Shown here: piece by piece, positions 1-64,000 of the stretch | How positions within the stretch are numbered: position 1 is the first letter of the stretch | Layout of the letters: each line of letters starts with the position of its first letter | NCBI GenBank assembly: GCA_902622875.1 | Contig: CACNRW010000004.1 | Location: 1 to 64,000 of the forward strand | From: an uncultured SAR116 cluster alpha proteobacterium | GTDB taxonomy: Bacteria; Pseudomonadota; Alphaproteobacteria; Puniceispirillales; Marisalimonadaceae | Direction of reading: 5' to 3' | DNA length: 64,000 nucleotides | Made by a program: the position numbers and the translations under genes | The notes under the pieces: model-generated | What the model was told of the DNA's origin: nothing | Databases searched by the model: none | The model's input: the letters and a program-made list of their open reading frames with translations, nothing else

Positions 1-1269
1 TTAGAAAAATACTTTGATTTGTTGTGGCCTTTAATGCGTTCAATAACTGGTTCAGGTTATGAGAAAACTCATGATATTATATCTGAAGTGGTTGATCTTA
101 AAAGAATTTCTTTTAAAACGGGCGAAAAAGTTTTTGATTGGACAATTCCAGAGGTATGGGAATGTAAGGATGCTTATATAATTGATCCAGATGGAAAAAA
201 AATTGTTGATTTGAAGAAAAACAATTTACACGTTGTTAATTATTCAATGCCTGTAGAAATGAATGTTACTCTTAAAAAATTAAAAAAAAATTTATATTTT
301 TTAAAGAATTACTCTGATGCAATTCCATATGTTACATCTTATTACAAAAAAACTTGGGGATTTTGTTTGACTTTTAATCAATTCAAAACATTAAAAGAGG
401 GTACATATAAAATTAAAATTGACTCAAGTTTTAAACAAGGTGAATTATTTGTTAGTGAGGCATATTTAAAAGGAGACAGTAACAAAGAAATTTTTTTTTC
501 AACATACACTTGTCATCCTTCAATGGCTAGCAATGAATTGTCAGGTCCATTGATAAGTATGTTTTTATATTTATGTTTATCGAAGGTAAAAAAAAGAAAA
601 TATAGTTATAGATTTTTATTTAGTGCTGAGACTATTGGTACAATAGCCTATTTAAGTGAAAGATATAAAACTCTTAAAAAAAATATGATTGGTGGATATG
701 TTTTAACTTGTCTTGGAGACAATAAACCTTTTAATTATAAAAACTCTAAAAATATAAACTCTTTAGTCAATAAAGTTGCTCAATACCACTTAAAAAAATC
801 CAAAAATGGTTTGCAAACTATTCATGATTTTTTTCCAACTGGAAGTGATGAAAGACAATATTGTTCTGAAGGCATTGATCTTCCAGTTGGGTGTATAACC
901 AGATCAATGTATGGAAAATTCAAAGAATATCACACGTCAAAAGATAATAAAAATTTTATAGATTTTAGTAGTATGGTCGAAACAATAAAAATTCTATTAA
1001 GGATATGTGAAACTTTTGAAACTAATTTAAACTTCAAATCAACTAAAAATTTATGTGAACCATTTCTATCAAAGTACAACTTATATGATACGATTAATGT
1101 TCCTGATAAAAAAAATATTATTACAGAAGCTATTTTGTGGGTCTTATGCTATTCAGATGGGAAAAATGATTTATTAAAAATTTCTGAGTTGTCAAAAATT
1201 GATTATTTTGATATTTTAACCGCAACTAAATTATGTTTAAAAAATAAATTATTAATAATTTCTAGATAG
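1..1269 (+). CDS. DUF4910-type aminopeptidase-like protein (5' partial)
   Basis: The reading frame is open from base 1, so the true start lies left of the window and the N-terminus is missing. The visible part matches the DUF2172/DUF4910 family, which has an M28-like zinc aminopeptidase fold and usually a C-terminal winged helix. Family hallmarks seen are CHPSMASNELSGP, FPTGSDERQYC and EYHTSKDN; these carry the His, Asp and Glu residues expected to bind metal. The last 70 residues look like the small helix-turn-helix tail of the family. These proteins recur in polysaccharide loci, but their substrate is unknown. The neighbour downstream is pseF, 100 bases away on the same strand. Family membership is confident; peptidase activity is not shown. 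Confidence 0.8.
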   Translation, partial: LEKYFDLLWPLMRSITGSGYEKTHDIISEVVDLKRISFKTGEKVFDWTIPEVWECKDAYIIDPDGKKIVDLKKNNLHVVNYSMPVEMNVTLKKLKKNLYFLKNYSDAIPYVTSYYKKTWGFCLTFNQFKTLKEGTYKIKIDSSFKQGELFVSEAYLKGDSNKEIFFSTYTCHPSMASNELSGPLISMFLYLCLSKVKKRKYSYRFLFSAETIGTIAYLSERYKTLKKNMIGGYVLTCLGDNKPFNYKNSKNINSLVNKVAQYHLKKSKNGLQTIHDFFPTGSDERQYCSEGIDLPVGCITRSMYGKFKEYHTSKDNKNFIDFSSMVETIKILLRICETFETNLNFKSTKNLCEPFLSKYNLYDTINVPDKKNIITEAILWVLCYSDGKNDLLKISELSKIDYFDILTATKLCLKNKLLIISR

Positions 1270-1369
1270 GCTTAACACTTATATTAATATTAACAAAAAA
1301 TCATTAAAGTCAACATCACCAAATCAGTTCAATAAAATTTTTATATCAAATAAAACCTAACTTTTTAAA

Positions 1370-2074
1370 ATGTCAATCATAAGCGAAATACTAGTTGTTG
1401 TGCCAGCAAGAGGTGGAAGTAAAAGAGTTAAGAACAAAAATATAAGATTAATTAACAATAAGCCTATGATAAAATGGACATTAAATGAAATTCTGAAAGT
1501 TATTGACAAAAATAAAATAATCATTTCTACCGATGACGAAAAAACAAAAAGAATTGTTGAAGAAGTTGGGTTAGAAGTCCCATTTACTAGACCAACAGAA
1601 ATTTCAGACGACTTTACCCCAACTCAAGATGTTGCGAAACATGCTTTAAATTGGTATGAAAAAAATAATAGTAAAATCAAATACACATTGATAATTTACC
1701 CAACAGCAATCCTATTGAAACATGTTGACTTATTACATGCATATAATTTTATGAAGAAAAAATCATCGTGTTCTGTATTTTTTACAGCTGGAGAGTTTAG
1801 CCACCCTATTGAAAGAGCTTTTCGGCTTGATAACAAAAAACAATTTAAAATGATAAATCCAAATTTATATAAAAAAAGAACACAAGATTTTGAAAAAACT
1901 TTTTATGATGCTGGACAATTTTATTTGTGCAAATCTGAAATTATAAGAGATTCAAAACCTTTATTTAATAAGAACTCAAATTTTATTGTTTTAAAAAAAA
2001 ACAGGTTCATAGATATAGACAATGAAGATGATTTTGAATTAGCAGAAACATTGCTTAAAAATCAAATTAAATAA
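1370..2074 (+). CDS. pseF: Pseudaminic acid cytidylyltransferase PseF
   Basis: This enzyme activates pseudaminic acid with CTP to give CMP-pseudaminic acid, the sugar donor, in the cytoplasm. The 234-residue protein opens with the nucleotide-binding motif PARGGSKRVKNKNIR (residues 12-26), shared by CMP-sialic acid synthetases. The stretch RTQDFEKTFYDAGQFY (170-185), with FSHPIERA before it, is what separates PseF from NeuA-type enzymes. The ATG at 1370 gives the family's usual length. It lies apart from the other pse genes, which run on the opposite strand a little downstream. A legionaminic or sialic acid cytidylyltransferase is the main alternative, but the motif and the pse neighbours argue against it. 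Confidence 0.88.
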   Translation: MSIISEILVVVPARGGSKRVKNKNIRLINNKPMIKWTLNEILKVIDKNKIIISTDDEKTKRIVEEVGLEVPFTRPTEISDDFTPTQDVAKHALNWYEKNNSKIKYTLIIYPTAILLKHVDLLHAYNFMKKKSSCSVFFTAGEFSHPIERAFRLDNKKQFKMINPNLYKKRTQDFEKTFYDAGQFYLCKSEIIRDSKPLFNKNSNFIVLKKNRFIDIDNEDDFELAETLLKNQIK

Positions 2075-2133
2075 TATAAAAATATAACTGTCAAAGAAAT
2101 ATTATCCATAATTCAGTATTTTATGGTAAGTGA

Positions 2134-2589
2134 TTATTTAAGTTTCATTTCATAATGACATAAATTTTTGTATTGATAATGAAATTTGAAACCAATACCT
2201 TCAAAAGTTTTTTTGCTTGGATAGTTAATTTTTTTTATTTTTGCTTTTAATATACGTATTTTGGGTGAACAATTTTGTAATTTAATTATTGATTCTTTTA
2301 GGCAAAGTTTTGCCAATCCTTGATTTCTTTTATTGGGGTTAAGATTTATAGAAACAAGTCCTGTATCACCTTCAATATCAAATCGTACTAAGCCAATTTT
2401 ATTTTTATTAATATCAACGCACATGAATAAGTGTCTATCTTTATTTTCTAGACTTGAATTAAACCATTTTCTATGTACGCTAATTTTAACAATTTGTGTG
2501 TTAATTGACATTTCCCTTGTTAAGGGGTCATTTCTCCATTGATATATGTCTCTACTGTCTTCGATTGTTGCTAATTCTAACTTTATCAT
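2134..2589 (-). CDS. GNAT N-acetyltransferase, PseH-like
   Basis: A 151-residue GNAT-fold protein. The N-terminus has WRNDPLTREMS (residues 18-28), the pattern typical of PseH and of GNAT domains in nonulosonate loci, and the acetyl-CoA segment NPNKRNQGLAKLCL (84-97) follows. PseH acetylates the 4-amino group of UDP-4-amino-4,6-dideoxy-N-acetyl-altrosamine, the step after PseC. It is the last gene of the leftward pse run, 88 bases after the methylase. PseH is the natural reading because pseB, pseC and pseF are in the same locus, but GNAT specificity cannot be read from sequence, so the symbol is withheld. Confidence 0.75.
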   Translation of the reverse strand: MIKLELATIEDSRDIYQWRNDPLTREMSINTQIVKISVHRKWFNSSLENKDRHLFMCVDINKNKIGLVRFDIEGDTGLVSINLNPNKRNQGLAKLCLKESIIKLQNCSPKIRILKAKIKKINYPSKKTFEGIGFKFHYQYKNLCHYEMKLK

Positions 2590-2677
2590 AAATCATTCCT
2601 ATTAAAGTTTTAGAAAACTTGACTTAATATGACACAAATTAAAATTATCTGATTATTAAATTAGAAAATTTTTTTAA

Positions 2678-3289
2678 TTATTTTTCAAGTAAAAACCATG
2701 TTATATCATCTTGTGGTATTAAGTTATCTCGTTTATAAAAAAATCCATAATCAACTAAGTTTAATCCATAATTTTCTATTAAATCTCCAGCAAAATCTCT
2801 CTTAAATAATCGGTTTTTATGTCCTCTATATGTAACACTAACTGGTGCAGGATTATAATATTCAGCTATTAATACATATCTTTTAGACCCTTTGACAAGA
2901 TTATCATATACATTAGTTAAATATTTTGGATTGATATGAATTAGTACACCTGTTGTAAATGTCAAATCAGCTTTTTTACCATTTATTTGATTTAATATCG
3001 AACCTTGTATTATTTTAGCTATGCCTAATTCTTTTGCTTTCTTAGCAGCCATCTCATTTATTTCATAACCACTTAGTTCTAACTTTGGTTTGATTCTTTT
3101 TAAAGCCATTAAATTTAAACCTATGTTACAGCCAAGTTCTTTAATCATATGAATATTATTCGTAGAACGTAACATTTGTGTCCACATAGAAATTTTTGAA
3201 TGAATAAGGTGTTCAGAGTTATTCCTCTCGATATAATTCAATCCAAACTCTCCAGCCCAAAAATTTTCTTGATCTGTTTTATATAACAT
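2678..3289 (-). CDS. Pseudaminic acid biosynthesis-associated methylase
   Basis: A 203-residue class I SAM-dependent methyltransferase. The opening FWAGEFGLNYIERN (from residue 10) and SAM-binding motif ELGCNIGLN (51-59) match the family named pseudaminic acid biosynthesis-associated methylase (TIGR03587), which occurs almost only in pse loci. Later motifs include FTTGVLIHINP and the tyrosine-rich AEYYNPAPVSVTYRGH. The acceptor in this family is not established; a methylated nonulosonate or a pathway intermediate is likely. It sits 24 bases downstream of the unrecognised 527-residue gene, probably in one transcript. Confidence 0.85.
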   Translation of the reverse strand: MLYKTDQENFWAGEFGLNYIERNNSEHLIHSKISMWTQMLRSTNNIHMIKELGCNIGLNLMALKRIKPKLELSGYEINEMAAKKAKELGIAKIIQGSILNQINGKKADLTFTTGVLIHINPKYLTNVYDNLVKGSKRYVLIAEYYNPAPVSVTYRGHKNRLFKRDFAGDLIENYGLNLVDYGFFYKRDNLIPQDDITWFLLEK

Positions 3290-3313
3290 TAATTCAGCCT
3301 TTTAAATTCGTAA

Positions 3314-4897
3314 CTAAAATGCATGATCACCTCCAATTTGATTTTTAGCAATTGAAAAAAAATATGCATCCATATGATATGTTTCAGCCGTAACTATACA
3401 CCAACCAACTTTATCCTCAAATAATGATATTAATTCGTCATCGTGATCCTTATCTAAGAAAAAACTTGAATTTGACTTTAAAACAATTTTTCTTTTTAAA
3501 ATAATGCCTTCATAATTAACGAACTCAAATAAAAAATTTGTTTCACCAGAAAAATTATTTATTAATAATTCAGTGTTGTGAATACTTGCAACAAAGTTTT
3601 GACTTCCACCTAATGGAAACCATCTGCGTGTAAAAGGCTTGTTTAAACTATTTTCATTTATAACTAGAGGTGAAAAACATATATTTGTACCTAATTCTGC
3701 TTCTTTTCTTTTAACGTTAAAACCTAATTTAAATCTTTTGGGGAAAGGTTTTTGATTACCAACGAAACCAAGAAACAAAGAATATTTATCGCTATCTGAG
3801 GGTAAAGACGCAGTTGTAGCCTCAGAAGACATATCAAAAGAAGACATTTGACAAAGCAATTTAACTTCTCTGTTTTCTAAAGCTCTCTTAAAAACCAGTT
3901 TTCCATTTTTTGAATAAATTCTAAGTTCCACGTGCCCTTCAAATTTTAAATTCTGACCATAGCTAATTAGAGATGTCTCAAATTTATTAGTAGGAAAGAT
4001 AGGTACCATGAAAGCACTATCAAAAACACTCGAAGAAGTATTCTTTGATCTAAAATTAAATTTATTAGCATCTAAACTATTAAAACGCTTTTCAGAAGTA
4101 TCAAAAAATGTATGTGTCAATGTAGGAACATTTAGTTTATTAATTATACCAACATAAAATCTTGGAAAAACATCATCTAAGTTATGGTATATAATAGCTT
4201 TTGGATTCTTAAACTTTAAAATATCTTTTTTAAAAAATAAATCTTCAATAAAAATTGTATGCATTTGTCCATATTGATGATTAGCAAGCCGGATACACCT
4301 TTTCTCAGTAAAGTTCCTTTCTTCTAATAATATAGTTAATTCATATTGTTTTTGGTTTCCACCAATAAAGCATATATAATTTTTTTTTGATGAAGAAAAT
4401 ATAATATCAAAACCAGTTTGAGGAAAGTTAATCGCATAATCTTTAATTTGTTCAAATTTATTATAAGTTCTAATACAACTGTGAACTATTGAACTGCTAT
4501 CGTTAGAATGAAAGGAAAGACTAATTGCTGGAAAAGTATATAAAGGTTTTAACTTAGAGAATACTTCAACTTCAATTGATCCACAAAATCCATTTCCATC
4601 AGTATTAAATAAATTATATACATTATATGTAACAGCACAAAATTTTAGAATAACGCGGTAATTCTTGGCTAAAATATTTCCTTTTATATCTCTAGCCACA
4701 AATCTAATTATAACATTTGTGTTATGTTTTCTAACCCAATAAGTTAAAAATTCTAAGGACACTTTAGTTTCTTTCTTTTTGAAAACAGGAAAAATTGTAG
4801 AAGAACGATTTTGATTTGATAAAAAAACTTCGTAATTACCTATATCATCATCATTCAAATTTTTTAAGTTTTTCCAAAATTCATCATAACTTTCCAT
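3314..4897 (-). CDS. Unrecognised 527-residue protein of the pse locus
   Basis: I do not recognise a family. The start is taken at the ATG at 4897, which has an AGGA about ten bases upstream; a TTG two codons earlier is possible. The protein has no signal peptide or membrane segment. It is rich in alternating hydrophobic and aromatic residues that suggest mostly beta structure, for example VELRIYSKNGKLVF and FLFEFVNYEGIILKRK, and it ends in GGDHAF. Conserved-looking pieces include YGQMHTIFIEDLF, TRRWFPLGG and IHNTELLINNFSG. It lies between two methyltransferase genes in the leftward pse run, so a role in modifying, assembling or recognising a pseudaminic-acid glycan is inferred from position only. 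Confidence 0.7.
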   Translation of the reverse strand: MESYDEFWKNLKNLNDDDIGNYEVFLSNQNRSSTIFPVFKKKETKVSLEFLTYWVRKHNTNVIIRFVARDIKGNILAKNYRVILKFCAVTYNVYNLFNTDGNGFCGSIEVEVFSKLKPLYTFPAISLSFHSNDSSSIVHSCIRTYNKFEQIKDYAINFPQTGFDIIFSSSKKNYICFIGGNQKQYELTILLEERNFTEKRCIRLANHQYGQMHTIFIEDLFFKKDILKFKNPKAIIYHNLDDVFPRFYVGIINKLNVPTLTHTFFDTSEKRFNSLDANKFNFRSKNTSSSVFDSAFMVPIFPTNKFETSLISYGQNLKFEGHVELRIYSKNGKLVFKRALENREVKLLCQMSSFDMSSEATTASLPSDSDKYSLFLGFVGNQKPFPKRFKLGFNVKRKEAELGTNICFSPLVINENSLNKPFTRRWFPLGGSQNFVASIHNTELLINNFSGETNFLFEFVNYEGIILKRKIVLKSNSSFFLDKDHDDELISLFEDKVGWCIVTAETYHMDAYFFSIAKNQIGGDHAF

Positions 4898-5049
4898 ACC
4901 CAAAAATCCTAAGGAATTAATTCGTGATAAATCACATAATAGTGATCTAATAGTTAAATTCTATAATATTTTTGATTTTTCAAAAAATTAGAAAATGTTT
5001 ACTTTTCTAATTCTCCAAACTATTTCAGTATTTAACTAAATAAATATCT

Positions 5050-5862
5050 TTAAGAAGGCCTCCAAGATAATACTGAAGTACCATTTTTTTGATTTATACA
5101 AATAAAATTTGGTAAGATCTCTTGTATAGAGATTAATTTTTTTTCTTTTAGTTTCTGAAGTAGGGAAAATAAATTAGTATTATAATCATTCATCTTGGCG
5201 TATTGTTGACTAGACCCCTTTTTAAAATTATTTGGTTTTATTTGCCAACCTATTGGCTCAAAATGAATGCAATCAACATTATTTTTCAGTTCAATTATTT
5301 TTTTAAAAAATTCAATATCTAATTTTGGTATCTGTTCAATTGAATGAACTGTAACGAAAATGATGTGGCCTTTAATAGAATTTAAAAAATCAAAATTTGG
5401 TTTATAAAAATTAAAACTTAATGATTTGTAATCTATACTCTTTTCCATTGACGCTAAAGTGTCCGCAGCAATTCTTCCCGATTTAGTAAACTCTAACCCA
5501 AAATATTTTATATTTTTAGGAGCACCATAGAGCCATGTCCAAAATAAGTTTCTCCCATAACCACTTCCAATTTCAATAATTGCCTCAGTTTTTTCATTGC
5601 ATTTGTCTATAATTTTTTTGCAGATAAAAGATTGATTTCCACTAATAGAAAAATCTACTGATAACTTAACTTCTTGTTTGTCAAATATAATATCAATAAA
5701 ATTTTTATTACTTTTGTTTCTAAATTCCTTATTTATATTATTTAGTGCCCTTGTTAAATTATTATCTCCACTTTCTTTTTGCTTTTTTAACAAATCAATA
5801 ACTAAAGGCCATTTATCTTCATTATACTCCCTTAAAACAAAATTTCTGTTACGTTGTAGCAC
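5050..5862 (-). CDS. SAM-dependent methyltransferase-like protein of the pse locus
   Basis: A 270-residue protein with a class I methyltransferase core. The SAM-binding glycine motif is EIGSGYGRNLFW (residues 97-108), followed by an acidic strand end (YFGLEF) and a later strand IIFVTVHSIEQIP. The first 90 residues are a helical, lysine-rich extension. Its resemblance is to putative sugar O-methyltransferases, but no catalytic residues can be assigned. It lies 152 bases upstream of the unrecognised protein and 313 bases after pseB, on the same strand. A modification enzyme for the surface glycan is the likeliest role. Confidence 0.65.
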   Translation of the reverse strand: MLQRNRNFVLREYNEDKWPLVIDLLKKQKESGDNNLTRALNNINKEFRNKSNKNFIDIIFDKQEVKLSVDFSISGNQSFICKKIIDKCNEKTEAIIEIGSGYGRNLFWTWLYGAPKNIKYFGLEFTKSGRIAADTLASMEKSIDYKSLSFNFYKPNFDFLNSIKGHIIFVTVHSIEQIPKLDIEFFKKIIELKNNVDCIHFEPIGWQIKPNNFKKGSSQQYAKMNDYNTNLFSLLQKLKEKKLISIQEILPNFICINQKNGTSVLSWRPS

Positions 5863-6175
5863 TTAAAACCTATATGTTTAAATAGAAATGATAATTTCAT
5901 ATTTGATACAATATAAGGTAAAGATATTTAATAATCTATAAGTAAATACAAATAAAAAATATAATAATAAATCAAGAAATAATATTTGCACCACAAGTTT
6001 ACTTAAAAATATTTGTTTAATTTATTTAAGTTAAGGTTATAGAAATAAATAATTTCAATATTTAAAGAGTAAGCGTGGAATAACTACTGAAAACTGAATG
6101 TGTGGGATTAATAATTTATATATTAACATACTAAATTTTTTAGCCTATAACAAATTTTATAACTCGTTATAATAT
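5863..6175. other. Noncoding gap inside the leftward pse run
   Basis: These 313 bases are strongly AT-rich. I see no open frame with coding character, tRNA, GC-rich hairpin or direct repeat. Since both flanking genes run leftward, it probably carries a secondary promoter for the methyltransferase and the genes after it; none is distinct enough to mark. Confidence 0.5.
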
Positions 6176-7201
6176 CTAATTCGTTAAGCTTGTTTTTTTC
6201 ACAATATTAACAAGGTCAGTTTTAGTCAACCAAAGGTTGTTTTTGTCACTTGTGTACTCAAAATCATTCATTACATTTTTTTTATCTTCAAACATTTTGT
6301 AGGTTTCACCGAAGGATATAGAAGGTAAAACAACAAATCGATCATGCAGTTCAAATGTATATTTTGCATCGTCTTTATTGATCATAATTTCATGCAATTT
6401 TTCACCAGGTCTAATTCCAATGATTTTTATTTTGTTGTTAGGTGCTAAAGATTTGGCGATATCTATTAATTTCATACTTGGTATTTTGGGTATAAAGATT
6501 TCACCACCACACATTGTATTGAGACAACTTAAAACAAACTTTATTCCATCTTCTACTGATATCCAAAAACGAGTCATTTCAGGATCTGTAAGCGGAATAT
6601 TTAAATTTTTGTCTTTTGCTATATTTAAGAAATATGGAATTATACTACCCCTTGAACCAATTACATTTCCATATCTCACAACAGAAAAGTTAGTTTTTCT
6701 TTGAGACAAATGATTTGCCGCAACGAAAATCTTATCAGCAGCCAACTTGCTTGCACCATATAAGTTGATAGGATTGACAGCTTTATCTGTTGAGATTGCA
6801 ATAACTTTTTTAACATTTTTATTAATACATGACCTCACTAAGTTTTCAGCCCCAATTACGTTAGTTCTAATACATTCAAAAGGATTATACTCTGCAGAAG
6901 TTACTATTTTCATTGCAGCAGCATGAATAACAATATCTATTCCTGATAAAGCCATGTCTAATCTTTCTCGATCTCTAACGTCCCCTAAAAAAAATCGAAG
7001 ATATGGAAAATCTTTTATTTTATATTTTTGTGCGAGTGAATATTGTTTTTGCTCATCCCTAGAAAAAATCACTAGTCTTTTTGGTTGGTATTGTTTTGTT
7101 ATTAATTCTAAAAGGCTTTTACCAAAAGAACCAGTGCCTCCAGTTATTAATATACTTTGGTTTTCTAGGGATGTCTTTTTGTTGTTAATCGATTTGTTCA
7201 T
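6176..7201 (-). CDS. pseB: UDP-GlcNAc 4,6-dehydratase (inverting) PseB
   Basis: First enzyme of the pseudaminic acid pathway: it dehydrates and C5-epimerises UDP-GlcNAc to a 4-keto-6-deoxy-altro sugar. The 341-residue extended SDR has the NADP motif GGTGSFG (residues 21-27), then HAAAMKIVTSAEYNPFE and STDKAVNPINLYGASK. Asp139, Lys140 and Tyr148 sit at the spacing of the catalytic triad of Helicobacter FlaA1 (Asp132, Lys133, Tyr141). It follows pseC by 22 bases on the same strand, so the two are co-transcribed. The membrane-bound retaining dehydratases are much longer, so this short soluble form fits PseB. Confidence 0.92.
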   Translation of the reverse strand: MNKSINNKKTSLENQSILITGGTGSFGKSLLELITKQYQPKRLVIFSRDEQKQYSLAQKYKIKDFPYLRFFLGDVRDRERLDMALSGIDIVIHAAAMKIVTSAEYNPFECIRTNVIGAENLVRSCINKNVKKVIAISTDKAVNPINLYGASKLAADKIFVAANHLSQRKTNFSVVRYGNVIGSRGSIIPYFLNIAKDKNLNIPLTDPEMTRFWISVEDGIKFVLSCLNTMCGGEIFIPKIPSMKLIDIAKSLAPNNKIKIIGIRPGEKLHEIMINKDDAKYTFELHDRFVVLPSISFGETYKMFEDKKNVMNDFEYTSDKNNLWLTKTDLVNIVKKTSLTN

Positions 7202-7223
7202 AATTAAAGACTCTCAAATTTAT

Positions 7224-8405
7224 TTATCGTATTAGTTTAAGTATTTTTTCTGCAACATATTTAGCATCTTTGGAACTCATAGAAGGAAACAAGGGTATAG
7301 ATAAACATTTTGAATAATATTTTTCTGAATTTTTAAAGGTTTGTTTACTCTCTTTGTCTATATATTGTGGATGTAAATGAAGTGGAATATAATGAACTTG
7401 AGTTATAATATTATGCTCTCTTAATTTTGAAATTAATTCAGATCTTGTAATGTTTATTTTTTCAAAATTTATAAAGATGGGATATAAATGCATACCATGG
7501 ATCTGATTTTCTATTTTTTCAATAGGCTTAATATTTTCTTGTTCTGAAAATAACACATCGTAAATATCCCAGATTATTTTTCTTTTACGTTGCAATTTAT
7601 AAATTTTTTTTAATTGAGATATACCTAAAGCACAACTGATATCATTAAGTCTGTAATTTAGGCCCACCTCTTGGACTTCATAATACCAAGGGTTAATATT
7701 GCCCTTAATATCAACGGCATTATAAGGTTCAATAAAATTTTCTGAGTTTCTCTCGATACCATTTTCTCTAGCTTTAATAAGTTTATCATATATGCCTCTT
7801 TTATTTGTTGTTACCATTCCACCTTCAATAGTTGTAATTGTTTTTACAGGATGAAAGGAAAAAGTTGAACATTCGGCAAAGTCAGTTAGACTAGATCCAT
7901 AGTTGTTAACATTTGCTGCTAGTGCGTGTGATGCATCAAATATCAATTTAATTTTTTTCTCAACGCAAATTTTACTAATCTTTTCAACATCACAAAGTTG
8001 TCCGTTTAAGTGAACTGCGCATAAAATTGTTGGTTTTAGGTGATTATTATTTTTTATACATTCTTTTAATTCTTTTGTTCCAACAAGTCCTGTATTAGGG
8101 TTAACATCGCAAAGGATAATTTTAGCATTGCATATTTTGAACGCGTGAGCAGTCGCTGCAAAAGTGATTGTTGGAACTATTACTACATCTTTTTCACTAA
8201 TATTTAAAGCCATAGATACTAAGTGGAGCGCGGCTGTTCCATTAGAACATGAGACAGAATATTTGGCGCCACAATACTTTGAGAATTGATTTTCAAATTG
8301 TGATGAGGTTAGTCCACCAGTAATAATGTCTCCTTTCAACTTCTCAACTACTGCCTCGACGTCTCTTTTATCAATATGTTGTTTACTATATGGATAAGAT
8401 TTCAT
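7224..8405 (-). CDS. pseC: UDP-4-keto-6-deoxy-AltNAc aminotransferase PseC
   Basis: PLP-dependent aminotransferase that places an amino group at C4 of the PseB product, with glutamate as donor. The 393-residue protein belongs to the DegT/DnrJ/EryC1 family. The cofactor lysine is Lys188 in FHPVKTITTIEGG, and FDASHALAA (156-164) supplies the aspartate that contacts the PLP ring. SCSNGTAALHL near residue 52 binds the phosphate. It is the first gene of the leftward run and directly precedes pseB, the usual pair. Other DegT sugar aminotransferases look similar, but pairing with an inverting dehydratase settles the choice. Confidence 0.9.
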   Translation of the reverse strand: MKSYPYSKQHIDKRDVEAVVEKLKGDIITGGLTSSQFENQFSKYCGAKYSVSCSNGTAALHLVSMALNISEKDVVIVPTITFAATAHAFKICNAKIILCDVNPNTGLVGTKELKECIKNNNHLKPTILCAVHLNGQLCDVEKISKICVEKKIKLIFDASHALAANVNNYGSSLTDFAECSTFSFHPVKTITTIEGGMVTTNKRGIYDKLIKARENGIERNSENFIEPYNAVDIKGNINPWYYEVQEVGLNYRLNDISCALGISQLKKIYKLQRKRKIIWDIYDVLFSEQENIKPIEKIENQIHGMHLYPIFINFEKINITRSELISKLREHNIITQVHYIPLHLHPQYIDKESKQTFKNSEKYYSKCLSIPLFPSMSSKDAKYVAEKILKLIR

Positions 8406-8604
8406 ATTTCTAATTAAAAACTTTAAGAATTAATAACACTTGGATTACAATAACTTTATATTAAAATGAAGTATAGAATTTTTACTAGTCTTTAAAATAT
8501 ACTCATTAGTTAAATTTTATTAAATTGATTTAACAAAATATTTATCATATACCTAAAATTAATAATATCTAATTGTTAAATAAAATCAGGAATTAAATAC
8601 TAAA
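8406..8604. promoter_or_regulatory. Divergent promoter region of pseC and the epimerase operon
   Basis: About 200 bases lie between the divergently transcribed pseC (leftward) and the epimerase gene (rightward). Promoters for both arms must lie here or further inside the genes. The sequence is almost pure A and T, so individual -35 and -10 boxes cannot be picked with confidence, and neither start codon has a clear ribosome-binding site. Confidence 0.4.
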
Positions 8605-9603
8605 ATGAAAACAGATAGACCATCTGTAATTTGTATAACTGGTGGGGCAGGACTAATAGGTTCTTTTTTAACAAAATGTTTAGCTGAAAATAAACACGTT
8701 AATAGTAAAATAGTAGTAATTGATGATTTTTCCACTGGCCTGCAATCAAATTTATTTCCATTTAAAAACAATATAGAAATTAGAGAAGGAGATTTAGAAT
8801 CAAAGAGTTTCTGTAACGAAGCTTTTACAGATTGTGATATTGTATATCATTTGGCTAGCAGAGCATTTGGAATAGGCTATAGTTCACAAAATCAATTAGA
8901 AATGTTAATTCATAATGAGAGAGTTACAACAAATTTAATTGATACTCTTAGAAAAGTTAAACCAAAAAAACTATTAATTACAAGCTCGTCTTGTGTTTAT
9001 GATGATAATAGCCAAACTCCGATTGCAGAAGCACCAATATTCGATGGTTATCCAGAATATTCTAACAGAGGTTATGGTTGGGCAAAAAGATTCTTAGAAC
9101 AAAAATCAATATTATTGTCCCAAGAAACAGGAATTAATTTGATCACTGTCAGACCTTTTAATATTTATGGAGAAACATATAAATGGAGAGGAGACGCCTC
9201 ACAAGCTATTCCAATGCTTGTAAAAAAAATATTAAGTAAAGAGAAATCAATAGAAGTTTGGGGAAGTGGAGATCAAAGGCGTAGTTACATCCACGCTCTT
9301 GATTGTGCAAGAATAATGCATAAACTTATGGAACTAAATTATAATTGTGGTCCAGTTAATATTGGGACACAAGAAACTGTATCTATAAAAAACTTAGTAT
9401 CCATAATATCAAAATTGTCTCAATATAAACCGAAAATTAATTTCAACATAGATAGACCAGAAGGCAGACATAATAAAAGCTCAAATATTAACTTATTATC
9501 TGAAATTTTGCCAAATTTTCAATATAGTATTACTCTTGAAGAAGGTATGAAAAGAATGCTAGATTGGTATAGTAAAGTTTTTGATCCTAAAAATTCTGAA
9601 TAA
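8605..9603 (+). CDS. NAD-dependent sugar epimerase/dehydratase (extended SDR)
   Basis: A 332-residue nucleotide-sugar epimerase or dehydratase. It has the NAD motif GGAGLIGS (residues 13-20), the serine strand ITSSSCVYDDN (125-135) and the catalytic YGWAK (157-161). HLASRAFGIGYS and RPFNIYGETYKWRG resemble the GDP-mannose 3,5-epimerase and UDP-glucuronate decarboxylase branches, where a cysteine after the serines takes part in epimerisation. Cys130 in SSSC is in that position. The actual substrate is not readable. It starts the rightward run and ends eight bases before the next glycosyltransferase, so it likely makes a sugar donor for that run. Confidence 0.8.
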   Translation: MKTDRPSVICITGGAGLIGSFLTKCLAENKHVNSKIVVIDDFSTGLQSNLFPFKNNIEIREGDLESKSFCNEAFTDCDIVYHLASRAFGIGYSSQNQLEMLIHNERVTTNLIDTLRKVKPKKLLITSSSCVYDDNSQTPIAEAPIFDGYPEYSNRGYGWAKRFLEQKSILLSQETGINLITVRPFNIYGETYKWRGDASQAIPMLVKKILSKEKSIEVWGSGDQRRSYIHALDCARIMHKLMELNYNCGPVNIGTQETVSIKNLVSIISKLSQYKPKINFNIDRPEGRHNKSSNINLLSEILPNFQYSITLEEGMKRMLDWYSKVFDPKNSE

Positions 9604-9611
9604 AAACCTCA

Positions 9612-10700
9612 ATGATTAAATTAGCCATTTCTTTTCCATTAAAGGGAAGACAAATAAGAAACCAAACTGGTAATAAGCCAAAAGAATTTTATTATGGATC
9701 TATTGGTCTAAGTGAAAAATATAATGTAGTTATGGTTGATAGTAGAAAAGAACCTAACGGAGTCGTTTTAAAATTTCTTTTATATTTTGAAAAATTTATT
9801 AATAGGATCATCTCTTTTGGTTTTTATAAAAGTAGAGTTTATGCAAACAGAAAAAAGTATAAAGAACATAATATTATAATAAGTTTTACAGATTTTTATA
9901 GTTTAAACTTAGGATTATATTATAAGAATATGCCTGGTCAAAAAATTGTTGGTGCTTTTCATGGTTTGTCCGATATTATCAGCAAATTTCCTATTTATGT
10001 TAAACATTATGTTTCTTATAAAATAAGAAAATCATTAAAAAATTTAGATCATTTGATTTTTTTTGGAAAGGCAGACATGAATGAAGCTGTAAGAATTTAC
10101 GGTTTTGATTTAAACAAGGCTCATCTTTTAAAATTTGGAATAGATCATCTATTTTGGACCGAAAATTATAATTCTGAAGAAACAATTGATATTTTATGTG
10201 TAGGATCAGATGTAAATAGAGATTATGAAATTTTGAAGAAGATAAGAAAAAATATTAAGATTAAGTTATTAACATCAAAAAAAATTGATTTATCCATTAA
10301 CCCAAATATAAGTTATTTAAAAGGAAGTCTTCACGAGTCTGAAACCACAGATGAGGATCTAAGAAAGTTCTATCATTTGTCTAAAATAGTTCTTATTCCT
10401 CTTCACGACGTTTTTCAGCCAAGCGGATATAGCGTTGCTTTACAAGCCATGTCTTGTGGTAAATTAGTTATTATTTCAAAGATTAAAGGTATTTTTGATG
10501 AAAAATTCTTAAAAGACAGGCATAATATATGTTTTGTAAAACCAGGTTCTCCAAAATTACTTCAAGACTCTATTGATAAGTTTATTAATAATAAGAATAT
10601 CAGAAGGAAAATTGGAATTAATGCACGTAAAACAGTTGTAGAAAACTTTACTTTAAAACACATGTCTAATTCATTAGAAGAGATATTAAATAAAATATAG
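9612..10700 (+). CDS. Glycosyltransferase, GT-B fold (GT4-like)
   Basis: A 362-residue soluble glycosyltransferase of the GT4/GT1 type. The C-terminal nucleotide-sugar domain is the clearer part, with LIPLHDVFQPSGYSVALQAMSCGKLVI matching the E-x7-E region of GT4 enzymes although the first Glu is replaced (QPSGYSVALQAM). A helix RRKIGINARKTVVENF closes the protein as usual. The N-terminal acceptor domain (FHGLSDIISKFP, near residue 118) is divergent. It follows the epimerase by eight bases and presumably uses its product or acts on the same glycan. Acceptor and donor are unknown. Confidence 0.75.
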   Translation: MIKLAISFPLKGRQIRNQTGNKPKEFYYGSIGLSEKYNVVMVDSRKEPNGVVLKFLLYFEKFINRIISFGFYKSRVYANRKKYKEHNIIISFTDFYSLNLGLYYKNMPGQKIVGAFHGLSDIISKFPIYVKHYVSYKIRKSLKNLDHLIFFGKADMNEAVRIYGFDLNKAHLLKFGIDHLFWTENYNSEETIDILCVGSDVNRDYEILKKIRKNIKIKLLTSKKIDLSINPNISYLKGSLHESETTDEDLRKFYHLSKIVLIPLHDVFQPSGYSVALQAMSCGKLVIISKIKGIFDEKFLKDRHNICFVKPGSPKLLQDSIDKFINNKNIRRKIGINARKTVVENFTLKHMSNSLEEILNKI

Positions 10701-10922
10701 AATAAGGAAAATGGATTTAGCTTTTCATAAACAATTTTTTTTAAACTAATGGCAGAAATTAACAATACTAATTTCTTTAATATGGCGAATACTTTAGATA
10801 AAAAAAATCATTGATTTAGATCATATGAAAATAAATTCTAAAAGTTTTTCAAAAAAATGCTCAAAAATGTAACTTTTAATTATTAAATGAATTTATAAGA
10901 ATATTTTTTTAGGGATATATTT

Positions 10923-11945
10923 ATGAAAGTCGCAATCGGTTATAAAATACAAAATGGTCCATGGGGCGGTGGAAATGCTTTTGCAAAATCTTTATCTGAA
11001 TTTCTAAAAAAAAAGGGTAATGATGTAGTATATAACTTAAAAGACAATGATATCGACATAATATTGCTAACTGATCCAAGAGGTAATAGTCCTCAAATTT
11101 CGATAGATGCAGGAAAAATTATAAGATATTTAATTTTTAAAAATAATAAAGCTTTGATAGTGCACAGGATTAATGAATGTGACGAAAGAAAAGGTACTAA
11201 AAGGATGAATAGTCTATTAAAAAATGCTAACTTTTTTTCTGATCATACGGTATTTATAGCATCATGGCTTAAACATTTAAATTTATGGAATAGAAATAAC
11301 CATTATTCTGTTATATTGAATGGAGGAGATAAAAAAATTTTTAATAAAAAAAAAAATAAAAGGTGGGACAAACGTACACGAATTAAATTAATTACTCATC
11401 ATTGGGGGGGGAATGAACTTAAGGGTATGGATGTTTACAAAAAATTTGATAAAGTCCTAGATGAGCCCTATTGGAAAAATAAAATTGATTTTACTTACGT
11501 TGGAAATATACCTGGGAACCAGATTTTTAAAAATATTAAACATATAAAACCAATCTCCGGACAAAAATTATCGGATGTGATAAGTTCTCATAACATATAT
11601 ATAACAGCTTCAATCAATGAACCAGGAGGCATGCATCATATAGAGGGTGGCTTGTGTGGGCTTCCTATTTTATATAGAGACAGTGGTTCACTTACTGAGT
11701 ATTGCAAAGGATATGGTGTGCCTTTTAAAAATGTAAATGATGTTTTATTTTCACTTGAAAAACTTATTACTAATTATGATTATTATTATGCAAGAACTTT
11801 AAATTACAATAGGACTTCAGATTTTATGTGTAAGGAATATTATAAATTATTTAATGACTTGTTAAAAAGTAAAAATAAAATTTTACAAAAAAGGGATTTT
11901 TACTCCAATCCTTGGAGACTGCTCAGAACTCAAATACTTATTTGA
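10923..11945 (+). CDS. Glycosyltransferase, GT-B fold, with a decayed paralogue downstream
   Basis: A 340-residue GT4-like protein. The start MKVAIGYKIQNGPWGGGNAFAK has the glycine-rich loop that opens GT-B acceptor domains, and the donor domain has SINEPGGMHHIEGGLCGLPILY with the acidic pair of the family (Glu in EPGG and Glu in IEGG), followed by DSGSLTEYCKGYG. Start and length agree with the alignment to its pseudogene copy, which begins about 180 bases after its stop. A TTTAGGGA-like ribosome-binding site precedes the ATG. The 222-base gap before it is AT-rich and featureless. The donor sugar is unknown. Confidence 0.75.
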   Translation: MKVAIGYKIQNGPWGGGNAFAKSLSEFLKKKGNDVVYNLKDNDIDIILLTDPRGNSPQISIDAGKIIRYLIFKNNKALIVHRINECDERKGTKRMNSLLKNANFFSDHTVFIASWLKHLNLWNRNNHYSVILNGGDKKIFNKKKNKRWDKRTRIKLITHHWGGNELKGMDVYKKFDKVLDEPYWKNKIDFTYVGNIPGNQIFKNIKHIKPISGQKLSDVISSHNIYITASINEPGGMHHIEGGLCGLPILYRDSGSLTEYCKGYGVPFKNVNDVLFSLEKLITNYDYYYARTLNYNRTSDFMCKEYYKLFNDLLKSKNKILQKRDFYSNPWRLLRTQILI

Positions 11946-12129
11946 AATTTTAAAATTATACTTAATCCAATTAAAATTTTTTGATTATAAAATTTTACTA
12001 TCAATGAGTACTAATAAAAATAAAATTAAATAAAATAGAAATTTTTGTTCTCGAAGTTAAGGAGTTTTGAAAAAGTTTTTCAAATTTTGAAAATTCCTAT
12101 CAAAATCATTACTGAAAAACAACAAATTT

Positions 12130-12975
12130 CTATTCATATGGATGAAGTTAATGTGCTGAAAATAGCTTTGGTAAAGAATTGACAGTTTCTCTATTAAAAA
12201 AGGATCATTTAGTTATTTACAGTTTAAAAGATAAAAACATAGATATTATTTTATTGACTGATCCATGACCGTTTTCTCTATCTGTTTCTTTTAGTTCTGA
12301 GGCGATACCTTAGGTATTTATTACTTATTAATAAAAATGCATTAGTGATATAGAATGAATGAGTGTGACAAGAGAAAAAACAAAGTTATGAACAGAACTT
12401 TAATAAGAGCTAATTACCTACCAGAAATTTATAGCGTTATTTTAAATAGGTCTAACAAACATATTTTATAAAAAAACTGGAAAAGAGGAATAAAAAAGAA
12501 AAACTTAAGATTGTAACCCATTACTGGGAGGAAATTTTGTGTAAAGTTTTTATATTAGTCACAAATTGACAAAATGTTAAAATTAAAAAATGGGGAGGTA
12601 GAATTAATTTTACTTATATAAGTAATTTACCTTGCGGATTTCAGGATAAAAATTTAAATTACATAAAACCTTTAACTAGGAAAAATTTGTATGATTATAT
12701 AAAATAATCATATCTATATAAGTGCTTCACAATTTTAGCTAGGTGGAAATTAAGAAAACGAAGCAGGTTTATGCGTTATTCTATACTATTCAGAAATAGT
12801 GGTTATTTGCCTGAATATTTTAAAAGTTATGGTATAGCTTTAATCAAACAAATTTTGAACAATCTTTGCTTAAAATCATAAATAAATATTAATACTATTA
12901 TAATAAAATGGATAATTATCTTTATTTATTTGGTAAAACTTGTGAAAAACATTTAAAAAGTTTGAATGTTTAATC
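12130..12975 (+). pseudogene. Decayed tandem copy of the preceding glycosyltransferase
   Basis: Broken reading frames here align in order to the intact protein at 10923-11945. Near 12220-12270 the bases read SLKDKNIDIILLTDP then a stop, against NLKDNDIDIILLTDPRG in the live gene. Later matches are CDKRKNKVMNR (near 12365), YSVILN (near 12431), VTHYW (near 12514), INFTYISNLP (near 12603), NYIKPLTRKNLYDYI (near 12656) and PEYFKSYGIA (near 12810). Multiple stops and frameshifts interrupt it, and about 25 codons after the RAN match near 12410 are missing. This is an old duplication that has decayed beyond use. The remaining bases of the 1138-base gap on each side are AT-rich with nothing visible. 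Confidence 0.88.
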
Positions 12976-13083
12976 AAAAAAAACAATTTCATATTTTCAA
13001 AAGAAAAAACTTGAGTTATCCATTCAAATTGTTAAGTAGAATTATTTATTTTTAGTGTATAATTAGATTTAAGAAAAAATATT

Positions 13084-14199
13084 ATGAAACAATATATAAA
13101 ATTTTTTTTATTCTTTTTACATGTTAAATTTTGGTTTTGTCTTAAATTTCTAAAAATATGGAAAGAAGACAATTGTAAAATCAGATTTGTAAGTGAAAAT
13201 AAAAATTGGTCAATATATGATGACGGATTTAATATTACAAAAATAGTAAATTTAAGAAAAAAAAATTCAATGAAGATAATTTTTTTTCCTAAATATTATG
13301 AAAATAATGTTATCCATTTTGGGTCTCAATATATGTGGGTTGATTGGTACAAATACTTAAATAAGAAAAATAAATACGTTGTATCATTTTTTCATGGTAA
13401 GTTTGAAGATGGGCCAGAGGTTTCAAAGCACATAAAAAAATTCATAGAAAGTGTACCATTTTTATCAGCAATAATAACAGCATCAAATATCGTGAAACAA
13501 AGACTTTTGAATTGGGGGATACCAAAAGAAAAATTATTTTTAATTCCTATTGGTGTTGATCTTAAAGTATTTTATCCTGTCAGAAAAAGCTTGAAAAAGC
13601 AAATTCGTAATAAATACAAAATTCAAACAAATGAAATAGTTATTGGTTCTTTTCAAAAAGATGGTCAGGGGTGGGCTGATGGAAATTCACCCAAACTAAT
13701 TAAGGGTCCTGATATATTCATCGAAGTCATTAGAATTTTGAGACAAAAAGGGTATAAAATAAAAGTGTTTTTAACTGGACCTGCCAGAGGCTATGTGAAA
13801 AATAAACTCTCTAATATGAATGTGCCTTTTATTCACGAATTTGTTGATAATAGTAATGAAATGAGTCAAAGATACAGACTGTTAGATTGTTATTTAATTA
13901 CTTCTAGAGAAGAGGGGGGACCAAAGGGACTTATAGAAGCAATGGCTAGTGGAGTTCCTGTAATTTCAACAAATGTTGGAATGGTTAATGATCTTCTAGT
14001 AAATGGTAAAAATGGATCGGTTTCATATAATTTTGACCCCAAGGAATTGGCCAATAATGTAGAAAAAATTATTGATAATAAAAAATTGAGAGAAATGTAT
14101 GTAAAAAATTCATTTTCAAAATTAAATGAGGTCAAGTGGGAGACTGTTGGCGATCATCATCTTAAAAAAGTTTATGAACCTCTAATTCAACTTAAATGA
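13084..14199 (+). CDS. Glycosyltransferase family 4 protein
   Basis: A 371-residue GT4 enzyme. The linker and donor domain are canonical: NWGIPKEKLFLIPIGVDLKVF, then GPDIFIEVIRILRQKG, then SREEGGPKGLIEAMASGVPVI, which carries the E-x7-E type motif, and NVGMVNDLLVNGKNG. The N-terminal 30 residues are hydrophobic (FFLFFLHVKFWFCLKFL) and may anchor it to the inner membrane. It follows the pseudogene and is followed by a terminator-like hairpin, so it may be the last gene of its transcript. Donor and acceptor are unknown. Confidence 0.85.
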   Translation: MKQYIKFFLFFLHVKFWFCLKFLKIWKEDNCKIRFVSENKNWSIYDDGFNITKIVNLRKKNSMKIIFFPKYYENNVIHFGSQYMWVDWYKYLNKKNKYVVSFFHGKFEDGPEVSKHIKKFIESVPFLSAIITASNIVKQRLLNWGIPKEKLFLIPIGVDLKVFYPVRKSLKKQIRNKYKIQTNEIVIGSFQKDGQGWADGNSPKLIKGPDIFIEVIRILRQKGYKIKVFLTGPARGYVKNKLSNMNVPFIHEFVDNSNEMSQRYRLLDCYLITSREEGGPKGLIEAMASGVPVISTNVGMVNDLLVNGKNGSVSYNFDPKELANNVEKIIDNKKLREMYVKNSFSKLNEVKWETVGDHHLKKVYEPLIQLK

Positions 14200-14220
14200 T
14201 GAGTTAATAAAATTATTATA

Positions 14221-14248
14221 ATAAACTCTGTTATAGTTTATTTTTTTT
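14221..14248 (+). terminator. Rho-independent terminator after the GT4 gene
   Basis: Seven bases, ATAAACT, pair perfectly with AGTTTAT across a seven-base loop, and a run of T follows directly, about 20 bases after the stop codon at 14199. The stem has few G-C pairs, as expected in so AT-rich a genome, so the strength is uncertain. Confidence 0.55.
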
Positions 14249-14481
14249 AAATATATTATTTTGCTAAAACTAAGTCTAATTATTTGGAAATTTGAATTTT
14301 TTTCATGATGGTGGAATTGGGGGTAAAGTGAGAGGCAAGGGTAAAAATTGAAAGATTACAAACCTATCTCAAAAATCCAATACTCAAAATTTTATTAATA
14401 TGTTGGTCTTAAATAGACATAATGTTAATACTAAAAGCATTTCAAAAGTTCATTAAATTTATAGACTATTAAGGAGAAAAA

Positions 14482-15204
14482 ATGAGTATAAAAAAAGATG
14501 AATTACTCATTAAAAATAGAATTTATAATAATAATCAATATCTAAAAAATAACGCTAATTGGCATCAAGAAGATTCACCTTATAAGTTTTCGATCGTTAA
14601 AAAAATGTTAAAACAAAATAATATTACATTAAGTAATTGTGCTGACATAGGATGTGGTGCGGGTTTTATTACAGAATTATTAGCTAAAGAGTACTTGGAG
14701 ACAGAGTTTATTGGCTTTGATCAATCTACTGACGTACAAAAATTTTGGAAGAAACGTTCAAAATTTAAAAACTTAATATTTACAAATAAAGACATAAGAA
14801 AATGTAACAAAATATTTGATCTAATCATATGTCTAGATGTGTTTGAGCATGTAGAAGATTATTTTGGATTTTTAAAGGATTTACAAAAATCTAGTAATAG
14901 ATTTATTTTTAATATTCCCTTAGATATGAATGTAATGAAAATATTGACTAATGGCATAAAATTAGCTCGTACAGAGGTTGGACATTTACATTATTTTAGT
15001 GAATACACAGCAATAGAAACATTAAAAGACTGTGGATATATTATAAAAGATAGTTTCCTTTCACCTGCATTTCTTTCGATTTTACCAAGAAATAGAAGAC
15101 AATTAGCAGTTTTACCTTTTAGACTTCTTACCCTAGCTTTGGGAAAATCCTTTAGTTCAAGAGTTTTTGGTGGGCAGTCTCTAGTTGTATATGCAGAAAA
15201 ATAG
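14482..15204 (+). CDS. Class I SAM-dependent methyltransferase
   Basis: A 240-residue methyltransferase with motif I DIGCGAGFITELLA (residues 55-68), motif II FIGFDQS and post-motif LIICLDVFEHVED, the layout of UbiG/Methyltransf_11-type enzymes. GHLHYFSEYTAIETLKDCGY is the segment common to methyltransferases in polysaccharide loci. An AAGGAG ribosome-binding site sits seven bases before the ATG, one of the few strong ones in this region, and marks a new transcription unit after the terminator. A sugar or lipid-carrier acceptor is inferred from the neighbours. Confidence 0.82.
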   Translation: MSIKKDELLIKNRIYNNNQYLKNNANWHQEDSPYKFSIVKKMLKQNNITLSNCADIGCGAGFITELLAKEYLETEFIGFDQSTDVQKFWKKRSKFKNLIFTNKDIRKCNKIFDLIICLDVFEHVEDYFGFLKDLQKSSNRFIFNIPLDMNVMKILTNGIKLARTEVGHLHYFSEYTAIETLKDCGYIIKDSFLSPAFLSILPRNRRQLAVLPFRLLTLALGKSFSSRVFGGQSLVVYAEK

Positions 15205-15236
15205 TTTTTATTTAAGATTTAGGATTTGTCTTAAAC

Positions 15237-16331
15237 ATGAAAAAATTTATATTAAAATTATATAAGTCATTAAACACTTTAAATATCATAATAAATTCTC
15301 TACAAAAAAAACAATTGCAACTAATACCTATATTATTTTTAAATGGTGCTATATCTGGATCAAATGCTGGCCCTAAGGTGAAAGCAGCAAGAATTAAAAG
15401 CTTATTTAAAATTTCAAGATTTAAATATAATATTTTTTATTGTCTTAGTAATTGCATATACTCTTCAAATTATGTAGTTGAAAAATATGTTAAATTTAAA
15501 ATCCCAATAATATACAACCAAAATGGGATATTTCACGAAGTTTGGTATAAAGGTGATGTTGGTTCTGAAAACAGCAAAATGGAGTTTTACTTAAAAAACT
15601 CTGATTACGTGTTTTATCAAAGTAAATTTTGCAAAAGATGTTGTGATGAAAATATATATAAACGTACGAAAAATTACAAAATATTATATAATGCTGTAGA
15701 CACAAACATTTTCAGGCCAGGTAAGATACAAGTAACTTCACATGTACCTATTTTAAAGATTGGGACATATACCAAAAATAATTTATGGAGACTTGTTGAT
15801 ACTATTGAAACAATAAAAATTATTAATCAAGCAGGTGTTTTAAAATATAAAATAACAATAGTTGGGTCAATCGATGAATATTCAAAAAACAAAGTTATTA
15901 AACTTATAAAAGAATACGGGATGAATGAAGAAATATGCTTTCTTGGCAGAATAAGTCAAAATAAAATAGTGAGTATAATGCAAAAGCATATGATATTTTT
16001 AACTACTAAATTACATGATCCATGTTCTAACGCCGTAATTGAAGCAATGGCATGTGGTTTACCGATCATCTTTCATAATTCTGGTGGAAATTATGAACTT
16101 GTAAACGATGCAGGTTGGGGATTTGGAAAAAAACAAAGATCTATTAGTAAAGTGACTATTAGAAAAAATGATCTGCTGTCTAAATTTAAACAAATAACAC
16201 GAAAAGAAATTCTATATAAATCAAAATTAGCAAGAGAAAGAGCTTTAAAATATTTTGACATTTGTAAATGGGAACAAGAACATATTAAGGTATTTAATTC
16301 TTCTTTAGATAAATTAAATAAAAAATTATAA
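15237..16331 (+). CDS. Glycosyltransferase, GT-B fold (GT4-like)
   Basis: A 364-residue GT4-like protein. Features seen are the N-terminal loop LNGAISGSNAGPKVKAARIKS, the hinge LYNAVDTNIFRPGKI, and the donor domain with ITIVGSIDEYSKNKV, CFLGRISQNKIVSIMQKH and HDPCSNAVIEAMACGLPIIFHNSGGNYELV. In the last the first Glu of the E-x7-E motif is replaced by Pro-Cys-Ser, while the second Glu is kept. It is 32 bases after the methyltransferase and 23 before the next one, so the four genes from 14482 to 17984 form one operon. Confidence 0.82.
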   Translation: MKKFILKLYKSLNTLNIIINSLQKKQLQLIPILFLNGAISGSNAGPKVKAARIKSLFKISRFKYNIFYCLSNCIYSSNYVVEKYVKFKIPIIYNQNGIFHEVWYKGDVGSENSKMEFYLKNSDYVFYQSKFCKRCCDENIYKRTKNYKILYNAVDTNIFRPGKIQVTSHVPILKIGTYTKNNLWRLVDTIETIKIINQAGVLKYKITIVGSIDEYSKNKVIKLIKEYGMNEEICFLGRISQNKIVSIMQKHMIFLTTKLHDPCSNAVIEAMACGLPIIFHNSGGNYELVNDAGWGFGKKQRSISKVTIRKNDLLSKFKQITRKEILYKSKLARERALKYFDICKWEQEHIKVFNSSLDKLNKKL

Positions 16332-16354
16332 AAAAAGGTTTAAAAATTAAAAAT

Positions 16355-17113
16355 ATGAAAAGAAAAATATTAGAAAAAGCTCTAGATATATTAAGTTTAG
16401 TTTGGAGGCTCATACCGTGGAAAATTAGAGAATTTTTTTTTCTTCTACCATTGGTTTTAGAAGGTAGAGGGAATCATGTTAATGCTTTTGAGCGACTTTT
16501 CAAAATAGAAGAAAATACGAAATGGGTTTATAATGAATTAGCGTTAAGGTATGGGAATGGAGTTCATATAAAGCATAAGCTAATGAATTATTCTTCTTTT
16601 TTCAAAAGTCATATAAAGAAAAATCAGAAAGTTGTGGATATAGGTTGTGGTTATGGAGCAGTAGCTTACGCTATTGTTGAGAGTTTAGTTGCTGTTAAAG
16701 TGCTTGGAATAGACACTGATAAAAAAAAGATTGAAATGGCTAAAAAAAATTATAAAAATAAAAATCTAGAATTTATATATGGTGATGCATTTACTATAAA
16801 TCCTTTTAAAGCAGATGTTATCATTTTATCTAATGTTTTGGAGCATATAGAAGATAGAAAAAATTTTTTGGTAAATATAAATAAACGATTTCGTCCATCT
16901 TCATTTCTAATAAGGGTGCCAGACTTTGAAAGAGATTGGACAATCCCATTTAAAAAAGAACTAGGTATTAATTATTTCTCAGATACTACTCACTTCATCG
17001 AGCACACTGAAATAGAGTTCAGGAAAGAAATAAATAATGCTGGTTTAAATATAATATCTTTACAAAAAAATTGGAGTGAGATTTGGGCTAAGTGCGAGAG
17101 CAAAATTGGATAA
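16355..17113 (+). CDS. Class I SAM-dependent methyltransferase
   Basis: A 252-residue methyltransferase. The SAM motif is VVDIGCGYGAVAYA (residues 93-106), followed by LGIDTDKKKIEMAKKNY and the motif ADVIILSNVLEHIEDRKNFL. The first 45 residues are hydrophobic and basic (LVWRLIPWKIREFFFLLPLV) and could lie on the membrane, which would suit a lipid-linked glycan acceptor. Its 3' end overlaps the start of the next gene, a sign of translational coupling. Confidence 0.8.
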   Translation: MKRKILEKALDILSLVWRLIPWKIREFFFLLPLVLEGRGNHVNAFERLFKIEENTKWVYNELALRYGNGVHIKHKLMNYSSFFKSHIKKNQKVVDIGCGYGAVAYAIVESLVAVKVLGIDTDKKKIEMAKKNYKNKNLEFIYGDAFTINPFKADVIILSNVLEHIEDRKNFLVNINKRFRPSSFLIRVPDFERDWTIPFKKELGINYFSDTTHFIEHTEIEFRKEINNAGLNIISLQKNWSEIWAKCESKIG

Positions 17114-17984
17114 AGTTACTATTGATAATGATTTAGTATCAATAATTTTACCTGTATTTAACGCACAAAAGACATTACAAAGAGCCATAAATTCTATAAT
17201 AAAACAAACATACCCAGTTTGGGAACTAATTATTGTTAATGATGGTAGTACAGATGATTCTATTTCAATTATTAGAAATATAAATGATAAAAGAGTTAAA
17301 AAGATTTTTTTAAAAGAAAATAAGGGTTTAGTTTATTGTTTAAATTTGGGTATATCTTTGAGCAAAGGGATTTATGTTGCTCGAATGGATGCTGATGATA
17401 TATCTTTGCCAGAGCGTCTTTTTTGTCAGTTACAATTTTTGAAACATAATATAATTTATGATTTAGTAGGATCACAATTATATGTATTTAAGGACGATAC
17501 AAAATCCATATTAAATATACATCCTAAAAATGAAAAAAAATATTTATCTAAAATTTATTATTTTTCATACGATATACCTCATCCAACATGGATGGCTAGG
17601 TCGGTATGGATAAAAAAATATCTTTATAAGGAGGATAATGTTTATTCCGAAGATCAAGAATTATTAATTCGAGCATCATTGCAATCTAATTATTTTTTGA
17701 TGGATCAACCACTACTTTTATACTCACAAAATGAGATAGTATTAATAGATAAATTAAGAGCGATTAAAAATATATTTTTTAAAAGATTATTTAATTACTT
17801 TAGAAACATTTATGTGTATAAAATAAATATATTTATAAATATACCTATGGACTGTTTGTTTTTTATATTTAGATTTTTTTATTACATAATGATTTTCTAT
17901 CTAAGTGGCTTAAAATTAAAAACTCTTAAAGTTAAATCCGTTGAAATACCAACAAAGGTTAAAAAAATCTTAAATGATTTTTAA
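17106..17984 (+). CDS. Glycosyltransferase family 2 protein
   Basis: GT-A fold glycosyltransferase. VSIILPVFNAQKTLQRAINS opens the catalytic domain, LIIVNDGSTDDS binds the nucleotide, and ARMDADDISLPERL holds the DxD metal site. EDQELLIRASL is the acceptor-side motif. The C-terminal 70 residues are strongly hydrophobic (FIFRFFYYIMIFYL), consistent with membrane association. I prefer the TTG at 17106, which has GAGAG upstream and overlaps the previous gene by eight bases; a GTG at 17076 is the alternative. The gene meets the NlpC gene tail to tail with a four-base overlap. Confidence 0.85.
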   Translation: MDKVTIDNDLVSIILPVFNAQKTLQRAINSIIKQTYPVWELIIVNDGSTDDSISIIRNINDKRVKKIFLKENKGLVYCLNLGISLSKGIYVARMDADDISLPERLFCQLQFLKHNIIYDLVGSQLYVFKDDTKSILNIHPKNEKKYLSKIYYFSYDIPHPTWMARSVWIKKYLYKEDNVYSEDQELLIRASLQSNYFLMDQPLLLYSQNEIVLIDKLRAIKNIFFKRLFNYFRNIYVYKINIFINIPMDCLFFIFRFFYYIMIFYLSGLKLKTLKVKSVEIPTKVKKILNDF

Positions 17985-18790
17985 TTTAATCTTTTTATAG
18001 CTAATAAATTTAAACCTCTTGAAAAGTATTTCTTTATCAACTCTTTTGAATTGTGAATTGCAACATTATTAGTTTCTACATTTGCGTGAAGAATTGTTGA
18101 TTTACAATTTATTATAGCAACATGGCCTTCCCAAAAAATTAGATCACCTCTTTTGATTCTTGTATCCCATAATTTGAGGCAATTATCTAATTTTAATTCA
18201 TTTTTAGTAAAAATATCATGACCAAGGGATTGTTTTTGATCAATAGAGTTTCTGGGAGCTTTTATTCCATTTAGTTTTAAAGAAATTTGTAATAAACCTG
18301 AACAATCAATACCTAAACTAGTTTTTCCTCCCCACTTGTAAGGTACACCAACCAAGCTTTCAGCAACCTCTATCCAATCTTTTCTCTTAGAGTTAGCTTT
18401 CTGCAGATGAAATTTATGAACATACCCGTTTATCAAAATATTTTTTTTAAAAAAAGAAATCTCTGCCCAAACATCTATAAATTTTTTTACATAAACATGT
18501 GAACCTATTGATAAATAATCTATTGGTATTGACTTAATTTCGGGTTTTTTTAAAATTATAGTTTTAGGAACAGATACAAAATAATTTGGTTTCTCCATAT
18601 CCCCAGTGCTACTTAATTTCAGCCATCCATGGTATTTATCATCATTTAAAAATCCAAAACACCATTTTTTATTTTTCTCAAGAATAGTAAATTTTTCTCC
18701 AAAAATACATTCTGTTTCTATAGTTATTAATTTATTTCTTTTTTGTAATAGGGGTACAAAATTCTCAATTATTGTAACTTGATGGCCCAT
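17981..18790 (-). CDS. NlpC/P60 cell-wall peptidase with SH3-like N-terminus
   Basis: A 269-residue C40 peptidase that likely cuts between gamma-D-glutamate and the diamino acid of peptidoglycan stem peptides. The catalytic residues are visible as Cys163 in GIDCSGLLQ, His223 in FWEGHVAII and His235 in ILHAN. Residues 20-130 form one or two bacterial SH3-like domains. No signal peptide is seen, so the protein may act on recycled muropeptides in the cytoplasm, as Bacillus YkfC-type dipeptidyl-peptidases VI do. Its start overlaps the stop of the amidase gene by one base (TAATG), so the pair is translationally coupled. Confidence 0.88.
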   Translation of the reverse strand: MGHQVTIIENFVPLLQKRNKLITIETECIFGEKFTILEKNKKWCFGFLNDDKYHGWLKLSSTGDMEKPNYFVSVPKTIILKKPEIKSIPIDYLSIGSHVYVKKFIDVWAEISFFKKNILINGYVHKFHLQKANSKRKDWIEVAESLVGVPYKWGGKTSLGIDCSGLLQISLKLNGIKAPRNSIDQKQSLGHDIFTKNELKLDNCLKLWDTRIKRGDLIFWEGHVAIINCKSTILHANVETNNVAIHNSKELIKKYFSRGLNLLAIKRLN

Positions 18791-19212
18791 TAAATAATAT
18801 TTTCTTCTTTACACCATTCCCTTACGTCAAAATTAGGACAAGTTTTTTTTGTGTCTATAGCGTCTCTATGCCCCAATATAATGGCATTTGGATAATCTGA
18901 TTTCCATTTTAATAAAAGGGTTTTAAGAGATAAGAATTGTTGCGCTTCAAATTTTTGTCTTCCAATTAAGCAAATACCTAAACTCTGTTTGTTAAGTCCA
19001 TATGTATGTGCTCCTTGCCAGAATAAAGGCCGTCCATTTTCTATATTTCCATTTTTTAATATTATTTTATGATATCCGATACCGTCCCATCCAAAACCAA
19101 GGTGCATTAAGTGAATGTCTGATGCAGTTAAATTCTTTTCATCTGGAGTATCAGAACAGTGAACTATTATATTTTTTATATTATGATGATATAACATTTT
19201 AAACCATTGCAT
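18790..19212 (-). CDS. N-acetylmuramoyl-L-alanine amidase, T7-lysozyme-like
   Basis: A compact 140-residue zinc amidase of the Amidase_2/PGRP fold. Expected zinc ligands are His18 (IVHCSDT), His115 (GHRDA) and Cys125 (KTCPNFDV), with Tyr47 (GIGYHK) and Lys123 in the positions of the T7 lysozyme catalytic Tyr and Lys. It has no signal peptide, so it either works on recycled muropeptides in the cytosol or leaves the cell by another route. With the coupled NlpC/P60 gene it forms a two-enzyme unit for stripping muropeptides. Proteins of this type are also carried by phages, but no other phage gene is near. Confidence 0.86.
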   Translation of the reverse strand: MQWFKMLYHHNIKNIIVHCSDTPDEKNLTASDIHLMHLGFGWDGIGYHKIILKNGNIENGRPLFWQGAHTYGLNKQSLGICLIGRQKFEAQQFLSLKTLLLKWKSDYPNAIILGHRDAIDTKKTCPNFDVREWCKEENII

Positions 19213-19227
19213 GATAATTTTAGATTA

Positions 19228-20004
19228 CTAATAATTAGAATTACGTCTTTCTATGTCATCTTCTGTTAGTTTTTCTCCAAACCAAGTCTCAATAACTTTT
19301 GCAGGGTTGTTTGTTTTATTATATGCTCTATGCCAAGTCATTTCAGGTATATCACCGCTTTCTTTTGGACCAATTACTATCGTTTCTTTTGTACCATTAA
19401 CATGTTCGATATCTATACTAACAAGTCCTTCTACAATATGCCAATGTTCTGACCGAAATGAATGTCTTTGGTCACTTAAACTTTTCCCTGGTTCTAAAAT
19501 TAATTCTTTTACTGCCCAGTTTTTTTGTTTATCGAGAATTCTATATGATCCCCAGTTCCTTTTTACTGTTGGAAATTTCCATTCTTCTAGAATTTTTGAA
19601 CTTGCATTAAGTTTTTGTTCGCCACCAACAGAGAACATAAATTCTACTTCTAAATTGGAAATGAGGTTTGAACTCATTTCAGTTATATTAGATTTGTTTC
19701 TGTCACCGCCATTCATAAAGATGAGTTTATCATTCGGAAACATATTCGCAGCCTTAACTATCAGCCTAGATGCAGAATTGTCATCATCATTAAAGGGTGT
19801 TGCATAGGTTACATCAGAAATCGATTGTAATATTTTAATTCTTTCTTCAAAAGGTATAAAAGGTTTTCCTTTTTTTCTTGTAAGCCATTCATCAGAATTA
19901 ACCCCAACTAAAAGAAAATCACAATTTCTTCTTGCTTCACTTATATATGCCAAATGACCAGAATGAATTGGATCAAACCCGCCAGATATTATTCCTATTT
20001 TCAT
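19228..20004 (-). CDS. Nucleotidyltransferase-cupin fusion
   Basis: A 258-residue two-domain protein. Residues 1-140 are a cytidylyltransferase-like domain with GGFDPIHSGHLAYI (8-21), whose HxGH binds the nucleotide, as in the HldE C-terminal domain. Residues 148-258 are a cupin like the C-terminal isomerase domain of ManC-type mannose-6-phosphate isomerases: WGSYRIL, EPGKSLSDQRH, RSEHWHIVEG, and IPEMTWHRAYN, ending TEDDIERR. His181, Glu186 and His225 are candidate metal ligands. The combination suggests making or activating a sugar for the cell surface, but the substrate is unknown. It ends 15 bases before the amidase gene. Confidence 0.8.
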   Translation of the reverse strand: MKIGIISGGFDPIHSGHLAYISEARRNCDFLLVGVNSDEWLTRKKGKPFIPFEERIKILQSISDVTYATPFNDDDNSASRLIVKAANMFPNDKLIFMNGGDRNKSNITEMSSNLISNLEVEFMFSVGGEQKLNASSKILEEWKFPTVKRNWGSYRILDKQKNWAVKELILEPGKSLSDQRHSFRSEHWHIVEGLVSIDIEHVNGTKETIVIGPKESGDIPEMTWHRAYNKTNNPAKVIETWFGEKLTEDDIERRNSNY

Positions 20005-20088
20005 AATGATCCTTGTATTTAATGTTAAAATTTATAATAAATTATGTAAAAATCTTTTAAAAGAAATAAATAAAATAAGAAATTTAAT

Positions 20089-21129
20089 TTAGTTTTTTAC
20101 TTCCCAAAAAGTTTTAAAACCAGGATTAAATATCATTATTTTTTCAGAACCAACAAGAATAAATTTTTTAAATTTTATAGGATAATCCTTCTTTATAATT
20201 TTTATTTTCGTACTATTGGATGGGAGTTGATAATGAGATGCCCCATTTATACTAATGAAACTCTCTAGGTTTTTTAAAGATTTTGCGTCCTCAAATATTT
20301 GAGTTAAGATAGAAATACAGTACGATGCATTAAATATACCTGCACATCCACAACAATTTTCTTTATCTGAAGCGAAATGGGGTGCAGTGTCAGTACCTAA
20401 AAAAAACTTTTTACTACCATTTGTGGCAACTTTAATTAAAGCCTTTCTATGTTTTTCTCTTTTTAAAATTGGTAAACAATAGTTATGAGGTTTAATACCG
20501 CCAACAAAAATAGAATTTCTATTTAAGGCTAGATGATGGGGTGTTATTGACGCGACTAGATTTTCGTTACCTTCATATACATATTCTGTTGCTTCTTTTG
20601 TAGTGATATGCTCTAGAGTAATTTTAAGTTCTGGTAATTCTTTACAAATAAAATCAAGGTTCTGATCAATAAAAACTTTTTCTCTATCAAAAATATCAAC
20701 CTCTTTATGTGTTACTTCTCCATGAATCAGAAGTGGCATGCCAACCTCTGACATTGTCTCTAGTACAGGCATAATTTTCTTAATATCTTTAACACCTGAA
20801 TCAGAGTTTGTAGTTGCTCCAGCAGGATAAAGTTTTGCGGCAAAAACAAGTTCTTCTTGATATGATTTACAAAGTTCAAATTTGTCTGTATTTTCTGTCA
20901 AATATATTGTCATTAAGGGTTCGAAATTATGAGCTTTTGGAATAGCATTTTTTATTCTTTCTTTATATTTAATCGCTTGCTTTCCATTTAATATAGGTGG
21001 TGTCAAATTAGGCATAACTATTGATCTTGCAAAATGTCTTGTTGTTTCGGGAATAACGGCTTTTAGAATGTCATCATCTCTGAAATGAACATGCCAATCA
21101 TCTGGTTTTATAATTTCTATTTCTTTCAT
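20089..21129 (-). CDS. pyrC: Dihydroorotase PyrC (class II)
   Basis: Third step of pyrimidine synthesis: closes carbamoyl aspartate to dihydroorotate. The 346-residue protein matches E. coli PyrC in length. DDWHVHFRDDD (residues 10-20) gives the first metal ligands His13 and His15; Lys99 in AKLYPAGATTNS is the carbamylated lysine that bridges the two zincs; LIHGEV and LEHITTKEA carry the remaining histidines; LGTDTAPHF holds the catalytic aspartate. The ATG lies 87 bases from the divergent FMN reductase. pyrF lies 5 kb away in another unit. Confidence 0.95.
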   Translation of the reverse strand: MKEIEIIKPDDWHVHFRDDDILKAVIPETTRHFARSIVMPNLTPPILNGKQAIKYKERIKNAIPKAHNFEPLMTIYLTENTDKFELCKSYQEELVFAAKLYPAGATTNSDSGVKDIKKIMPVLETMSEVGMPLLIHGEVTHKEVDIFDREKVFIDQNLDFICKELPELKITLEHITTKEATEYVYEGNENLVASITPHHLALNRNSIFVGGIKPHNYCLPILKREKHRKALIKVATNGSKKFFLGTDTAPHFASDKENCCGCAGIFNASYCISILTQIFEDAKSLKNLESFISINGASHYQLPSNSTKIKIIKKDYPIKFKKFILVGSEKIMIFNPGFKTFWEVKN

Positions 21130-21216
21130 AGTTTTGATCTAATCTTTAAAAATAAAATTTAGTATGTTAATGATTATATTTGTTCAATAGAATAATTAAC
21201 TTTTTGGAAGTTTACT

Positions 21217-21816
21217 ATGAAAATTTCAATTATTTCTGCTAGTCATAGAACTAATTCGCAGTCAAAGAAAATTTTAGATATCCTACATAATAATTTATTA
21301 AATATTAAGTCAGATTTGGATATGTATGATTTAGACTTAGCTGATAAGTCATTACCTCTCTGGTCACCTGATAAAAAAGACGGAAATGGTATTTGGGGTG
21401 ATACATGGAATTTAATATCAGATAATTTAAAAAAATCAGATGGTTTTATTTTGGTTGTGCCTGAATATGGTGGAATGGCAACGCCTGCCGCAAAAAATAT
21501 ATTTTTATTATGTGGTAATGGTGAATTTGCTCATAAACCTGGTTTAATAGTATCAGTCAGTAGTGGAAATGGTGGTGCTTATCCAATATCAGAATTAAGA
21601 ATGTCTTCTTACAAAAACACACACATAATGTGGATACCAGAGAACATCATTATTAGAAACGTAGAAGAATTTAATCCTGGAAAGCATGGAGATAATATAC
21701 CTGATTGGTTAGATGATAGAATAGATTATGTTTTAAGGTTACTTTTAGCTTACGCGTCAAACATGAAATCATTAAGAGAGATAATTAATAGGAAGGATTT
21801 TGGAAATGGAATGTAA
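21217..21816 (+). CDS. NAD(P)H-dependent FMN reductase
   Basis: A 199-residue flavodoxin-fold oxidoreductase. The phosphate loop of FMN is [14 protein letters not shown] near the N-terminus, and [15 protein letters not shown] (about residue 88) is the flavin-ring motif shared with YieF/ArsH/WrbA relatives, followed by [14 protein letters not shown]. It probably passes electrons from NAD(P)H to flavin or small acceptors. The reading frame overlaps the next gene by 11 bases, so the two are co-translated. The physiological acceptor is unknown. Confidence 0.82.
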
Positions 21817-22096
21817 AGATATAATTAAAAAATTTGTAGAAATTGATGGCTGGGAAAAAACTAACGATGGAAGAGAGGCATTTGTCAAAATTTTCAAATT
21901 TTCTGATTTTAAACAAGCTTTTTCTTTTATGACCTCTATTGCAATGAAAGCAGAACAAATAAATCATCACCCTGAATGGGAAAATGTTTATAATAAAGTT
22001 ACAATCACTCTTACAACTCATGATGTTGGAGGTGTTTCTGAATTAGATTACAATATGGCAATTTTTGCAGAAAAGTGTTTCAAAAATTATAGTTAA
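21806..22096 (+). CDS. phhB: Pterin-4-alpha-carbinolamine dehydratase PhhB
   Basis: A 96-residue protein that dehydrates 4a-hydroxytetrahydrobiopterin. The family signature [15 protein letters not shown] has the catalytic His54 and His55, and [16 protein letters not shown] supplies the third conserved histidine, His72. The ATG at 21806 is chosen because GGAAGG lies nine bases upstream; a TTG two codons earlier is the alternative. It overlaps the end of the FMN reductase and is followed after 18 bases by acetoacetyl-CoA synthetase. The neighbour hints at phenylalanine and tyrosine breakdown, which yields acetoacetate, though no hydroxylase is in view; the same fold also serves in Moco-related or folate roles. 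Confidence 0.9.
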
Positions 22097-22114
22097 TATT
22101 TGAGCAAATAGGTT

Positions 22115-24082
22115 ATGGAAAAAGATATAATATCAAATCCAGTAATGTGGACACCATCTGATGAAAAAATAAACTCTTCGCAGATGTCTAAATTTATCAA
22201 AGTAATCAACAAGAAATATAATCTAGTTCTAATAAGTTTTTCTGATTTACATAATTGGTCAGTAAAAAACAAAAGTGATTTTTGGTCATCTATTTGGGAT
22301 TTTTTTGAAGTTATTGGCTCTAAGGGAACAGAACCATACATTGAACCAATAAATCATATGCCAGGAAGTAAATTTTTTCCCAAAGGTAAACTAAATTATG
22401 CAGAAAATATGCTTTCAGGGGATGTTTCTGGTACTGCAATTGTTTTTAAGTCTGAGAATAAAATTAGAAAAGAGGTTTCTTGGAAAGATATTAAAACACA
22501 AGCTTCAGCTCTAGCAAATTTTTTGAAAGAAGAAGGTGTTGTTAAAGGAGATAGGGTTGCTGCTTATATGCCAAACATGCCAGAAACTGTGATAATGATG
22601 CTTGCAACTTCATCTATAGGCGCAATATTTTCCTCTGCATCACCTGATTTTGGTGTAGATGGTGTCTTAGATAGATTTGGTCAAATAGAACCAAAAATTT
22701 TACTTACTACTGATGGTTATTGGTATTATGGTAAAGAAGTTAACATAACTAATAAAGTGTTAGATATTGTTAAATTATTGCCATCACTTCAAAGGGTTGT
22801 AATAGCTCCACTTCTTGGTATAAAAACACAATATGTTTCTAATAAATTTGTAAATTATCATGAGGTCCAAGAAAAATATTTTAGTAAAGAAATGTTTTTT
22901 TTAGCTCTCAGTTTTGATGATCCATTATATATTATGTTTTCTAGTGGTACTACTGGTAAGCCAAAATGTATTGTTCACTCCAATGGTGGTGTTCTCTTAA
23001 AACATTTAGTTGAAATGGGGCTTCATTCAAATGCAAAGAAAAATAGTAAAGTTTTCTATTTTACCACTTGCGGTTGGATGATGTGGAATTGGTTAGTTTC
23101 AGGACTATTACTAAAATCTACAATTTATTTATATGATGGCTCACCTTTTTTTCCTAATGCAGAAATTTTATGGGATTATGTTGATTGTGAAAAAATAAAT
23201 TTCATGGGAGTTTCAGCAAAATATATTGATGCTCTAAGTAAAGAAAATGTTAATATTATTGACAAATATAATTTAAGTGATTTAGAAATAATTGGTTCAA
23301 CAGGATCTCCATTAATCCATGAAAGTTTTGATTACATATATAAGTGTGTAAAAACAGACGTTTTGGTTGCCAGCTTGTCTGGAGGAACGGATATAGTAGG
23401 TTGTTTTATAGGAGGAAATCCAATATCAGTAGTTAGAAGAGGCGAAATACAAGGATCTATTTTAGGTATGGATGTTCATGTTTATGATGAGAATGGAGAA
23501 CCCATAAAAAATGAGAAAGGAGAACTGGTTTGCACACAGACTTTTCCTACTATGCCACTATTTTTTTGGAAAGACGAAAAAAATGAAAAATATCACAATG
23601 CTTATTTTAACAAATACCCAAATGTATGGTGCCATGGTGATTATATTGCTAAGACTGAAAATGACGGTTTTATAATTTTTGGGAGATCCGACGCAACCTT
23701 AAATCCTGGGGGGGTTCGTATTGGAACAGCTGAAATATACAGGCAAGTTGAGCAGATAGAAGAAGTTCTTGAAAGCTTAGTGGTAGGACAAATCTGGCAA
23801 GGTGATACAAGAGTAGTACTTTTTGTAAGGCTCAAACCAAATGCTAATTTGACTGAAGTCTTAATTAATAAAATTAAAAATAAAATTAAAATGGGTGCGT
23901 CACCAAGGCACGTTCCTGAGAAGATCGTTGTAGTTAATGATATACCTAGAACAAAATCAGGCAAAATAGCAGAGTTAGCCGTAAGGGATTTAATTCATAA
24001 CAAAAAGATTAATAACCAAACGGCTTTAGCTAATCCAGAGTGTTTAGAAGAATATAAAGACATCAGAGAATTAAGCGTTTAA
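22115..24082 (+). CDS. Acetoacetyl-CoA synthetase
   Basis: A 655-residue ANL-superfamily ligase that joins acetoacetate to CoA with ATP. The N-terminus has FPKGKLNYAENML (88-100), the pattern that marks acetoacetate-CoA ligases, and MWTPSDEKI is the usual opening. The ATP loop is FSSGTTGKPK (275-284); SLSGGTDIVGCFIGGNP and HGDYIAKTENDGFIIFGRSDATLNPGGVR give the hinge and adenylate contacts (the latter read in two parts), and PRTKSGKIAE near the end holds the catalytic lysine. The Gly-rich motif excludes the short acetyl-CoA synthetases. It meets the MFS gene tail to tail with a four-base overlap. Confidence 0.93.
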   Translation: MEKDIISNPVMWTPSDEKINSSQMSKFIKVINKKYNLVLISFSDLHNWSVKNKSDFWSSIWDFFEVIGSKGTEPYIEPINHMPGSKFFPKGKLNYAENMLSGDVSGTAIVFKSENKIRKEVSWKDIKTQASALANFLKEEGVVKGDRVAAYMPNMPETVIMMLATSSIGAIFSSASPDFGVDGVLDRFGQIEPKILLTTDGYWYYGKEVNITNKVLDIVKLLPSLQRVVIAPLLGIKTQYVSNKFVNYHEVQEKYFSKEMFFLALSFDDPLYIMFSSGTTGKPKCIVHSNGGVLLKHLVEMGLHSNAKKNSKVFYFTTCGWMMWNWLVSGLLLKSTIYLYDGSPFFPNAEILWDYVDCEKINFMGVSAKYIDALSKENVNIIDKYNLSDLEIIGSTGSPLIHESFDYIYKCVKTDVLVASLSGGTDIVGCFIGGNPISVVRRGEIQGSILGMDVHVYDENGEPIKNEKGELVCTQTFPTMPLFFWKDEKNEKYHNAYFNKYPNVWCHGDYIAKTENDGFIIFGRSDATLNPGGVRIGTAEIYRQVEQIEEVLESLVVGQIWQGDTRVVLFVRLKPNANLTEVLINKIKNKIKMGASPRHVPEKIVVVNDIPRTKSGKIAELAVRDLIHNKKINNQTALANPECLEEYKDIRELSV

Positions 24083-25293
24083 CTCACTTCTTTTAATTCT
24101 GAATTTACTGAAAAAGGTTCTTCTTTAACTGTGATTGTTAGAATAAATGCTAAAATACCTAAAGCAACGCTCAACCACCACATATTTTCATAGTTGCCGT
24201 AGATATCAAAAAATCTACCACCTAGCCACGCCCCTAAAACAGCTCCTAATTGATGACAAATAAAACAAATACCTGATAAAGTCGCTAAATATTTAGGGCC
24301 TATGAACGAAAGAATAATAGCATTTGTCATTGGTACAGTTGCTAGCCAAAAAACACCAATTAGAGCCCCAAATAAAATAGCTATTATTGGAGATGGAGGA
24401 GACAATACAAATATGGTGATAGATAATGATCTAAATAAATATATTATTGACAATGGCATAGGTTTCTTAATTTTTCCTCCCAGCCAACCAAACCCTAAAG
24501 TTCCTAAAATATTAGTCACACCTATGATTGCTAAAGACCAACCAGCAACTTCGACAGAAATACCTTTTGATACTAAATCAGTTGGTAAATGCAATGCTAT
24601 AAAAGTTACATGAAAACCACATACAAAAAAGCCTATAATTAATAGTAAATAATTTCTTTCTTTAAGAGAAAATTTAATAGTATCTTTTAATCCATCTTGA
24701 AAAGATTGATCCTTCGCCATAGACTTATTTGGATCACTCAAAAGAGGTAAAAGGGTTAAAAGACAAATAGATATTGTAGCTAAAACAAGTAAACTTATTT
24801 GCCATCCAAATTCTTTATTCATCCACATTGTTGGTATTACTACAGCAAATTGCCCAAATGACCCTGCAGCGGCAACTAATCCCATTGCAATTGAACGCTT
24901 ATTCACTGGGGCTACTTTACCTGCTATACTGACAATAGTAGCCATTCCTGCTCCACCAAGACCAAACCCCATTAGCGTAGTTCCTGAAAATAATTTAATT
25001 TCTGAGGTAGGGTTGCTCATAAAAAAAATTCCAGAAGCAAAACAAACTATTCCGAAAGCTAATACTTTTTGAGGGCCAAATTTATCAATGAAAATACCAA
25101 GAACAAACGTTACTAACCCCCAGACCATTGCCTGAATACCAATTGCGAATGAAAAAAATTCTTTTCCGTCATTCATAAAGGAACTTATTGGCTCTAAAAA
25201 CAACCCAAGAGCTTGTCTTACACCCATAATCATTGCAATTATAATGGAACATACCAGTATAACAACTTGCCAATCTACTTTTTTTATTTCCAT
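24079..25293 (-). CDS. MFS transporter
   Basis: A 404-residue inner-membrane carrier with about 12 hydrophobic segments. Segment 1 is VVILVCSIIIAMIMGVRQALGLF-like, the loop between segments 2 and 3 reads FIDKFGPQKV (the MFS A-motif), and a long central loop with SMAKDQSFQDG separates the halves. It resembles the monocarboxylate or OFA branch of the superfamily. It is transcribed 33 bases after the MarR gene, which probably controls it. Substrate is unknown; its position next to acetoacetyl-CoA synthetase would suit a small organic acid. Confidence 0.85.
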   Translation of the reverse strand: MEIKKVDWQVVILVCSIIIAMIMGVRQALGLFLEPISSFMNDGKEFFSFAIGIQAMVWGLVTFVLGIFIDKFGPQKVLAFGIVCFASGIFFMSNPTSEIKLFSGTTLMGFGLGGAGMATIVSIAGKVAPVNKRSIAMGLVAAAGSFGQFAVVIPTMWMNKEFGWQISLLVLATISICLLTLLPLLSDPNKSMAKDQSFQDGLKDTIKFSLKERNYLLLIIGFFVCGFHVTFIALHLPTDLVSKGISVEVAGWSLAIIGVTNILGTLGFGWLGGKIKKPMPLSIIYLFRSLSITIFVLSPPSPIIAILFGALIGVFWLATVPMTNAIILSFIGPKYLATLSGICFICHQLGAVLGAWLGGRFFDIYGNYENMWWLSVALGILAFILTITVKEEPFSVNSELKEVS

Positions 25294-25326
25294 TTTTATT
25301 CCAAATTAAAAATTAATTTCAGTTAA

Positions 25327-25725
25327 TTAAGTAATTAGAGTTTCAAACTCTTCATAATTTTTTATACCTAAAGCTTTAGTATATTTGTATTGAGTTTTTT
25401 CGCAAATGATAGTGGCTTCTTTGAGTTTACTTTTACCAACAGTGTTTAAGCTAACTGCTTTTATTTTATTATTATTCTTGCATTTAAAAGAAACAAGGTC
25501 CATTTCTATCAATTTTTCAATATTACGAAGGACAGTGGTTCGATCTAGTTTTAGCAGATATGATAAATCAGAAATATTTGTTCTTTCCAATTTTTGAATA
25601 TTTCGTAAAGTACTAAATTGAATAATTTTAAGCTCAAATTTAGCGAGAGCAGTATCATGTTCTTTAGTTAAACTATTACTAGATTTACGAAAACTTATAC
25701 AATGACAAGAAAAGATATTGTTCAT
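25327..25725 (-). CDS. MarR-family transcriptional regulator
   Basis: A 132-residue winged-helix regulator. The helix-turn-helix and wing run through TNISDLSYLLKLDRTTVLRNIEKLIEMDLVSF (read in two parts), with SLNTVGKSKLKEA after the wing. The N-terminus has FSCHCISFRKSSNSLT, close to a MarR subgroup that begins with a Cys-x-Cys pair and may sense thiol oxidation or metal. A 14-base perfect palindrome lies four bases upstream of its start codon and is the obvious self-operator. It precedes the MFS gene in the same direction. Confidence 0.85.
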   Translation of the reverse strand: MNNIFSCHCISFRKSSNSLTKEHDTALAKFELKIIQFSTLRNIQKLERTNISDLSYLLKLDRTTVLRNIEKLIEMDLVSFKCKNNNKIKAVSLNTVGKSKLKEATIICEKTQYKYTKALGIKNYEEFETLIT

Positions 25726-25729
25726 TGTG

Positions 25730-25743
25730 TGTGTATATACACA
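25730..25743. promoter_or_regulatory. Palindromic operator candidate upstream of marR
   Basis: TGTGTATATACACA is a perfect 14-base inverted repeat located between the queF stop and the marR start, ending four bases from the marR ATG. MarR proteins normally bind such palindromes over their own promoter, so this is the likely binding site controlling marR and the MFS gene. Confidence 0.6.
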
Positions 25744-25772
25744 ATTATTAATTTAGTCTAATAAATAATTAA

Positions 25773-26234
25773 TTAGCCCCTACCCCTATAATTTGCCACA
25801 GAATGATCAGGTATAAATAAATTTTTAGGCTTTTCACTTGTTTGCCAAAATACATCAATCGGAATACCACCTCTTGGGTACCAGTAACCACCAATTCTTA
25901 ACCATTGAGGTAACAATAAATCAACAATATCTTGAGCAATTGAAATTGTACAATCTTCATGAAATGCAGCATGGTTTCTATACCCTAAAAGGTATAATTT
26001 AAAAGATTTGCTCTCTACTATTAATTTATTAGGAACATAATCAATTACTATATGCGCAAAATCAGGTTGGGATGTCACTGGACATATTGAAGTGAACTCT
26101 GGGCATATAAATCTTATATTATAATCTAAACCAATTTTCGGATTTTTAACTTTTTCTAGAATACTTTTATCAGGGAATTCTGGAATTTTACTTTTATAGC
26201 CTAGAGCATTTAGGTTATTATTTAATTTAATCAT
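25773..26234 (-). CDS. queF: NADPH-dependent 7-cyano-7-deazaguanine reductase QueF
   Basis: Reduces preQ0 to preQ1 in queuosine synthesis for tRNA. The 153-residue unimodular form has the catalytic Cys51 in [14 protein letters not shown], Asp58 in the same motif, the QueF motif [10 protein letters not shown], and Glu93 in FHEDC; Cys to Glu spacing equals that of Bacillus QueF (Cys55, Glu97). It lies 13 bases after pyrF and appears to be the last gene of the DUF1244-gapR-pyrF-queF run. No other queuosine gene is in the window. Confidence 0.95.
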
Positions 26235-26247
26235 AAAAATATCTCAT

Positions 26248-27159
26248 TTAATTATTAATATTTATTAGTTCATTATTTGTAGAATTTATTTTAGACAATA
26301 CAATTATTTGCCACTCTTCAATATTATTAGCTAAATAAGCCTGTTCAGGAAATAAAATACTTCTAGAGGCATTAATTAAGCCAAAGTTTAGAAGGTTTAA
26401 GTACTTAGTATCTTGAAGTAATGCTGCACATGCATCATTCGCGGATGCACCTTGAGCACCATAACCAGGAATTAAAAATGGAGCAATTGGTAATAACTTT
26501 CTTAATTCTAGAGCCTCTTCTCTAAACGTAGCACCAGACACAACTCCAATTGATGATAAACCTAATGAACCTCTGAATTTTTCTACAAAAGGTTTTAATA
26601 TATTGGCAAGATGCTCATAGCACTTAATGCCAGTTGCAAGTGGTATTTCTTGAATATCTTTAGAGCCTTTATTACTTGTATGTACTAAAATAAATAGTCC
26701 ACTACCTGTCTCATAAGCTTTTTTAAAGAAAGGTTCTAAACTATCAATACCTAACCATGGATTAACAGTTAGGGCATCGCTCGGAAATGGAGCATCTTTT
26801 CCTAAATAAGAATTTGCATATGCTTGACTAGTACTTCCTATATCACCTCTTTTTGCATCCATAATTACTAAATATTTTTTAGACTGAGCGTATTTACATA
26901 ACTTCGAAAGTAGCCTCATACCGTCTGGACCAAGTTGTTCAAATAATGCTATTTGAAGTTTTATTGCTGGCACTAATCCATTAGCAACATCTAAAAGTGA
27001 AAAACAAAATTTTTCAACTTTTCCAACAATATTCGAAGAGTTAGTCGATATATCAAAAAGTTTAGGAATTAAGTTTAAATGAGGGTCAATACCTAAACAC
27101 AAAAAAGACTTTGAGTTTCTAATCTTTGTAACAAGCCTATCTCCAAAGTGATTAATCAT
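26248..27159 (-). CDS. pyrF: Orotidine 5'-phosphate decarboxylase PyrF (type 2)
   Basis: Last step of UMP synthesis. The 303-residue protein is the longer type 2 form found in mycobacteria and some other bacteria: LCLGIDPHLNLIPKLF at the start, and the catalytic Asp101, Lys103 and Asp106 in IMDAKRGDIGSTSQAY. VSGATFREEAL and FLIPGYGAQGA bind the phosphate near the C-terminus. It begins three bases after gapR ends and is followed closely by queF, so these genes share a transcript. Confidence 0.94.
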   Translation of the reverse strand: MINHFGDRLVTKIRNSKSFLCLGIDPHLNLIPKLFDISTNSSNIVGKVEKFCFSLLDVANGLVPAIKLQIALFEQLGPDGMRLLSKLCKYAQSKKYLVIMDAKRGDIGSTSQAYANSYLGKDAPFPSDALTVNPWLGIDSLEPFFKKAYETGSGLFILVHTSNKGSKDIQEIPLATGIKCYEHLANILKPFVEKFRGSLGLSSIGVVSGATFREEALELRKLLPIAPFLIPGYGAQGASANDACAALLQDTKYLNLLNFGLINASRSILFPEQAYLANNIEEWQIIVLSKINSTNNELININN

Positions 27160-27162
27160 TTT

Positions 27163-27429
27163 TTAAAATATACCTAAAGCATTTTTATAAGTATCTAATA
27201 AAGCTTCTTGTTCTAATTTGTCATCAGTGTCTATCTTTCGAATTGTAAGAACTTTACGCATAATTTTTGGTTCATAGCCTGAACTTTTAGCCTCAGAATA
27301 AACTTCCTCAATATCTGCAAGAATTTTAATTTTTTCTTCTTCTAACTTCTTAATTTTTTCTATAAAACTTTTAAGCTGATTATCTTTGGATTTAATTTCA
27401 CTAATTTCATTGTTTTGTTCATTATTCAT
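27163..27429 (-). CDS. gapR: GapR-family nucleoid protein (DUF2312)
   Basis: An 88-residue protein of the GapR family, which in Caulobacter binds overtwisted AT-rich DNA ahead of forks and polymerases and stimulates topoisomerases. Almost all of it is a charged coiled coil: FIEKIKKLEEEKIKILADIEEVYSEAKSSGYEPK, read in two parts, then MRKVLTIRKID. The ATG at 27429 is chosen because it restores the family's length and lies one base after the DUF1244 stop codon; the frame continues 17 codons upstream inside that gene. The family is typical of Alphaproteobacteria. Confidence 0.9.
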   Translation of the reverse strand: MNNEQNNEISEIKSKDNQLKSFIEKIKKLEEEKIKILADIEEVYSEAKSSGYEPKIMRKVLTIRKIDTDDKLEQEALLDTYKNALGIF

Positions 27430-27430
27430 T

Positions 27431-27730
27431 TTAATGTGCTTTTGTTTCTTTATTCTTAAAGTCGTTTTTTTGTTTTTCACTAGCTTCTGTTTGGTATTTT
27501 TCTTTCCAAACTAAATGAGGCATTCCATATACTATTTCTTTAGCATCGTCTTTATTAAGTTGAACTCCGTTTTCATGAGCTGCTTCAGTATACCATCTGG
27601 AAAGACAGTTTCTACAAAACCCACTAAGGTTCATTAAGTCAATATTTTGTACATCAGTTCTGTTTTGAAGGTGGGTTAAAAGTTTTTTTAAAACTTCTGA
27701 GTCTATTCTTAATTTTTTATTATTATCCAT
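27431..27730 (-). CDS. DUF1244 family protein
   Basis: A 99-residue protein with the family signature LSGFCRNCLSRWYTEAA (about residues 36-52) and GMPHLVWKEKYQTEAS. The two cysteines in CRNC look like metal or disulphide positions. The family is small, alphaproteobacteria- and gammaproteobacteria-centred, and has a known structure but no known function. It leads the leftward run with gapR, pyrF and queF; 131 bases separate it from the divergent mntR. Confidence 0.88.
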   Translation of the reverse strand: MDNNKKLRIDSEVLKKLLTHLQNRTDVQNIDLMNLSGFCRNCLSRWYTEAAHENGVQLNKDDAKEIVYGMPHLVWKEKYQTEASEKQKNDFKNKETKAH

Positions 27731-27861
27731 TATATTATCCCATAATTTTAATAATTTTTAGCACAAGTATTTGATCAAAACAATTTACAAAAAGAAATAA
27801 CATAATAGTTTGAAAAAAAGTAAAATAAATATTAGCATAAGTTAATTTTGGAAATTTAGTT

Positions 27862-28275
27862 ATGAATAATGAATTCGAAATTAATTCTGATAGGTTTGCT
27901 CAAGTTAGGAGCGCAAGGAACACTGAAACTGCTGAAGATTACACAGAAATGATAGCGGATTTGATTAAAGAAACTGGTGAAGCTAGGGCTGTCGACTTAG
28001 CGAAGCATTTTGGAGTAACTGGACCAACTGTAAATAGTGTAATAAGACGTTTAGTGAGAGAGGGTTTGGTTGAAAGTAAACCCTATAGATCTATATTTTT
28101 AACCGAGAAGGGTCAATTATTAGCTGATTACTGCAAAAAACGGCATGAAATAGTTTATAACTTCTTATTAAAAATTGGTGTCAATGAAGATGTTGCAAAA
28201 AATGATGCTGAAGGTCTTGAGCACCATGTAAGTACAGAGACATTAAGTGTGTTTCAAAAATTTAACAGAAAATGA
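27862..28275 (+). CDS. mntR: Manganese-responsive regulator MntR (DtxR family)
   Basis: A 137-residue metal-dependent transcription factor. The winged helix is ARAVDLAKHFGVTGPTVNSV then IRRLVREGLVE. Candidate metal ligands Asp26, Glu29, His95, Glu117, Glu120 and His121 have exactly the spacing of the Bacillus MntR sites (Asp8, Glu11, His77, Glu99, Glu102, His103), so manganese binding is well supported. It lacks the SH3 domain of DtxR, as expected for MntR. Target genes such as mntH or sitABCD are not in the window. The stop lies three bases from that of the convergent GT39 gene. Confidence 0.92.
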   Translation: MNNEFEINSDRFAQVRSARNTETAEDYTEMIADLIKETGEARAVDLAKHFGVTGPTVNSVIRRLVREGLVESKPYRSIFLTEKGQLLADYCKKRHEIVYNFLLKIGVNEDVAKNDAEGLEHHVSTETLSVFQKFNRK

Positions 28276-28278
28276 TTT

Positions 28279-29766
28279 TTATTTAACTTTACCTTCAAAA
28301 AGATAGTAAGTTCTTTTAAGATCTTTTATTGTATCTGTAGATATTTTACGGATAAATTTTATGTCAGTAAGGTTTGTAAAGTCATTTGCAATATTTAAAT
28401 TTCGACTTATGATCATGATTTTTTCATCTTTTTTATGTTTTGTTTTGTCATAATTATAATTTCGTTCGTAGAAGTTTCCTGATGAGATACTTTTTGTCTT
28501 AAAAAATATTTTGTTTTTAAATTTATTATCAATTTTATTTAAATAGTAATTAAATCTTGTAATTTCACCTCTGTTAAAAAAAACTAATTTAGATATTTCA
28601 TTATTATAAAAAGTTTTTTTAATTTCTGTAGAAAGTAATTCAAAGCCTAAGTTTTTTCTCAAAGGATCTGATTTTAAGTTTATAGGGTAAAAATTTCCAG
28701 TTAGAGTGACTTTTAAAATTAACAAAGATAGTATAAAATTTACAAACAACCCAAATTTAGTTAATATTCTTAATATCTTATGTCTTTGTGTAATCGCATA
28801 AGCGCTAATCATTAATGTCGCACTAATATATGCTGTGACTGCCCAATTCGGGTTAGCTATCTTTAAAAAGCTTTGTATTATTATTAAAGTTATAATTGGC
28901 AGAGAAAGCATGCCTAAAAGAGCGAGCTTTTGGTCTTTAAAAAAACTATTAAAAATTACGAATAAATATAATAAAAAAATTATGGGTCCGAATACTAATA
29001 ACTGTGATGATAAAAAATCAATTACATTAGCATAATTAATAATAATTTTTGAAAGATTAGCATTTGATATAGTATGACTTGCAGTTACAAAGTCATTAGA
29101 GTAATTCCAATATAAGTTTGGGGTGGCTACAACGAAGCTTAAAATTAGAACAAGTAGAAGTTTTTTTAAAGTTAACGTTATACCTCTGTCATAAATTACC
29201 CACCATAAAATTAGTAAAACATAGAAGTACAAAGCAGCATACTTAGATAAGAAAGCTAGTCCAAGACTTGCTCCTGCAAATGAAGCTGAGATATAAGAGT
29301 CGTCTTTAAATATCTTAAAAATAAATAATATAGCTAACGACCAAAATAACAACAAAGGAGTGTCAGTTGAAATAATAAAACTTCCTAATGAGGCCGCAGG
29401 TGTAAATATCCATAATAAAGCTGCAATACGGCCTGCTTTTAATCCAAAAGCAAACTGAGTTGTTATCCACAAAATTATTGAGATAAAGAAATGAATTATT
29501 GGGGATAATAGCCTTACTGCCCATTCTTCATTTCCAAATATTTTTGTTGATAATCCTATTGTCCAAGCTATGAAGGGTGGTTTTGTAAAATAGCCAAAAT
29601 CTAGATTTTGAGACCAATGCCAGTATTGAGCTTCATCTACAGACAACTCTAGGGGAGATACAAATAAAGTATATATTCTAATTAAGGTAATAAAAACTAG
29701 TGTAAGAAGAACTACTGGACTGCTTGGTATTATATATTTTTCATTTGTATTACTGAGTGATAACAT
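28279..29766 (-). CDS. GT39 (ArnT/PMT-like) membrane glycosyltransferase
   Basis: A 495-residue integral membrane protein of the dolichyl-phosphate-mannose mannosyltransferase superfamily. The catalytic acidic pair is in the first periplasmic loop, LSVDEAQYWHWSQ (Asp44, Glu45), followed by FGYFTKPPFIAWTIG and about ten further membrane spans. A soluble C-terminal region of roughly 130 residues lies in the periplasm. Such enzymes transfer a sugar from a polyprenyl-phosphate carrier to lipid A, glycolipid or protein. It stands alone between mntR and sufE, away from the polysaccharide locus. Confidence 0.88.
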   Translation of the reverse strand: MLSLSNTNEKYIIPSSPVVLLTLVFITLIRIYTLFVSPLELSVDEAQYWHWSQNLDFGYFTKPPFIAWTIGLSTKIFGNEEWAVRLLSPIIHFFISIILWITTQFAFGLKAGRIAALLWIFTPAASLGSFIISTDTPLLLFWSLAILFIFKIFKDDSYISASFAGASLGLAFLSKYAALYFYVLLILWWVIYDRGITLTLKKLLLVLILSFVVATPNLYWNYSNDFVTASHTISNANLSKIIINYANVIDFLSSQLLVFGPIIFLLYLFVIFNSFFKDQKLALLGMLSLPIITLIIIQSFLKIANPNWAVTAYISATLMISAYAITQRHKILRILTKFGLFVNFILSLLILKVTLTGNFYPINLKSDPLRKNLGFELLSTEIKKTFYNNEISKLVFFNRGEITRFNYYLNKIDNKFKNKIFFKTKSISSGNFYERNYNYDKTKHKKDEKIMIISRNLNIANDFTNLTDIKFIRKISTDTIKDLKRTYYLFEGKVK

Positions 29767-29910
29767 TTTAATATCCCCAGCGTAAAATTATTCTAATTTT
29801 CATTAAATTACAATATCATAATTTACTTTAAAATACGTTGTTTATATAAACCTTCTTGATTTGTTTATCATAAAAGTTTAATTAATTTAACTAATCATAG
29901 TGAGTTTTGA

Positions 29911-30333
29911 ATGAGTTTTAATAAAGAAGTAAATGAATTAATTGAAGACTTTTCTTATTTTGAATCGTGGGAAGATAAATATCAATATTTAATCGATTTA
30001 GGCAGGAGTGTCCCCAAAATGGATGAAAGTTTAAAAATAGATGTTAACAAACTTAAGGGTTGCCAGTCAGTTGTGTATTTCAGTAACTTTTTCAATTCTA
30101 ACGGAACTATTACATTTGTTGCAAGCAGTGATGCTGCTATTGTTCAGGGGCTAATAGCGTTAATGCTTAAAGTTTTTTCTGGAAAAAAACCACAAGAAAT
30201 AATAGATACAAATATAAATTTTCTTGAAAAGATAGGTTTAGATGAGCACTTGTCTCCAACAAGAAAAAATGGTTTATCTTCTCTTATTACTTCTATTAAA
30301 AATGCTGCCAAATCTAAATTAGTGCAAGAATAA
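29911..30333 (+). CDS. sufE: Cysteine desulfuration protein SufE
   Basis: A 140-residue sulfur-transfer protein that takes persulfide sulfur from SufS for iron-sulfur cluster assembly. The acceptor is Cys51 in LKGCQSVVYF, the same position as in E. coli SufE. The opening FSYFESWEDKYQYLIDLGR and late LTPTR-like segment EHLSPTRKNGL fit the family. The rest of the suf operon is not in view. The downstream RNA methyltransferase starts two bases after its stop and is probably co-translated. Confidence 0.93.
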   Translation: MSFNKEVNELIEDFSYFESWEDKYQYLIDLGRSVPKMDESLKIDVNKLKGCQSVVYFSNFFNSNGTITFVASSDAAIVQGLIALMLKVFSGKKPQEIIDTNINFLEKIGLDEHLSPTRKNGLSSLITSIKNAAKSKLVQE

Positions 30334-30335
30334 AA

Positions 30336-31145
30336 TTGGCTGGTATTGGTAATAGATATCAGATTACTAGTTTAACTAATGATAAAGTTAGATTAATTAA
30401 TAGTTTACATCATCGTAAATACAGAAGAGAACATAAATTATTTGTTGCAGAAGGTATTAGAGTATGTAGAGAGGCTGCAGAAAATGGTTGGGAGGTAAGA
30501 TACCTTTTATATGACAGCCAAAATATAGATACTTATTTAATTGAAAACTTAATTAACGATGTATTGTGTTTAGGTGCAGATGTCATAGGGGTAACTTCTG
30601 AAATACTTTCCAAAATATCTCATAAAGAAAACCCACAAAATATTTTATGTGTTATTTATCAAAAATGGAATGATTTACCTAGTATAATAAAAGATAAAAC
30701 GTTTGTCGCCTTAGAAAATGTAAGAGATCCTGGTAATCTAGGTACTATTTTAAGAACAATGGATGCAGTCGGTGCTTCGGATTGTATTTTATTAGATGAG
30801 TGTACAGACCCATTCTCTTATGAATCAGTTAGAGCTAGCATGGGTGCAATTTTCAATGTTAATATAATAGTATCTAGCAGCGAAAATTTTCTTAAGTGGA
30901 AGTCAAGCCATAAAATTAGTCTTATTGGAACATCTCTAATTAATGCAAATGATTACACTAAAACAAATTGGCAATTACCATTTGTTTTAGTTATGGGCAA
31001 CGAACAACAAGGATTGTCAAGTAACATTTTGAAGGCTTGTGATCAATTAATAAAATTGCCAATGTTAGGTCGCTCAGACAGCTTGAATTTAGCTGTTTCA
31101 ACTGGAGTAGCGCTGTATGAATCAATTAGGAAAAATCCTAAGTAA
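30336..31145 (+). CDS. TrmH/SpoU-family RNA 2'-O-methyltransferase
   Basis: A 269-residue SPOUT methyltransferase. Motif 1 is NVRDPGNLGTILRTMDAVG (128-146), motif 2 VMGNEQQGLS (219-228), motif 3 LPMLGRSDSLNLAVSTGVAL (241-260), which together form the SAM-binding trefoil knot. An N-terminal RNA-binding domain (HRKYRREHKLFVAEGIRV) precedes it. It modifies a ribose in rRNA or tRNA; the position is not readable. The start is a TTG two bases after the sufE stop; no better start is available without losing the conserved N-terminus. Its 3' end overlaps the convergent gene by eight bases. Confidence 0.85.
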   Translation: MAGIGNRYQITSLTNDKVRLINSLHHRKYRREHKLFVAEGIRVCREAAENGWEVRYLLYDSQNIDTYLIENLINDVLCLGADVIGVTSEILSKISHKENPQNILCVIYQKWNDLPSIIKDKTFVALENVRDPGNLGTILRTMDAVGASDCILLDECTDPFSYESVRASMGAIFNVNIIVSSSENFLKWKSSHKISLIGTSLINANDYTKTNWQLPFVLVMGNEQQGLSSNILKACDQLIKLPMLGRSDSLNLAVSTGVALYESIRKNPK

Positions 31146-32058
31146 TATGTCCTTTTTCCCATCTTGCAAAAATAGCGGTACTAATTTGACGAGGATTAAC
31201 CTGATCTTCGACTATAGATATTTCGCCTGACTCTACATTGCCAGAATAATTCTTCATCACTTCACTTAAGCCATAATGTAAAGAAATATGGCTAGACCTT
31301 ATTGCGTAACTATTAAGAATTATAAAGATTGGATTGTTAGACAAAATTTGTGGAAGGGATTTTAATAATGGAGGAAGATCATTGAACAAGTCCCATTTTT
31401 CTCCATTTGGCCCTCTTCCATATTTAGGGGGATCTAAAATAATACCATCATATTTGTTGCCTCTTCTGATTTCTCTATTTACAAATTTTACAGCATCTTC
31501 AGTAATGAATTTAATGGGTAATTCTTGGAATGATGAAAGGTTTCGGTTTTCAAAAGCGTAATTAATGGCTTTTTTACTTGCATCAACATGTGTAACAGAA
31601 GCGCCACATGAGGCCGCATGCAAGGATGCTAGGCCAGAATAACCGAATAAATTTAGAATTTTTGGATGATTTTTATGATTCAAAATAGATATAAATTGAT
31701 TAATTTTTTGAGCTGCCCAAATCCAATGAGGTGACTGATCTGGAAAAAATCCTAGATGTCTAAATGGGGTAGGGCTGGCAAAAAATTTTAGACTATCAAA
31801 GGACATTTCCCATTTATCTGGAATGTTATTCTTTATAACCCACTTGCCTTTTGGATCTTCATTTTCTGATGATGATGAACTTAGAAATGATCCTGATGAA
31901 TTTTCCCATACTTTAGCTTTTAATCTTGGCGTCCATATGGCTTGTGGCTCAGGTCTAGAAAAGGTATATGGGCCAAATTTTTCAAGTTTTTTTCCATTGC
32001 CACTATCGATAAGTGAATAGTCAGCCCAATTATTAGGGTGGATTACCAAAGGTTTCAT
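31138..32058 (-). CDS. SAM-dependent methyltransferase, RlmI/RlmK-like
   Basis: A 306-residue class I methyltransferase. The SAM motif is ILNLFGYSGLASLHAASCGA (from residue 134, LFGYSG at 137-142), then VDASKKAINYAFEN, and the catalytic-type motif ILDPPKYGRGPNGEKW with DPPKYG at 209-214, as in the rRNA cytosine-5 methyltransferases of the RlmI family. The first 100 residues are a beta-rich domain, shorter than the PUA domain of RlmI. RNA is the likely substrate, the exact base unknown. Confidence 0.8.
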   Translation of the reverse strand: MKPLVIHPNNWADYSLIDSGNGKKLEKFGPYTFSRPEPQAIWTPRLKAKVWENSSGSFLSSSSSENEDPKGKWVIKNNIPDKWEMSFDSLKFFASPTPFRHLGFFPDQSPHWIWAAQKINQFISILNHKNHPKILNLFGYSGLASLHAASCGASVTHVDASKKAINYAFENRNLSSFQELPIKFITEDAVKFVNREIRRGNKYDGIILDPPKYGRGPNGEKWDLFNDLPPLLKSLPQILSNNPIFIILNSYAIRSSHISLHYGLSEVMKNYSGNVESGEISIVEDQVNPRQISTAIFARWEKGHIT

Positions 32059-32134
32059 TAGGAAAAATCCTATTAAAAAAGTTTTGCACTATTAACAATT
32101 AAAGTTAATAATAACAAAAATTGTACGAAATCAA

Positions 32135-32941
32135 ATGAAAATAAACCTATCAGTAATAATTCCAGTCTATAACGCAAAAAAAACTCTTTCAAGAGCTATA
32201 AATTCTATAAATAATCAAAAATTAAACTTTGATACTTTCAAAGTAGAAATAATAATAATAGTAGATGATGGCAAAAATTATAATAAAATAATCCCAAAGT
32301 TAAAAAAAGGATTAACGATTAAAATAATAAAAACAAATGGGATTAAAACTGGTCCAGGTAATGCTAGAAATTATGGTGTAAATAAGTCAAAAGGTGAGTT
32401 TGTTGGTTATCTAGATGCGGATGATGAATGGTCAGAAAATTATTTAGGAAAAATGTTAGAATTAGTTAAAAAAAATGGTGTAGCGTTCGCCCCTACCAGA
32501 GTATATGACGAAAACAATATTCTAATAAAACATTTTGAAGGCAAAAGGCAAGGATATCTTGATTTAAATGATATAGGGAATATACCGTGCAGTTTTCATC
32601 CATTTATAAATAGAAATAATCAGAAAAAATTTGAGGAAATAAGAAGCCAAGATGTTTATAATACTGCTTGCATTTTAAATGAACTTAATACAAAGATCAG
32701 TATGATAAATGGAGGATATTATAAGTTAAATTTGCAAAAAAAATCAGTGACAAAAGAGGATGGTTTCTCGCATAAAATAAATTTAGCTTATATAAAATAC
32801 CAAATAAAATCTTTAAAGAATAAAAATTTAAAAATAGCAAGGATGTTTGCGATAAGGCGAATTAATAATATCAAATATATTAATTGGAAAAAAAATAACG
32901 ATAAAAGCTTTTATGAATATTTAAATGAGAAAGAAAATTAA
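32135..32941 (+). CDS. Glycosyltransferase family 2 protein (isolated)
   Basis: A 268-residue GT-A enzyme. LSVIIPVYNAKKTLSRAINS opens the domain, IIVDDGKNY is the nucleotide site, GPGNARNYGVNKSKGEF the conserved centre, and GYLDADDEWSENYL holds the DxD metal motif. The C-terminal third is short and basic. It is far from the 1-18 kb polysaccharide locus and abuts a haloacid dehalogenase gene with no spacing (stop TAA directly followed by ATG), so the two are translated together. Acceptor unknown. Confidence 0.85.
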   Translation: MKINLSVIIPVYNAKKTLSRAINSINNQKLNFDTFKVEIIIIVDDGKNYNKIIPKLKKGLTIKIIKTNGIKTGPGNARNYGVNKSKGEFVGYLDADDEWSENYLGKMLELVKKNGVAFAPTRVYDENNILIKHFEGKRQGYLDLNDIGNIPCSFHPFINRNNQKKFEEIRSQDVYNTACILNELNTKISMINGGYYKLNLQKKSVTKEDGFSHKINLAYIKYQIKSLKNKNLKIARMFAIRRINNIKYINWKKNNDKSFYEYLNEKEN

Positions 32942-33607
32942 ATGAATAATACAAAAGCATGCATTTTCGATGCATATGGGACATTGTTTGACGTTAATGC
33001 TGCTTGCAGAGAACTATCTTTGGATGTAGGGGACAAATGGCAAGACTTGGCTAATTTGTGGAGATTAAGACAAGTTGAATATACTTGGTTAAGAAATTCA
33101 ATGAATGAGTATGTTGATTTTTGGGAAATAACAGGTAACGCATTAGATTATGCAATGGAGGTATTAAATCTTAAAAATAAAAAATTAAGAGATGAATTAT
33201 TAGAATTATATTTAAAGTTAGAAGCGTATCCAGAAGTAAAAGAAGTGTTAGAGAAACTTAGAGATAAAAAATATAAAACTGGTATACTTTCAAATGGAAG
33301 TATGCAAATGCTAGATAGTGCTGTTAAAAATGCCAATATAGAAAATTTATTAGATGCAGTAATATCTGTAGAGGAATGTAAAATTTATAAACCCTCAAGC
33401 GAGGTCTATGATCTTGTAGAAAAGAAAACTAATATACAAAAAGACAAGGTAGCATTTTTTTCAAGCAACGCGTGGGATATGCATGCAGCAGCTAATTACG
33501 GTTTCAAAACAATTTGGGTTAATAGATTTGAGGGTATATTAGAAAAATTACCAGGTAAACCAAGCGCAATTGTAAAATCATTAAATAATATAGACGAGAT
33601 ATTATAA
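32942..33607 (+). CDS. (S)-2-haloacid dehalogenase type II (HAD superfamily)
   Basis: A 221-residue HAD-family hydrolase of the L-2-haloacid dehalogenase type. The nucleophile is Asp10 in CIFDAYGTLFD, Arg41 in WRLRQVEYTWLR binds the carboxylate, Ser117-Asn118 in ILSNGS, Lys150 in IYKPSSEVY, and SSNAWDMHAA (Asp179) completes the site. These positions nearly equal those of Pseudomonas L-DEX (Asp10, Arg41, Ser118, Lys151, Asp180). Marine bacteria often carry this enzyme; its natural substrate here is unproven. It follows the GT2 gene without a gap. Confidence 0.9.
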   Translation: MNNTKACIFDAYGTLFDVNAACRELSLDVGDKWQDLANLWRLRQVEYTWLRNSMNEYVDFWEITGNALDYAMEVLNLKNKKLRDELLELYLKLEAYPEVKEVLEKLRDKKYKTGILSNGSMQMLDSAVKNANIENLLDAVISVEECKIYKPSSEVYDLVEKKTNIQKDKVAFFSSNAWDMHAAANYGFKTIWVNRFEGILEKLPGKPSAIVKSLNNIDEIL

Positions 33608-33609
33608 TA

Positions 33610-34809
33610 TTAAACGTCGTGTCCTATACCCCAATGCCAAAAATTTGATTTTTCATTATTAAAAAATCTATTTATAATCATTTGATGAACCTCCGATGCA
33701 CCATCTACTAACTTAGCCTGCCTAGCATATCTATATATCCATTCTAAAATGATATCTTTGCTATATCCTTTAGCACCATTAAGCTGGATAGCAGTATCTG
33801 ATACATTATTCAGTGTTTCTGCAACGTGAATTTTAGCCATAGAAACATCCTGTCTAGATTTACTACCATTTTCAATTTTCCACGCTGCTCTCATTACAAG
33901 AAGCCGAGCAATATCAATATCCATAGCAGCTCTACCAAGTTTAATTTGAACTGACTCTCTATCAGAAAGTTTTATACCAAATCCTTCTCTATGAGACACA
34001 TAATCTAAGGCAATTTCCAAACTTCGTCTGGAAAGACCAATCCATCTCATACAATGTGTTAAACGAGCTAGGCCTAATCTAATTTGGACAATTTTAAGTC
34101 CTTTACCAACATCACCTAACCTATTTTTATCGGGGATTTGAAGGCCATTAAACTCTATTTCACAATGACCACCATGTTCTTCAGGACCCATTATAGGAAT
34201 TCGCCTTTTAATATTCCAACCTGGTTGATCTTTATGATATAGAAAAGCTGTTAAACCATCTTTAGTTTTAGCTAAAAGTATAAAATGAGAGGCAACACCG
34301 GCACCTGTGATATACCATTTGAGGCCATTAATTAACCATTTACCATTTTGATAAGTGGCCTCGGTTTTAATCATTGAAGGATCGGATCCTCCACCAGGAG
34401 GTGGCTCAGTCATGGCTAAAGAAGATCTTACATCACCATTAATAATAGGGTCAAGCCACTCAACTTTCTGCTCTTCAGTTGCAATCTTATTTAATATATA
34501 CATATTACCATCATCTGGAGCAGCACAATTAAAGCATACTGGTCCAAAAATAGATCTATTCATTTCTTCATAGAGCGCTGTCATTCCAATAGGTCCTAAA
34601 CCTAACCCAGATCTAGACTTGGGCATTTGGGGAGACCATAGACCTTCTAACTTAACTTTATCTCTCATTTCATTTAATAAACTTTCATTAATATTTTCAT
34701 GTTTATCATATGAAGAAGGAACGGATTCAAGTGGAATAATATTCTTATCTACAAAATTACGTGTTTTAATTCTTAGTTTATCAATATTATCTGGTAAATA
34801 AAAATCCAT
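33610..34809 (-). CDS. ACAD10/11-like acyl-CoA dehydrogenase
   Basis: A 399-residue FAD-dependent acyl-CoA dehydrogenase. LAMTEPPPGGGSDPS and WYITGAG bind the flavin, and QIRLGLARLTHCMRWIGLSRRS closely resembles the CMR segment of mammalian ACAD10/11. Where ordinary family members have a glutamate in EGT (see the 40436 gene, LEGTNEI), this one has VDGASEVH, as in ACAD11. The ATG at 34809 has an AGGTG eight bases upstream; a GTG three codons before is possible. It follows the SDR gene by 16 bases and faces an APH kinase across a shared promoter region, so a role in 4-hydroxyacyl-CoA breakdown is inferred. Confidence 0.88.
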   Translation of the reverse strand: MDFYLPDNIDKLRIKTRNFVDKNIIPLESVPSSYDKHENINESLLNEMRDKVKLEGLWSPQMPKSRSGLGLGPIGMTALYEEMNRSIFGPVCFNCAAPDDGNMYILNKIATEEQKVEWLDPIINGDVRSSLAMTEPPPGGGSDPSMIKTEATYQNGKWLINGLKWYITGAGVASHFILLAKTKDGLTAFLYHKDQPGWNIKRRIPIMGPEEHGGHCEIEFNGLQIPDKNRLGDVGKGLKIVQIRLGLARLTHCMRWIGLSRRSLEIALDYVSHREGFGIKLSDRESVQIKLGRAAMDIDIARLLVMRAAWKIENGSKSRQDVSMAKIHVAETLNNVSDTAIQLNGAKGYSKDIILEWIYRYARQAKLVDGASEVHQMIINRFFNNEKSNFWHWGIGHDV

Positions 34810-34825
34810 ATAAATCACCTAAAAG

Positions 34826-35560
34826 TTAGAGACCTGTGCTAAGTCCACCATCCACAGCCACTACGGCGCCGGTCATATAAGTATTATTAGTATTTAGTAA
34901 CATAGAAATAATTGTATCTAATTCATCAACAGTGGCAAACCTTTTGAGAGGAATTTTCTTTTTTAACAAGTCACCAGTTTCACCTTCAAGTTGATCTCTA
35001 TTGATATCAGTCAAAATATATCCAGGTGCAAGTGCATTAACACAAATATTATATCTAGCTAATTCAATTGACTGAGATTTAGTAACTTGAATCAAAGCTG
35101 CTTTGGTAGCAGAATAAGCACCGACATATGCCAATGGTCTGTAGCCAAGCGTTGATGCTATATTAATGATTTTACCTCTTTTATTAATAATCATTTTTGG
35201 AATAACAGCATTTGAGACGTTTAATGATCCGAGTAAATTTGTATCAATAATATTAGATAATTCTGAATACGTTTCTTTATGCAATAATTTGGTATTAGCA
35301 ATGCCTGCATTATTAATCAAACCATATAGATTTAAATCAGATAATTGTTTATTTACGCAATTCTGGTCTGTAATATCAAGTTCAAAGAAATAGTGATTCA
35401 ATTGTTGATTGGGTAGATTAGAAATTACTTTTTCAAGATTAATTTTATTTCTTCCAATTCCTATAATTCTAAATCCGTCATTCGCAAGAACTTTAGCAAA
35501 ATTAGCACCAAGTCCTCTACTTGCTCCAGTAATTAAAATTGTATCAAGTGGATCATTCAT
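34826..35560 (-). CDS. Short-chain dehydrogenase/reductase
   Basis: A 244-residue classical SDR. NAD(P) is bound by TGASRGLGANF (residues 11-21) and NNAGIA, and the catalytic set is Ser136, Tyr149 and Lys153 (YSATK). PGYILTDINRDQ follows as usual. It resembles FabG-type ketoacyl reductases, but the first gene of a unit with an ACAD10/11-like dehydrogenase suggests an acyl-CoA or hydroxyacid substrate. Only 70 bases separate it from the divergent phosphotransferase gene, so the two arms are likely controlled together. Confidence 0.85.
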   Translation of the reverse strand: MNDPLDTILITGASRGLGANFAKVLANDGFRIIGIGRNKINLEKVISNLPNQQLNHYFFELDITDQNCVNKQLSDLNLYGLINNAGIANTKLLHKETYSELSNIIDTNLLGSLNVSNAVIPKMIINKRGKIINIASTLGYRPLAYVGAYSATKAALIQVTKSQSIELARYNICVNALAPGYILTDINRDQLEGETGDLLKKKIPLKRFATVDELDTIISMLLNTNNTYMTGAVVAVDGGLSTGL

Positions 35561-35630
35561 TAATAAAATTACAATATAAAAAAAATTAAGTTATACTTTT
35601 AAAAATTTATATGAGAATAAATATTTCAAA

Positions 35631-36671
35631 ATGTTGGTTAAAAAAAATATTAATATATTAAACCATTGGATCAAAAAAAATACAACAATAGAAGCAGATA
35701 TTTTGTCCATAAAAAAATTTGAAGCAGGTCAATCTAACCCTACTTATTTGTTAAAATCTGAACATAAAAATTTTGTATTGAGGTCTAAACCAACGGGTAA
35801 ATTATTACCTGGAGCGCATCGTATTGATCGTGAATTTAAAGTGATGTCTTCTTTAGAGGCTTCAACTATACCAGTTCCTAAAATGTTTGGTTATTGTCAA
35901 GAAAAAGATTTAATAGGCAGTGAATTTTATATAATGGAGTATTTAGAAGGTAACAATGAAATTGACCCACTCCTGCCGAATTATGAAGTGGACCAACGAG
36001 ATAAAATTTATAGTAATAAGATAAAAATTTTAGCAGAATTAGCATCACTAAATTTAAAAGAATTTGGCCTTGAAAAATTTGGTAGACCTGAAGGATATCT
36101 AGAAAGACAAATTAACTTATGGATAAAACAATATAGAGCTTCACAAACTAAAAATATTGAAAGCATGGAATATTTGATAGAAAATATTCCTAAAAATATT
36201 CCAGAAGAAATAGGTATGCTCCCACCATGTTTATTACATGGCGACTTTCGCTTAGATAATATGATATTAAAAATAAATAATGAATTTGAAAAAGTCATAG
36301 GATTATTAGATTGGGAGTTGTCCACATTATCAATACCTTTCATTGATTTATCCTATTGGACACTAATGTTAAAATTTGAAAAAGATTGGCCTATTGCAGG
36401 TATAGGTCGTGACGACAAATTATTAGTAAAATCAGGAATACCAGCTGAAGAAAATATTTTAGATACTTATTTAAATATTACTGGCTTAGATAAGCCTAAA
36501 TATTGGAAATATTTATTAGCATTTAATAGTTTTAGATTCACTGGAATTTTACAAGGTATAGCTAAGAGAGTAATTGACGGTAATAATGCAGGTAATAATG
36601 GTTATGAGGTTGGAGAACAAGCTGAACCTGTTGCTAAATTGGGTGCTCAAATACTTAAGGAATATTTGTAA
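35631..36671 (+). CDS. APH-fold acyl-CoA kinase candidate (ACAD10/11 kinase-domain type)
   Basis: A 346-residue aminoglycoside-phosphotransferase-fold protein. The catalytic loop is LHGDFRLDNMIL (His203, Asp205, Asn210), and the metal motif is LLDWELST (Asp227), the wording typical of the kinase domain of ACAD10/11 and the 4-hydroxyvaleryl-CoA kinase LvaA of Pseudomonas. The N-terminus has FEAGQSNPTYLL, the usual nucleotide loop of that branch. It diverges from the SDR and ACAD genes, which is the arrangement expected for phosphorylation and removal of a 4-hydroxyl. An antibiotic-resistance role is unlikely. Its 3' end overlaps the convergent MFS gene by 17 bases. Confidence 0.83.
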   Translation: MLVKKNINILNHWIKKNTTIEADILSIKKFEAGQSNPTYLLKSEHKNFVLRSKPTGKLLPGAHRIDREFKVMSSLEASTIPVPKMFGYCQEKDLIGSEFYIMEYLEGNNEIDPLLPNYEVDQRDKIYSNKIKILAELASLNLKEFGLEKFGRPEGYLERQINLWIKQYRASQTKNIESMEYLIENIPKNIPEEIGMLPPCLLHGDFRLDNMILKINNEFEKVIGLLDWELSTLSIPFIDLSYWTLMLKFEKDWPIAGIGRDDKLLVKSGIPAEENILDTYLNITGLDKPKYWKYLLAFNSFRFTGILQGIAKRVIDGNNAGNNGYEVGEQAEPVAKLGAQILKEYL

Positions 36672-37836
36672 ACTTACTGGGTATATATCTTACGGGGTTA
36701 ATCATCAAAAATGATGCAATAAATAGTGAAACAGATGATATCGACAGAGCTATTTTATAAGAAAAAAATAAATCTATAATTACGCCCCCAAAATAAGGCC
36801 CAATCATTTGACCCACACCAAAAGATGATGTGAGTATAGCTGTTGAAACTCTGATTGATCCATTATATCTAGTTTGTCCCTCCAACAAGGCTAAAGCAGT
36901 TATTGGAATAAAAGTCGAACCCAATAGAATAGATGCTAAAATAATTCCAAACTTATCTTCTATTATTACGGGCATTAATATACCGAAACCCATAATCGCA
37001 CAGGCTAAGAAAAGGGCTATGTCGTTTCCAATTTTTTTACCAAACCAAGGCCACAATATTACCATTGGAATACCAGCTAGACCTACTAAAAGCCAAACAT
37101 ATGTTTCAGTTGTCTCTAAACCAACAGTTTCTCTTGCCATAGCTGATATAAAAGTACCTAAAATCACATATCCAAAACCGTAAAGGCCGTAGGATAAAGT
37201 AATTAAACTAAAACTTACATTGTTACTTGTTTCAGATTTGATTATTGTTGTATCCACACCAGTTTCATTAGGGGTATAAATAAAAATGGGTATCGCTAAT
37301 ACCATTGATAAAATAGTAACTCCAATCCATAAATCATTCCAAGCAAATCCAAAATTTCCTAAAAGAGATACTAAAATCGAAGATAAGACAATTCCAAAAC
37401 CAACACCCATAAAATGGGAAGTACTTAGCGATTTTTTCCCAAGTGATTGCAGAGACGGAAGAATTAAAGCTGTACCAAAAATTAAAACAAAAGCACTAGA
37501 CACGCCGGCAAAAAATCGAATAGCAATAAAAACTATTATATCATTACTTAAACTCATTAATAAAGTGGTTAGTAATGAAACAACAATAGATGTAAAAAAA
37601 ACAAATTTAATTTTTTTCTTAAATATTGGTAAAATAGAAAGTAATGATCCGCATAAATAACCAAAAAAATTCCATGAGGCTATTAAACCTCCATTAGTCT
37701 TACTTATATTCAATTCTTCTAACATATAAGGCAAAATTGGTGTATAACTAAACCTTCCAATACCAACAGCTAATGCAAGAGCAGCTGTGCCAGTCAAAAT
37801 TAATATTAAAACTTCATGGTTAAGTTTATTTTCCAA
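36655..37836 (-). CDS. YbfB/YjiJ-family MFS transporter
   Basis: A 393-residue inner-membrane protein with about 12 spans. The opening GIGRFSYTPILPYMLEELN is the signature of the YbfB/YjiJ branch, and FIAIRFFAGVSSAFVLIFG and GFGYVILGTFISAM are also branch-like. Its gene converges on the APH gene and diverges from the enoyl-CoA hydratase with 139 bases between. A substrate cannot be read; it may import the acid handled by the neighbouring catabolic genes. Confidence 0.87.
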   Translation of the reverse strand: MENKLNHEVLILILTGTAALALAVGIGRFSYTPILPYMLEELNISKTNGGLIASWNFFGYLCGSLLSILPIFKKKIKFVFFTSIVVSLLTTLLMSLSNDIIVFIAIRFFAGVSSAFVLIFGTALILPSLQSLGKKSLSTSHFMGVGFGIVLSSILVSLLGNFGFAWNDLWIGVTILSMVLAIPIFIYTPNETGVDTTIIKSETSNNVSFSLITLSYGLYGFGYVILGTFISAMARETVGLETTETYVWLLVGLAGIPMVILWPWFGKKIGNDIALFLACAIMGFGILMPVIIEDKFGIILASILLGSTFIPITALALLEGQTRYNGSIRVSTAILTSSFGVGQMIGPYFGGVIIDLFFSYKIALSISSVSLFIASFLMINPVRYIPSKFTNIP

Positions 37837-37911
37837 AATATAATTCTTTTGTAATTTCTTTCGTAGTATTTAGATATTAAGTAAAACAATCAACATAAAT
37901 AAGATTATTAA

Positions 37912-37941
37912 TTGACCAGAAATATAAATTTGTTTCATATA
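37912..37941 (+). promoter_or_regulatory. Possible promoter for the enoyl-CoA hydratase unit
   Basis: TTGACC at 37912-37917 is followed after 18 bases by CATATA at 37936-37941, a fair sigma-70 pair, 35 bases before the hydratase ATG. In such AT-rich DNA a -10-like string is common, so only the TTGACC makes this stand out. Confidence 0.3.
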
Positions 37942-37975
37942 TACATAAAAAATTATATTAAGATGGAAAAAGTAA

Positions 37976-38755
37976 ATGCAGAAACTTTTCAATATAACTA
38001 ATCAGACTGACCACATCGTTAAAATTGAGTTGGTTAATGGAAAAAAACATAACCCATTATCCTTAGAATTAATCAAAGACCTAACAAATTCTTTAATACA
38101 AATTTCATCACAAAAGAAAGTAAAGGTATTAATTATATCTTCTGAAGGACCAGGATTTTCTGCTGGTCATGATCTAGATGAATTAAGAAAAAATAAAAAC
38201 AATAAGAAATTTTTTAACGAATTATTCAATGAATGTTCAAATTTAATGCAAACAATTATGAACTTGCCCCAACCAGTTATAGCTGAAGTTTGTGGTATTG
38301 CAGCTGCAGCAGGATGTCAATTAGTTGCGAGCTGTGATTTAGCAGTTGCATCTGAACAGGCTAGTTTTATGACGCCTGGAGTAAATATTGGTTTATTTTG
38401 CTCGACACCGATGGTAGCAGTTTCCAGAAATCTTAGCAGAAAAAAAATTATGGAAATGCTTCTGACTGGAGAAAAACTTAGTGCAAAAGACGCAGTTGAT
38501 TATGGTTTAATAAATCATTGTGTTCCTCTTGATCAACTTCATCAGAAAACATTAAGTATTGCAAATATAATAGCTTCAAAACCTTTATCTACTGTGAAAA
38601 TTGGTAAAGAGGCTTTTTACAAGCAGGTTGAGATGCCGATTGATGAGGCTTATAAATATACTTCTGAGGTTATGGCTATGAATATGATGGAAAAAGACGC
38701 TTATGAAGGCATTAGTGCTTTTTTAGATAAAAGATCGCCTTCATGGAATGAGTAA
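37976..38755 (+). CDS. Enoyl-CoA hydratase, ECHDC3-like
   Basis: A 259-residue crotonase-fold protein. FSAGHDLDELRKNK near residue 60 gives half of the oxyanion hole, and VCGIAAAAGCQLVASCDLAVAS the other half. GVNIGLFCSTPMVAVSRNLSRK strongly resembles mammalian ECHDC3, a hydratase family member of unclear substrate. The glutamates of classical hydratases are not evident at both expected places, so hydration itself is not certain. It begins a rightward series with the GMC oxidoreductase 44 bases downstream. Confidence 0.87.
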   Translation: MQKLFNITNQTDHIVKIELVNGKKHNPLSLELIKDLTNSLIQISSQKKVKVLIISSEGPGFSAGHDLDELRKNKNNKKFFNELFNECSNLMQTIMNLPQPVIAEVCGIAAAAGCQLVASCDLAVASEQASFMTPGVNIGLFCSTPMVAVSRNLSRKKIMEMLLTGEKLSAKDAVDYGLINHCVPLDQLHQKTLSIANIIASKPLSTVKIGKEAFYKQVEMPIDEAYKYTSEVMAMNMMEKDAYEGISAFLDKRSPSWNE

Positions 38756-38799
38756 AAAGTTGATAATATATATATTTAGAACTTTAAAAAGGTAAATTT

Positions 38800-40395
38800 A
38801 TGTCTAAAGAATTCGATTTTATCGTTGTAGGTGCAGGCACAGCAGGATGCCTTCTAGCTAATCGATTGTCTGCTAATGGTAGGTTTTCTGTAGCTTTATT
38901 GGAAGCAGGAGGAAGTGACAATTACCATTGGGTTCATATTCCTGTAGGTTATTTATATTGCATGGGAAACAAAAGAACAGATTGGTTATACAAAACAACC
39001 TCCCAAAAAGGTTTAAATGGTAGAGCCTTAAATTATCCAAGAGGTAAGGTCATGGGTGGTTGTTCATCAATAAATGGTATGATTTATATGAGAGGACAGG
39101 CAAATGATTATGACCAGTGGAGGCAAATGGGTAATGAAGGTTGGAGTTGGGATGATGTTCTCCCTTACTTTAAAAATATGGAAGATAGCTATGAAGGAGA
39201 AAGTAAATTTCATGGTGTAGGTGGAGAATGGAAGGTAAATCAACAAAGACTATCTTGGAATATTTTAGATAGTTTTCAAGAAGCTACTGTAGAGGCCGGA
39301 ATACCTAAAGTAGACGATTTTAACGAAGGCAACAACTTCGGAGTTTCATATTTTAAAGTTAATCAAAATTCTGGGTTTAGATGGAATACAGTTAAGGCAT
39401 TTATAAAACCAATAAAAAATAGAAAAAATTTGCATGTAATTAGTAAATGTGAAGTGAATAAATTAATTTTAGAAAATAATATAATTAAAGGGGTAGAAGT
39501 TACAAGAAATGGAAAAATTGAAGATATTTTTGTACATAAAGAAATAATATTATCTGCTGGCTCAATTGGTTCACCTAAAATTTTAGAGTTGTCTGGTATA
39601 GGAAATCCTCACTTGCTCTCTGATTTAGGTATTGAAACCAAAGTAAAAAGCCTAAATGTTGGTGAAAATCTTCAAGATCATCTTCAATTAAGAGTAATAT
39701 ATCAATTAGAAAATGCAGAAACTCTAAACCAAAAAGCTAATTCTTTATTAGGTAAAATTGCTATAGGTTTAGAATACGCTCTAAAAAGAACTGGTCCTAT
39801 GTCTATGGCTCCTAGTCAATTAGGTATATTCGCAATGTCAGACAAATCTTATGAAACGCCTAATCTTCAATTTCACGTGCAACCATTATCTTTAGATAAA
39901 TTCGGAGACCCACTTCATGACTTTCCAGGTCTTACAGCAAGTGTGTGTAATTTAAATCCGCAGAGTAGAGGAAGTGTCCATATTACATCAAAAGATCCTA
40001 AAATTGCACCGTCTATTGATCCAAATTATTTGTCTGAAGAACAAGATAAACTTGTGGCAGCCCAATCTATAGAATTAGCAAGAAAAATTATCACTCAACC
40101 AGCAATGAATAAATATAATCCAAAAGAATATGCGCCAGGAATTCAGTTTCAGTCGGAAGATGAATTAAAAAAAGTTGCTGGTGATATTGGTACTACAATT
40201 TTTCATCCAGTAGGAACATGTGGTATGGGCCCTAGCACTTCTTCTGTAACAGATAGTAATTTAAAAGTTAGGGGTGTAGAAGGTTTAAGAATTGCAGATG
40301 CGTCTATTATGCCTACCATTACTTCTGGCAACACAAATGCTCCAACACTAATGATTGCTGAAAAAGCATCAGAAATAATCTTGAACTCAAATTAA
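38800..40395 (+). CDS. GMC-family FAD-dependent oxidoreductase
   Basis: A 531-residue alcohol or choline dehydrogenase-like enzyme. FIVVGAGTAGCLLANRLS (residues 7-24) binds FAD, YPRGKVMGGCSSINGMIYMR is the first GMC signature, LSAGSIGSPKILELSGIG the second, and FHPVGTCGMG near residue 468 holds the catalytic histidine; NTNAPTLMIAEKA ends the protein. The substrate is some primary alcohol; BetA-type choline dehydrogenases are similar but slightly longer, and no betaine aldehyde dehydrogenase is adjacent. It sits between the hydratase and acyl-CoA dehydrogenase. Confidence 0.88.
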   Translation: MSKEFDFIVVGAGTAGCLLANRLSANGRFSVALLEAGGSDNYHWVHIPVGYLYCMGNKRTDWLYKTTSQKGLNGRALNYPRGKVMGGCSSINGMIYMRGQANDYDQWRQMGNEGWSWDDVLPYFKNMEDSYEGESKFHGVGGEWKVNQQRLSWNILDSFQEATVEAGIPKVDDFNEGNNFGVSYFKVNQNSGFRWNTVKAFIKPIKNRKNLHVISKCEVNKLILENNIIKGVEVTRNGKIEDIFVHKEIILSAGSIGSPKILELSGIGNPHLLSDLGIETKVKSLNVGENLQDHLQLRVIYQLENAETLNQKANSLLGKIAIGLEYALKRTGPMSMAPSQLGIFAMSDKSYETPNLQFHVQPLSLDKFGDPLHDFPGLTASVCNLNPQSRGSVHITSKDPKIAPSIDPNYLSEEQDKLVAAQSIELARKIITQPAMNKYNPKEYAPGIQFQSEDELKKVAGDIGTTIFHPVGTCGMGPSTSSVTDSNLKVRGVEGLRIADASIMPTITSGNTNAPTLMIAEKASEIILNSN

Positions 40396-40435
40396 ATTTA
40401 ATATCTATTTTATATGGAAGTTAAGAGGTAGAAAA

Positions 40436-41578
40436 ATGAATTTTGAATACAACGAAGACCAATTAGCTATAAAAGATATGGCAAAGGGTTTTTCTGAAAC
40501 TGAGCTTATGCCTTATGCTGCTGATTGGGATCAAAACGAGATATTTCCAGTAGAGACATTAAAAAAAGCTGCTGAACTAGGTTTGGCAGCAATATATGTG
40601 AATGAATCAAATGGGGGTTCGGGTCTAAGTAGATTAGATGCTGCTATTATATTTGAAGAATTATCAAGAGGATGCGTTTCAACGGCTGCTTATATATCTA
40701 TACACAATATGGTAACATGGATGATAGATGCGCATGGATCAGATGCTATAAAAGAAAGATTTATTAATAAATTATCTACAATGGAAATTATGTCTAGTTA
40801 CTGTTTAACTGAACCAGGTTCTGGATCAGATGCTGTGGCTTTAAAAACGAGTGCCTCGAAAAAAGGAAACAGTCATTATATATTAAATGGTTCCAAAAGT
40901 TTTATATCAGGCGGTCCTACTAGTGATGTTTTTGCTGTCATGTGCCGTACAGGTGAAGAAGGAGCAAATGGGGTTTCTTGTCTGCTAGTAGAAAAAGGAA
41001 CAAAAGGTTTATCATTTGGAAAACAAGAAAAAAAAATGGGATGGAATAGTCAGCATACATCCATGGTTAATTTTGATAATTGTGAAATTCCAATTGATAA
41101 CTTAGTTGGGAATGAAGGAGATGGCTTTAAAATAGCAATGAAAGGTCTTGATGGAGGTAGGGTGAACATTGCAGCTTGTTCATTGGGTGGAGCAAGAGCA
41201 GCTTTAGAAGCATCAATTAGCTACTCGGCAGAAAGGAAGCAATTTGGAAAATCTATTGATCAATTTCAAGTTACTCAATTCAAGTTAGCAGATATGGCAA
41301 CTGAATTAGAAGCAGCTAGATTAATGGTATTAAGAGCTGCGCGTAGTCTGGATACTCATGATAGTAAAGCTACTAAACTTTGTGCTATGGCCAAAAGATA
41401 TGCAACTGATATTTGTTCTGAAATATGTGATATGGCACTCCAAATTCATGGTGGTTATGGGTATTTAAAAGACTTTCCCATTGAAAGACTAGTTAGAGAT
41501 TTAAGGGTGCATCAGATATTAGAAGGAACAAATGAAATAATGAGAGTAATTATTTCAAGAGACTTAAAAAGTAATTAA
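40436..41578 (+). CDS. Acyl-CoA dehydrogenase, probable isobutyryl-CoA dehydrogenase
   Basis: A 380-residue acyl-CoA dehydrogenase. Flavin contacts are YCLTEPGSGSDAVALKT and the SFISGGP loop, and the catalytic glutamate is in ILEGTNEIMRVI near the C-terminus. ERKQFGKSIDQFQVTQFKLADMA is the usual tetramer motif. The gene is followed after 22 bases by 3-hydroxyisobutyryl-CoA hydrolase, which points to isobutyryl-CoA as substrate in valine breakdown. A short- or branched-chain dehydrogenase is the alternative, since specificity is set by few residues. An AAGAGGTAGAAAA ribosome-binding site precedes the ATG. Confidence 0.88.
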   Translation: MNFEYNEDQLAIKDMAKGFSETELMPYAADWDQNEIFPVETLKKAAELGLAAIYVNESNGGSGLSRLDAAIIFEELSRGCVSTAAYISIHNMVTWMIDAHGSDAIKERFINKLSTMEIMSSYCLTEPGSGSDAVALKTSASKKGNSHYILNGSKSFISGGPTSDVFAVMCRTGEEGANGVSCLLVEKGTKGLSFGKQEKKMGWNSQHTSMVNFDNCEIPIDNLVGNEGDGFKIAMKGLDGGRVNIAACSLGGARAALEASISYSAERKQFGKSIDQFQVTQFKLADMATELEAARLMVLRAARSLDTHDSKATKLCAMAKRYATDICSEICDMALQIHGGYGYLKDFPIERLVRDLRVHQILEGTNEIMRVIISRDLKSN

Positions 41579-41600
41579 ATTAATAAAGGATAAATTAAAA

Positions 41601-42680
41601 ATGTCAGAAGAAGTTATATTTACTGAAGAAAATGGGATTGGAATAATAACCTTAAACAGGCCAGATAGGTTGAATGCCCTTACTTACCCAATGGTCCAGA
41701 AAATAAATAAATATCTAAACTCTTGGGAAATAAGTGAACATATAAATTCTGTAATTATTGAGGGAGCAGGCGACAAATCATTTTGTGCAGGTGGTGATGT
41801 TATTAAATTAAGAAAAGAAGTCTTAGAAGATGGAGGTCCACCCACTAACTTATCTCAGTCGTTTTTTTACGATGAATATACTTTAAATTTTAAAATCAGT
41901 AACTTTAAAAAACCATTTATATCATTAATCAATGGATACACCATGGGTGGTGGAGTAGGAGTATCAATGCACGGAAGTCACGTTGTAGCGTCAGAAAAGA
42001 CTATGTTTGCAATGCCTGAAACAGCTATTGGTTTGTTTCCTGATGTTGGAGGTGGATGGTTGTTAGGTCAGTTGGACAGAGGAATAGGAGCTTGGTTGTC
42101 TCTAGTTGGTGCAAGAATTAAAGCATATGATCTAATGAAACTTAAACTCATAACTCACTATGTTTCTTCAAGTGAAATAGGGAATTTAAAAAAAATGTTA
42201 ATTTCTTCTTCACCAAGTACGAATGACAAAGTTGATAGTATAATTAATAGCCTATCTTCAAATCCAAATTCAAAAGACAGTGTTTTAATAACAAATGAAA
42301 GTATCATTAAGGATGCATTTTCATTTGATACAATCGAACAAATTTTTGAAAAATGTGAATCTCTCTCAATAACTGGAAATGAATTTTTAAATGCTCAATT
42401 TGAAGAATTAAAACATAAATCACCTACATCATTAAAAATTTCTCTAAAGCAAATTAGAGAAGCTAGTAAAATGACTCTAAAGGATGAATTGATAATGGAG
42501 TATAGAATGGTTCAGCGTTGTCTGGAGATTGGTGATTTTTTCGAAGGTGTTAGAGCAATGCTCGTTGATAAAGACAGAAAACCAAACTGGCAACCGTCTA
42601 ATATTAAGGATGTTGATGAAGGTAGAGTTAATAAATTTTTTGAAGTATTAGGAAATTTAGATTTAGTTTTAACAAATTAG
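41601..42680 (+). CDS. 3-Hydroxyisobutyryl-CoA hydrolase (HIBCH-like)
   Basis: A 359-residue crotonase-superfamily thioesterase that frees 3-hydroxyisobutyrate from its CoA ester in valine degradation. FCAGGDVIKLRKE and NGYTMGGGVGVSMHGSHVV form the oxyanion pocket; PETAIGLFPDVGGGWLLGQL carries the acidic catalytic residues of HIBCH; the C-terminus has FFEGVRAMLVDKDRKPNWQP, a HIBCH hallmark. The length and C-terminal extension exclude a simple hydratase. It follows the probable isobutyryl-CoA dehydrogenase and precedes the thiolase. Confidence 0.9.
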   Translation: MSEEVIFTEENGIGIITLNRPDRLNALTYPMVQKINKYLNSWEISEHINSVIIEGAGDKSFCAGGDVIKLRKEVLEDGGPPTNLSQSFFYDEYTLNFKISNFKKPFISLINGYTMGGGVGVSMHGSHVVASEKTMFAMPETAIGLFPDVGGGWLLGQLDRGIGAWLSLVGARIKAYDLMKLKLITHYVSSSEIGNLKKMLISSSPSTNDKVDSIINSLSSNPNSKDSVLITNESIIKDAFSFDTIEQIFEKCESLSITGNEFLNAQFEELKHKSPTSLKISLKQIREASKMTLKDELIMEYRMVQRCLEIGDFFEGVRAMLVDKDRKPNWQPSNIKDVDEGRVNKFFEVLGNLDLVLTN

Positions 42681-42708
42681 AATAAAGATTATCTTGGAGG
42701 AAAGTATT

Positions 42709-43881
42709 ATGAATGATGTGTATATAATGTCTGCAACCAGATCTGCAATTGGTGGATTTGGGGGTACACTCAAGAGTTTTTGCCCTGTAGATCTGGGTAC
42801 TTTGGTCGCTAAAGAAGCAATTGCAAGATCTGGGTATGACGCTGACGAGGTTGAACACGCTGTTTTTGGGAACGTAATTCATACTGAACCTAGAGATATG
42901 TACGTAAGTCGAGTCATAGCTCTTCAAGCTGGTATGAGTAAAGAATCCGCTGCGTTAACAGTAAATAGACTTTGTGGCTCAGGACTTCAGGCTATTGTAA
43001 GTGCTATTCAACTATTAATATTAGGAGATGCGAAAATATCAATAGCTGGAGGTGTAGAAGTTATGTCTAATGGGGCACATATCGTAGATGGGTTTCGTTG
43101 GGGATCAAGAATGGGAGACGGAAAAGTTCATGATATGATGCTCGGTGCATTACATGATCCATTTGGTCATGGTCATATGGGTATCACGGCTGAAAATATA
43201 TCAAGCAGATATCAAATTAGTAGAGACATGCAAGATCAATTTGCTTTAAGTAGTCAACTAAGAGCAAGCAAGGCAATTGATAATGGATCTTTTAAAGAGC
43301 AAATATTACCAATTGAGATAAAGACTAGAAAAGGAATTGAAATTTTTGAAATAGATGAACATCCTAAGCCAGATACTAGCATAGATACTTTATCTAGTCT
43401 GAGAACGGCTTTTAAAAAAGATGGTGTGGTTACAGCTGGTAATGCTTCTGGAATTAATGATGGCGCATCAGCCTTGATCCTTGCTAATGAAGACAAGGCC
43501 AAAAAAGGTAAGCCATTAGCTAGGATTATTTCGTATGGATTTGGTGGTGTTGACCCTGATGAAATGGGTATGGGACCAGTCCCAGCTACAAAAATGGCAT
43601 TAAACAAAGCAGGGTTAAATGTATCAGATTTAGATTTAATTGAATCAAATGAAGCGTTTGCTGCTCAAGCATGTGCTGTTAATAAACAATTAGGCCTAGA
43701 CCCTGAAATAGTAAATGTGAATGGCGGTGCAATTGCCCTAGGTCATCCAGTAGGCGCAACGGGAGCAATAATTATGACAAAACTTGTTTATGAATTAAGA
43801 AAGCGAAAAGGTAAATATGGTCTTGCAACAATGTGTATTGGTGGAGGTCAAGGAATAGCTATAATTATAGAGGCTTTATAA
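42709..43881 (+). CDS. Acetyl-CoA C-acyltransferase (thiolase)
   Basis: A 390-residue thiolase. The nucleophile is Cys89 in VNRLCGSGLQAIV, the second half has ESNEAFAAQACAV and NVNGGAIALGHPVGATGA with the active-site histidine, and the closing cysteine is in MCIGGGQG. Start at ATG 42709 is fixed by GGAGG at 42696-42700; a TTG start five codons earlier would fall over this site. It may be an acetoacetyl-CoA or 3-oxoacyl-CoA thiolase; sequence alone does not decide. It is 28 bases after the hydrolase, so it belongs to the same operon. Confidence 0.93.
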   Translation: MNDVYIMSATRSAIGGFGGTLKSFCPVDLGTLVAKEAIARSGYDADEVEHAVFGNVIHTEPRDMYVSRVIALQAGMSKESAALTVNRLCGSGLQAIVSAIQLLILGDAKISIAGGVEVMSNGAHIVDGFRWGSRMGDGKVHDMMLGALHDPFGHGHMGITAENISSRYQISRDMQDQFALSSQLRASKAIDNGSFKEQILPIEIKTRKGIEIFEIDEHPKPDTSIDTLSSLRTAFKKDGVVTAGNASGINDGASALILANEDKAKKGKPLARIISYGFGGVDPDEMGMGPVPATKMALNKAGLNVSDLDLIESNEAFAAQACAVNKQLGLDPEIVNVNGGAIALGHPVGATGAIIMTKLVYELRKRKGKYGLATMCIGGGQGIAIIIEAL

Positions 43882-43887
43882 ACTAAA

Positions 43888-44190
43888 ATGTCTTTCGAAT
43901 GCATTTCAATAATAGAAGCAAAAAATCTTATTAAAAATGACGATTTAATCTTAATTGATATAAGAGATTATAACTCATTTTCAAAAGGTCATATTGATAA
44001 GGCTATTCATGTTGAAGATTTAAATATTGATAGTTTTCTCCAAGATAAAGATAAAAATGAAACAATTTTAATTTACTGTTATCATGGTCATTCAAGTAAA
44101 TCTGCTGCAAATTTTTTTAGTCATCATGGATTTAAAAATGTTTTCAGTATGGATGAGGGTTATTCGGGTTGGATAACCCAAAATACTTAA
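43888..44190 (+). CDS. Rhodanese-like sulfurtransferase, GlpE type
   Basis: A 100-residue single-domain rhodanese. The active loop is IYCYHGHSSKSAANFF with Cys64 as sulfur carrier; CYHGHSS matches the CYHGNSS loop of GlpE. It moves sulfane sulfur to cyanide or thioredoxin in vitro; the cellular acceptor is unknown. It starts six bases after the thiolase stop and is probably the last gene of the acyl-CoA operon, an odd companion for beta-oxidation genes. Confidence 0.88.
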   Translation: MSFECISIIEAKNLIKNDDLILIDIRDYNSFSKGHIDKAIHVEDLNIDSFLQDKDKNETILIYCYHGHSSKSAANFFSHHGFKNVFSMDEGYSGWITQNT

Positions 44191-44281
44191 AATTTTTATA
44201 TAAAGTAACATTTCTTTAACTTGTCTATATTATAATAAGTATTATATTTATAGAGAATCCGAAAAAATATAGAGGTAAAAA

Positions 44282-44815
44282 TTGGAAACTCGTAAAGGTG
44301 GTCGTCTAGTAGATAGACCAGAATTTAAAAATAAACCAAAACCAGTTACTTTTTTAGGTAAAGATAAAGTATCTCAAGCAATTGCTGTTATGGCTGATAA
44401 AAATTATGGTTCAGTTGTAATTATAGATAGTAAAGATAAAGTTGTCGGAATTGTGACTGAACGAGATATTGTGAAGAAATTGGTAAATAACAATATGTCT
44501 CCAAAGACAACTAAATTAGAGGATATAATGACCCTCAATCCTAGGGTTGCCAATGAGAATGATGATGTAGTTGATTGGTTAAGGATAATGTCAAATGATA
44601 GGTTTAGAAGATTACCTGTAGTGGATGCCGATGGAAAAATTAAAGTTATTTTTACCCAGGGTGACTTTGTGTCCTATACTTGGCCAGATTTAATATTTCA
44701 AGCTTCTCAACTAGCTAAAGCCTCATTTATGAAGGGGTTCTCAATCAATACATTATTAATATTTATGGTAATTTATGGAGTTGCTTTAATAGCTGCTATG
44801 AAAGCTTTTTTATAA
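44282..44815 (+). CDS. CBS-domain protein with C-terminal membrane anchor
   Basis: A 177-residue protein with two CBS domains, residues 22-80 (ending VVGIVTERDIVKKLV) and 85-150 (MTLNPRVAN to RLPVVDADGKIKVIFTQGDF). The last 25 residues, INTLLIFMVIYGVALIAAM, are one membrane span, so the pair of CBS domains sits on the inner face of the membrane. CBS pairs sense adenine nucleotides or related ligands, but no effector domain is present, so what it regulates is unknown. Start is a TTG preceded by AGAGGTAAAA. It has its own 91-base upstream gap. Confidence 0.85.
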   Translation: METRKGGRLVDRPEFKNKPKPVTFLGKDKVSQAIAVMADKNYGSVVIIDSKDKVVGIVTERDIVKKLVNNNMSPKTTKLEDIMTLNPRVANENDDVVDWLRIMSNDRFRRLPVVDADGKIKVIFTQGDFVSYTWPDLIFQASQLAKASFMKGFSINTLLIFMVIYGVALIAAMKAFL

Positions 44816-44827
44816 AAGGCTTTTAAT

Positions 44828-45280
44828 TTATCTTTTAGTTCTTAGCATTTGATTAGATATCCAAGTCATAACAATTTCATTATTTTGATTAGTAACAGTA
44901 TGTTTTAACCTAGCAGTACCTCGTTTTGGATTTTTAGTTGATTTTTTTGCTTCCAGGACTTCTATTCTTGTTTTCAAATAGTCACCTGGATATACTGGTT
45001 TTGTCCATCTTAATTCGTCAATACCCCAAGCTCCCATACTTGTTCCGTCATAAACTCCCATTTCAAATATTTGTGTAAAAGATTTACCTAAAGTCATGAA
45101 GCCACTTGAAGTAAGTTGACCAAATGGACCATTATTTGCTGCTTTTTCATCTAAATGAAAAGATTGAGGATCGTATTTTGAAGCAAAATCAATAATTTCT
45201 TCTCTAGAAATGAAAGAGGGTTCAGATTCAAAAGTTAAACCGACTTCAAAATCTTCAAAATATTTTGGATTTAATTTCAT
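44828..45280 (-). CDS. MaoC-like dehydratase
   Basis: A 150-residue hot-dog-fold protein. The hydratase 2 motif is IIDFASKYDPQSFHLDEKAA, holding the Asp-His catalytic pair, followed by GPFGQLTSSGFMT. It would hydrate an enoyl-CoA in the R sense or act on a related thioester. It is the last gene of the leftward unit (SDR, PaaK-like ligase, ABC genes) and starts 23 bases after the SDR. Substrate unknown. Confidence 0.88.
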   Translation of the reverse strand: MKLNPKYFEDFEVGLTFESEPSFISREEIIDFASKYDPQSFHLDEKAANNGPFGQLTSSGFMTLGKSFTQIFEMGVYDGTSMGAWGIDELRWTKPVYPGDYLKTRIEVLEAKKSTKNPKRGTARLKHTVTNQNNEIVMTWISNQMLRTKR

Positions 45281-45303
45281 TATGATAGTTACTTAAAAAG
45301 CTT

Positions 45304-46053
45304 TTATCTAGGAGCTAAACGAACAGACCCATCAAGTCTAATTGTTTCACCATTTAATAAAACATTAGTTAAAACACTTTCAACTAACATCGCATACTCT
45401 AAAGGTGTACCAAGACGTTTTGGAAAAATGGTAGTAGCAATTAAACTTTTCTGTACCTCGTCACTCATGCCTGACAACATAGCGGTGGCAAATAATCCAG
45501 GCGCAATTGTATTTACCCTGATACCATTTGAGGCCAACTCTCTTGCAATAGGTAAAGTCATTCCAACAATACCACCTTTTGACGCTGAGTAAGCTGCCTG
45601 GCCCACTTGTCCGTCGTAAGCTGCAACCGAAGCTGTATTTATAACGACGCCTTTTTCACCTTCTTTGTCAGGTTCATTAGCCTGCATTTTGTCAGCGCAT
45701 AATCTAAGCATATTAAAGCTTCCTATTAAGTTAACCTTAAGTACCTTTTCAAATAATCCTAAATCATGCATTCCTCTACTAGATACAACTTTGGCTCCAA
45801 CTGCTATACCTGCACAATTTACTAAGCAATTTATTCCATTAAAACCATCAATAGCATTTTTCATTTCTTCTTCGTTAGAAACGTCTCCAACAACGTATTT
45901 ACAATTTAATTCATCAGCAACTTTCTTTAGTCCATCAGCATTTAAATCAATGAGTAGAACTTCAGCACCTTTATCTTTTAGGTACCTAGCGGTTCCTTCA
46001 CCTAGACCACTTCCGGCACCTGTAATGACAGCTTTAACATTTTCTATTTTCAT
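45304..46053 (-). CDS. HSD10-like 3-hydroxyacyl-CoA dehydrogenase (SDR)
   Basis: A 249-residue SDR. TGAGSGLGEGTARYL (from residue 11) binds NAD, NTASVAAYDGQVGQAAYSASKG contains Ser142, Tyr155 and Lys159, and PGLFATAMLSGM and FPKRLGTPLEYAMLVESVL are typical of type II 3-hydroxyacyl-CoA dehydrogenase, the bacterial relative of human HSD10, which oxidises 2-methyl-3-hydroxybutyryl-CoA in isoleucine breakdown. It lies three bases after the PaaK-like gene and before the MaoC gene. Confidence 0.9.
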   Translation of the reverse strand: MKIENVKAVITGAGSGLGEGTARYLKDKGAEVLLIDLNADGLKKVADELNCKYVVGDVSNEEEMKNAIDGFNGINCLVNCAGIAVGAKVVSSRGMHDLGLFEKVLKVNLIGSFNMLRLCADKMQANEPDKEGEKGVVINTASVAAYDGQVGQAAYSASKGGIVGMTLPIARELASNGIRVNTIAPGLFATAMLSGMSDEVQKSLIATTIFPKRLGTPLEYAMLVESVLTNVLLNGETIRLDGSVRLAPR

Positions 46054-46056
46054 TTT

Positions 46057-47301
46057 TTATTCTCCAAAATCACGTTTATCATCTATCACTTTACCATCAT
46101 TTGGTAAACTTTTTATGGGGACTATTTTAACATTACCTCTCAAATTTATAATATTTTTTATTTGGTCGGATATCTTTTCCTGCAAAGATTCTATCTGAGC
46201 TGTATCTGTAACTTTAGACTCGACTTTAAGTAGTAATTCATCCTTATCATTTGATCTACTTACTATCATTCTGGCGGGGCCATTTAATTGTAGACTTTCC
46301 AAAATTTTATTAACTTGTGACGGTTGAACAAACATACCTCTAACTTTTGTTGTTTGGTCTGCTCTACCCATCCAACCTTTTATTCTTTTGTTAGTTCTAC
46401 CGGTTGAGCTGTTTCCTTCTAAAATTGCCGAAAGATCCCCTGTTGCAAATCTGATTATTGGTAACTCATGATTATTTAGAACGGTTACAACAACTTCTCC
46501 TACTTCACCATCCTCTATTGGTTTTCCAGTGCCTGGTTTAACAATTTCTAAAATTACATTTTCATCTACGACCATGCCATCATTCTCTGCTGCTTCATAA
46601 GCAACCAGCCCTAAATCTGCAGTTCCATAACATTGTCTTGCTTGAATATTTCTTTCTTTAAAATTTCGAGCAACTGCAGGAAAAAGAGGTCCACCAGTTA
46701 CCATGGCTTTAGTCAATTTTGAAAGTGATATTTTTTTTTCGTCGGCTTTTTCTAAGATAATTTTTAAAAAATCTGGTACACCTACATAAGCAGTTGTCCC
46801 AATATCACTCATTACTTCTAGTTGTAAATCGGTATTTTCACCACCTGCTGGAAACACTGTACATTTTAAAATTTTTGCGGCCTCTTCAAACATAGCGCCT
46901 GCAGGAGTAAAATGATAAGAAAAACAGTTTTGTACAATATCACCATAACAAAAACCAGCAGCATGTAATGCTCTGGAAAATCTCCACCAATCTTTTGAAT
47001 GACCATCTAGATCATATATTGGACCTGGAGATCTATATATATGTGCAAAATCCTTAACTTCAGAAACGTTTAATTGGGCGAACGGAGGATAATCAAATTG
47101 TTTTTGAATTAATTCCGATTTTCTTAACAAAGGTATTGTAGCTAAATCATTTAGAGTTATAAGAGTATTATCAAACCTTAATGATTGATTTTTATTATTC
47201 TTAGCTGTTTTAATTAGGTTATTTAATTTTTCTAAATGGTCTGAAATTCTTTCATCTTTAGAACGAACTTCTAAATCATCAAAAAATTTATTTTGTGTCA
47301 T
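46057..47301 (-). CDS. Phenylacetate-CoA ligase-like AMP-forming enzyme
   Basis: A 414-residue ANL enzyme of the PaaK branch. CYGTADLGLVAYEAAEN is the adenylate motif, RFATGDLSAILEGN the hinge aspartate region, and IKGWMGRADQTTKVRGMFVQPSQV the ring-binding part typical of PaaK. The opening MTQNKFFDDLEVRS is near the family's. It may make a CoA ester of an aromatic or other acid brought in by the ABC transporter encoded by the genes just before it. It follows livF by six bases. Confidence 0.86.
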   Translation of the reverse strand: MTQNKFFDDLEVRSKDERISDHLEKLNNLIKTAKNNKNQSLRFDNTLITLNDLATIPLLRKSELIQKQFDYPPFAQLNVSEVKDFAHIYRSPGPIYDLDGHSKDWWRFSRALHAAGFCYGDIVQNCFSYHFTPAGAMFEEAAKILKCTVFPAGGENTDLQLEVMSDIGTTAYVGVPDFLKIILEKADEKKISLSKLTKAMVTGGPLFPAVARNFKERNIQARQCYGTADLGLVAYEAAENDGMVVDENVILEIVKPGTGKPIEDGEVGEVVVTVLNNHELPIIRFATGDLSAILEGNSSTGRTNKRIKGWMGRADQTTKVRGMFVQPSQVNKILESLQLNGPARMIVSRSNDKDELLLKVESKVTDTAQIESLQEKISDQIKNIINLRGNVKIVPIKSLPNDGKVIDDKRDFGE

Positions 47302-47307
47302 TTACTT

Positions 47308-48147
47308 TTACAGCCATCTTTTACGTCTTCGATATTGCTTAACATCTTTAAAAGACTGTCGACCTTCTCCAGAAATACCCAGATAAAACTCTTTTACGTC
47401 TTCATTATCTCTCATTGATTCTGCTGAACCTTCCATAACAACGCGCCCATTTTCAAGAATATATGCGTATTCTGCATATTGAAGAGCTACATTAGTATTT
47501 TGTTCGGCTAATAAAATGGTTACACCTTCTTTTTTATTTATTTCAGCAACAATCTCAAATATTTGTTTAACTAATTGAGGAGCGAGTCCCATTGATGGTT
47601 CGTCTAATAATATCATTGTTGGATGAGCCATCAAAGCCCTGCCAATAGCAATCATTTGTTGTTCACCACCTGAAGTATATCCAGCCAAAGAAGTTCTTCT
47701 ATCACGTAGTCTTGGAAAGTAGTCATATACTCTTTCTAAGTCATCTTTGACTTCTTTATTATTACTCCTTGTATAAGCACCAGTGAGTAAATTTTCTTCA
47801 ACTGTTAGGTGTTCAAAGCAGTGTCTTCCTTCCATCACTTGGATAACACCTTTCTTGACTAATTGAGCAGGGTCAAGATCGTGAATAAATTCGTTGCTGT
47901 ATGTAACTGATCCTTTGGTAACCTCCCCTCTCTCAGAGGCAAGTAAATTAGAAATAGATTTTAAAGTTGTGCTTTTACCAGCACCGTTACCCCCAAGTAA
48001 GGCTGTTATTCCACCTTTTTTTACTTTTAAACTTACACCCTTCAATACCAGAATAACGTGACTGTAAACAACTTCTATATTATTAACGATCAAAATATCT
48101 TCTACGGTATTTGATCTTTTTGTTTTAGTTACTTTAATGTCATCCAT
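47308..48147 (-). CDS. LivF-type ABC transporter ATP-binding protein
   Basis: A 279-residue ATPase of the branched-chain amino acid (HAAT) importer class. Walker A is LLGGNGAGKST, the signature TSGGEQQMIAIGRAL, Walker B ILLDEPSMGLAP, and the switch histidine region is replaced by AEQNTNVALQYAEYAYILENG, as is usual for LivF. The N- and C-terminal extensions (to 279 from about 235 residues) end in a basic RRRKRWL tail. It is separated from the binding-protein gene by a 13-base-pair hairpin, so it should be made in smaller amounts than the binding protein. Confidence 0.9.
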   Translation of the reverse strand: MDDIKVTKTKRSNTVEDILIVNNIEVVYSHVILVLKGVSLKVKKGGITALLGGNGAGKSTTLKSISNLLASERGEVTKGSVTYSNEFIHDLDPAQLVKKGVIQVMEGRHCFEHLTVEENLLTGAYTRSNNKEVKDDLERVYDYFPRLRDRRTSLAGYTSGGEQQMIAIGRALMAHPTMILLDEPSMGLAPQLVKQIFEIVAEINKKEGVTILLAEQNTNVALQYAEYAYILENGRVVMEGSAESMRDNEDVKEFYLGISGEGRQSFKDVKQYRRRKRWL

Positions 48148-48170
48148 CTTATAATTCCTAATAAGTAAAA

Positions 48171-48201
48171 GAGAGCCTAATAACTAATTTATTAGGCTCT
48201 C
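48171..48201 (-). terminator. Strong hairpin after the binding-protein gene
   Basis: GAGAGCCTAATAA pairs perfectly over 13 bases with TTATTAGGCTCTC around a five-base loop. It begins seven bases after the stop codon of the periplasmic binding protein gene; four T follow on the transcribed strand, and a run of A precedes it, so it also resembles a two-way terminator. Inside an operon such an element both ends part of the transcripts and protects the upstream message. Confidence 0.8.
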
Positions 48202-48208
48202 AATTTTT

Positions 48209-49504
48209 TTAGTTACAACGCTCAGCAATTTTTTGCTCAGCAGCATATTTACCAGAATCTTCAGCAATTAACTTATCAATTATTGCTCTATCGCTTCCCA
48301 TATAGTCTGTAATCATGCTCCATGATTTATTTTTTGCATCCCATTGTTGAACTGCTGCAAGACCACTTCCTCCATGGTTTGCACAGCTATTTTCAAAAGG
48401 TGGTGAAAAATTCTTAAATCCAAGCTGTTCCAATCTATTTGCGTCAAGCTTGACATTTTCCATACCATCGCGGTACATTGCTGGTGTAATTTTTGATGTT
48501 CCGTGCATTTTCTGTGCAACCACAGCTGCTTCCACTTGAACCATTGCCTGAAATAATCCTCTGTTATATAAGACTGTTCCAAAGTGTGATCCATCACCAG
48601 AGGCTTCGCCCTTGTCATGAACATATTTCTTAATATCTTTATGAACCTGATAATTAGTACCAGGAGCATTAAAAGTAAGAGATTTATAACCATGAGCACC
48701 TTGTCCAGCAGGTAAAACATCATTTTCAGATCCTGACCACCAAATACCTATGAATTTGTCCATTGGAAATTTTATAGAAGCTGCAGACTTAACAGCAACT
48801 TGGTTCATAACTCCCCAACCCCACATAAGAATGTTGTCAGGACGAGCTTTACGGATTTTTAACCAAGTAGCCTTTTGTTCCTGTCCTGGGTGATCAACAG
48901 GTAGTAACATCAACTTAAAGCCATGTTTCTTTGAGAGAACTTCGAGAGTTCTGATAGGTTCTTTTCCATATGCAGAATTATGATATACAAGAGCAATTTT
49001 CTTACCTTTTATATCATTTGAGTTATTACTTAAAATATGCTTGATGGCAATTGATGCGCCGTCCCAATATGTAACTGGAGCATTAAATATCCATTTAAAA
49101 ACTTTACCATTAGCTGCAGAAGTTCTTCCGTATCCTGTGGAATATACAGTAACACCGTCAGCTGTTGCTTTAGGAATTAATTGGTATGTAATTCCAGTAG
49201 ACATTGGTTGGAAAACCATAGCGTCTTTTTTATTTTTTTCATAACATTCTACGCCTACTTGTGTCTTATAACCAGTTTCACATTCAGGGTGTAAAATTTT
49301 TTCGCCACCAATACCACCATCTCTAGCATTTATCATTTTGTAGTAATCTACAAAACCATCAGCGTTTGGGATACCATTCGGTGCATAAGCGCCTGTTCGG
49401 TATACCAACATTGGAAACTTCAGATCAGCTATCGCAATTTCTATATAACTAGAAATGGCAATAACAGAAGCTGTTATTCCAATTAAAAGTTGTTTTATTC
49501 TCAT
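48209..49504 (-). CDS. Periplasmic binding protein of LIV-type ABC transporter
   Basis: A 431-residue type I periplasmic binding protein. The signal peptide is residues 1-26, basic MRIKQ then a hydrophobic stretch, with probable cleavage after IEIAIA. GAYAPNGIPNADGFVDYYKMIN opens the mature domain. The start at 49504 is fixed by AAGGGAGG eight bases upstream; ten codons earlier is a less likely ATG. It captures the substrate for LivH/M/F/G. The ligand is unknown: although the carrier is of the LIV type, two adjacent CoA ligase genes suggest a carboxylic acid. The hairpin after it should raise its level over the membrane parts. Confidence 0.9.
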   Translation of the reverse strand: MRIKQLLIGITASVIAISSYIEIAIADLKFPMLVYRTGAYAPNGIPNADGFVDYYKMINARDGGIGGEKILHPECETGYKTQVGVECYEKNKKDAMVFQPMSTGITYQLIPKATADGVTVYSTGYGRTSAANGKVFKWIFNAPVTYWDGASIAIKHILSNNSNDIKGKKIALVYHNSAYGKEPIRTLEVLSKKHGFKLMLLPVDHPGQEQKATWLKIRKARPDNILMWGWGVMNQVAVKSAASIKFPMDKFIGIWWSGSENDVLPAGQGAHGYKSLTFNAPGTNYQVHKDIKKYVHDKGEASGDGSHFGTVLYNRGLFQAMVQVEAAVVAQKMHGTSKITPAMYRDGMENVKLDANRLEQLGFKNFSPPFENSCANHGGSGLAAVQQWDAKNKSWSMITDYMGSDRAIIDKLIAEDSGKYAAEQKIAERCN

Positions 49505-49551
49505 TAGATCCTCCCTTAGAGATAAAATTAACATAATCTACTAAATATCAT

Positions 49552-50631
49552 TTAGTAGGGAAAAGGCCATCGTCTTAACTTTTCTTTTGCGATGGACCAA
49601 AGTCTTGCAAGGCCGTGTGGCTCTACAATTAGAAAAATAATCATTAACAATCCCCAGATTGTTATTTCAAAATGTTTAGCTGTAACTGCTGATAGGCCAA
49701 CTAAGTCAACCATAACAAATTTTAAACCAATTGGGAGTGTAACAATAAAAGCTGCACCTAAAAATGAGCCTAGCATAGATCCAAGTCCCCCAATAATTAT
49801 CATAAATAATACTGGAAATGAAATTGTCATAATGTCAAATGATTCTGTTACTTCAATTGCTCCAAGAAAAACAGCAAAATATAATGCGCCAGCCACACCT
49901 ATATAAAAAGAACTTATTGCAAATGCAGATAACTTAGTTTTAAGCGGAGGGACTCCAATAATTTCTGCGGCAATATCCATGTCTCTTATGGCCATCCAAG
50001 ATCGTCCCATTTTACTTCTAATTAAGTTTTTTGCTGCAAACCCGAGTAAAACAACTAAAATAAGACAAAACAAGTATGTAGCGTATGGAGGTGCCGTAGC
50101 TCCAGTAACTGGAATACCAAACATCAACCTTTCTGATACAGTTATTTGACCAGTATCAGAATAATTGTAAAACCATGGAACTTTATTAAAAAGCCAAACA
50201 AGAAAAAATTGAGATGCAAGGGTAGCAACAGCTAAATAAAAACCTTTTATCCGTAATGATGGTAATCCAAAAAGAATTCCAACAGCGGCCGTTATAAGTC
50301 CTGAAATTAGGATAATTATCATTATGTTTAAATCAGGAAAATACGTCATTATTTTATAAGTCGAAAAGGCTCCTACTGCCATAAATCCACCAGTTCCAAG
50401 AGAAACTTGTCCACAATATCCAGTCAAGATATTTAGACCTATCGCAGCAAGAGAAAAAATTAAAAATGGGACCAGAATTGCTTTTTCCCAATAACTATTA
50501 ATAACAAAAGGAACTATTAAAAAAGCAATAAACATCAAAGTGCTAAAAGCTATTTTGTCCTGAATAAGAGGAAATATGGCATGGTCTGATTTATATGTAG
50601 ACTTATATTGACCAGTTTCTTTGTAAAGCAT
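49552..50631 (-). CDS. LivM-type ABC transporter permease
   Basis: A 359-residue inner-membrane permease with about ten hydrophobic spans. LNILTGYCGQVSLGTGGFMAVGAFSTY is the LivM/LivH signature near residue 67, and RDMDIAAEIIGVPPLKTKLSAFAISSFYIGVAGAL carries the EAA-type loop that touches the ATPase. It follows livH by five bases and precedes the binding protein. The N-terminal 30 residues are hydrophilic. Confidence 0.9.
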   Translation of the reverse strand: MLYKETGQYKSTYKSDHAIFPLIQDKIAFSTLMFIAFLIVPFVINSYWEKAILVPFLIFSLAAIGLNILTGYCGQVSLGTGGFMAVGAFSTYKIMTYFPDLNIMIIILISGLITAAVGILFGLPSLRIKGFYLAVATLASQFFLVWLFNKVPWFYNYSDTGQITVSERLMFGIPVTGATAPPYATYLFCLILVVLLGFAAKNLIRSKMGRSWMAIRDMDIAAEIIGVPPLKTKLSAFAISSFYIGVAGALYFAVFLGAIEVTESFDIMTISFPVLFMIIIGGLGSMLGSFLGAAFIVTLPIGLKFVMVDLVGLSAVTAKHFEITIWGLLMIIFLIVEPHGLARLWSIAKEKLRRWPFPY

Positions 50632-50636
50632 AGAAC

Positions 50637-51641
50637 TTAAACCCTCTCAATAATTTTGTCGCCAAACAAGCCTTGTGGACGAAATAACAAAAATACTAAT
50701 GCCATAACGTAGGCAAACCAATTTTCCAGAGCACCAGTTTCAAAATAACCACCAATATAAATTTCTGCTAGTTTTTCACCAACACCTATCAATAGTCCTC
50801 CAATAATTGCACCTGGAATGGAAGTAAACCCACCTAATATAAGAACTGGTAAAGCTTTTAATGCAATAAGAGATAAAGAAAATTGCACACCAGATTCTGT
50901 TCCCCACATAATACCAGCTACCATAGCAATAAAACCAGAGATTGCCCAAACAAGTATCCAAATTGTTCTCAGAGAAATACCAACGGACAAAGCAGCTTGA
51001 TGATCATCAGCAACTGCTCTTAAAGCTCTTCCAGTTTTAGTATATTGTGAAAAAAGAGCTAATGTAACAACCAAGATCACAGCAATTATAGTTGCCCATA
51101 CATTTAGAACGTCAATATACATTCCGTAATAATCACTACCTTCGGCTGCAAGTCCTATAGTAGCCTCTTCCAACCATATTGATCCCCCACTTGGTATCCC
51201 AACATCTAAAACTTTCACATCGGAACCCCACATTAAATCTCCAACACCTTCTAGAGCAAAAGCCAATCCAATCGTAGCCATAAACAAAATTATAGGATCT
51301 TGATTTACGAGATGCTTGAGTACAAGCCGCTCTATAATCCATGCTAGGGCAATCATGGTAATCATAGTCAAAATTATAGCTAAAAAATTTGGCATAGATG
51401 CATACCAATTATGATAATTTGTTCCAAAAAGCTCATTTATTAAATGAGCGAATGGAACTTGACCTGTTTGATAGCCAACAAGGGTAAGAGCAGCAAAAAG
51501 AGCAAATACTCCTTGAGCAAAATTGAAAACGCCAGAGGCTTTAAAAATCAAAACAAAACCAAGAGCAACTAATGAATACATTACTCCTGACATAAGGCCG
51601 TTTAACACAGTCTCAATAAAATTTAATAATTCTACACTCAT
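50637..51641 (-). CDS. LivH-type ABC transporter permease
   Basis: A 334-residue inner-membrane permease. GVMYSLVALGFVLIFKASGVFNFAQG is the LivH signature near the N-terminus, and GRALRAVADDHQAALSVGISLRTIWILVWAISG holds the ATPase-contact loop. About eight hydrophobic spans are visible. It starts 12 bases after livG ends and forms the membrane channel with LivM. Confidence 0.9.
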   Translation of the reverse strand: MSVELLNFIETVLNGLMSGVMYSLVALGFVLIFKASGVFNFAQGVFALFAALTLVGYQTGQVPFAHLINELFGTNYHNWYASMPNFLAIILTMITMIALAWIIERLVLKHLVNQDPIILFMATIGLAFALEGVGDLMWGSDVKVLDVGIPSGGSIWLEEATIGLAAEGSDYYGMYIDVLNVWATIIAVILVVTLALFSQYTKTGRALRAVADDHQAALSVGISLRTIWILVWAISGFIAMVAGIMWGTESGVQFSLSLIALKALPVLILGGFTSIPGAIIGGLLIGVGEKLAEIYIGGYFETGALENWFAYVMALVFLLFRPQGLFGDKIIERV

Positions 51642-51653
51642 TAAATAAATTCC

Positions 51654-52460
51654 TTACTCATTGTCGGCGACTCCTAAATAGGCATCGATCACTGCCTTAT
51701 TGCTTCTGATTTCATTAGGTAAACCAGACCCTATTTTTTTACCATAGTCTAAGACTACTATTCTGTCAGAGATGTCCATAACAACACCCATATCGTGCTC
51801 AATCAAAACTATAGTTGTTTTTAATTCATTATTGACTGTTAGTACAAATCTACTCATATCTTGTTTTTCTTCAACATTCATTCCAGCCATTGGTTCATCA
51901 AGTAAAAGAATTTCAGGCTCCATAGCTAATGCTCTTCCAAGCTCAACTCTTTTTTGTAAACCATATGGAAGCGAACCAACAGGAGTACGTCTAATCGATT
52001 GTAAATCAAGGAAATCTATTACCCGTTCAACTTTTTCCCGATGTTCTTCCTCTTCTTTTTCTGCTGGACCAAAATAAAGCGCTTGCATTAAGAAATTTTG
52101 CTTTTGTTTTAATAATCTGCCAGTCATTAAATTGTCTAGTGTACTCATACCCTTAAAAAGAGCAATATTTTGAAAAGTCCTTGCAATACCGCTTTTGGCT
52201 GCAAATTCTGGTTCCATTTCGCCTCTATCCGTACCTGCAAAATTTATAGTACCACTAGTAGGTTTATAAAAACCATTAATAACATTTAACATAGAAGATT
52301 TACCAGCGCCATTTGGGCCTATAATTGCAAAAACTTCACCTTTTTTAACTTCAAATGAAACATCCGTTAATGCTTTAACACCACCAAAGGCGAGAAAAAT
52401 ATTTTTGAGTTCTATCGCTGTTTTACCATAAGGTATATTCTTTAAATCCTCTAAACTCAT
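51654..52460 (-). CDS. LivG-type ABC transporter ATP-binding protein
   Basis: A 268-residue ATPase. Walker A IIGPNGAGKSSMLNVI (about residues 47-62), signature LPYGLQKRVELGRALAM, Walker B LLLDEPMAGMNVEE, and the switch IEHDMGVVMDISDRIVVLDYG identify LivG. It begins directly after the last base of the acyl-CoA ligase gene, so the two are translationally linked, which ties transport to activation. Confidence 0.91.
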   Translation of the reverse strand: MSLEDLKNIPYGKTAIELKNIFLAFGGVKALTDVSFEVKKGEVFAIIGPNGAGKSSMLNVINGFYKPTSGTINFAGTDRGEMEPEFAAKSGIARTFQNIALFKGMSTLDNLMTGRLLKQKQNFLMQALYFGPAEKEEEEHREKVERVIDFLDLQSIRRTPVGSLPYGLQKRVELGRALAMEPEILLLDEPMAGMNVEEKQDMSRFVLTVNNELKTTIVLIEHDMGVVMDISDRIVVLDYGKKIGSGLPNEIRSNKAVIDAYLGVADNE

Positions 52461-54428
52461 TTATTTTTTGCCCTTACTAGATTTTTTAACTTTAGGTGGG
52501 AATTTTTTAATATTTAAATCTTTTGTTTTAATTAAATGCCTAATTTCCATAGTAGCGCTAATCTTACTTTTTCTTCCATCCTCTAGGGTAAACTCAGTAT
52601 TAATTGAAGCTGTATCTTTATCTAAATACAAATCTTTTATAATATCTTTATATCTAGTATTAATAACACTTCTACGTACTTTTCTTGTTCTAGTTAATTC
52701 GCCATCATCAGCTTCTAATTCTTTAAACAATAACAAGAATTTAGCAATTTTAGTATTATCTGGAAGTTGTTCATTAACTTTAGAAATTTCTTTTTCTATA
52801 AGCCCATATATTTTTTTGTCTGCAGCTAATCCAGTGTAAGACGTAAATGCTAATTGCCATTTCTCTGCTAATTTTGAAACAATTGAAAATCTTATGCATA
52901 TAATTGCGGTTAAGTAAGGTTTTTTAGATCCAATAATGACTGCTTCACCTACATAAGGTGAAAACTTAAGTTTGTTTTCGATATTTTGTGGAGAAAATTT
53001 TACACCATCTGATTTGATAGCAATATCATTAACCCTATCAAGAACATTTAACCTTCCTTTGTCATCAAAGTAACCAGCATCACCCGTATACATCCAACCT
53101 TTTTTAATCGTGTCTTTATATGCTTTTTGATTATTAAAATATCCAGAAAACATACTCGGATGTTTTGTGATAATTTCTCCCAAGCCGTTAGGGTCTGGAT
53201 CCATAATTTTAATTTCACAATCAGGAAAAGGAACACCTACAGTTTCACAATCCATTGTGCCACTAGGAATTTCTTGAAGTGTATATGCTCCCATTAGTTC
53301 TGTTTGTCCATAAAGTTGTCTTAGTGGAATACCCATAGCTAAAAAAAACTTAAAGGTTTCAGGACCGATTGCAGATCCGCCAGTTGCAGCAGAAGTAATT
53401 TTACTAAAGCCAAGTCTATCTTTTAAAGATGAGAATAGCAGTTTGTCAGCAAGAAAATCTCTTTTTCCCTGATCAACTGCCTTTAAGCCCCTTTCTACCA
53501 TGACATTAAACAGCCATTGTGTGATCTTAGGAGCGTCTAATATTCTAGAACGCATATCAGCAGCAATTTGTTCCCACAATCTAGGTGCTCCAAGCATAAA
53601 TGTAGGGCCGACTTCACGCATGTCCTCCATTGCAGTTTCAGGGCGCTCAGGAAAGTTAACTTTCATACCGGCAACAATATTAAAACCAACCCCATATGTT
53701 TGCTCCATTATCCAAGGAAATGGAAGCACGGACACATATTCATCGTTTATCGTTTTAGGATCAACATTTAAATATCTTATTACATGTTCAATAAACTTAC
53801 CCCCAGGTAGCATCGCTAATTTAGGGTTGGATGTTGTTCCAGATGTTGTGCATAAAATTGCATTTTGTTCACCTGAAATCTTATCAATCATTTTATTATA
53901 TTTTTCAGGATCTTTAGCTGCAATTGCTGCACCTTCATCTATTAATACAAGCATGTCAGTAATATTTGGATCACTTAATTCTTTAAGGCCACGACTGTCG
54001 TCATAAAATATTTTAATTTGATTATTTTGAGGTCGTTTGATAGTGAGTATTTTATCTACTTGTTCTTGATCTTCAGCATAAACAAAGTTAACTTTTGCAG
54101 CATTCATTAAATAACCAACTTCTTCATCAAGAGTGTCTCTATAAATACCTAAGCTCATTCCTCCAACAGCTTGTGCAGCAATTTCAAAGAATAACCAAGA
54201 AGGTTTGTTATCTCCAATTAGACCAATAACATCTCCTGCTTTAAAGCCTTTTTTTGCAAGGCCTAGTGCCAGATAAGATACTTTATCATTATATTGCTTC
54301 CAGGTTATCTCATTCCATATCCCTAAATCTTTATCTCTTAATGCAACAGTATTTGGGATAGTATCAGCTTTATGCTTGAGAATTTTTGGGAGAGTGTTGT
54401 AAATTTTAGTATCTGGATAGTTTGACAT
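52461..54428 (-). CDS. Long-chain-type acyl-CoA ligase (AMP-forming) of the ABC operon
   Basis: A 655-residue ANL ligase. The ATP loop is CTTSGTTSNPKLAML, the adenylate motif YGQTELMGAYT, the hinge YTGDAGYFDDKGRLNVLDRVND, and the protein is of the FadD/AAE length class with an extended C-terminus ending in a lysine-rich SSKGKK tail. The start chosen is the ATG at 54428, with AAAGGTG upstream; a GTG two codons earlier is possible. It is first in the leftward run that continues livG-livH-livM-binding protein-livF-PaaK. Such ligases recur in this operon type; the acid they activate is unknown. Confidence 0.88.
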   Translation of the reverse strand: MSNYPDTKIYNTLPKILKHKADTIPNTVALRDKDLGIWNEITWKQYNDKVSYLALGLAKKGFKAGDVIGLIGDNKPSWLFFEIAAQAVGGMSLGIYRDTLDEEVGYLMNAAKVNFVYAEDQEQVDKILTIKRPQNNQIKIFYDDSRGLKELSDPNITDMLVLIDEGAAIAAKDPEKYNKMIDKISGEQNAILCTTSGTTSNPKLAMLPGGKFIEHVIRYLNVDPKTINDEYVSVLPFPWIMEQTYGVGFNIVAGMKVNFPERPETAMEDMREVGPTFMLGAPRLWEQIAADMRSRILDAPKITQWLFNVMVERGLKAVDQGKRDFLADKLLFSSLKDRLGFSKITSAATGGSAIGPETFKFFLAMGIPLRQLYGQTELMGAYTLQEIPSGTMDCETVGVPFPDCEIKIMDPDPNGLGEIITKHPSMFSGYFNNQKAYKDTIKKGWMYTGDAGYFDDKGRLNVLDRVNDIAIKSDGVKFSPQNIENKLKFSPYVGEAVIIGSKKPYLTAIICIRFSIVSKLAEKWQLAFTSYTGLAADKKIYGLIEKEISKVNEQLPDNTKIAKFLLLFKELEADDGELTRTRKVRRSVINTRYKDIIKDLYLDKDTASINTEFTLEDGRKSKISATMEIRHLIKTKDLNIKKFPPKVKKSSKGKK

Positions 54429-54684
54429 TTTCACCTTTAAATTTAAAACCCATTATAAATATTACAATTCATGTTTACTTTTAAGTAAATTACTTAAATT
54501 AAAATTTTAATGATGAGATCAAACTTAGAAAAAAGTAGCCCCCACTACATTATTTATAGGCTATCCAAAAAACTATTTAAATCAACCTAAAGTTGAATAA
54601 AAATTTAAAAAAAATAAAACAAACATTTTCAGACACTTATCAAACTAAATATCATTTATTTAAAAATTTTTTATAATGCACTTG

Positions 54685-56394
54685 TTAAATAAAAGAATCA
54701 TTTGCCGTCTGAACAACTTTTGCACCTTTCATTACAACCTTAAGGTGATAATCTATTCTGGGCAGTATATGAAAATCATAAAATTCTGCTGAGACAATTT
54801 TACTTTTTAAAAATATTTCATTTATAGAGGTTTTGGACAATTGCTCTTTTGCGCTTCTTTTTGCTTTATCCATTAACCAACCTCCAACTAAATAACCAAA
54901 TCCCATCAAATAATCAAAACTAATACATGAAAGCATTTCTTGATCATCCCTATTTTCTAGAATGTAATCTAAAGATTTTGAAGTTAAAGAAACCATTTGA
55001 GACATTTCAAAATTATCGTCACAATCGATTTTAATTTCATCTAATAGTTCTTTGGCTACTTTCCCGTTATCTCTTATTGTTTTTCTGAACATAAAATCAT
55101 TGGCTTGTATGGCATTTGTACCTTCATATATAGGTAAAATCCTTGCATCTCTCATATATTGAGCGGCACCAGTCTCTTCAATAAACCCCATTCCTCCATG
55201 AATTTGAACTCCATTACTTGTAACTTCTTGGGCTAACTCTGTTGACCATCCTTTTATTATAGGTATCAAGAAGCCTTCTCTCATTATGGATTTATTATCT
55301 CCATTGTGGGCTCTTTCCATGATTTCAGCAGAAACTAAAATTAAAGCTCTCATCGCTTCAGTTAAGCTTCTCATTGATAAAAGTAGTCTTTTCACATCCC
55401 CGTGACCAATAATAGGAGTACCTTTTTCTCGATTAATTGGGGTACCTTGTATTCTGGTATTGGCATACTCTAGAGCCTTTTGTCTTGCTGCTTCTGAAAT
55501 TGCCATTCCTTGAAGTCCAACGTCAAACCTTGCTCTATTCATCATAATGAACATATATTCAATACCTCTACCTTCTTCTCCTAACATATATCCAACAGCA
55601 CCCTCGTTCTCACCATATGCCATAACAGCAGTTGGACTCGCTTTGATACCCATTTTATGTTCGATAGAAATACATTTCAGGTCGTTTCTTATGGTATAAC
55701 TACCATTCTTATCTCTAAGAAATTTTGGAATTATAAATGTAGATATGCCTTTAATACCTTGAGGTGCCCCCTCAGTTCTGGCAAGAACTAAATGGATGAT
55801 ATTTTTAGACATATCGTGTTCACCATACGTTATATAAATTTTTTGACCTTTAATTCTCCAGTTCTCACCATCATGCTCAGCTTTAGTTTTAATTGTAGCT
55901 AAATCTGTACCAGATTGTGGCTCTGTTAAATTCATAGTCCCAGTCCATTCACCAGAGTTAAACTTTGGTAAATATATACTCTTCTCTTCTTCTGTTCCAA
56001 CAAGTGTAAATGCGTCTATCAACCCTTGAGTTAGTAGACTACACAAAGCAAATGACATATTCGCCCCATGCCAATATTCATTTATTGCTGCGCTCATTCT
56101 AGAAGGTAGTCCCATTCCGTCATAATTTGCATCACTTGCAACGCCAATCCATCCACCTTTCGCAATTTGCAAAAAAGCATTGCTAAATCCTTTGGGTGTT
56201 TCAACTTCGTGGTCTTGTCTTAAAGTAGAGTTATTTTTATCTCCAAAATGGTTTAGTGGTGCTAAGTAATTATCTGCTAGCTTACCCGCTTCAGAAAGTA
56301 CAGCATCGATAGTAGTTTCATCTAGGTCATCATGAGCAGGTAAAAGATTCTCTAAAACAAATTTTGTATCCTCTAAGGGAGACGTATATGGCAT
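54685..56394 (-). CDS. Acyl-CoA dehydrogenase, DmdC-like long form
   Basis: A 569-residue acyl-CoA dehydrogenase with the extra C-terminal domain of the FadE5/DmdC class. TMNLTEPQSGTDLATIKTKAE and IYITYGEHDMSKN bind FAD, and the catalytic glutamate is in ILPIYEGTNAIQANDFMFRK. The opening YTSPLEDTKFVLENLL and the LNHFGDKNNS segment match the branch that includes methylmercaptopropionyl-CoA dehydrogenase of DMSP breakdown. That branch also holds ordinary acyl-CoA dehydrogenases, so DmdC is a suggestion. It diverges from a DmdB-like ligase with 79 bases between start codons. Confidence 0.85.
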   Translation of the reverse strand: MPYTSPLEDTKFVLENLLPAHDDLDETTIDAVLSEAGKLADNYLAPLNHFGDKNNSTLRQDHEVETPKGFSNAFLQIAKGGWIGVASDANYDGMGLPSRMSAAINEYWHGANMSFALCSLLTQGLIDAFTLVGTEEEKSIYLPKFNSGEWTGTMNLTEPQSGTDLATIKTKAEHDGENWRIKGQKIYITYGEHDMSKNIIHLVLARTEGAPQGIKGISTFIIPKFLRDKNGSYTIRNDLKCISIEHKMGIKASPTAVMAYGENEGAVGYMLGEEGRGIEYMFIMMNRARFDVGLQGMAISEAARQKALEYANTRIQGTPINREKGTPIIGHGDVKRLLLSMRSLTEAMRALILVSAEIMERAHNGDNKSIMREGFLIPIIKGWSTELAQEVTSNGVQIHGGMGFIEETGAAQYMRDARILPIYEGTNAIQANDFMFRKTIRDNGKVAKELLDEIKIDCDDNFEMSQMVSLTSKSLDYILENRDDQEMLSCISFDYLMGFGYLVGGWLMDKAKRSAKEQLSKTSINEIFLKSKIVSAEFYDFHILPRIDYHLKVVMKGAKVVQTANDSFI

Positions 56395-56473
56395 TTTTTA
56401 ACTCCAGATAAATTTTTCATAGTTGATAAAACTTAGCCTTACTATTATGAATAATATAAGGAGGAAATCAACT

Positions 56474-58111
56474 ATGTCTATATCTGAAGATGGTTTAAGA
56501 AAAAATCAAGCAAATTTTGCTTCTTTAAGCCCTTTATCATTTCTTGAAAGAACTAGAAAGACGTATCCAAATCAGACAGCCATTGAATATAAAGACTATA
56601 AGTTAAGTTATAAGCAAGCTGGCCAAAGGTGTGACGCACTTGCAAATCTAATTAAAAATCAGAATTTTAATTCTGGAACTACTATTGCAGTTATGCTTCC
56701 TAATATACCAGTAATGTGGGAATGTCATTTCGGTGTCCCAATGGCGACAGGTGTTCTCAATGCAATAAATACTAGACTTGATAGTCATACTGTTCAATTT
56801 ATACTTGAACATGGCGACGCTAAATTATTTATATATGATTCTGAGTATAGTCTTATTGTAGAAAAGGCTCTAGTAAATCTTAAAAATCCTCCTACCGTTA
56901 TAGAATTTGTTGATGAAGTTGCTGGTAATAAAAGATCAAATTTTGCGAATAAAGTTAATTGCCTTGATTATGAAACAGAATTAAAAAATTTTACAGGTAC
57001 TGCTTTTGAGCATGTACTTCCAAATGATGAATGGAATTCAATTGCATTAAATTACACTTCCGGTACCACTGGAAATCCAAAAGGAGTTGTCTATCACCAT
57101 CGCGGTGCTTATTTAAATGCAATTGGTAATTCACTTACTTGGGATTTACCTATGCATCCAAAATATTTGTGGACTTTGCCTATGTTCCATTGCAATGGTT
57201 GGTGCTTCCCATGGACAATTACTGAAAGAGCGGGTACTCATGTATGCCTGAGACAACCTGCAGGAGATCTTATTGTTGAAGCTTTTCAAAAACACAATGT
57301 TTCTCACTTATGTGGTGCACCTATAGTAATGCAAATGGTAGCAGATCATTTATTACAAAATAATATTTCTCTTAAAAAAAATATTAGAATGATGACAGCT
57401 GGCGCACCTCCACCAGAGGCTGTATTAAGTAAGATGGCTTCGTGTGGTATTGAAGTTATTCATGTATATGGCTTAACAGAAATTTATGGACCAGCAGTTG
57501 TATGCGCGTGGCATCCTGAATGGAATGAATTAGACGAATCTGAACAAGCAAGATTAAAAGCAAGGCAAGGTGTAGTGTACTCAGTTCAGGAAAATATGAA
57601 AATCATAGACCCAGAAACTAACAAAGTCGTCCTAAAGGATGGTACGTCTCTAGGAGAAGTTCTTATTAAAGGTAACATCACAATGAAAGGTTATTATAAA
57701 AATAAAAAAGCTACTGATGAAGCATTTGAAGGTGGTTGGTTTCATACAGGAGATCTTGGGGTTTGGTATGAAGATGGATATATTCAACTTAAGGATAGAT
57801 CAAAAGATATAATTATTTCTGGGGGAGAAAATATTTCATCAATTGAAGTAGAGGATGCCATTTACAAACATCCAGAGGTAGTTGCGGTTGCTGTAGTTGC
57901 AAAAGAAGATGAAAAATGGGGTGAGACACCATGTGCTTTTATAGAGTTAAGTGACGGTTCTACAGTTAGTGAAATGGAATTAAAAGATCATTGTAAATCT
58001 TTACTGGCAGGTTTTAAAGTTCCTAGATACTTTAATTTTATAGAACTTCCAAAAACAAGTACTGGAAAAATACAAAAATTTAAACTCAGAGAACAAGCAA
58101 AATTAATATAA
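56474..58111 (+). CDS. AMP-forming acyl-CoA synthetase, DmdB-like
   Basis: A 545-residue ANL ligase. ATP loop NYTSGTTGNPKGVVYHHRG, adenylate motif YGLTEIYGPAVVCAW, hinge HTGDLGVWYEDGYIQLKDRSKD then IIISGGENISSIEVE, and the late lysine in PKTSTGKIQKF. This wording is that of the medium-chain and methylmercaptopropionate ligase branch. Start ATG 56474 is fixed by AAGGAGG nine bases upstream. It diverges from the DmdC-like dehydrogenase; activation by one and oxidation by the other would be consecutive steps. Its stop is one base from the stop of the next, convergent gene. Confidence 0.88.
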   Translation: MSISEDGLRKNQANFASLSPLSFLERTRKTYPNQTAIEYKDYKLSYKQAGQRCDALANLIKNQNFNSGTTIAVMLPNIPVMWECHFGVPMATGVLNAINTRLDSHTVQFILEHGDAKLFIYDSEYSLIVEKALVNLKNPPTVIEFVDEVAGNKRSNFANKVNCLDYETELKNFTGTAFEHVLPNDEWNSIALNYTSGTTGNPKGVVYHHRGAYLNAIGNSLTWDLPMHPKYLWTLPMFHCNGWCFPWTITERAGTHVCLRQPAGDLIVEAFQKHNVSHLCGAPIVMQMVADHLLQNNISLKKNIRMMTAGAPPPEAVLSKMASCGIEVIHVYGLTEIYGPAVVCAWHPEWNELDESEQARLKARQGVVYSVQENMKIIDPETNKVVLKDGTSLGEVLIKGNITMKGYYKNKKATDEAFEGGWFHTGDLGVWYEDGYIQLKDRSKDIIISGGENISSIEVEDAIYKHPEVVAVAVVAKEDEKWGETPCAFIELSDGSTVSEMELKDHCKSLLAGFKVPRYFNFIELPKTSTGKIQKFKLREQAKLI

Positions 58112-58112
58112 A

Positions 58113-61100
58113 TTAACTGACTTTTTTTAAGTCTTTTTCGATAAGAATTTTATCTAGGGTTTTATCCCATTTATTTTCAGCACTGTTCATATTTTTTTCT
58201 TTTACGTGACCATATCCCTTTATTGATAAAGGAATATCCAAGAAATCTATAAATTTTTTATAATTATTTTCATTAAGATTATTAGATATTTTATCAACGG
58301 TGTCTAAAGTTTTTTTGACTAGAGCACGTTCTTTTTTTCTCTCTGTTGTGTAACCAAAAATATCAAATTTACTGTTTCTAAGAAATTTTAAGGAAGATAA
58401 AATTTTGAAAGCTTGAAAAACCCAAGGTCCAAATCTTCTTTTAATAAGATGACCAGTTTCAGGGTCCTTTTTTGAAAATAATGGAGGTGCTAAGTAATAC
58501 TCTAATTTTATATTTTTGTTTTTTTGTAAAAAGCTTATTGCAAATTCACCAGAAGTATGCAGCCTACCAACCTCATATTCATCCTTGTACCTCATCATCC
58601 TAAATAAAGTTAGCGCAACTTTCCTAGAAAGAGGTAGTTCATTTTTTAAATTGGATATTTTAGTTTCTTTAGAAATAACTTTATTAACGTTAGACAAAAA
58701 AAGATTTGAGTATTCTTTATCTTGATATTGTTCAAGTATTGTAGAAAATTTTTCCAAATAATTACTTATAGGCTTTTCTTCTGCAATTACTTGATCCATA
58801 TGGGCAGCCTTAAAAACTATTTCTGGATATTCTGATAATAGTCTTCCCCAGTTAAAGGCTCTAAGGTTTTGCTCGATTGCAACACCATTTAACTCTATAG
58901 CTTTTTCTAAAGAACTAATTTCGATTGGTATAAGGCTTTTTTGAGCCGCCATACCTAGCATCATTATGTTTGCTGATACAGTATCGCCAACTAAAGATTC
59001 TGCTAAGTTAGATATATCGATGAATTTTATATTTTCTTCTTCCAAGTGATTTTCTAGATGTTTTTTTAATAAACTATCATCAACAACAGTACCTATATGA
59101 ACCCCTGCCACACCAACTGGCTCAACTCTTCCATTAATAATGGCTATTGTTTTATTTGGATTTAAAGTTCTGGTAATTGAAGGTGAGACTGAAACAACAG
59201 CATCACATCCGAGGAGTAAATCGGCAGTTTCATTTGGCAGTCTTGCAGATCGAGTATAAAGAGATTTATCTTTACTAATTCTAATTTGGCTGGTTACAGC
59301 ACCATTTTTTTGGGCCAAGCCAGTGAAATTCATTGATTGTGCATATAACTTATCAATTCGGGCTGCCATAACTACTATTGCCGCTACAGTTGAAATTCCT
59401 GTACCCCCGATGCCTGCCATAATAAGATTTTGAATTTTATTCAATCTGTGTTTGGGTTTACTTAAGGAATTAAAAATATCAGGAATATCTGGAAAGGATT
59501 TTTTTAAAGGCTCAGATAAACTGCCTGATGAAACCCCAATAAAACTTGGACAAAAACCTTTTTTGCAAGAATAATCTTTGTTACAGACACTTTGATCAAT
59601 CTGTCTTTTAGTTCCTTCAAAATGGTCAAAAGGTTTAACAGCAACGCAGTTGGATTTTTCTGCGCAATCACCACATCCTTCACAAACATCTGGGTTTATA
59701 TACATTTTTAAATCTCTATCTTGTATATATCCTCTTTTACGTCTTCTTCTAAGTTCTGTAGCACATGTTTGAACATATATAATTGCTGTTACACCTGATA
59801 TATTTCTAACTTCTTTTTGAACATTTATGAGTTCATCACGATGAAATATTCCTACCTTATCAGCAAATAATCTTGTTTCTTTAAATTGCTCTGGCTCATC
59901 TGACACTACATAAATTTTTCTTACGCCTTCTGCGGATAATTGTTTAGAGATTGCCCAGGGGGTAGCTCCTCCAATGGCCTTTTGACCACCTGTCATAGCA
60001 ACAGCATCATTATAAAGAATTTTAAAAGTTATATTTACATTTGCTGAAACTGCTGCTCTTATTGCAAGAGATCCAGAATGGGCATAGGTTCCATCACCTA
60101 TATTTTGAAAAGTATGATTATGATTTGAAAAAGGCGCTCTTCCAATCCAATGACCGCCTTCTCCACCCATTTGACTAAAATTAGTTAATTTTTCTGGATG
60201 TAGAAAATAACCTATTGAATGACAACCAATTCCTATACCAACAACTTCCTCATCAGGTGTTTTAGTTCCAGAATTATGAGGGCATCCTGCACAATACCAT
60301 GGTGTTCTTGAGGTAACTGGAGGTAAGTTACTTCCTAATGATTCAGATTTAACTTTAGGAATATCAAACTCGATAGAAGATTGCTTAACTTTTTTTAAAA
60401 GGCAGTCTGCAATAATATCGCTAGATAATTCAGAAACATTTGGAATTAACTCTTCTTTTGTTGTTGCATCAAATTTTCCAGATAATAAAGGTCGAAATTT
60501 AGAATTAAAAAGAATATGTGCAACTTGTTCTTCGACAATGCCTCCCTTTTCTTCAACAACAAGTATTTCTTCAAATTGGTCACAAAAATCAATTATCTCT
60601 TCATCTATTAAAGGCCAAGGTATTTTACAGGCAAAAAAACCTATTCCAATATTTTCAGGGCTCTTTATACCAATACAATCAAAAGCATCTATTGTTTCAG
60701 TAGCCGCTTTTCCAACTGCAATAATACCAAGAGATTTTTTTTCAGGATTAAAAATTACTTTATTTATTTTGTTTTGTTTAATAAAATTTCGAGTTGCGGG
60801 TATTCGTCTTTTTATGAGAGCAGCTTCTCTATCTAATGCTGGATCGTGTCTTTTCACATGAACATTTATTGGTGGGTCTAATTTTTGAGAATTTGGCCTT
60901 AATTTGCCTAGATCAATTACTGCATTTGAATCGGCGGTATCACTAGTAATTTTAAGAGCTACACATATACCTGCATAACGAGATAAAGCAAAGGCTTGTA
61001 ATCCTAAAGTTATAACTTCATCTACGTTTGCAGGATAAAAAACAGGAATACCTGCAGAAATTAGCGATTGTTCAGATTGGTAAGCTAATGTTGAGCTTTT

Positions 61101-61571
61101 ACCGATAGGATCATCAGCTACTGCTAGGACCATTCCACCTTTTAAGGCCACGCCACCCATGTTTGCATGTCTCAATGCGTCCATTGCTCTATCTAAGCCG
61201 GGACCCTTTCCATACCACATAGAAAAAACACCATCAATTACTGGTTTATCGTATAAGCCAAGCATTTGGGTGCCCCAAGCCGCAGTTGCGGCTAATTCTT
61301 CATTAACTGCAGGTTGAAAAACAATATTATACTTATCTAAATGTTTTTTGGCTCTCCCAAGTTCTAAATCAAGTGTTCCAAGAGGAGAGCCAGGATAACC
61401 ACTTACATAACCATTAGTTAATAACCCGTTATCTTTATCTAGCTTTGCTTGTTCAATTAAAAGACGAACTAAGGCTTGGACACCGTTCATTAATGCTAAA
61501 TTATTGTCCTTTGTAAAACAATCGTCTAATCTAATAGGATTTAATTGGTTCAAGTTTATCTCATAATACAA
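58113..61571 (-). CDS. Indolepyruvate ferredoxin oxidoreductase (fused)
   Basis: An 1152-residue fused IorAB-type enzyme that oxidatively decarboxylates aryl pyruvates from aromatic amino acids, with ferredoxin as acceptor. The N-terminal third is a thiamine-enzyme alpha region (YVSGYPGSPLGTLDLELGRA). WYCAGCPHNSGTKT and ILYNDAVAMTGGQKAIGG form the thiamine-binding part; CEGCGDCAEKSNC and CNKDYSCKKGFCPSF are cysteine clusters for iron-sulfur centres. The gamma-type domain starts with MAGIGGTGISTVAAIV, and the last 200 residues are the DUF6537-like tail. The start is uncertain: TTG at 61571 or one six codons later; neither has a strong ribosome-binding site. Confidence 0.9.
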   Translation of the reverse strand: MYYEINLNQLNPIRLDDCFTKDNNLALMNGVQALVRLLIEQAKLDKDNGLLTNGYVSGYPGSPLGTLDLELGRAKKHLDKYNIVFQPAVNEELAATAAWGTQMLGLYDKPVIDGVFSMWYGKGPGLDRAMDALRHANMGGVALKGGMVLAVADDPIGKSSTLAYQSEQSLISAGIPVFYPANVDEVITLGLQAFALSRYAGICVALKITSDTADSNAVIDLGKLRPNSQKLDPPINVHVKRHDPALDREAALIKRRIPATRNFIKQNKINKVIFNPEKKSLGIIAVGKAATETIDAFDCIGIKSPENIGIGFFACKIPWPLIDEEIIDFCDQFEEILVVEEKGGIVEEQVAHILFNSKFRPLLSGKFDATTKEELIPNVSELSSDIIADCLLKKVKQSSIEFDIPKVKSESLGSNLPPVTSRTPWYCAGCPHNSGTKTPDEEVVGIGIGCHSIGYFLHPEKLTNFSQMGGEGGHWIGRAPFSNHNHTFQNIGDGTYAHSGSLAIRAAVSANVNITFKILYNDAVAMTGGQKAIGGATPWAISKQLSAEGVRKIYVVSDEPEQFKETRLFADKVGIFHRDELINVQKEVRNISGVTAIIYVQTCATELRRRRKRGYIQDRDLKMYINPDVCEGCGDCAEKSNCVAVKPFDHFEGTKRQIDQSVCNKDYSCKKGFCPSFIGVSSGSLSEPLKKSFPDIPDIFNSLSKPKHRLNKIQNLIMAGIGGTGISTVAAIVVMAARIDKLYAQSMNFTGLAQKNGAVTSQIRISKDKSLYTRSARLPNETADLLLGCDAVVSVSPSITRTLNPNKTIAIINGRVEPVGVAGVHIGTVVDDSLLKKHLENHLEEENIKFIDISNLAESLVGDTVSANIMMLGMAAQKSLIPIEISSLEKAIELNGVAIEQNLRAFNWGRLLSEYPEIVFKAAHMDQVIAEEKPISNYLEKFSTILEQYQDKEYSNLFLSNVNKVISKETKISNLKNELPLSRKVALTLFRMMRYKDEYEVGRLHTSGEFAISFLQKNKNIKLEYYLAPPLFSKKDPETGHLIKRRFGPWVFQAFKILSSLKFLRNSKFDIFGYTTERKKERALVKKTLDTVDKISNNLNENNYKKFIDFLDIPLSIKGYGHVKEKNMNSAENKWDKTLDKILIEKDLKKVS

Positions 61572-61651
61572 TTAACTTGTTTATAATTTAATAAACTTAG
61601 TCAGTTTTAACAAGTAGTAAGATTTATTTATTGAAAGGTAAAGAAAACTTA

Positions 61652-63286
61652 ATGCTACTAAAATTAAATAATTACGATGATCTATATTCAACATTTAAGT
61701 GGAATATACCTGAATATTATAATATTGCATCTGATACTGTTGATAAAGTGTTATATAAAAATAGGACGGCATTATTTAATATTTTGAATAACGGTAAAAT
61801 TGAAAAATGGTCTTTTTTAGATATTAAAAGATCCGCAAATAAGCTTGCTAACGCATTCGATCATCTTAATTTAGAACAAAACGCTAGAGTTGGTATCCTA
61901 TTAGGTCAGTGTCCGGAAACAGCCATTTCTCATATGGCGTGTTTCAAATCTGGAAAGATATCAATACCACTTTTTAATTTATTTGGAGAAGATGCATTAT
62001 TTTATCGTTTAAAAAACTCAAAAGCTTCCTTGGTAATTTGTGACAGAAAAGGACTTTTAAAAATTAAAAAAGTTATTGATAAATTGCCTAATTTGAAATC
62101 AATAATTTGTGTGGATGAAATTGATGGAGTTAACACTCTAAGTTTTAAAAAAATATTAGAAGAATCATCTGATAATTATACTAATAAAAGTACAAAATCA
62201 TTTGACCCAGCTATAATAATTTATACTTCAGGTACCACCGGTGGACCCAAAGGTGCATTACTACCGCATAGAACATTACTAGGACATATACCAGGAGTTG
62301 AGATGCCACACGAATTTTTATCCTCATCAGAGCCAGTAAATGATTTATTTTGGACGCCAGCTGATTGGGCATGGATAGGAGGTTTGTTTGATGTTCTTCT
62401 TCCTGCATGGCATTTTGGAATTCCTGTTGTAAGTCATAGATCACAAAAATTTGACCCTGAATTTACGTTTGATTTAATTTCTAAGCTTAATATTCAAAAT
62501 ACATTTTTACCACCTACAGCACTAAAAATGATGAAGTCATTCAATCCTTCAAGTACAAAATATAAATTAAATTTAAGAACAATCGGGTCTGGAGGTGAAG
62601 CATTAGGAGAAGATTTGCTAGAGTGGGGGAAAAAAATTTTAGGTGTTAATATTAATGAATTTTATGGTCAAACAGAATGTAATTTAACCATTTCAAATAG
62701 CAGAGCGATAATGCCGACCAAGCAGGGTTCAATAGGTAAACCTGTTCCTGGCCACGATGTTAGGATTATGAATAAAAGAGGAGAATTTATAAAGGAGTCA
62801 GGTGTAGATGGTGAAATTGTTGTTAGAAATGATACACCGGTAGCTTTTTTGAAATATTGGGAAAATGATAAGGAAACCCAAAATAAAGTTATTAACGGTT
62901 GGCTTCATACAGGTGACTTTGCCTTTAGAGATGATGAGGGATATTTTTATTTTAAAGGACGTGAAGATGATATTATAAATACTTCAGGTTATCGGGTAGG
63001 CCCAAGTGAGGTGGAAGACTGTATATTATCCCATCCACATGTTGATATGGTTGCAGTCATAGGGGTGCCGGATAAAGTTAGAGGTAATATAATCAAAGCC
63101 TTTATTATTCCAAGAAATAAAAATGATATTTTAACACAAAATAAAGATCTTAAACTTAGCATCCAAAATGATGTTAAAGTAAAATTGGCAGCACACGAAT
63201 ATCCGCGTATCATAGAATTTGTAAAAGAATTACCTATGACAACAACAGGTAAAATTATTCGCAAAGATTTAAGGGAAACCATTTAA
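61652..63286 (+). CDS. AMP-forming acyl-CoA synthetase (acetyl/medium-chain type)
   Basis: A 544-residue ANL ligase. ATP loop IYTSGTTGGPKGALLPHRT, adenylate motif FYGQTECNLTISNSRA, hinge HTGDFAFRDDEGYFYFKGREDD then IINTSGYRVGPSEVE, and TTGKIIRKDL at the end with the catalytic lysine. This wording is nearest to the acetyl-CoA or medium-chain synthetase (ACSM) branch. The chosen ATG at 61652 lacks a strong ribosome-binding site; a TTG seven codons before is possible. It diverges from the indolepyruvate oxidoreductase gene, whose product, an arylacetyl-CoA, or related acids could be handled by it. Confidence 0.86.
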   Translation: MLLKLNNYDDLYSTFKWNIPEYYNIASDTVDKVLYKNRTALFNILNNGKIEKWSFLDIKRSANKLANAFDHLNLEQNARVGILLGQCPETAISHMACFKSGKISIPLFNLFGEDALFYRLKNSKASLVICDRKGLLKIKKVIDKLPNLKSIICVDEIDGVNTLSFKKILEESSDNYTNKSTKSFDPAIIIYTSGTTGGPKGALLPHRTLLGHIPGVEMPHEFLSSSEPVNDLFWTPADWAWIGGLFDVLLPAWHFGIPVVSHRSQKFDPEFTFDLISKLNIQNTFLPPTALKMMKSFNPSSTKYKLNLRTIGSGGEALGEDLLEWGKKILGVNINEFYGQTECNLTISNSRAIMPTKQGSIGKPVPGHDVRIMNKRGEFIKESGVDGEIVVRNDTPVAFLKYWENDKETQNKVINGWLHTGDFAFRDDEGYFYFKGREDDIINTSGYRVGPSEVEDCILSHPHVDMVAVIGVPDKVRGNIIKAFIIPRNKNDILTQNKDLKLSIQNDVKVKLAAHEYPRIIEFVKELPMTTTGKIIRKDLRETI

Positions 63287-63426
63287 TTTCTCAAATTTAA
63301 ATTATAGCTGAAATGAAAATTATTTACTTAAATAAATTAGATTTCTAAAGTGTTGAAATTTTATATTTTTCACTTCTACGAAATAAGTTATACATAAAAT
63401 ATTAAATTTTATTTCAAGGAACTATT

Positions 63427-64000
63427 ATGAGCGAAAATTATAAGTTTGATACCCTTTCTTTACATGCAGGTCATATCCCTGACAAAGAAACTGGATCTCG
63501 TGCTGTTCCTATTTATCAGACTACATCATATGTTTTTAAAAGCACTGAAGAGGCAGCTTCTCTATACAATATGGAGGTTGGTGGGCATTTATATACTAGA
63601 ATTTCAAATCCTACTGTTGCAGCTCTTGAACAGAGATTAGCTGCATTAGAGGGTGGGGCTAGTGCCCTTGCATGTTCAAGTGGAATGGCAGCAATGCACT
63701 TAGTAGTTTCAGCAATATGTAGTAGTGGTGATCATATAGTAGCTTCAAGCAAAATGTATGGCGCCAATATAAATTTACTTCAGCATACTATGCCTCGTTT
63801 TGGTATAAATACGGATTTTGTAAACCCAAATGATCCAGAAGCTATTGAGAACGCTATAAAACCCAACACAAAACTAGTTTTTGGTGAAGTGATTGGAAAT
63901 CCTGGATTAGATATAATGGATGTCCCAACAATTGCAGAAATATGTAAAAGAAAAAATGTTCCTCTAGTCCTTGATGCCACTTTTAATACACCATATTTGA
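63427..64000 (+). CDS. metY: O-acetylhomoserine sulfhydrylase MetY (3' partial)
   Basis: The reading frame runs off the right end of the window; 191 residues are visible. It is a Cys/Met-metabolism PLP enzyme that makes homocysteine from O-acetylhomoserine and sulfide. DTLSLHAGHIPDKETGSRAVPIYQTTSYVF (split here as DTLSLHAGH and AVPIYQTTSY) is the family opening, YTRISNPTVAALEQRLAALE and ACSSGMAAMHL follow, and GEVIGNPGLDIMD leads to the PLP aspartate region, LVLDATFNTPYL. The PLP lysine lies beyond the window. An AAGGAA ribosome-binding site precedes the ATG. Confidence 0.9.
   Translation, partial: MSENYKFDTLSLHAGHIPDKETGSRAVPIYQTTSYVFKSTEEAASLYNMEVGGHLYTRISNPTVAALEQRLAALEGGASALACSSGMAAMHLVVSAICSSGDHIVASSKMYGANINLLQHTMPRFGINTDFVNPNDPEAIENAIKPNTKLVFGEVIGNPGLDIMDVPTIAEICKRKNVPLVLDATFNTPYL

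Follow-up and report, generated by a model that had tools for sequence, protein, structure and literature searches.

A predicted four-domain beta-sandwich protein of SAR116 and other Alphaproteobacteria encoded beside methyltransferase genes in pseudaminic acid clusters

Results and Discussion

Computational analysis of a 64-kb window (nt 1 – 64000 of contig C4 of a 1.96 Mb draft genome) revealed a gene (nt 3314 – 4897, minus strand) for a 527 aa protein with a predicted four-domain, internally repeated fold, a fourth domain whose model matches a known fold, and linkage to genes for pseudaminic acid (Pse) biosynthesis and to methyltransferase genes. The protein probably binds carbohydrate in some role. 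We consider it possible, at somewhat below an even chance, that its ligand is Pse, CMP-Pse or a Pse glycan and that the adjacent methyltransferase is its partner; here we infer the ligand, the partnership and the order of events. Such a reading would explain why an unannotated gene recurs in alphaproteobacterial clusters for modified sialic-acid-like sugars, and would point to how the methylation of such bacterial sugars is organised.

The gene and its operon

The open reading frame check gave 527 codons and a stop, read from nt 4897 to nt 3314. The start is the ATG at nt 4897, with the sequence AGGA about 9 nt 5' of it, and the first possible in-frame start is a TTG at nt 4903. The G+C content is 0.34, 0.30 and 0.16 at first, second and third codon positions, the last value being typical of a coding gene in an AT-rich genome. 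Relatives of essentially full length, at 50, 44 and 32% identity, rule out a chance ORF, and the gene is confirmed as real. The preliminary description had spoken of a beta-rich protein ending in GGDHAF, without recognisable domain or export signal, whose gene exceeds all others of the leftward pse run in length, and all of this was borne out. Neither Pfam nor NCBIfam gave a match even at E=1, a search of PDB sequences found nothing, and an alignment of the family (16 rows) had no match of a useful level to PHROGs, NCBIfam or Pfam; the family is thus without any model in the libraries searched. The product has no N-terminal signal and no transmembrane segment (highest 19-residue hydropathy mean, 0.9).

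The leftward run reads, in order of transcription, PseC, PseB, a methyltransferase-like gene, the 527 aa gene, a methylase and a PseH-like gene. The PseC-type aminotransferase (nt 7224 – 8405) scores just below the cut-off of TIGR03588, and PseB (nt 6176 – 7201) is over that of TIGR03589. Flanking by two methyltransferases, as had been proposed, is firm on the downstream side only. There, 24 bp from the 527 aa gene, lies the pseudaminic acid biosynthesis-associated methylase (Pse_Me-ase, nt 2678 – 3289, minus strand; TIGR03587, E 1e-77), and the same pairing is found at one other SAR116 locus (L026). The upstream gene (nt 5050 – 5862, minus strand) is probably a class I methyltransferase, judged from its motif alone: it carries IIEIGSGYGRN, common to a weak relative, L069 (VIYEFGAGTGHN), and has no significant family match in Pfam, NCBIfam or PDB sequences. 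A weak PDB match of this gene to a geranylgeranyl synthase (E 0.008, 56 residues) was judged to be due to chance. The run ends with a GNAT acetyltransferase gene (nt 2134 – 2589, minus strand) that is only PseH-like (33 bits against an equivalog cut-off of 93).

On the plus strand are PseF (nt 1370 – 2074; TIGR03584, over cut-off) and, with its 5' end cut by the contig end, a gene for a DUF4910/DUF2172/HTH_47 protein (nt 1 – 1269) that matches the solved structure 3k9t. The latter product appears to be a protein like Campylobacter Cj1295, an aminopeptidase-like polysaccharide biosynthesis protein. Cj1295 is required in C. jejuni for di-O-methylglyceroyl pseudaminic acid (PMC3068675). A full-text literature search for Pse together with SAR116, and for the name of the Pse methylase, found no paper.

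Four beta-sandwich domains and their fold

The AlphaFold model of the whole protein (pLDDT 82, pTM 0.85) is all beta and consists of four tandem sandwiches of 7 – 8 strands, in which the order of elements is much alike: two strands, three strands, a short helix and three strands. Repeat 1 spans residues 28 – 150 (nt 4448 – 4816), repeat 2 residues 155 – 272 (nt 4082 – 4435), repeat 3, the most divergent, residues 288 – 412 (nt 3662 – 4036), and repeat 4 residues 422 – 527 (nt 3317 – 3634). Profile-profile comparison indicates that the protein is internally repeated (E 5e-5 for repeats 2 and 4, 8e-5 for 1 and 2, 2e-4 for 3 and 4, and 3e-4 for 1 and 4), and all six pairs of repeats outscored 60 of 60 column permutations as well as the reversed profile.

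Folded alone, domain 4 (pLDDT 88, pTM 0.82) matched Thermotoga maritima TM1070 (1nc7) in Foldseek (E 2e-4, TM 0.63), and the two superpose with a Z score of 10.6 (99 of 116 residues at 2.7 Å). For the Anabaena sensory rhodopsin transducer (ASRT), Z was 8.2 – 8.3 (2.4 Å over 83 residues), and the next-best matches, cellulosomal carbohydrate-binding modules, fell well below these (Z 6 – 6.7). TM1070 and ASRT were grouped by De Souza, Iyer and Aravind as the ASRAH superfamily (PMC2739507), for which sugar binding was argued from gene neighbourhoods, structure and a ligand-filled cleft (PMC2739507), and whose domains usually occur as tetramers, dyads or tetrads (PMC2739507). Domain 4, the one domain searched alone, shows the TM1070/ASRT fold over its whole length. 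Its profile found nothing significant among PDB sequences (one match, E 1.4), and alignment of the repeats with six ASRT proteins by hhalign gave a best E of 0.095 (repeat 4), a score reached by 6 of 60 permutations; sequence homology to ASRT is therefore not claimed. The predicted domain 4 shows a good fold resemblance to ASRAH, and membership of the superfamily is putative.

The solo ASRT-like family (PF07100; 1nc7; Anabaena ASRT, 2ii7) shares with the 527 aa protein the eight-stranded beta-sandwich (in domain 4), a conserved tryptophan where strand 1 begins, a cytosolic location, sugar-metabolism operons, and small units acting as four. Its members are single domains of about 120 aa, whereas here four divergent repeats lie in one chain, without significant sequence similarity and linked to nonulosonate and methyltransferase genes. 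The ligand signature SHEshChhN was seen in no repeat of the family alignment, and PF07100 had no match in the family, so a four-domain protein of 527 aa was not filed as ASRT-like. Four domains per polypeptide are likewise described for ASRAH tetrads that form part of secreted N-acetylmuramoyl-alanine amidases (PMC2739507), but the 527 aa protein has neither an amidase domain nor a signal peptide. Its building block resembles a known superfamily, and a cytosolic tetrad in nonulosonate operons is absent from the 2009 account (PMC2739507).

With the whole four-domain model, Foldseek and VIA-align returned only sandwiches of generic kinds (tandem Ig, MG and GH2; TM about 0.1, Z no higher than 6.4), which were uninformative. 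As the Ig matches belong to receptors, pilins and phage tails, and the region around one family copy bears an integrase, a bystander might be considered, in which an exported multi-Ig protein of structural, adhesin-like or phage-like nature happens to be encoded within a pse cluster. We regard this as very unlikely, given the lack of a signal peptide or transmembrane segment, the repeated operon linkage to cytosolic enzymes, and the finding that phage records, plasmids and viral contigs contained no relative. No confident match to a characterised family unrelated to glycans, which would have spoken against the preliminary reading, appeared.

Conserved residues

Identity between clades of the family is about 15%, and 14 or 15 sequences have a letter in each invariant column of the 16-row alignment. 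Twelve residues are invariant: G73, E111, A124, H139, R143, R246, H262, P299, Y313, R388, W426 and H525. Of these, E111, H139 and R143 fall in repeat 1, R246 and H262 in repeat 2, P299, Y313 and R388 in repeat 3, and W426 and H525 in repeat 4; D266 of repeat 2 is kept in 12 of 14 sequences. The histidines H139 (repeat 1), H262 (repeat 2) and H525 (repeat 4) co-align. The C-terminal GGDHAF (nt 3317 – 3334) is the last strand of repeat 4, and H-x-F or H-x-Y closes every homologue whose C-terminus is visible, so the motif is part of a conserved domain and not a tag. W426, in strand 423 – 430 of repeat 4, occurs in each of the 15 sequences that reach this column and is not general in repeats 1 – 3. 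In strand 2, an asparagine is chiefly a feature of repeat 1 in members outside SAR116: at column 52, 11 of 15 sequences have N, and those of SAR116 have S/T. Repeat 2 has it in 6 of 15 sequences (column 179) and repeat 4 in just 3 of 15 (N441).

That three arginines (R143, R246, R388) and three histidines stay invariant at such low identity is to be expected if they bind an anionic ligand. The same six residues, with E111 and Y313, could also be read as a catalytic or metal site between sandwiches, in which case the protein would be a new pathway enzyme that modifies a nonulosonate by acyl transfer or as a lyase or hydrolase, a role in keeping with a gene context that otherwise consists entirely of enzymes. 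We consider an enzyme unlikely: none of the fold searches returned a known catalytic fold, no nucleotide-binding or hydrolase motif was seen, and small tandem sandwiches with co-placed histidines resemble repeated binding sites. The preliminary description had left a choice between enzyme, scaffold and glycan-binding protein; domain 4, by its resemblance to a superfamily with predicted sugar binding, favours the last two, so that the description is partly supported. A sister clade remote from pse genes was also found (see below).

Gene neighbourhoods of the relatives

Gene context was compared at 15 loci with a tblastn matrix and family scans of selected neighbours. Nine are clearly linked to pse genes (the window, L026, L023, L040, L021, L029/L030, L043, L025 and L039), and they span SAR116 and several other alphaproteobacterial groups. 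Since a 20-kb pse cluster takes up at most about 1% of such a genome, this is far beyond chance. Wherever a pse-linked locus shows both its flanks (eight loci), a methyltransferase is the next or next-but-one gene; L025, which ends just after the family gene, falls outside this count. The neighbourhoods thus bear out that homologues recur in pse clusters beside methyltransferases, of the TIGR03587 family in the window and L026 and of TylF type near the family gene of L023, L040, L021, L029, L039 and L043. A ninth pairing is seen in L041, a short contig on which only a TylF gene is visible, and no PseI match was found in that genome. Gaps between the family gene and the methyltransferase are mostly short and operonic (24 bp in the window, 30 bp in L026, 12 bp in L023 and 16 bp in L040). 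In L040 the start of PseI is repeated in inverted orientation right after the family gene (nt 12202 – 13829), probably an assembly artefact.

That two methyltransferase families alternate in one place suggests that the function of the 527 aa protein is tied to methylation itself and not to one enzyme. We propose a cytosolic, probably non-catalytic sugar-binding protein, in which one chain with four ASRAH-fold domains would replace the tetramer of small TM1070/ASRT proteins. Its ligand may be pseudaminic acid, CMP-Pse or a short glycan that contains Pse, and the probable contacts are the invariant histidines and arginines found repeatedly close to the final strands of the repeats. The protein would hold or present this sugar to the adjacent methyltransferase, of TIGR03587 or TylF type, which would O-methylate the sugar or its N-acyl group. 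Intracellular sugar binding has been predicted for ASRAH-type sandwiches since 2009, but we know of no established ligand; with an ASRAH-like family fixed in pse operons, the choice is reduced to a small set of compounds that are open to synthesis and assay. A stronger form of the proposal, which we think doubtful, is that the protein is the obligate non-catalytic subunit of a two-part machine for nonulosonate O-methylation, a single-chain ASRAH-like tetrad that would deliver Pse or CMP-Pse to whichever methyltransferase family is present; if true, this would be an intracellular ASRAH-fold protein with a defined ligand.

For intracellular solo ASRAH proteins a sugar-sensing or regulatory role was proposed (PMC2739507), and the 527 aa protein, being cytosolic and embedded in an operon, might similarly sense how much of a sugar intermediate is present and modulate pathway enzymes or a transferase by contact, instead of presenting substrate. 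The tight pairing specifically with methyltransferases, and not with transporters or regulators, makes such a sensor unlikely. The methyltransferase linkage would also suit an adaptor for glycan transfer or export that recognises flagellin glycans or polysaccharides by their methylated Pse cap and passes them on, and there is a precedent in the Wzt-type carbohydrate-binding domains, beta-sandwiches that read methyl caps (PMC9445017). The C-terminal domain of Wzt, from the O-antigen ABC transporter, is also a cytosolic beta-sandwich of a methyltransferase-coupled system and reads an often methylated sugar cap, but it is single and fused to an ATPase, and the resemblance concerns a possible role only. 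An adaptor appears quite unlikely, as no ABC transporter was seen tied to the family, no Wzt domain was among the fold matches listed, and the nearby glycosyltransferases vary between loci.

Distribution

Fourteen distinct relatives of the protein were found, all in Alphaproteobacteria; those named in genome records belong to SAR116-cluster genomes. The family is patchy, being present in 3 of 58 genomes of the host family and 1 of 40 of the genus, and profile searches detected it in other alphaproteobacterial families and orders as well. Among 398 genomes of the phylum, no member lay outside the Alphaproteobacteria. A peptide-pattern scan of genome contigs gave only three SAR116 loci, its patterns being narrow, and whole-genome profile searches recovered more.

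Besides SAR116 and TylF clades and L043, the tree of the family has a clade with full support, made up of L042, L009 and L022; this sister clade is unlinked to pse genes and located away from them. L022, L024, L027 and L042 have no clear pse genes nearby, which weighs against the Pse reading, although their genomes carry PseI/NeuB-type synthases. Two of the unlinked copies, L027 (G046 C7, nt 2301 – 9812) and L022 (G687, nt 6587 – 10031), are near guaA. The intervening stretch in L027 has two integrase-like genes and a small H-NS-like gene, which suggests an integrated island, in a single-cell assembly where a chimera is possible.

Pathway chemistry

A single run on contig C16 of the same genome (L065, nt 284 – 9755) holds genes for a carbamoyltransferase, HisH, a HisF/WbuZ-like protein, a glycosyltransferase-like protein, the WbuX amidotransferase and PseI, and is probably the missing part of its Pse route. 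It is syntenic with contig C13 of G003, a related genome in which the PseI/WbuX/HisF/HisH run and the pse and family genes are on one contig. The presence of PseI with WbuX, HisF and HisH homologues suggests an amidino-type Pse. FkbH-type genes occur in the clusters of L040 (TIGR01686), L021 and L029 (both by tblastn); together with the Cj1295-kind gene of the window, which recalls di-O-methylglyceroyl-Pse, they make methylated acyl substituents as plausible a target of methylation as ring hydroxyls.

Several further features of these clusters were observed. In the Pse clusters of L040, L021 and L030, an SpsF/PseF-like cytidylyltransferase is fused to an aminotransferase resembling glutamate-1-semialdehyde aminomutase. 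PseG is fused to a formyltransferase domain in L023 (nt 10790 – 12511), and L028 carries a formyltransferase-acetyltransferase fusion (nt 1597 – 2826), both of which point to N-formylated nonulosonates. L028 has weaker PseB/PseC-like genes and shares with L026 a context of PIG-L, AnmK and etherase genes. The genes for AnmK-like proteins (anhydromuramic acid kinase) and MurNAc-6-P etherase-like proteins lie within the nonulosonate clusters of these two SAR116 genomes (L026, nt 5924 – 7819; L028, nt 3525 – 5400).
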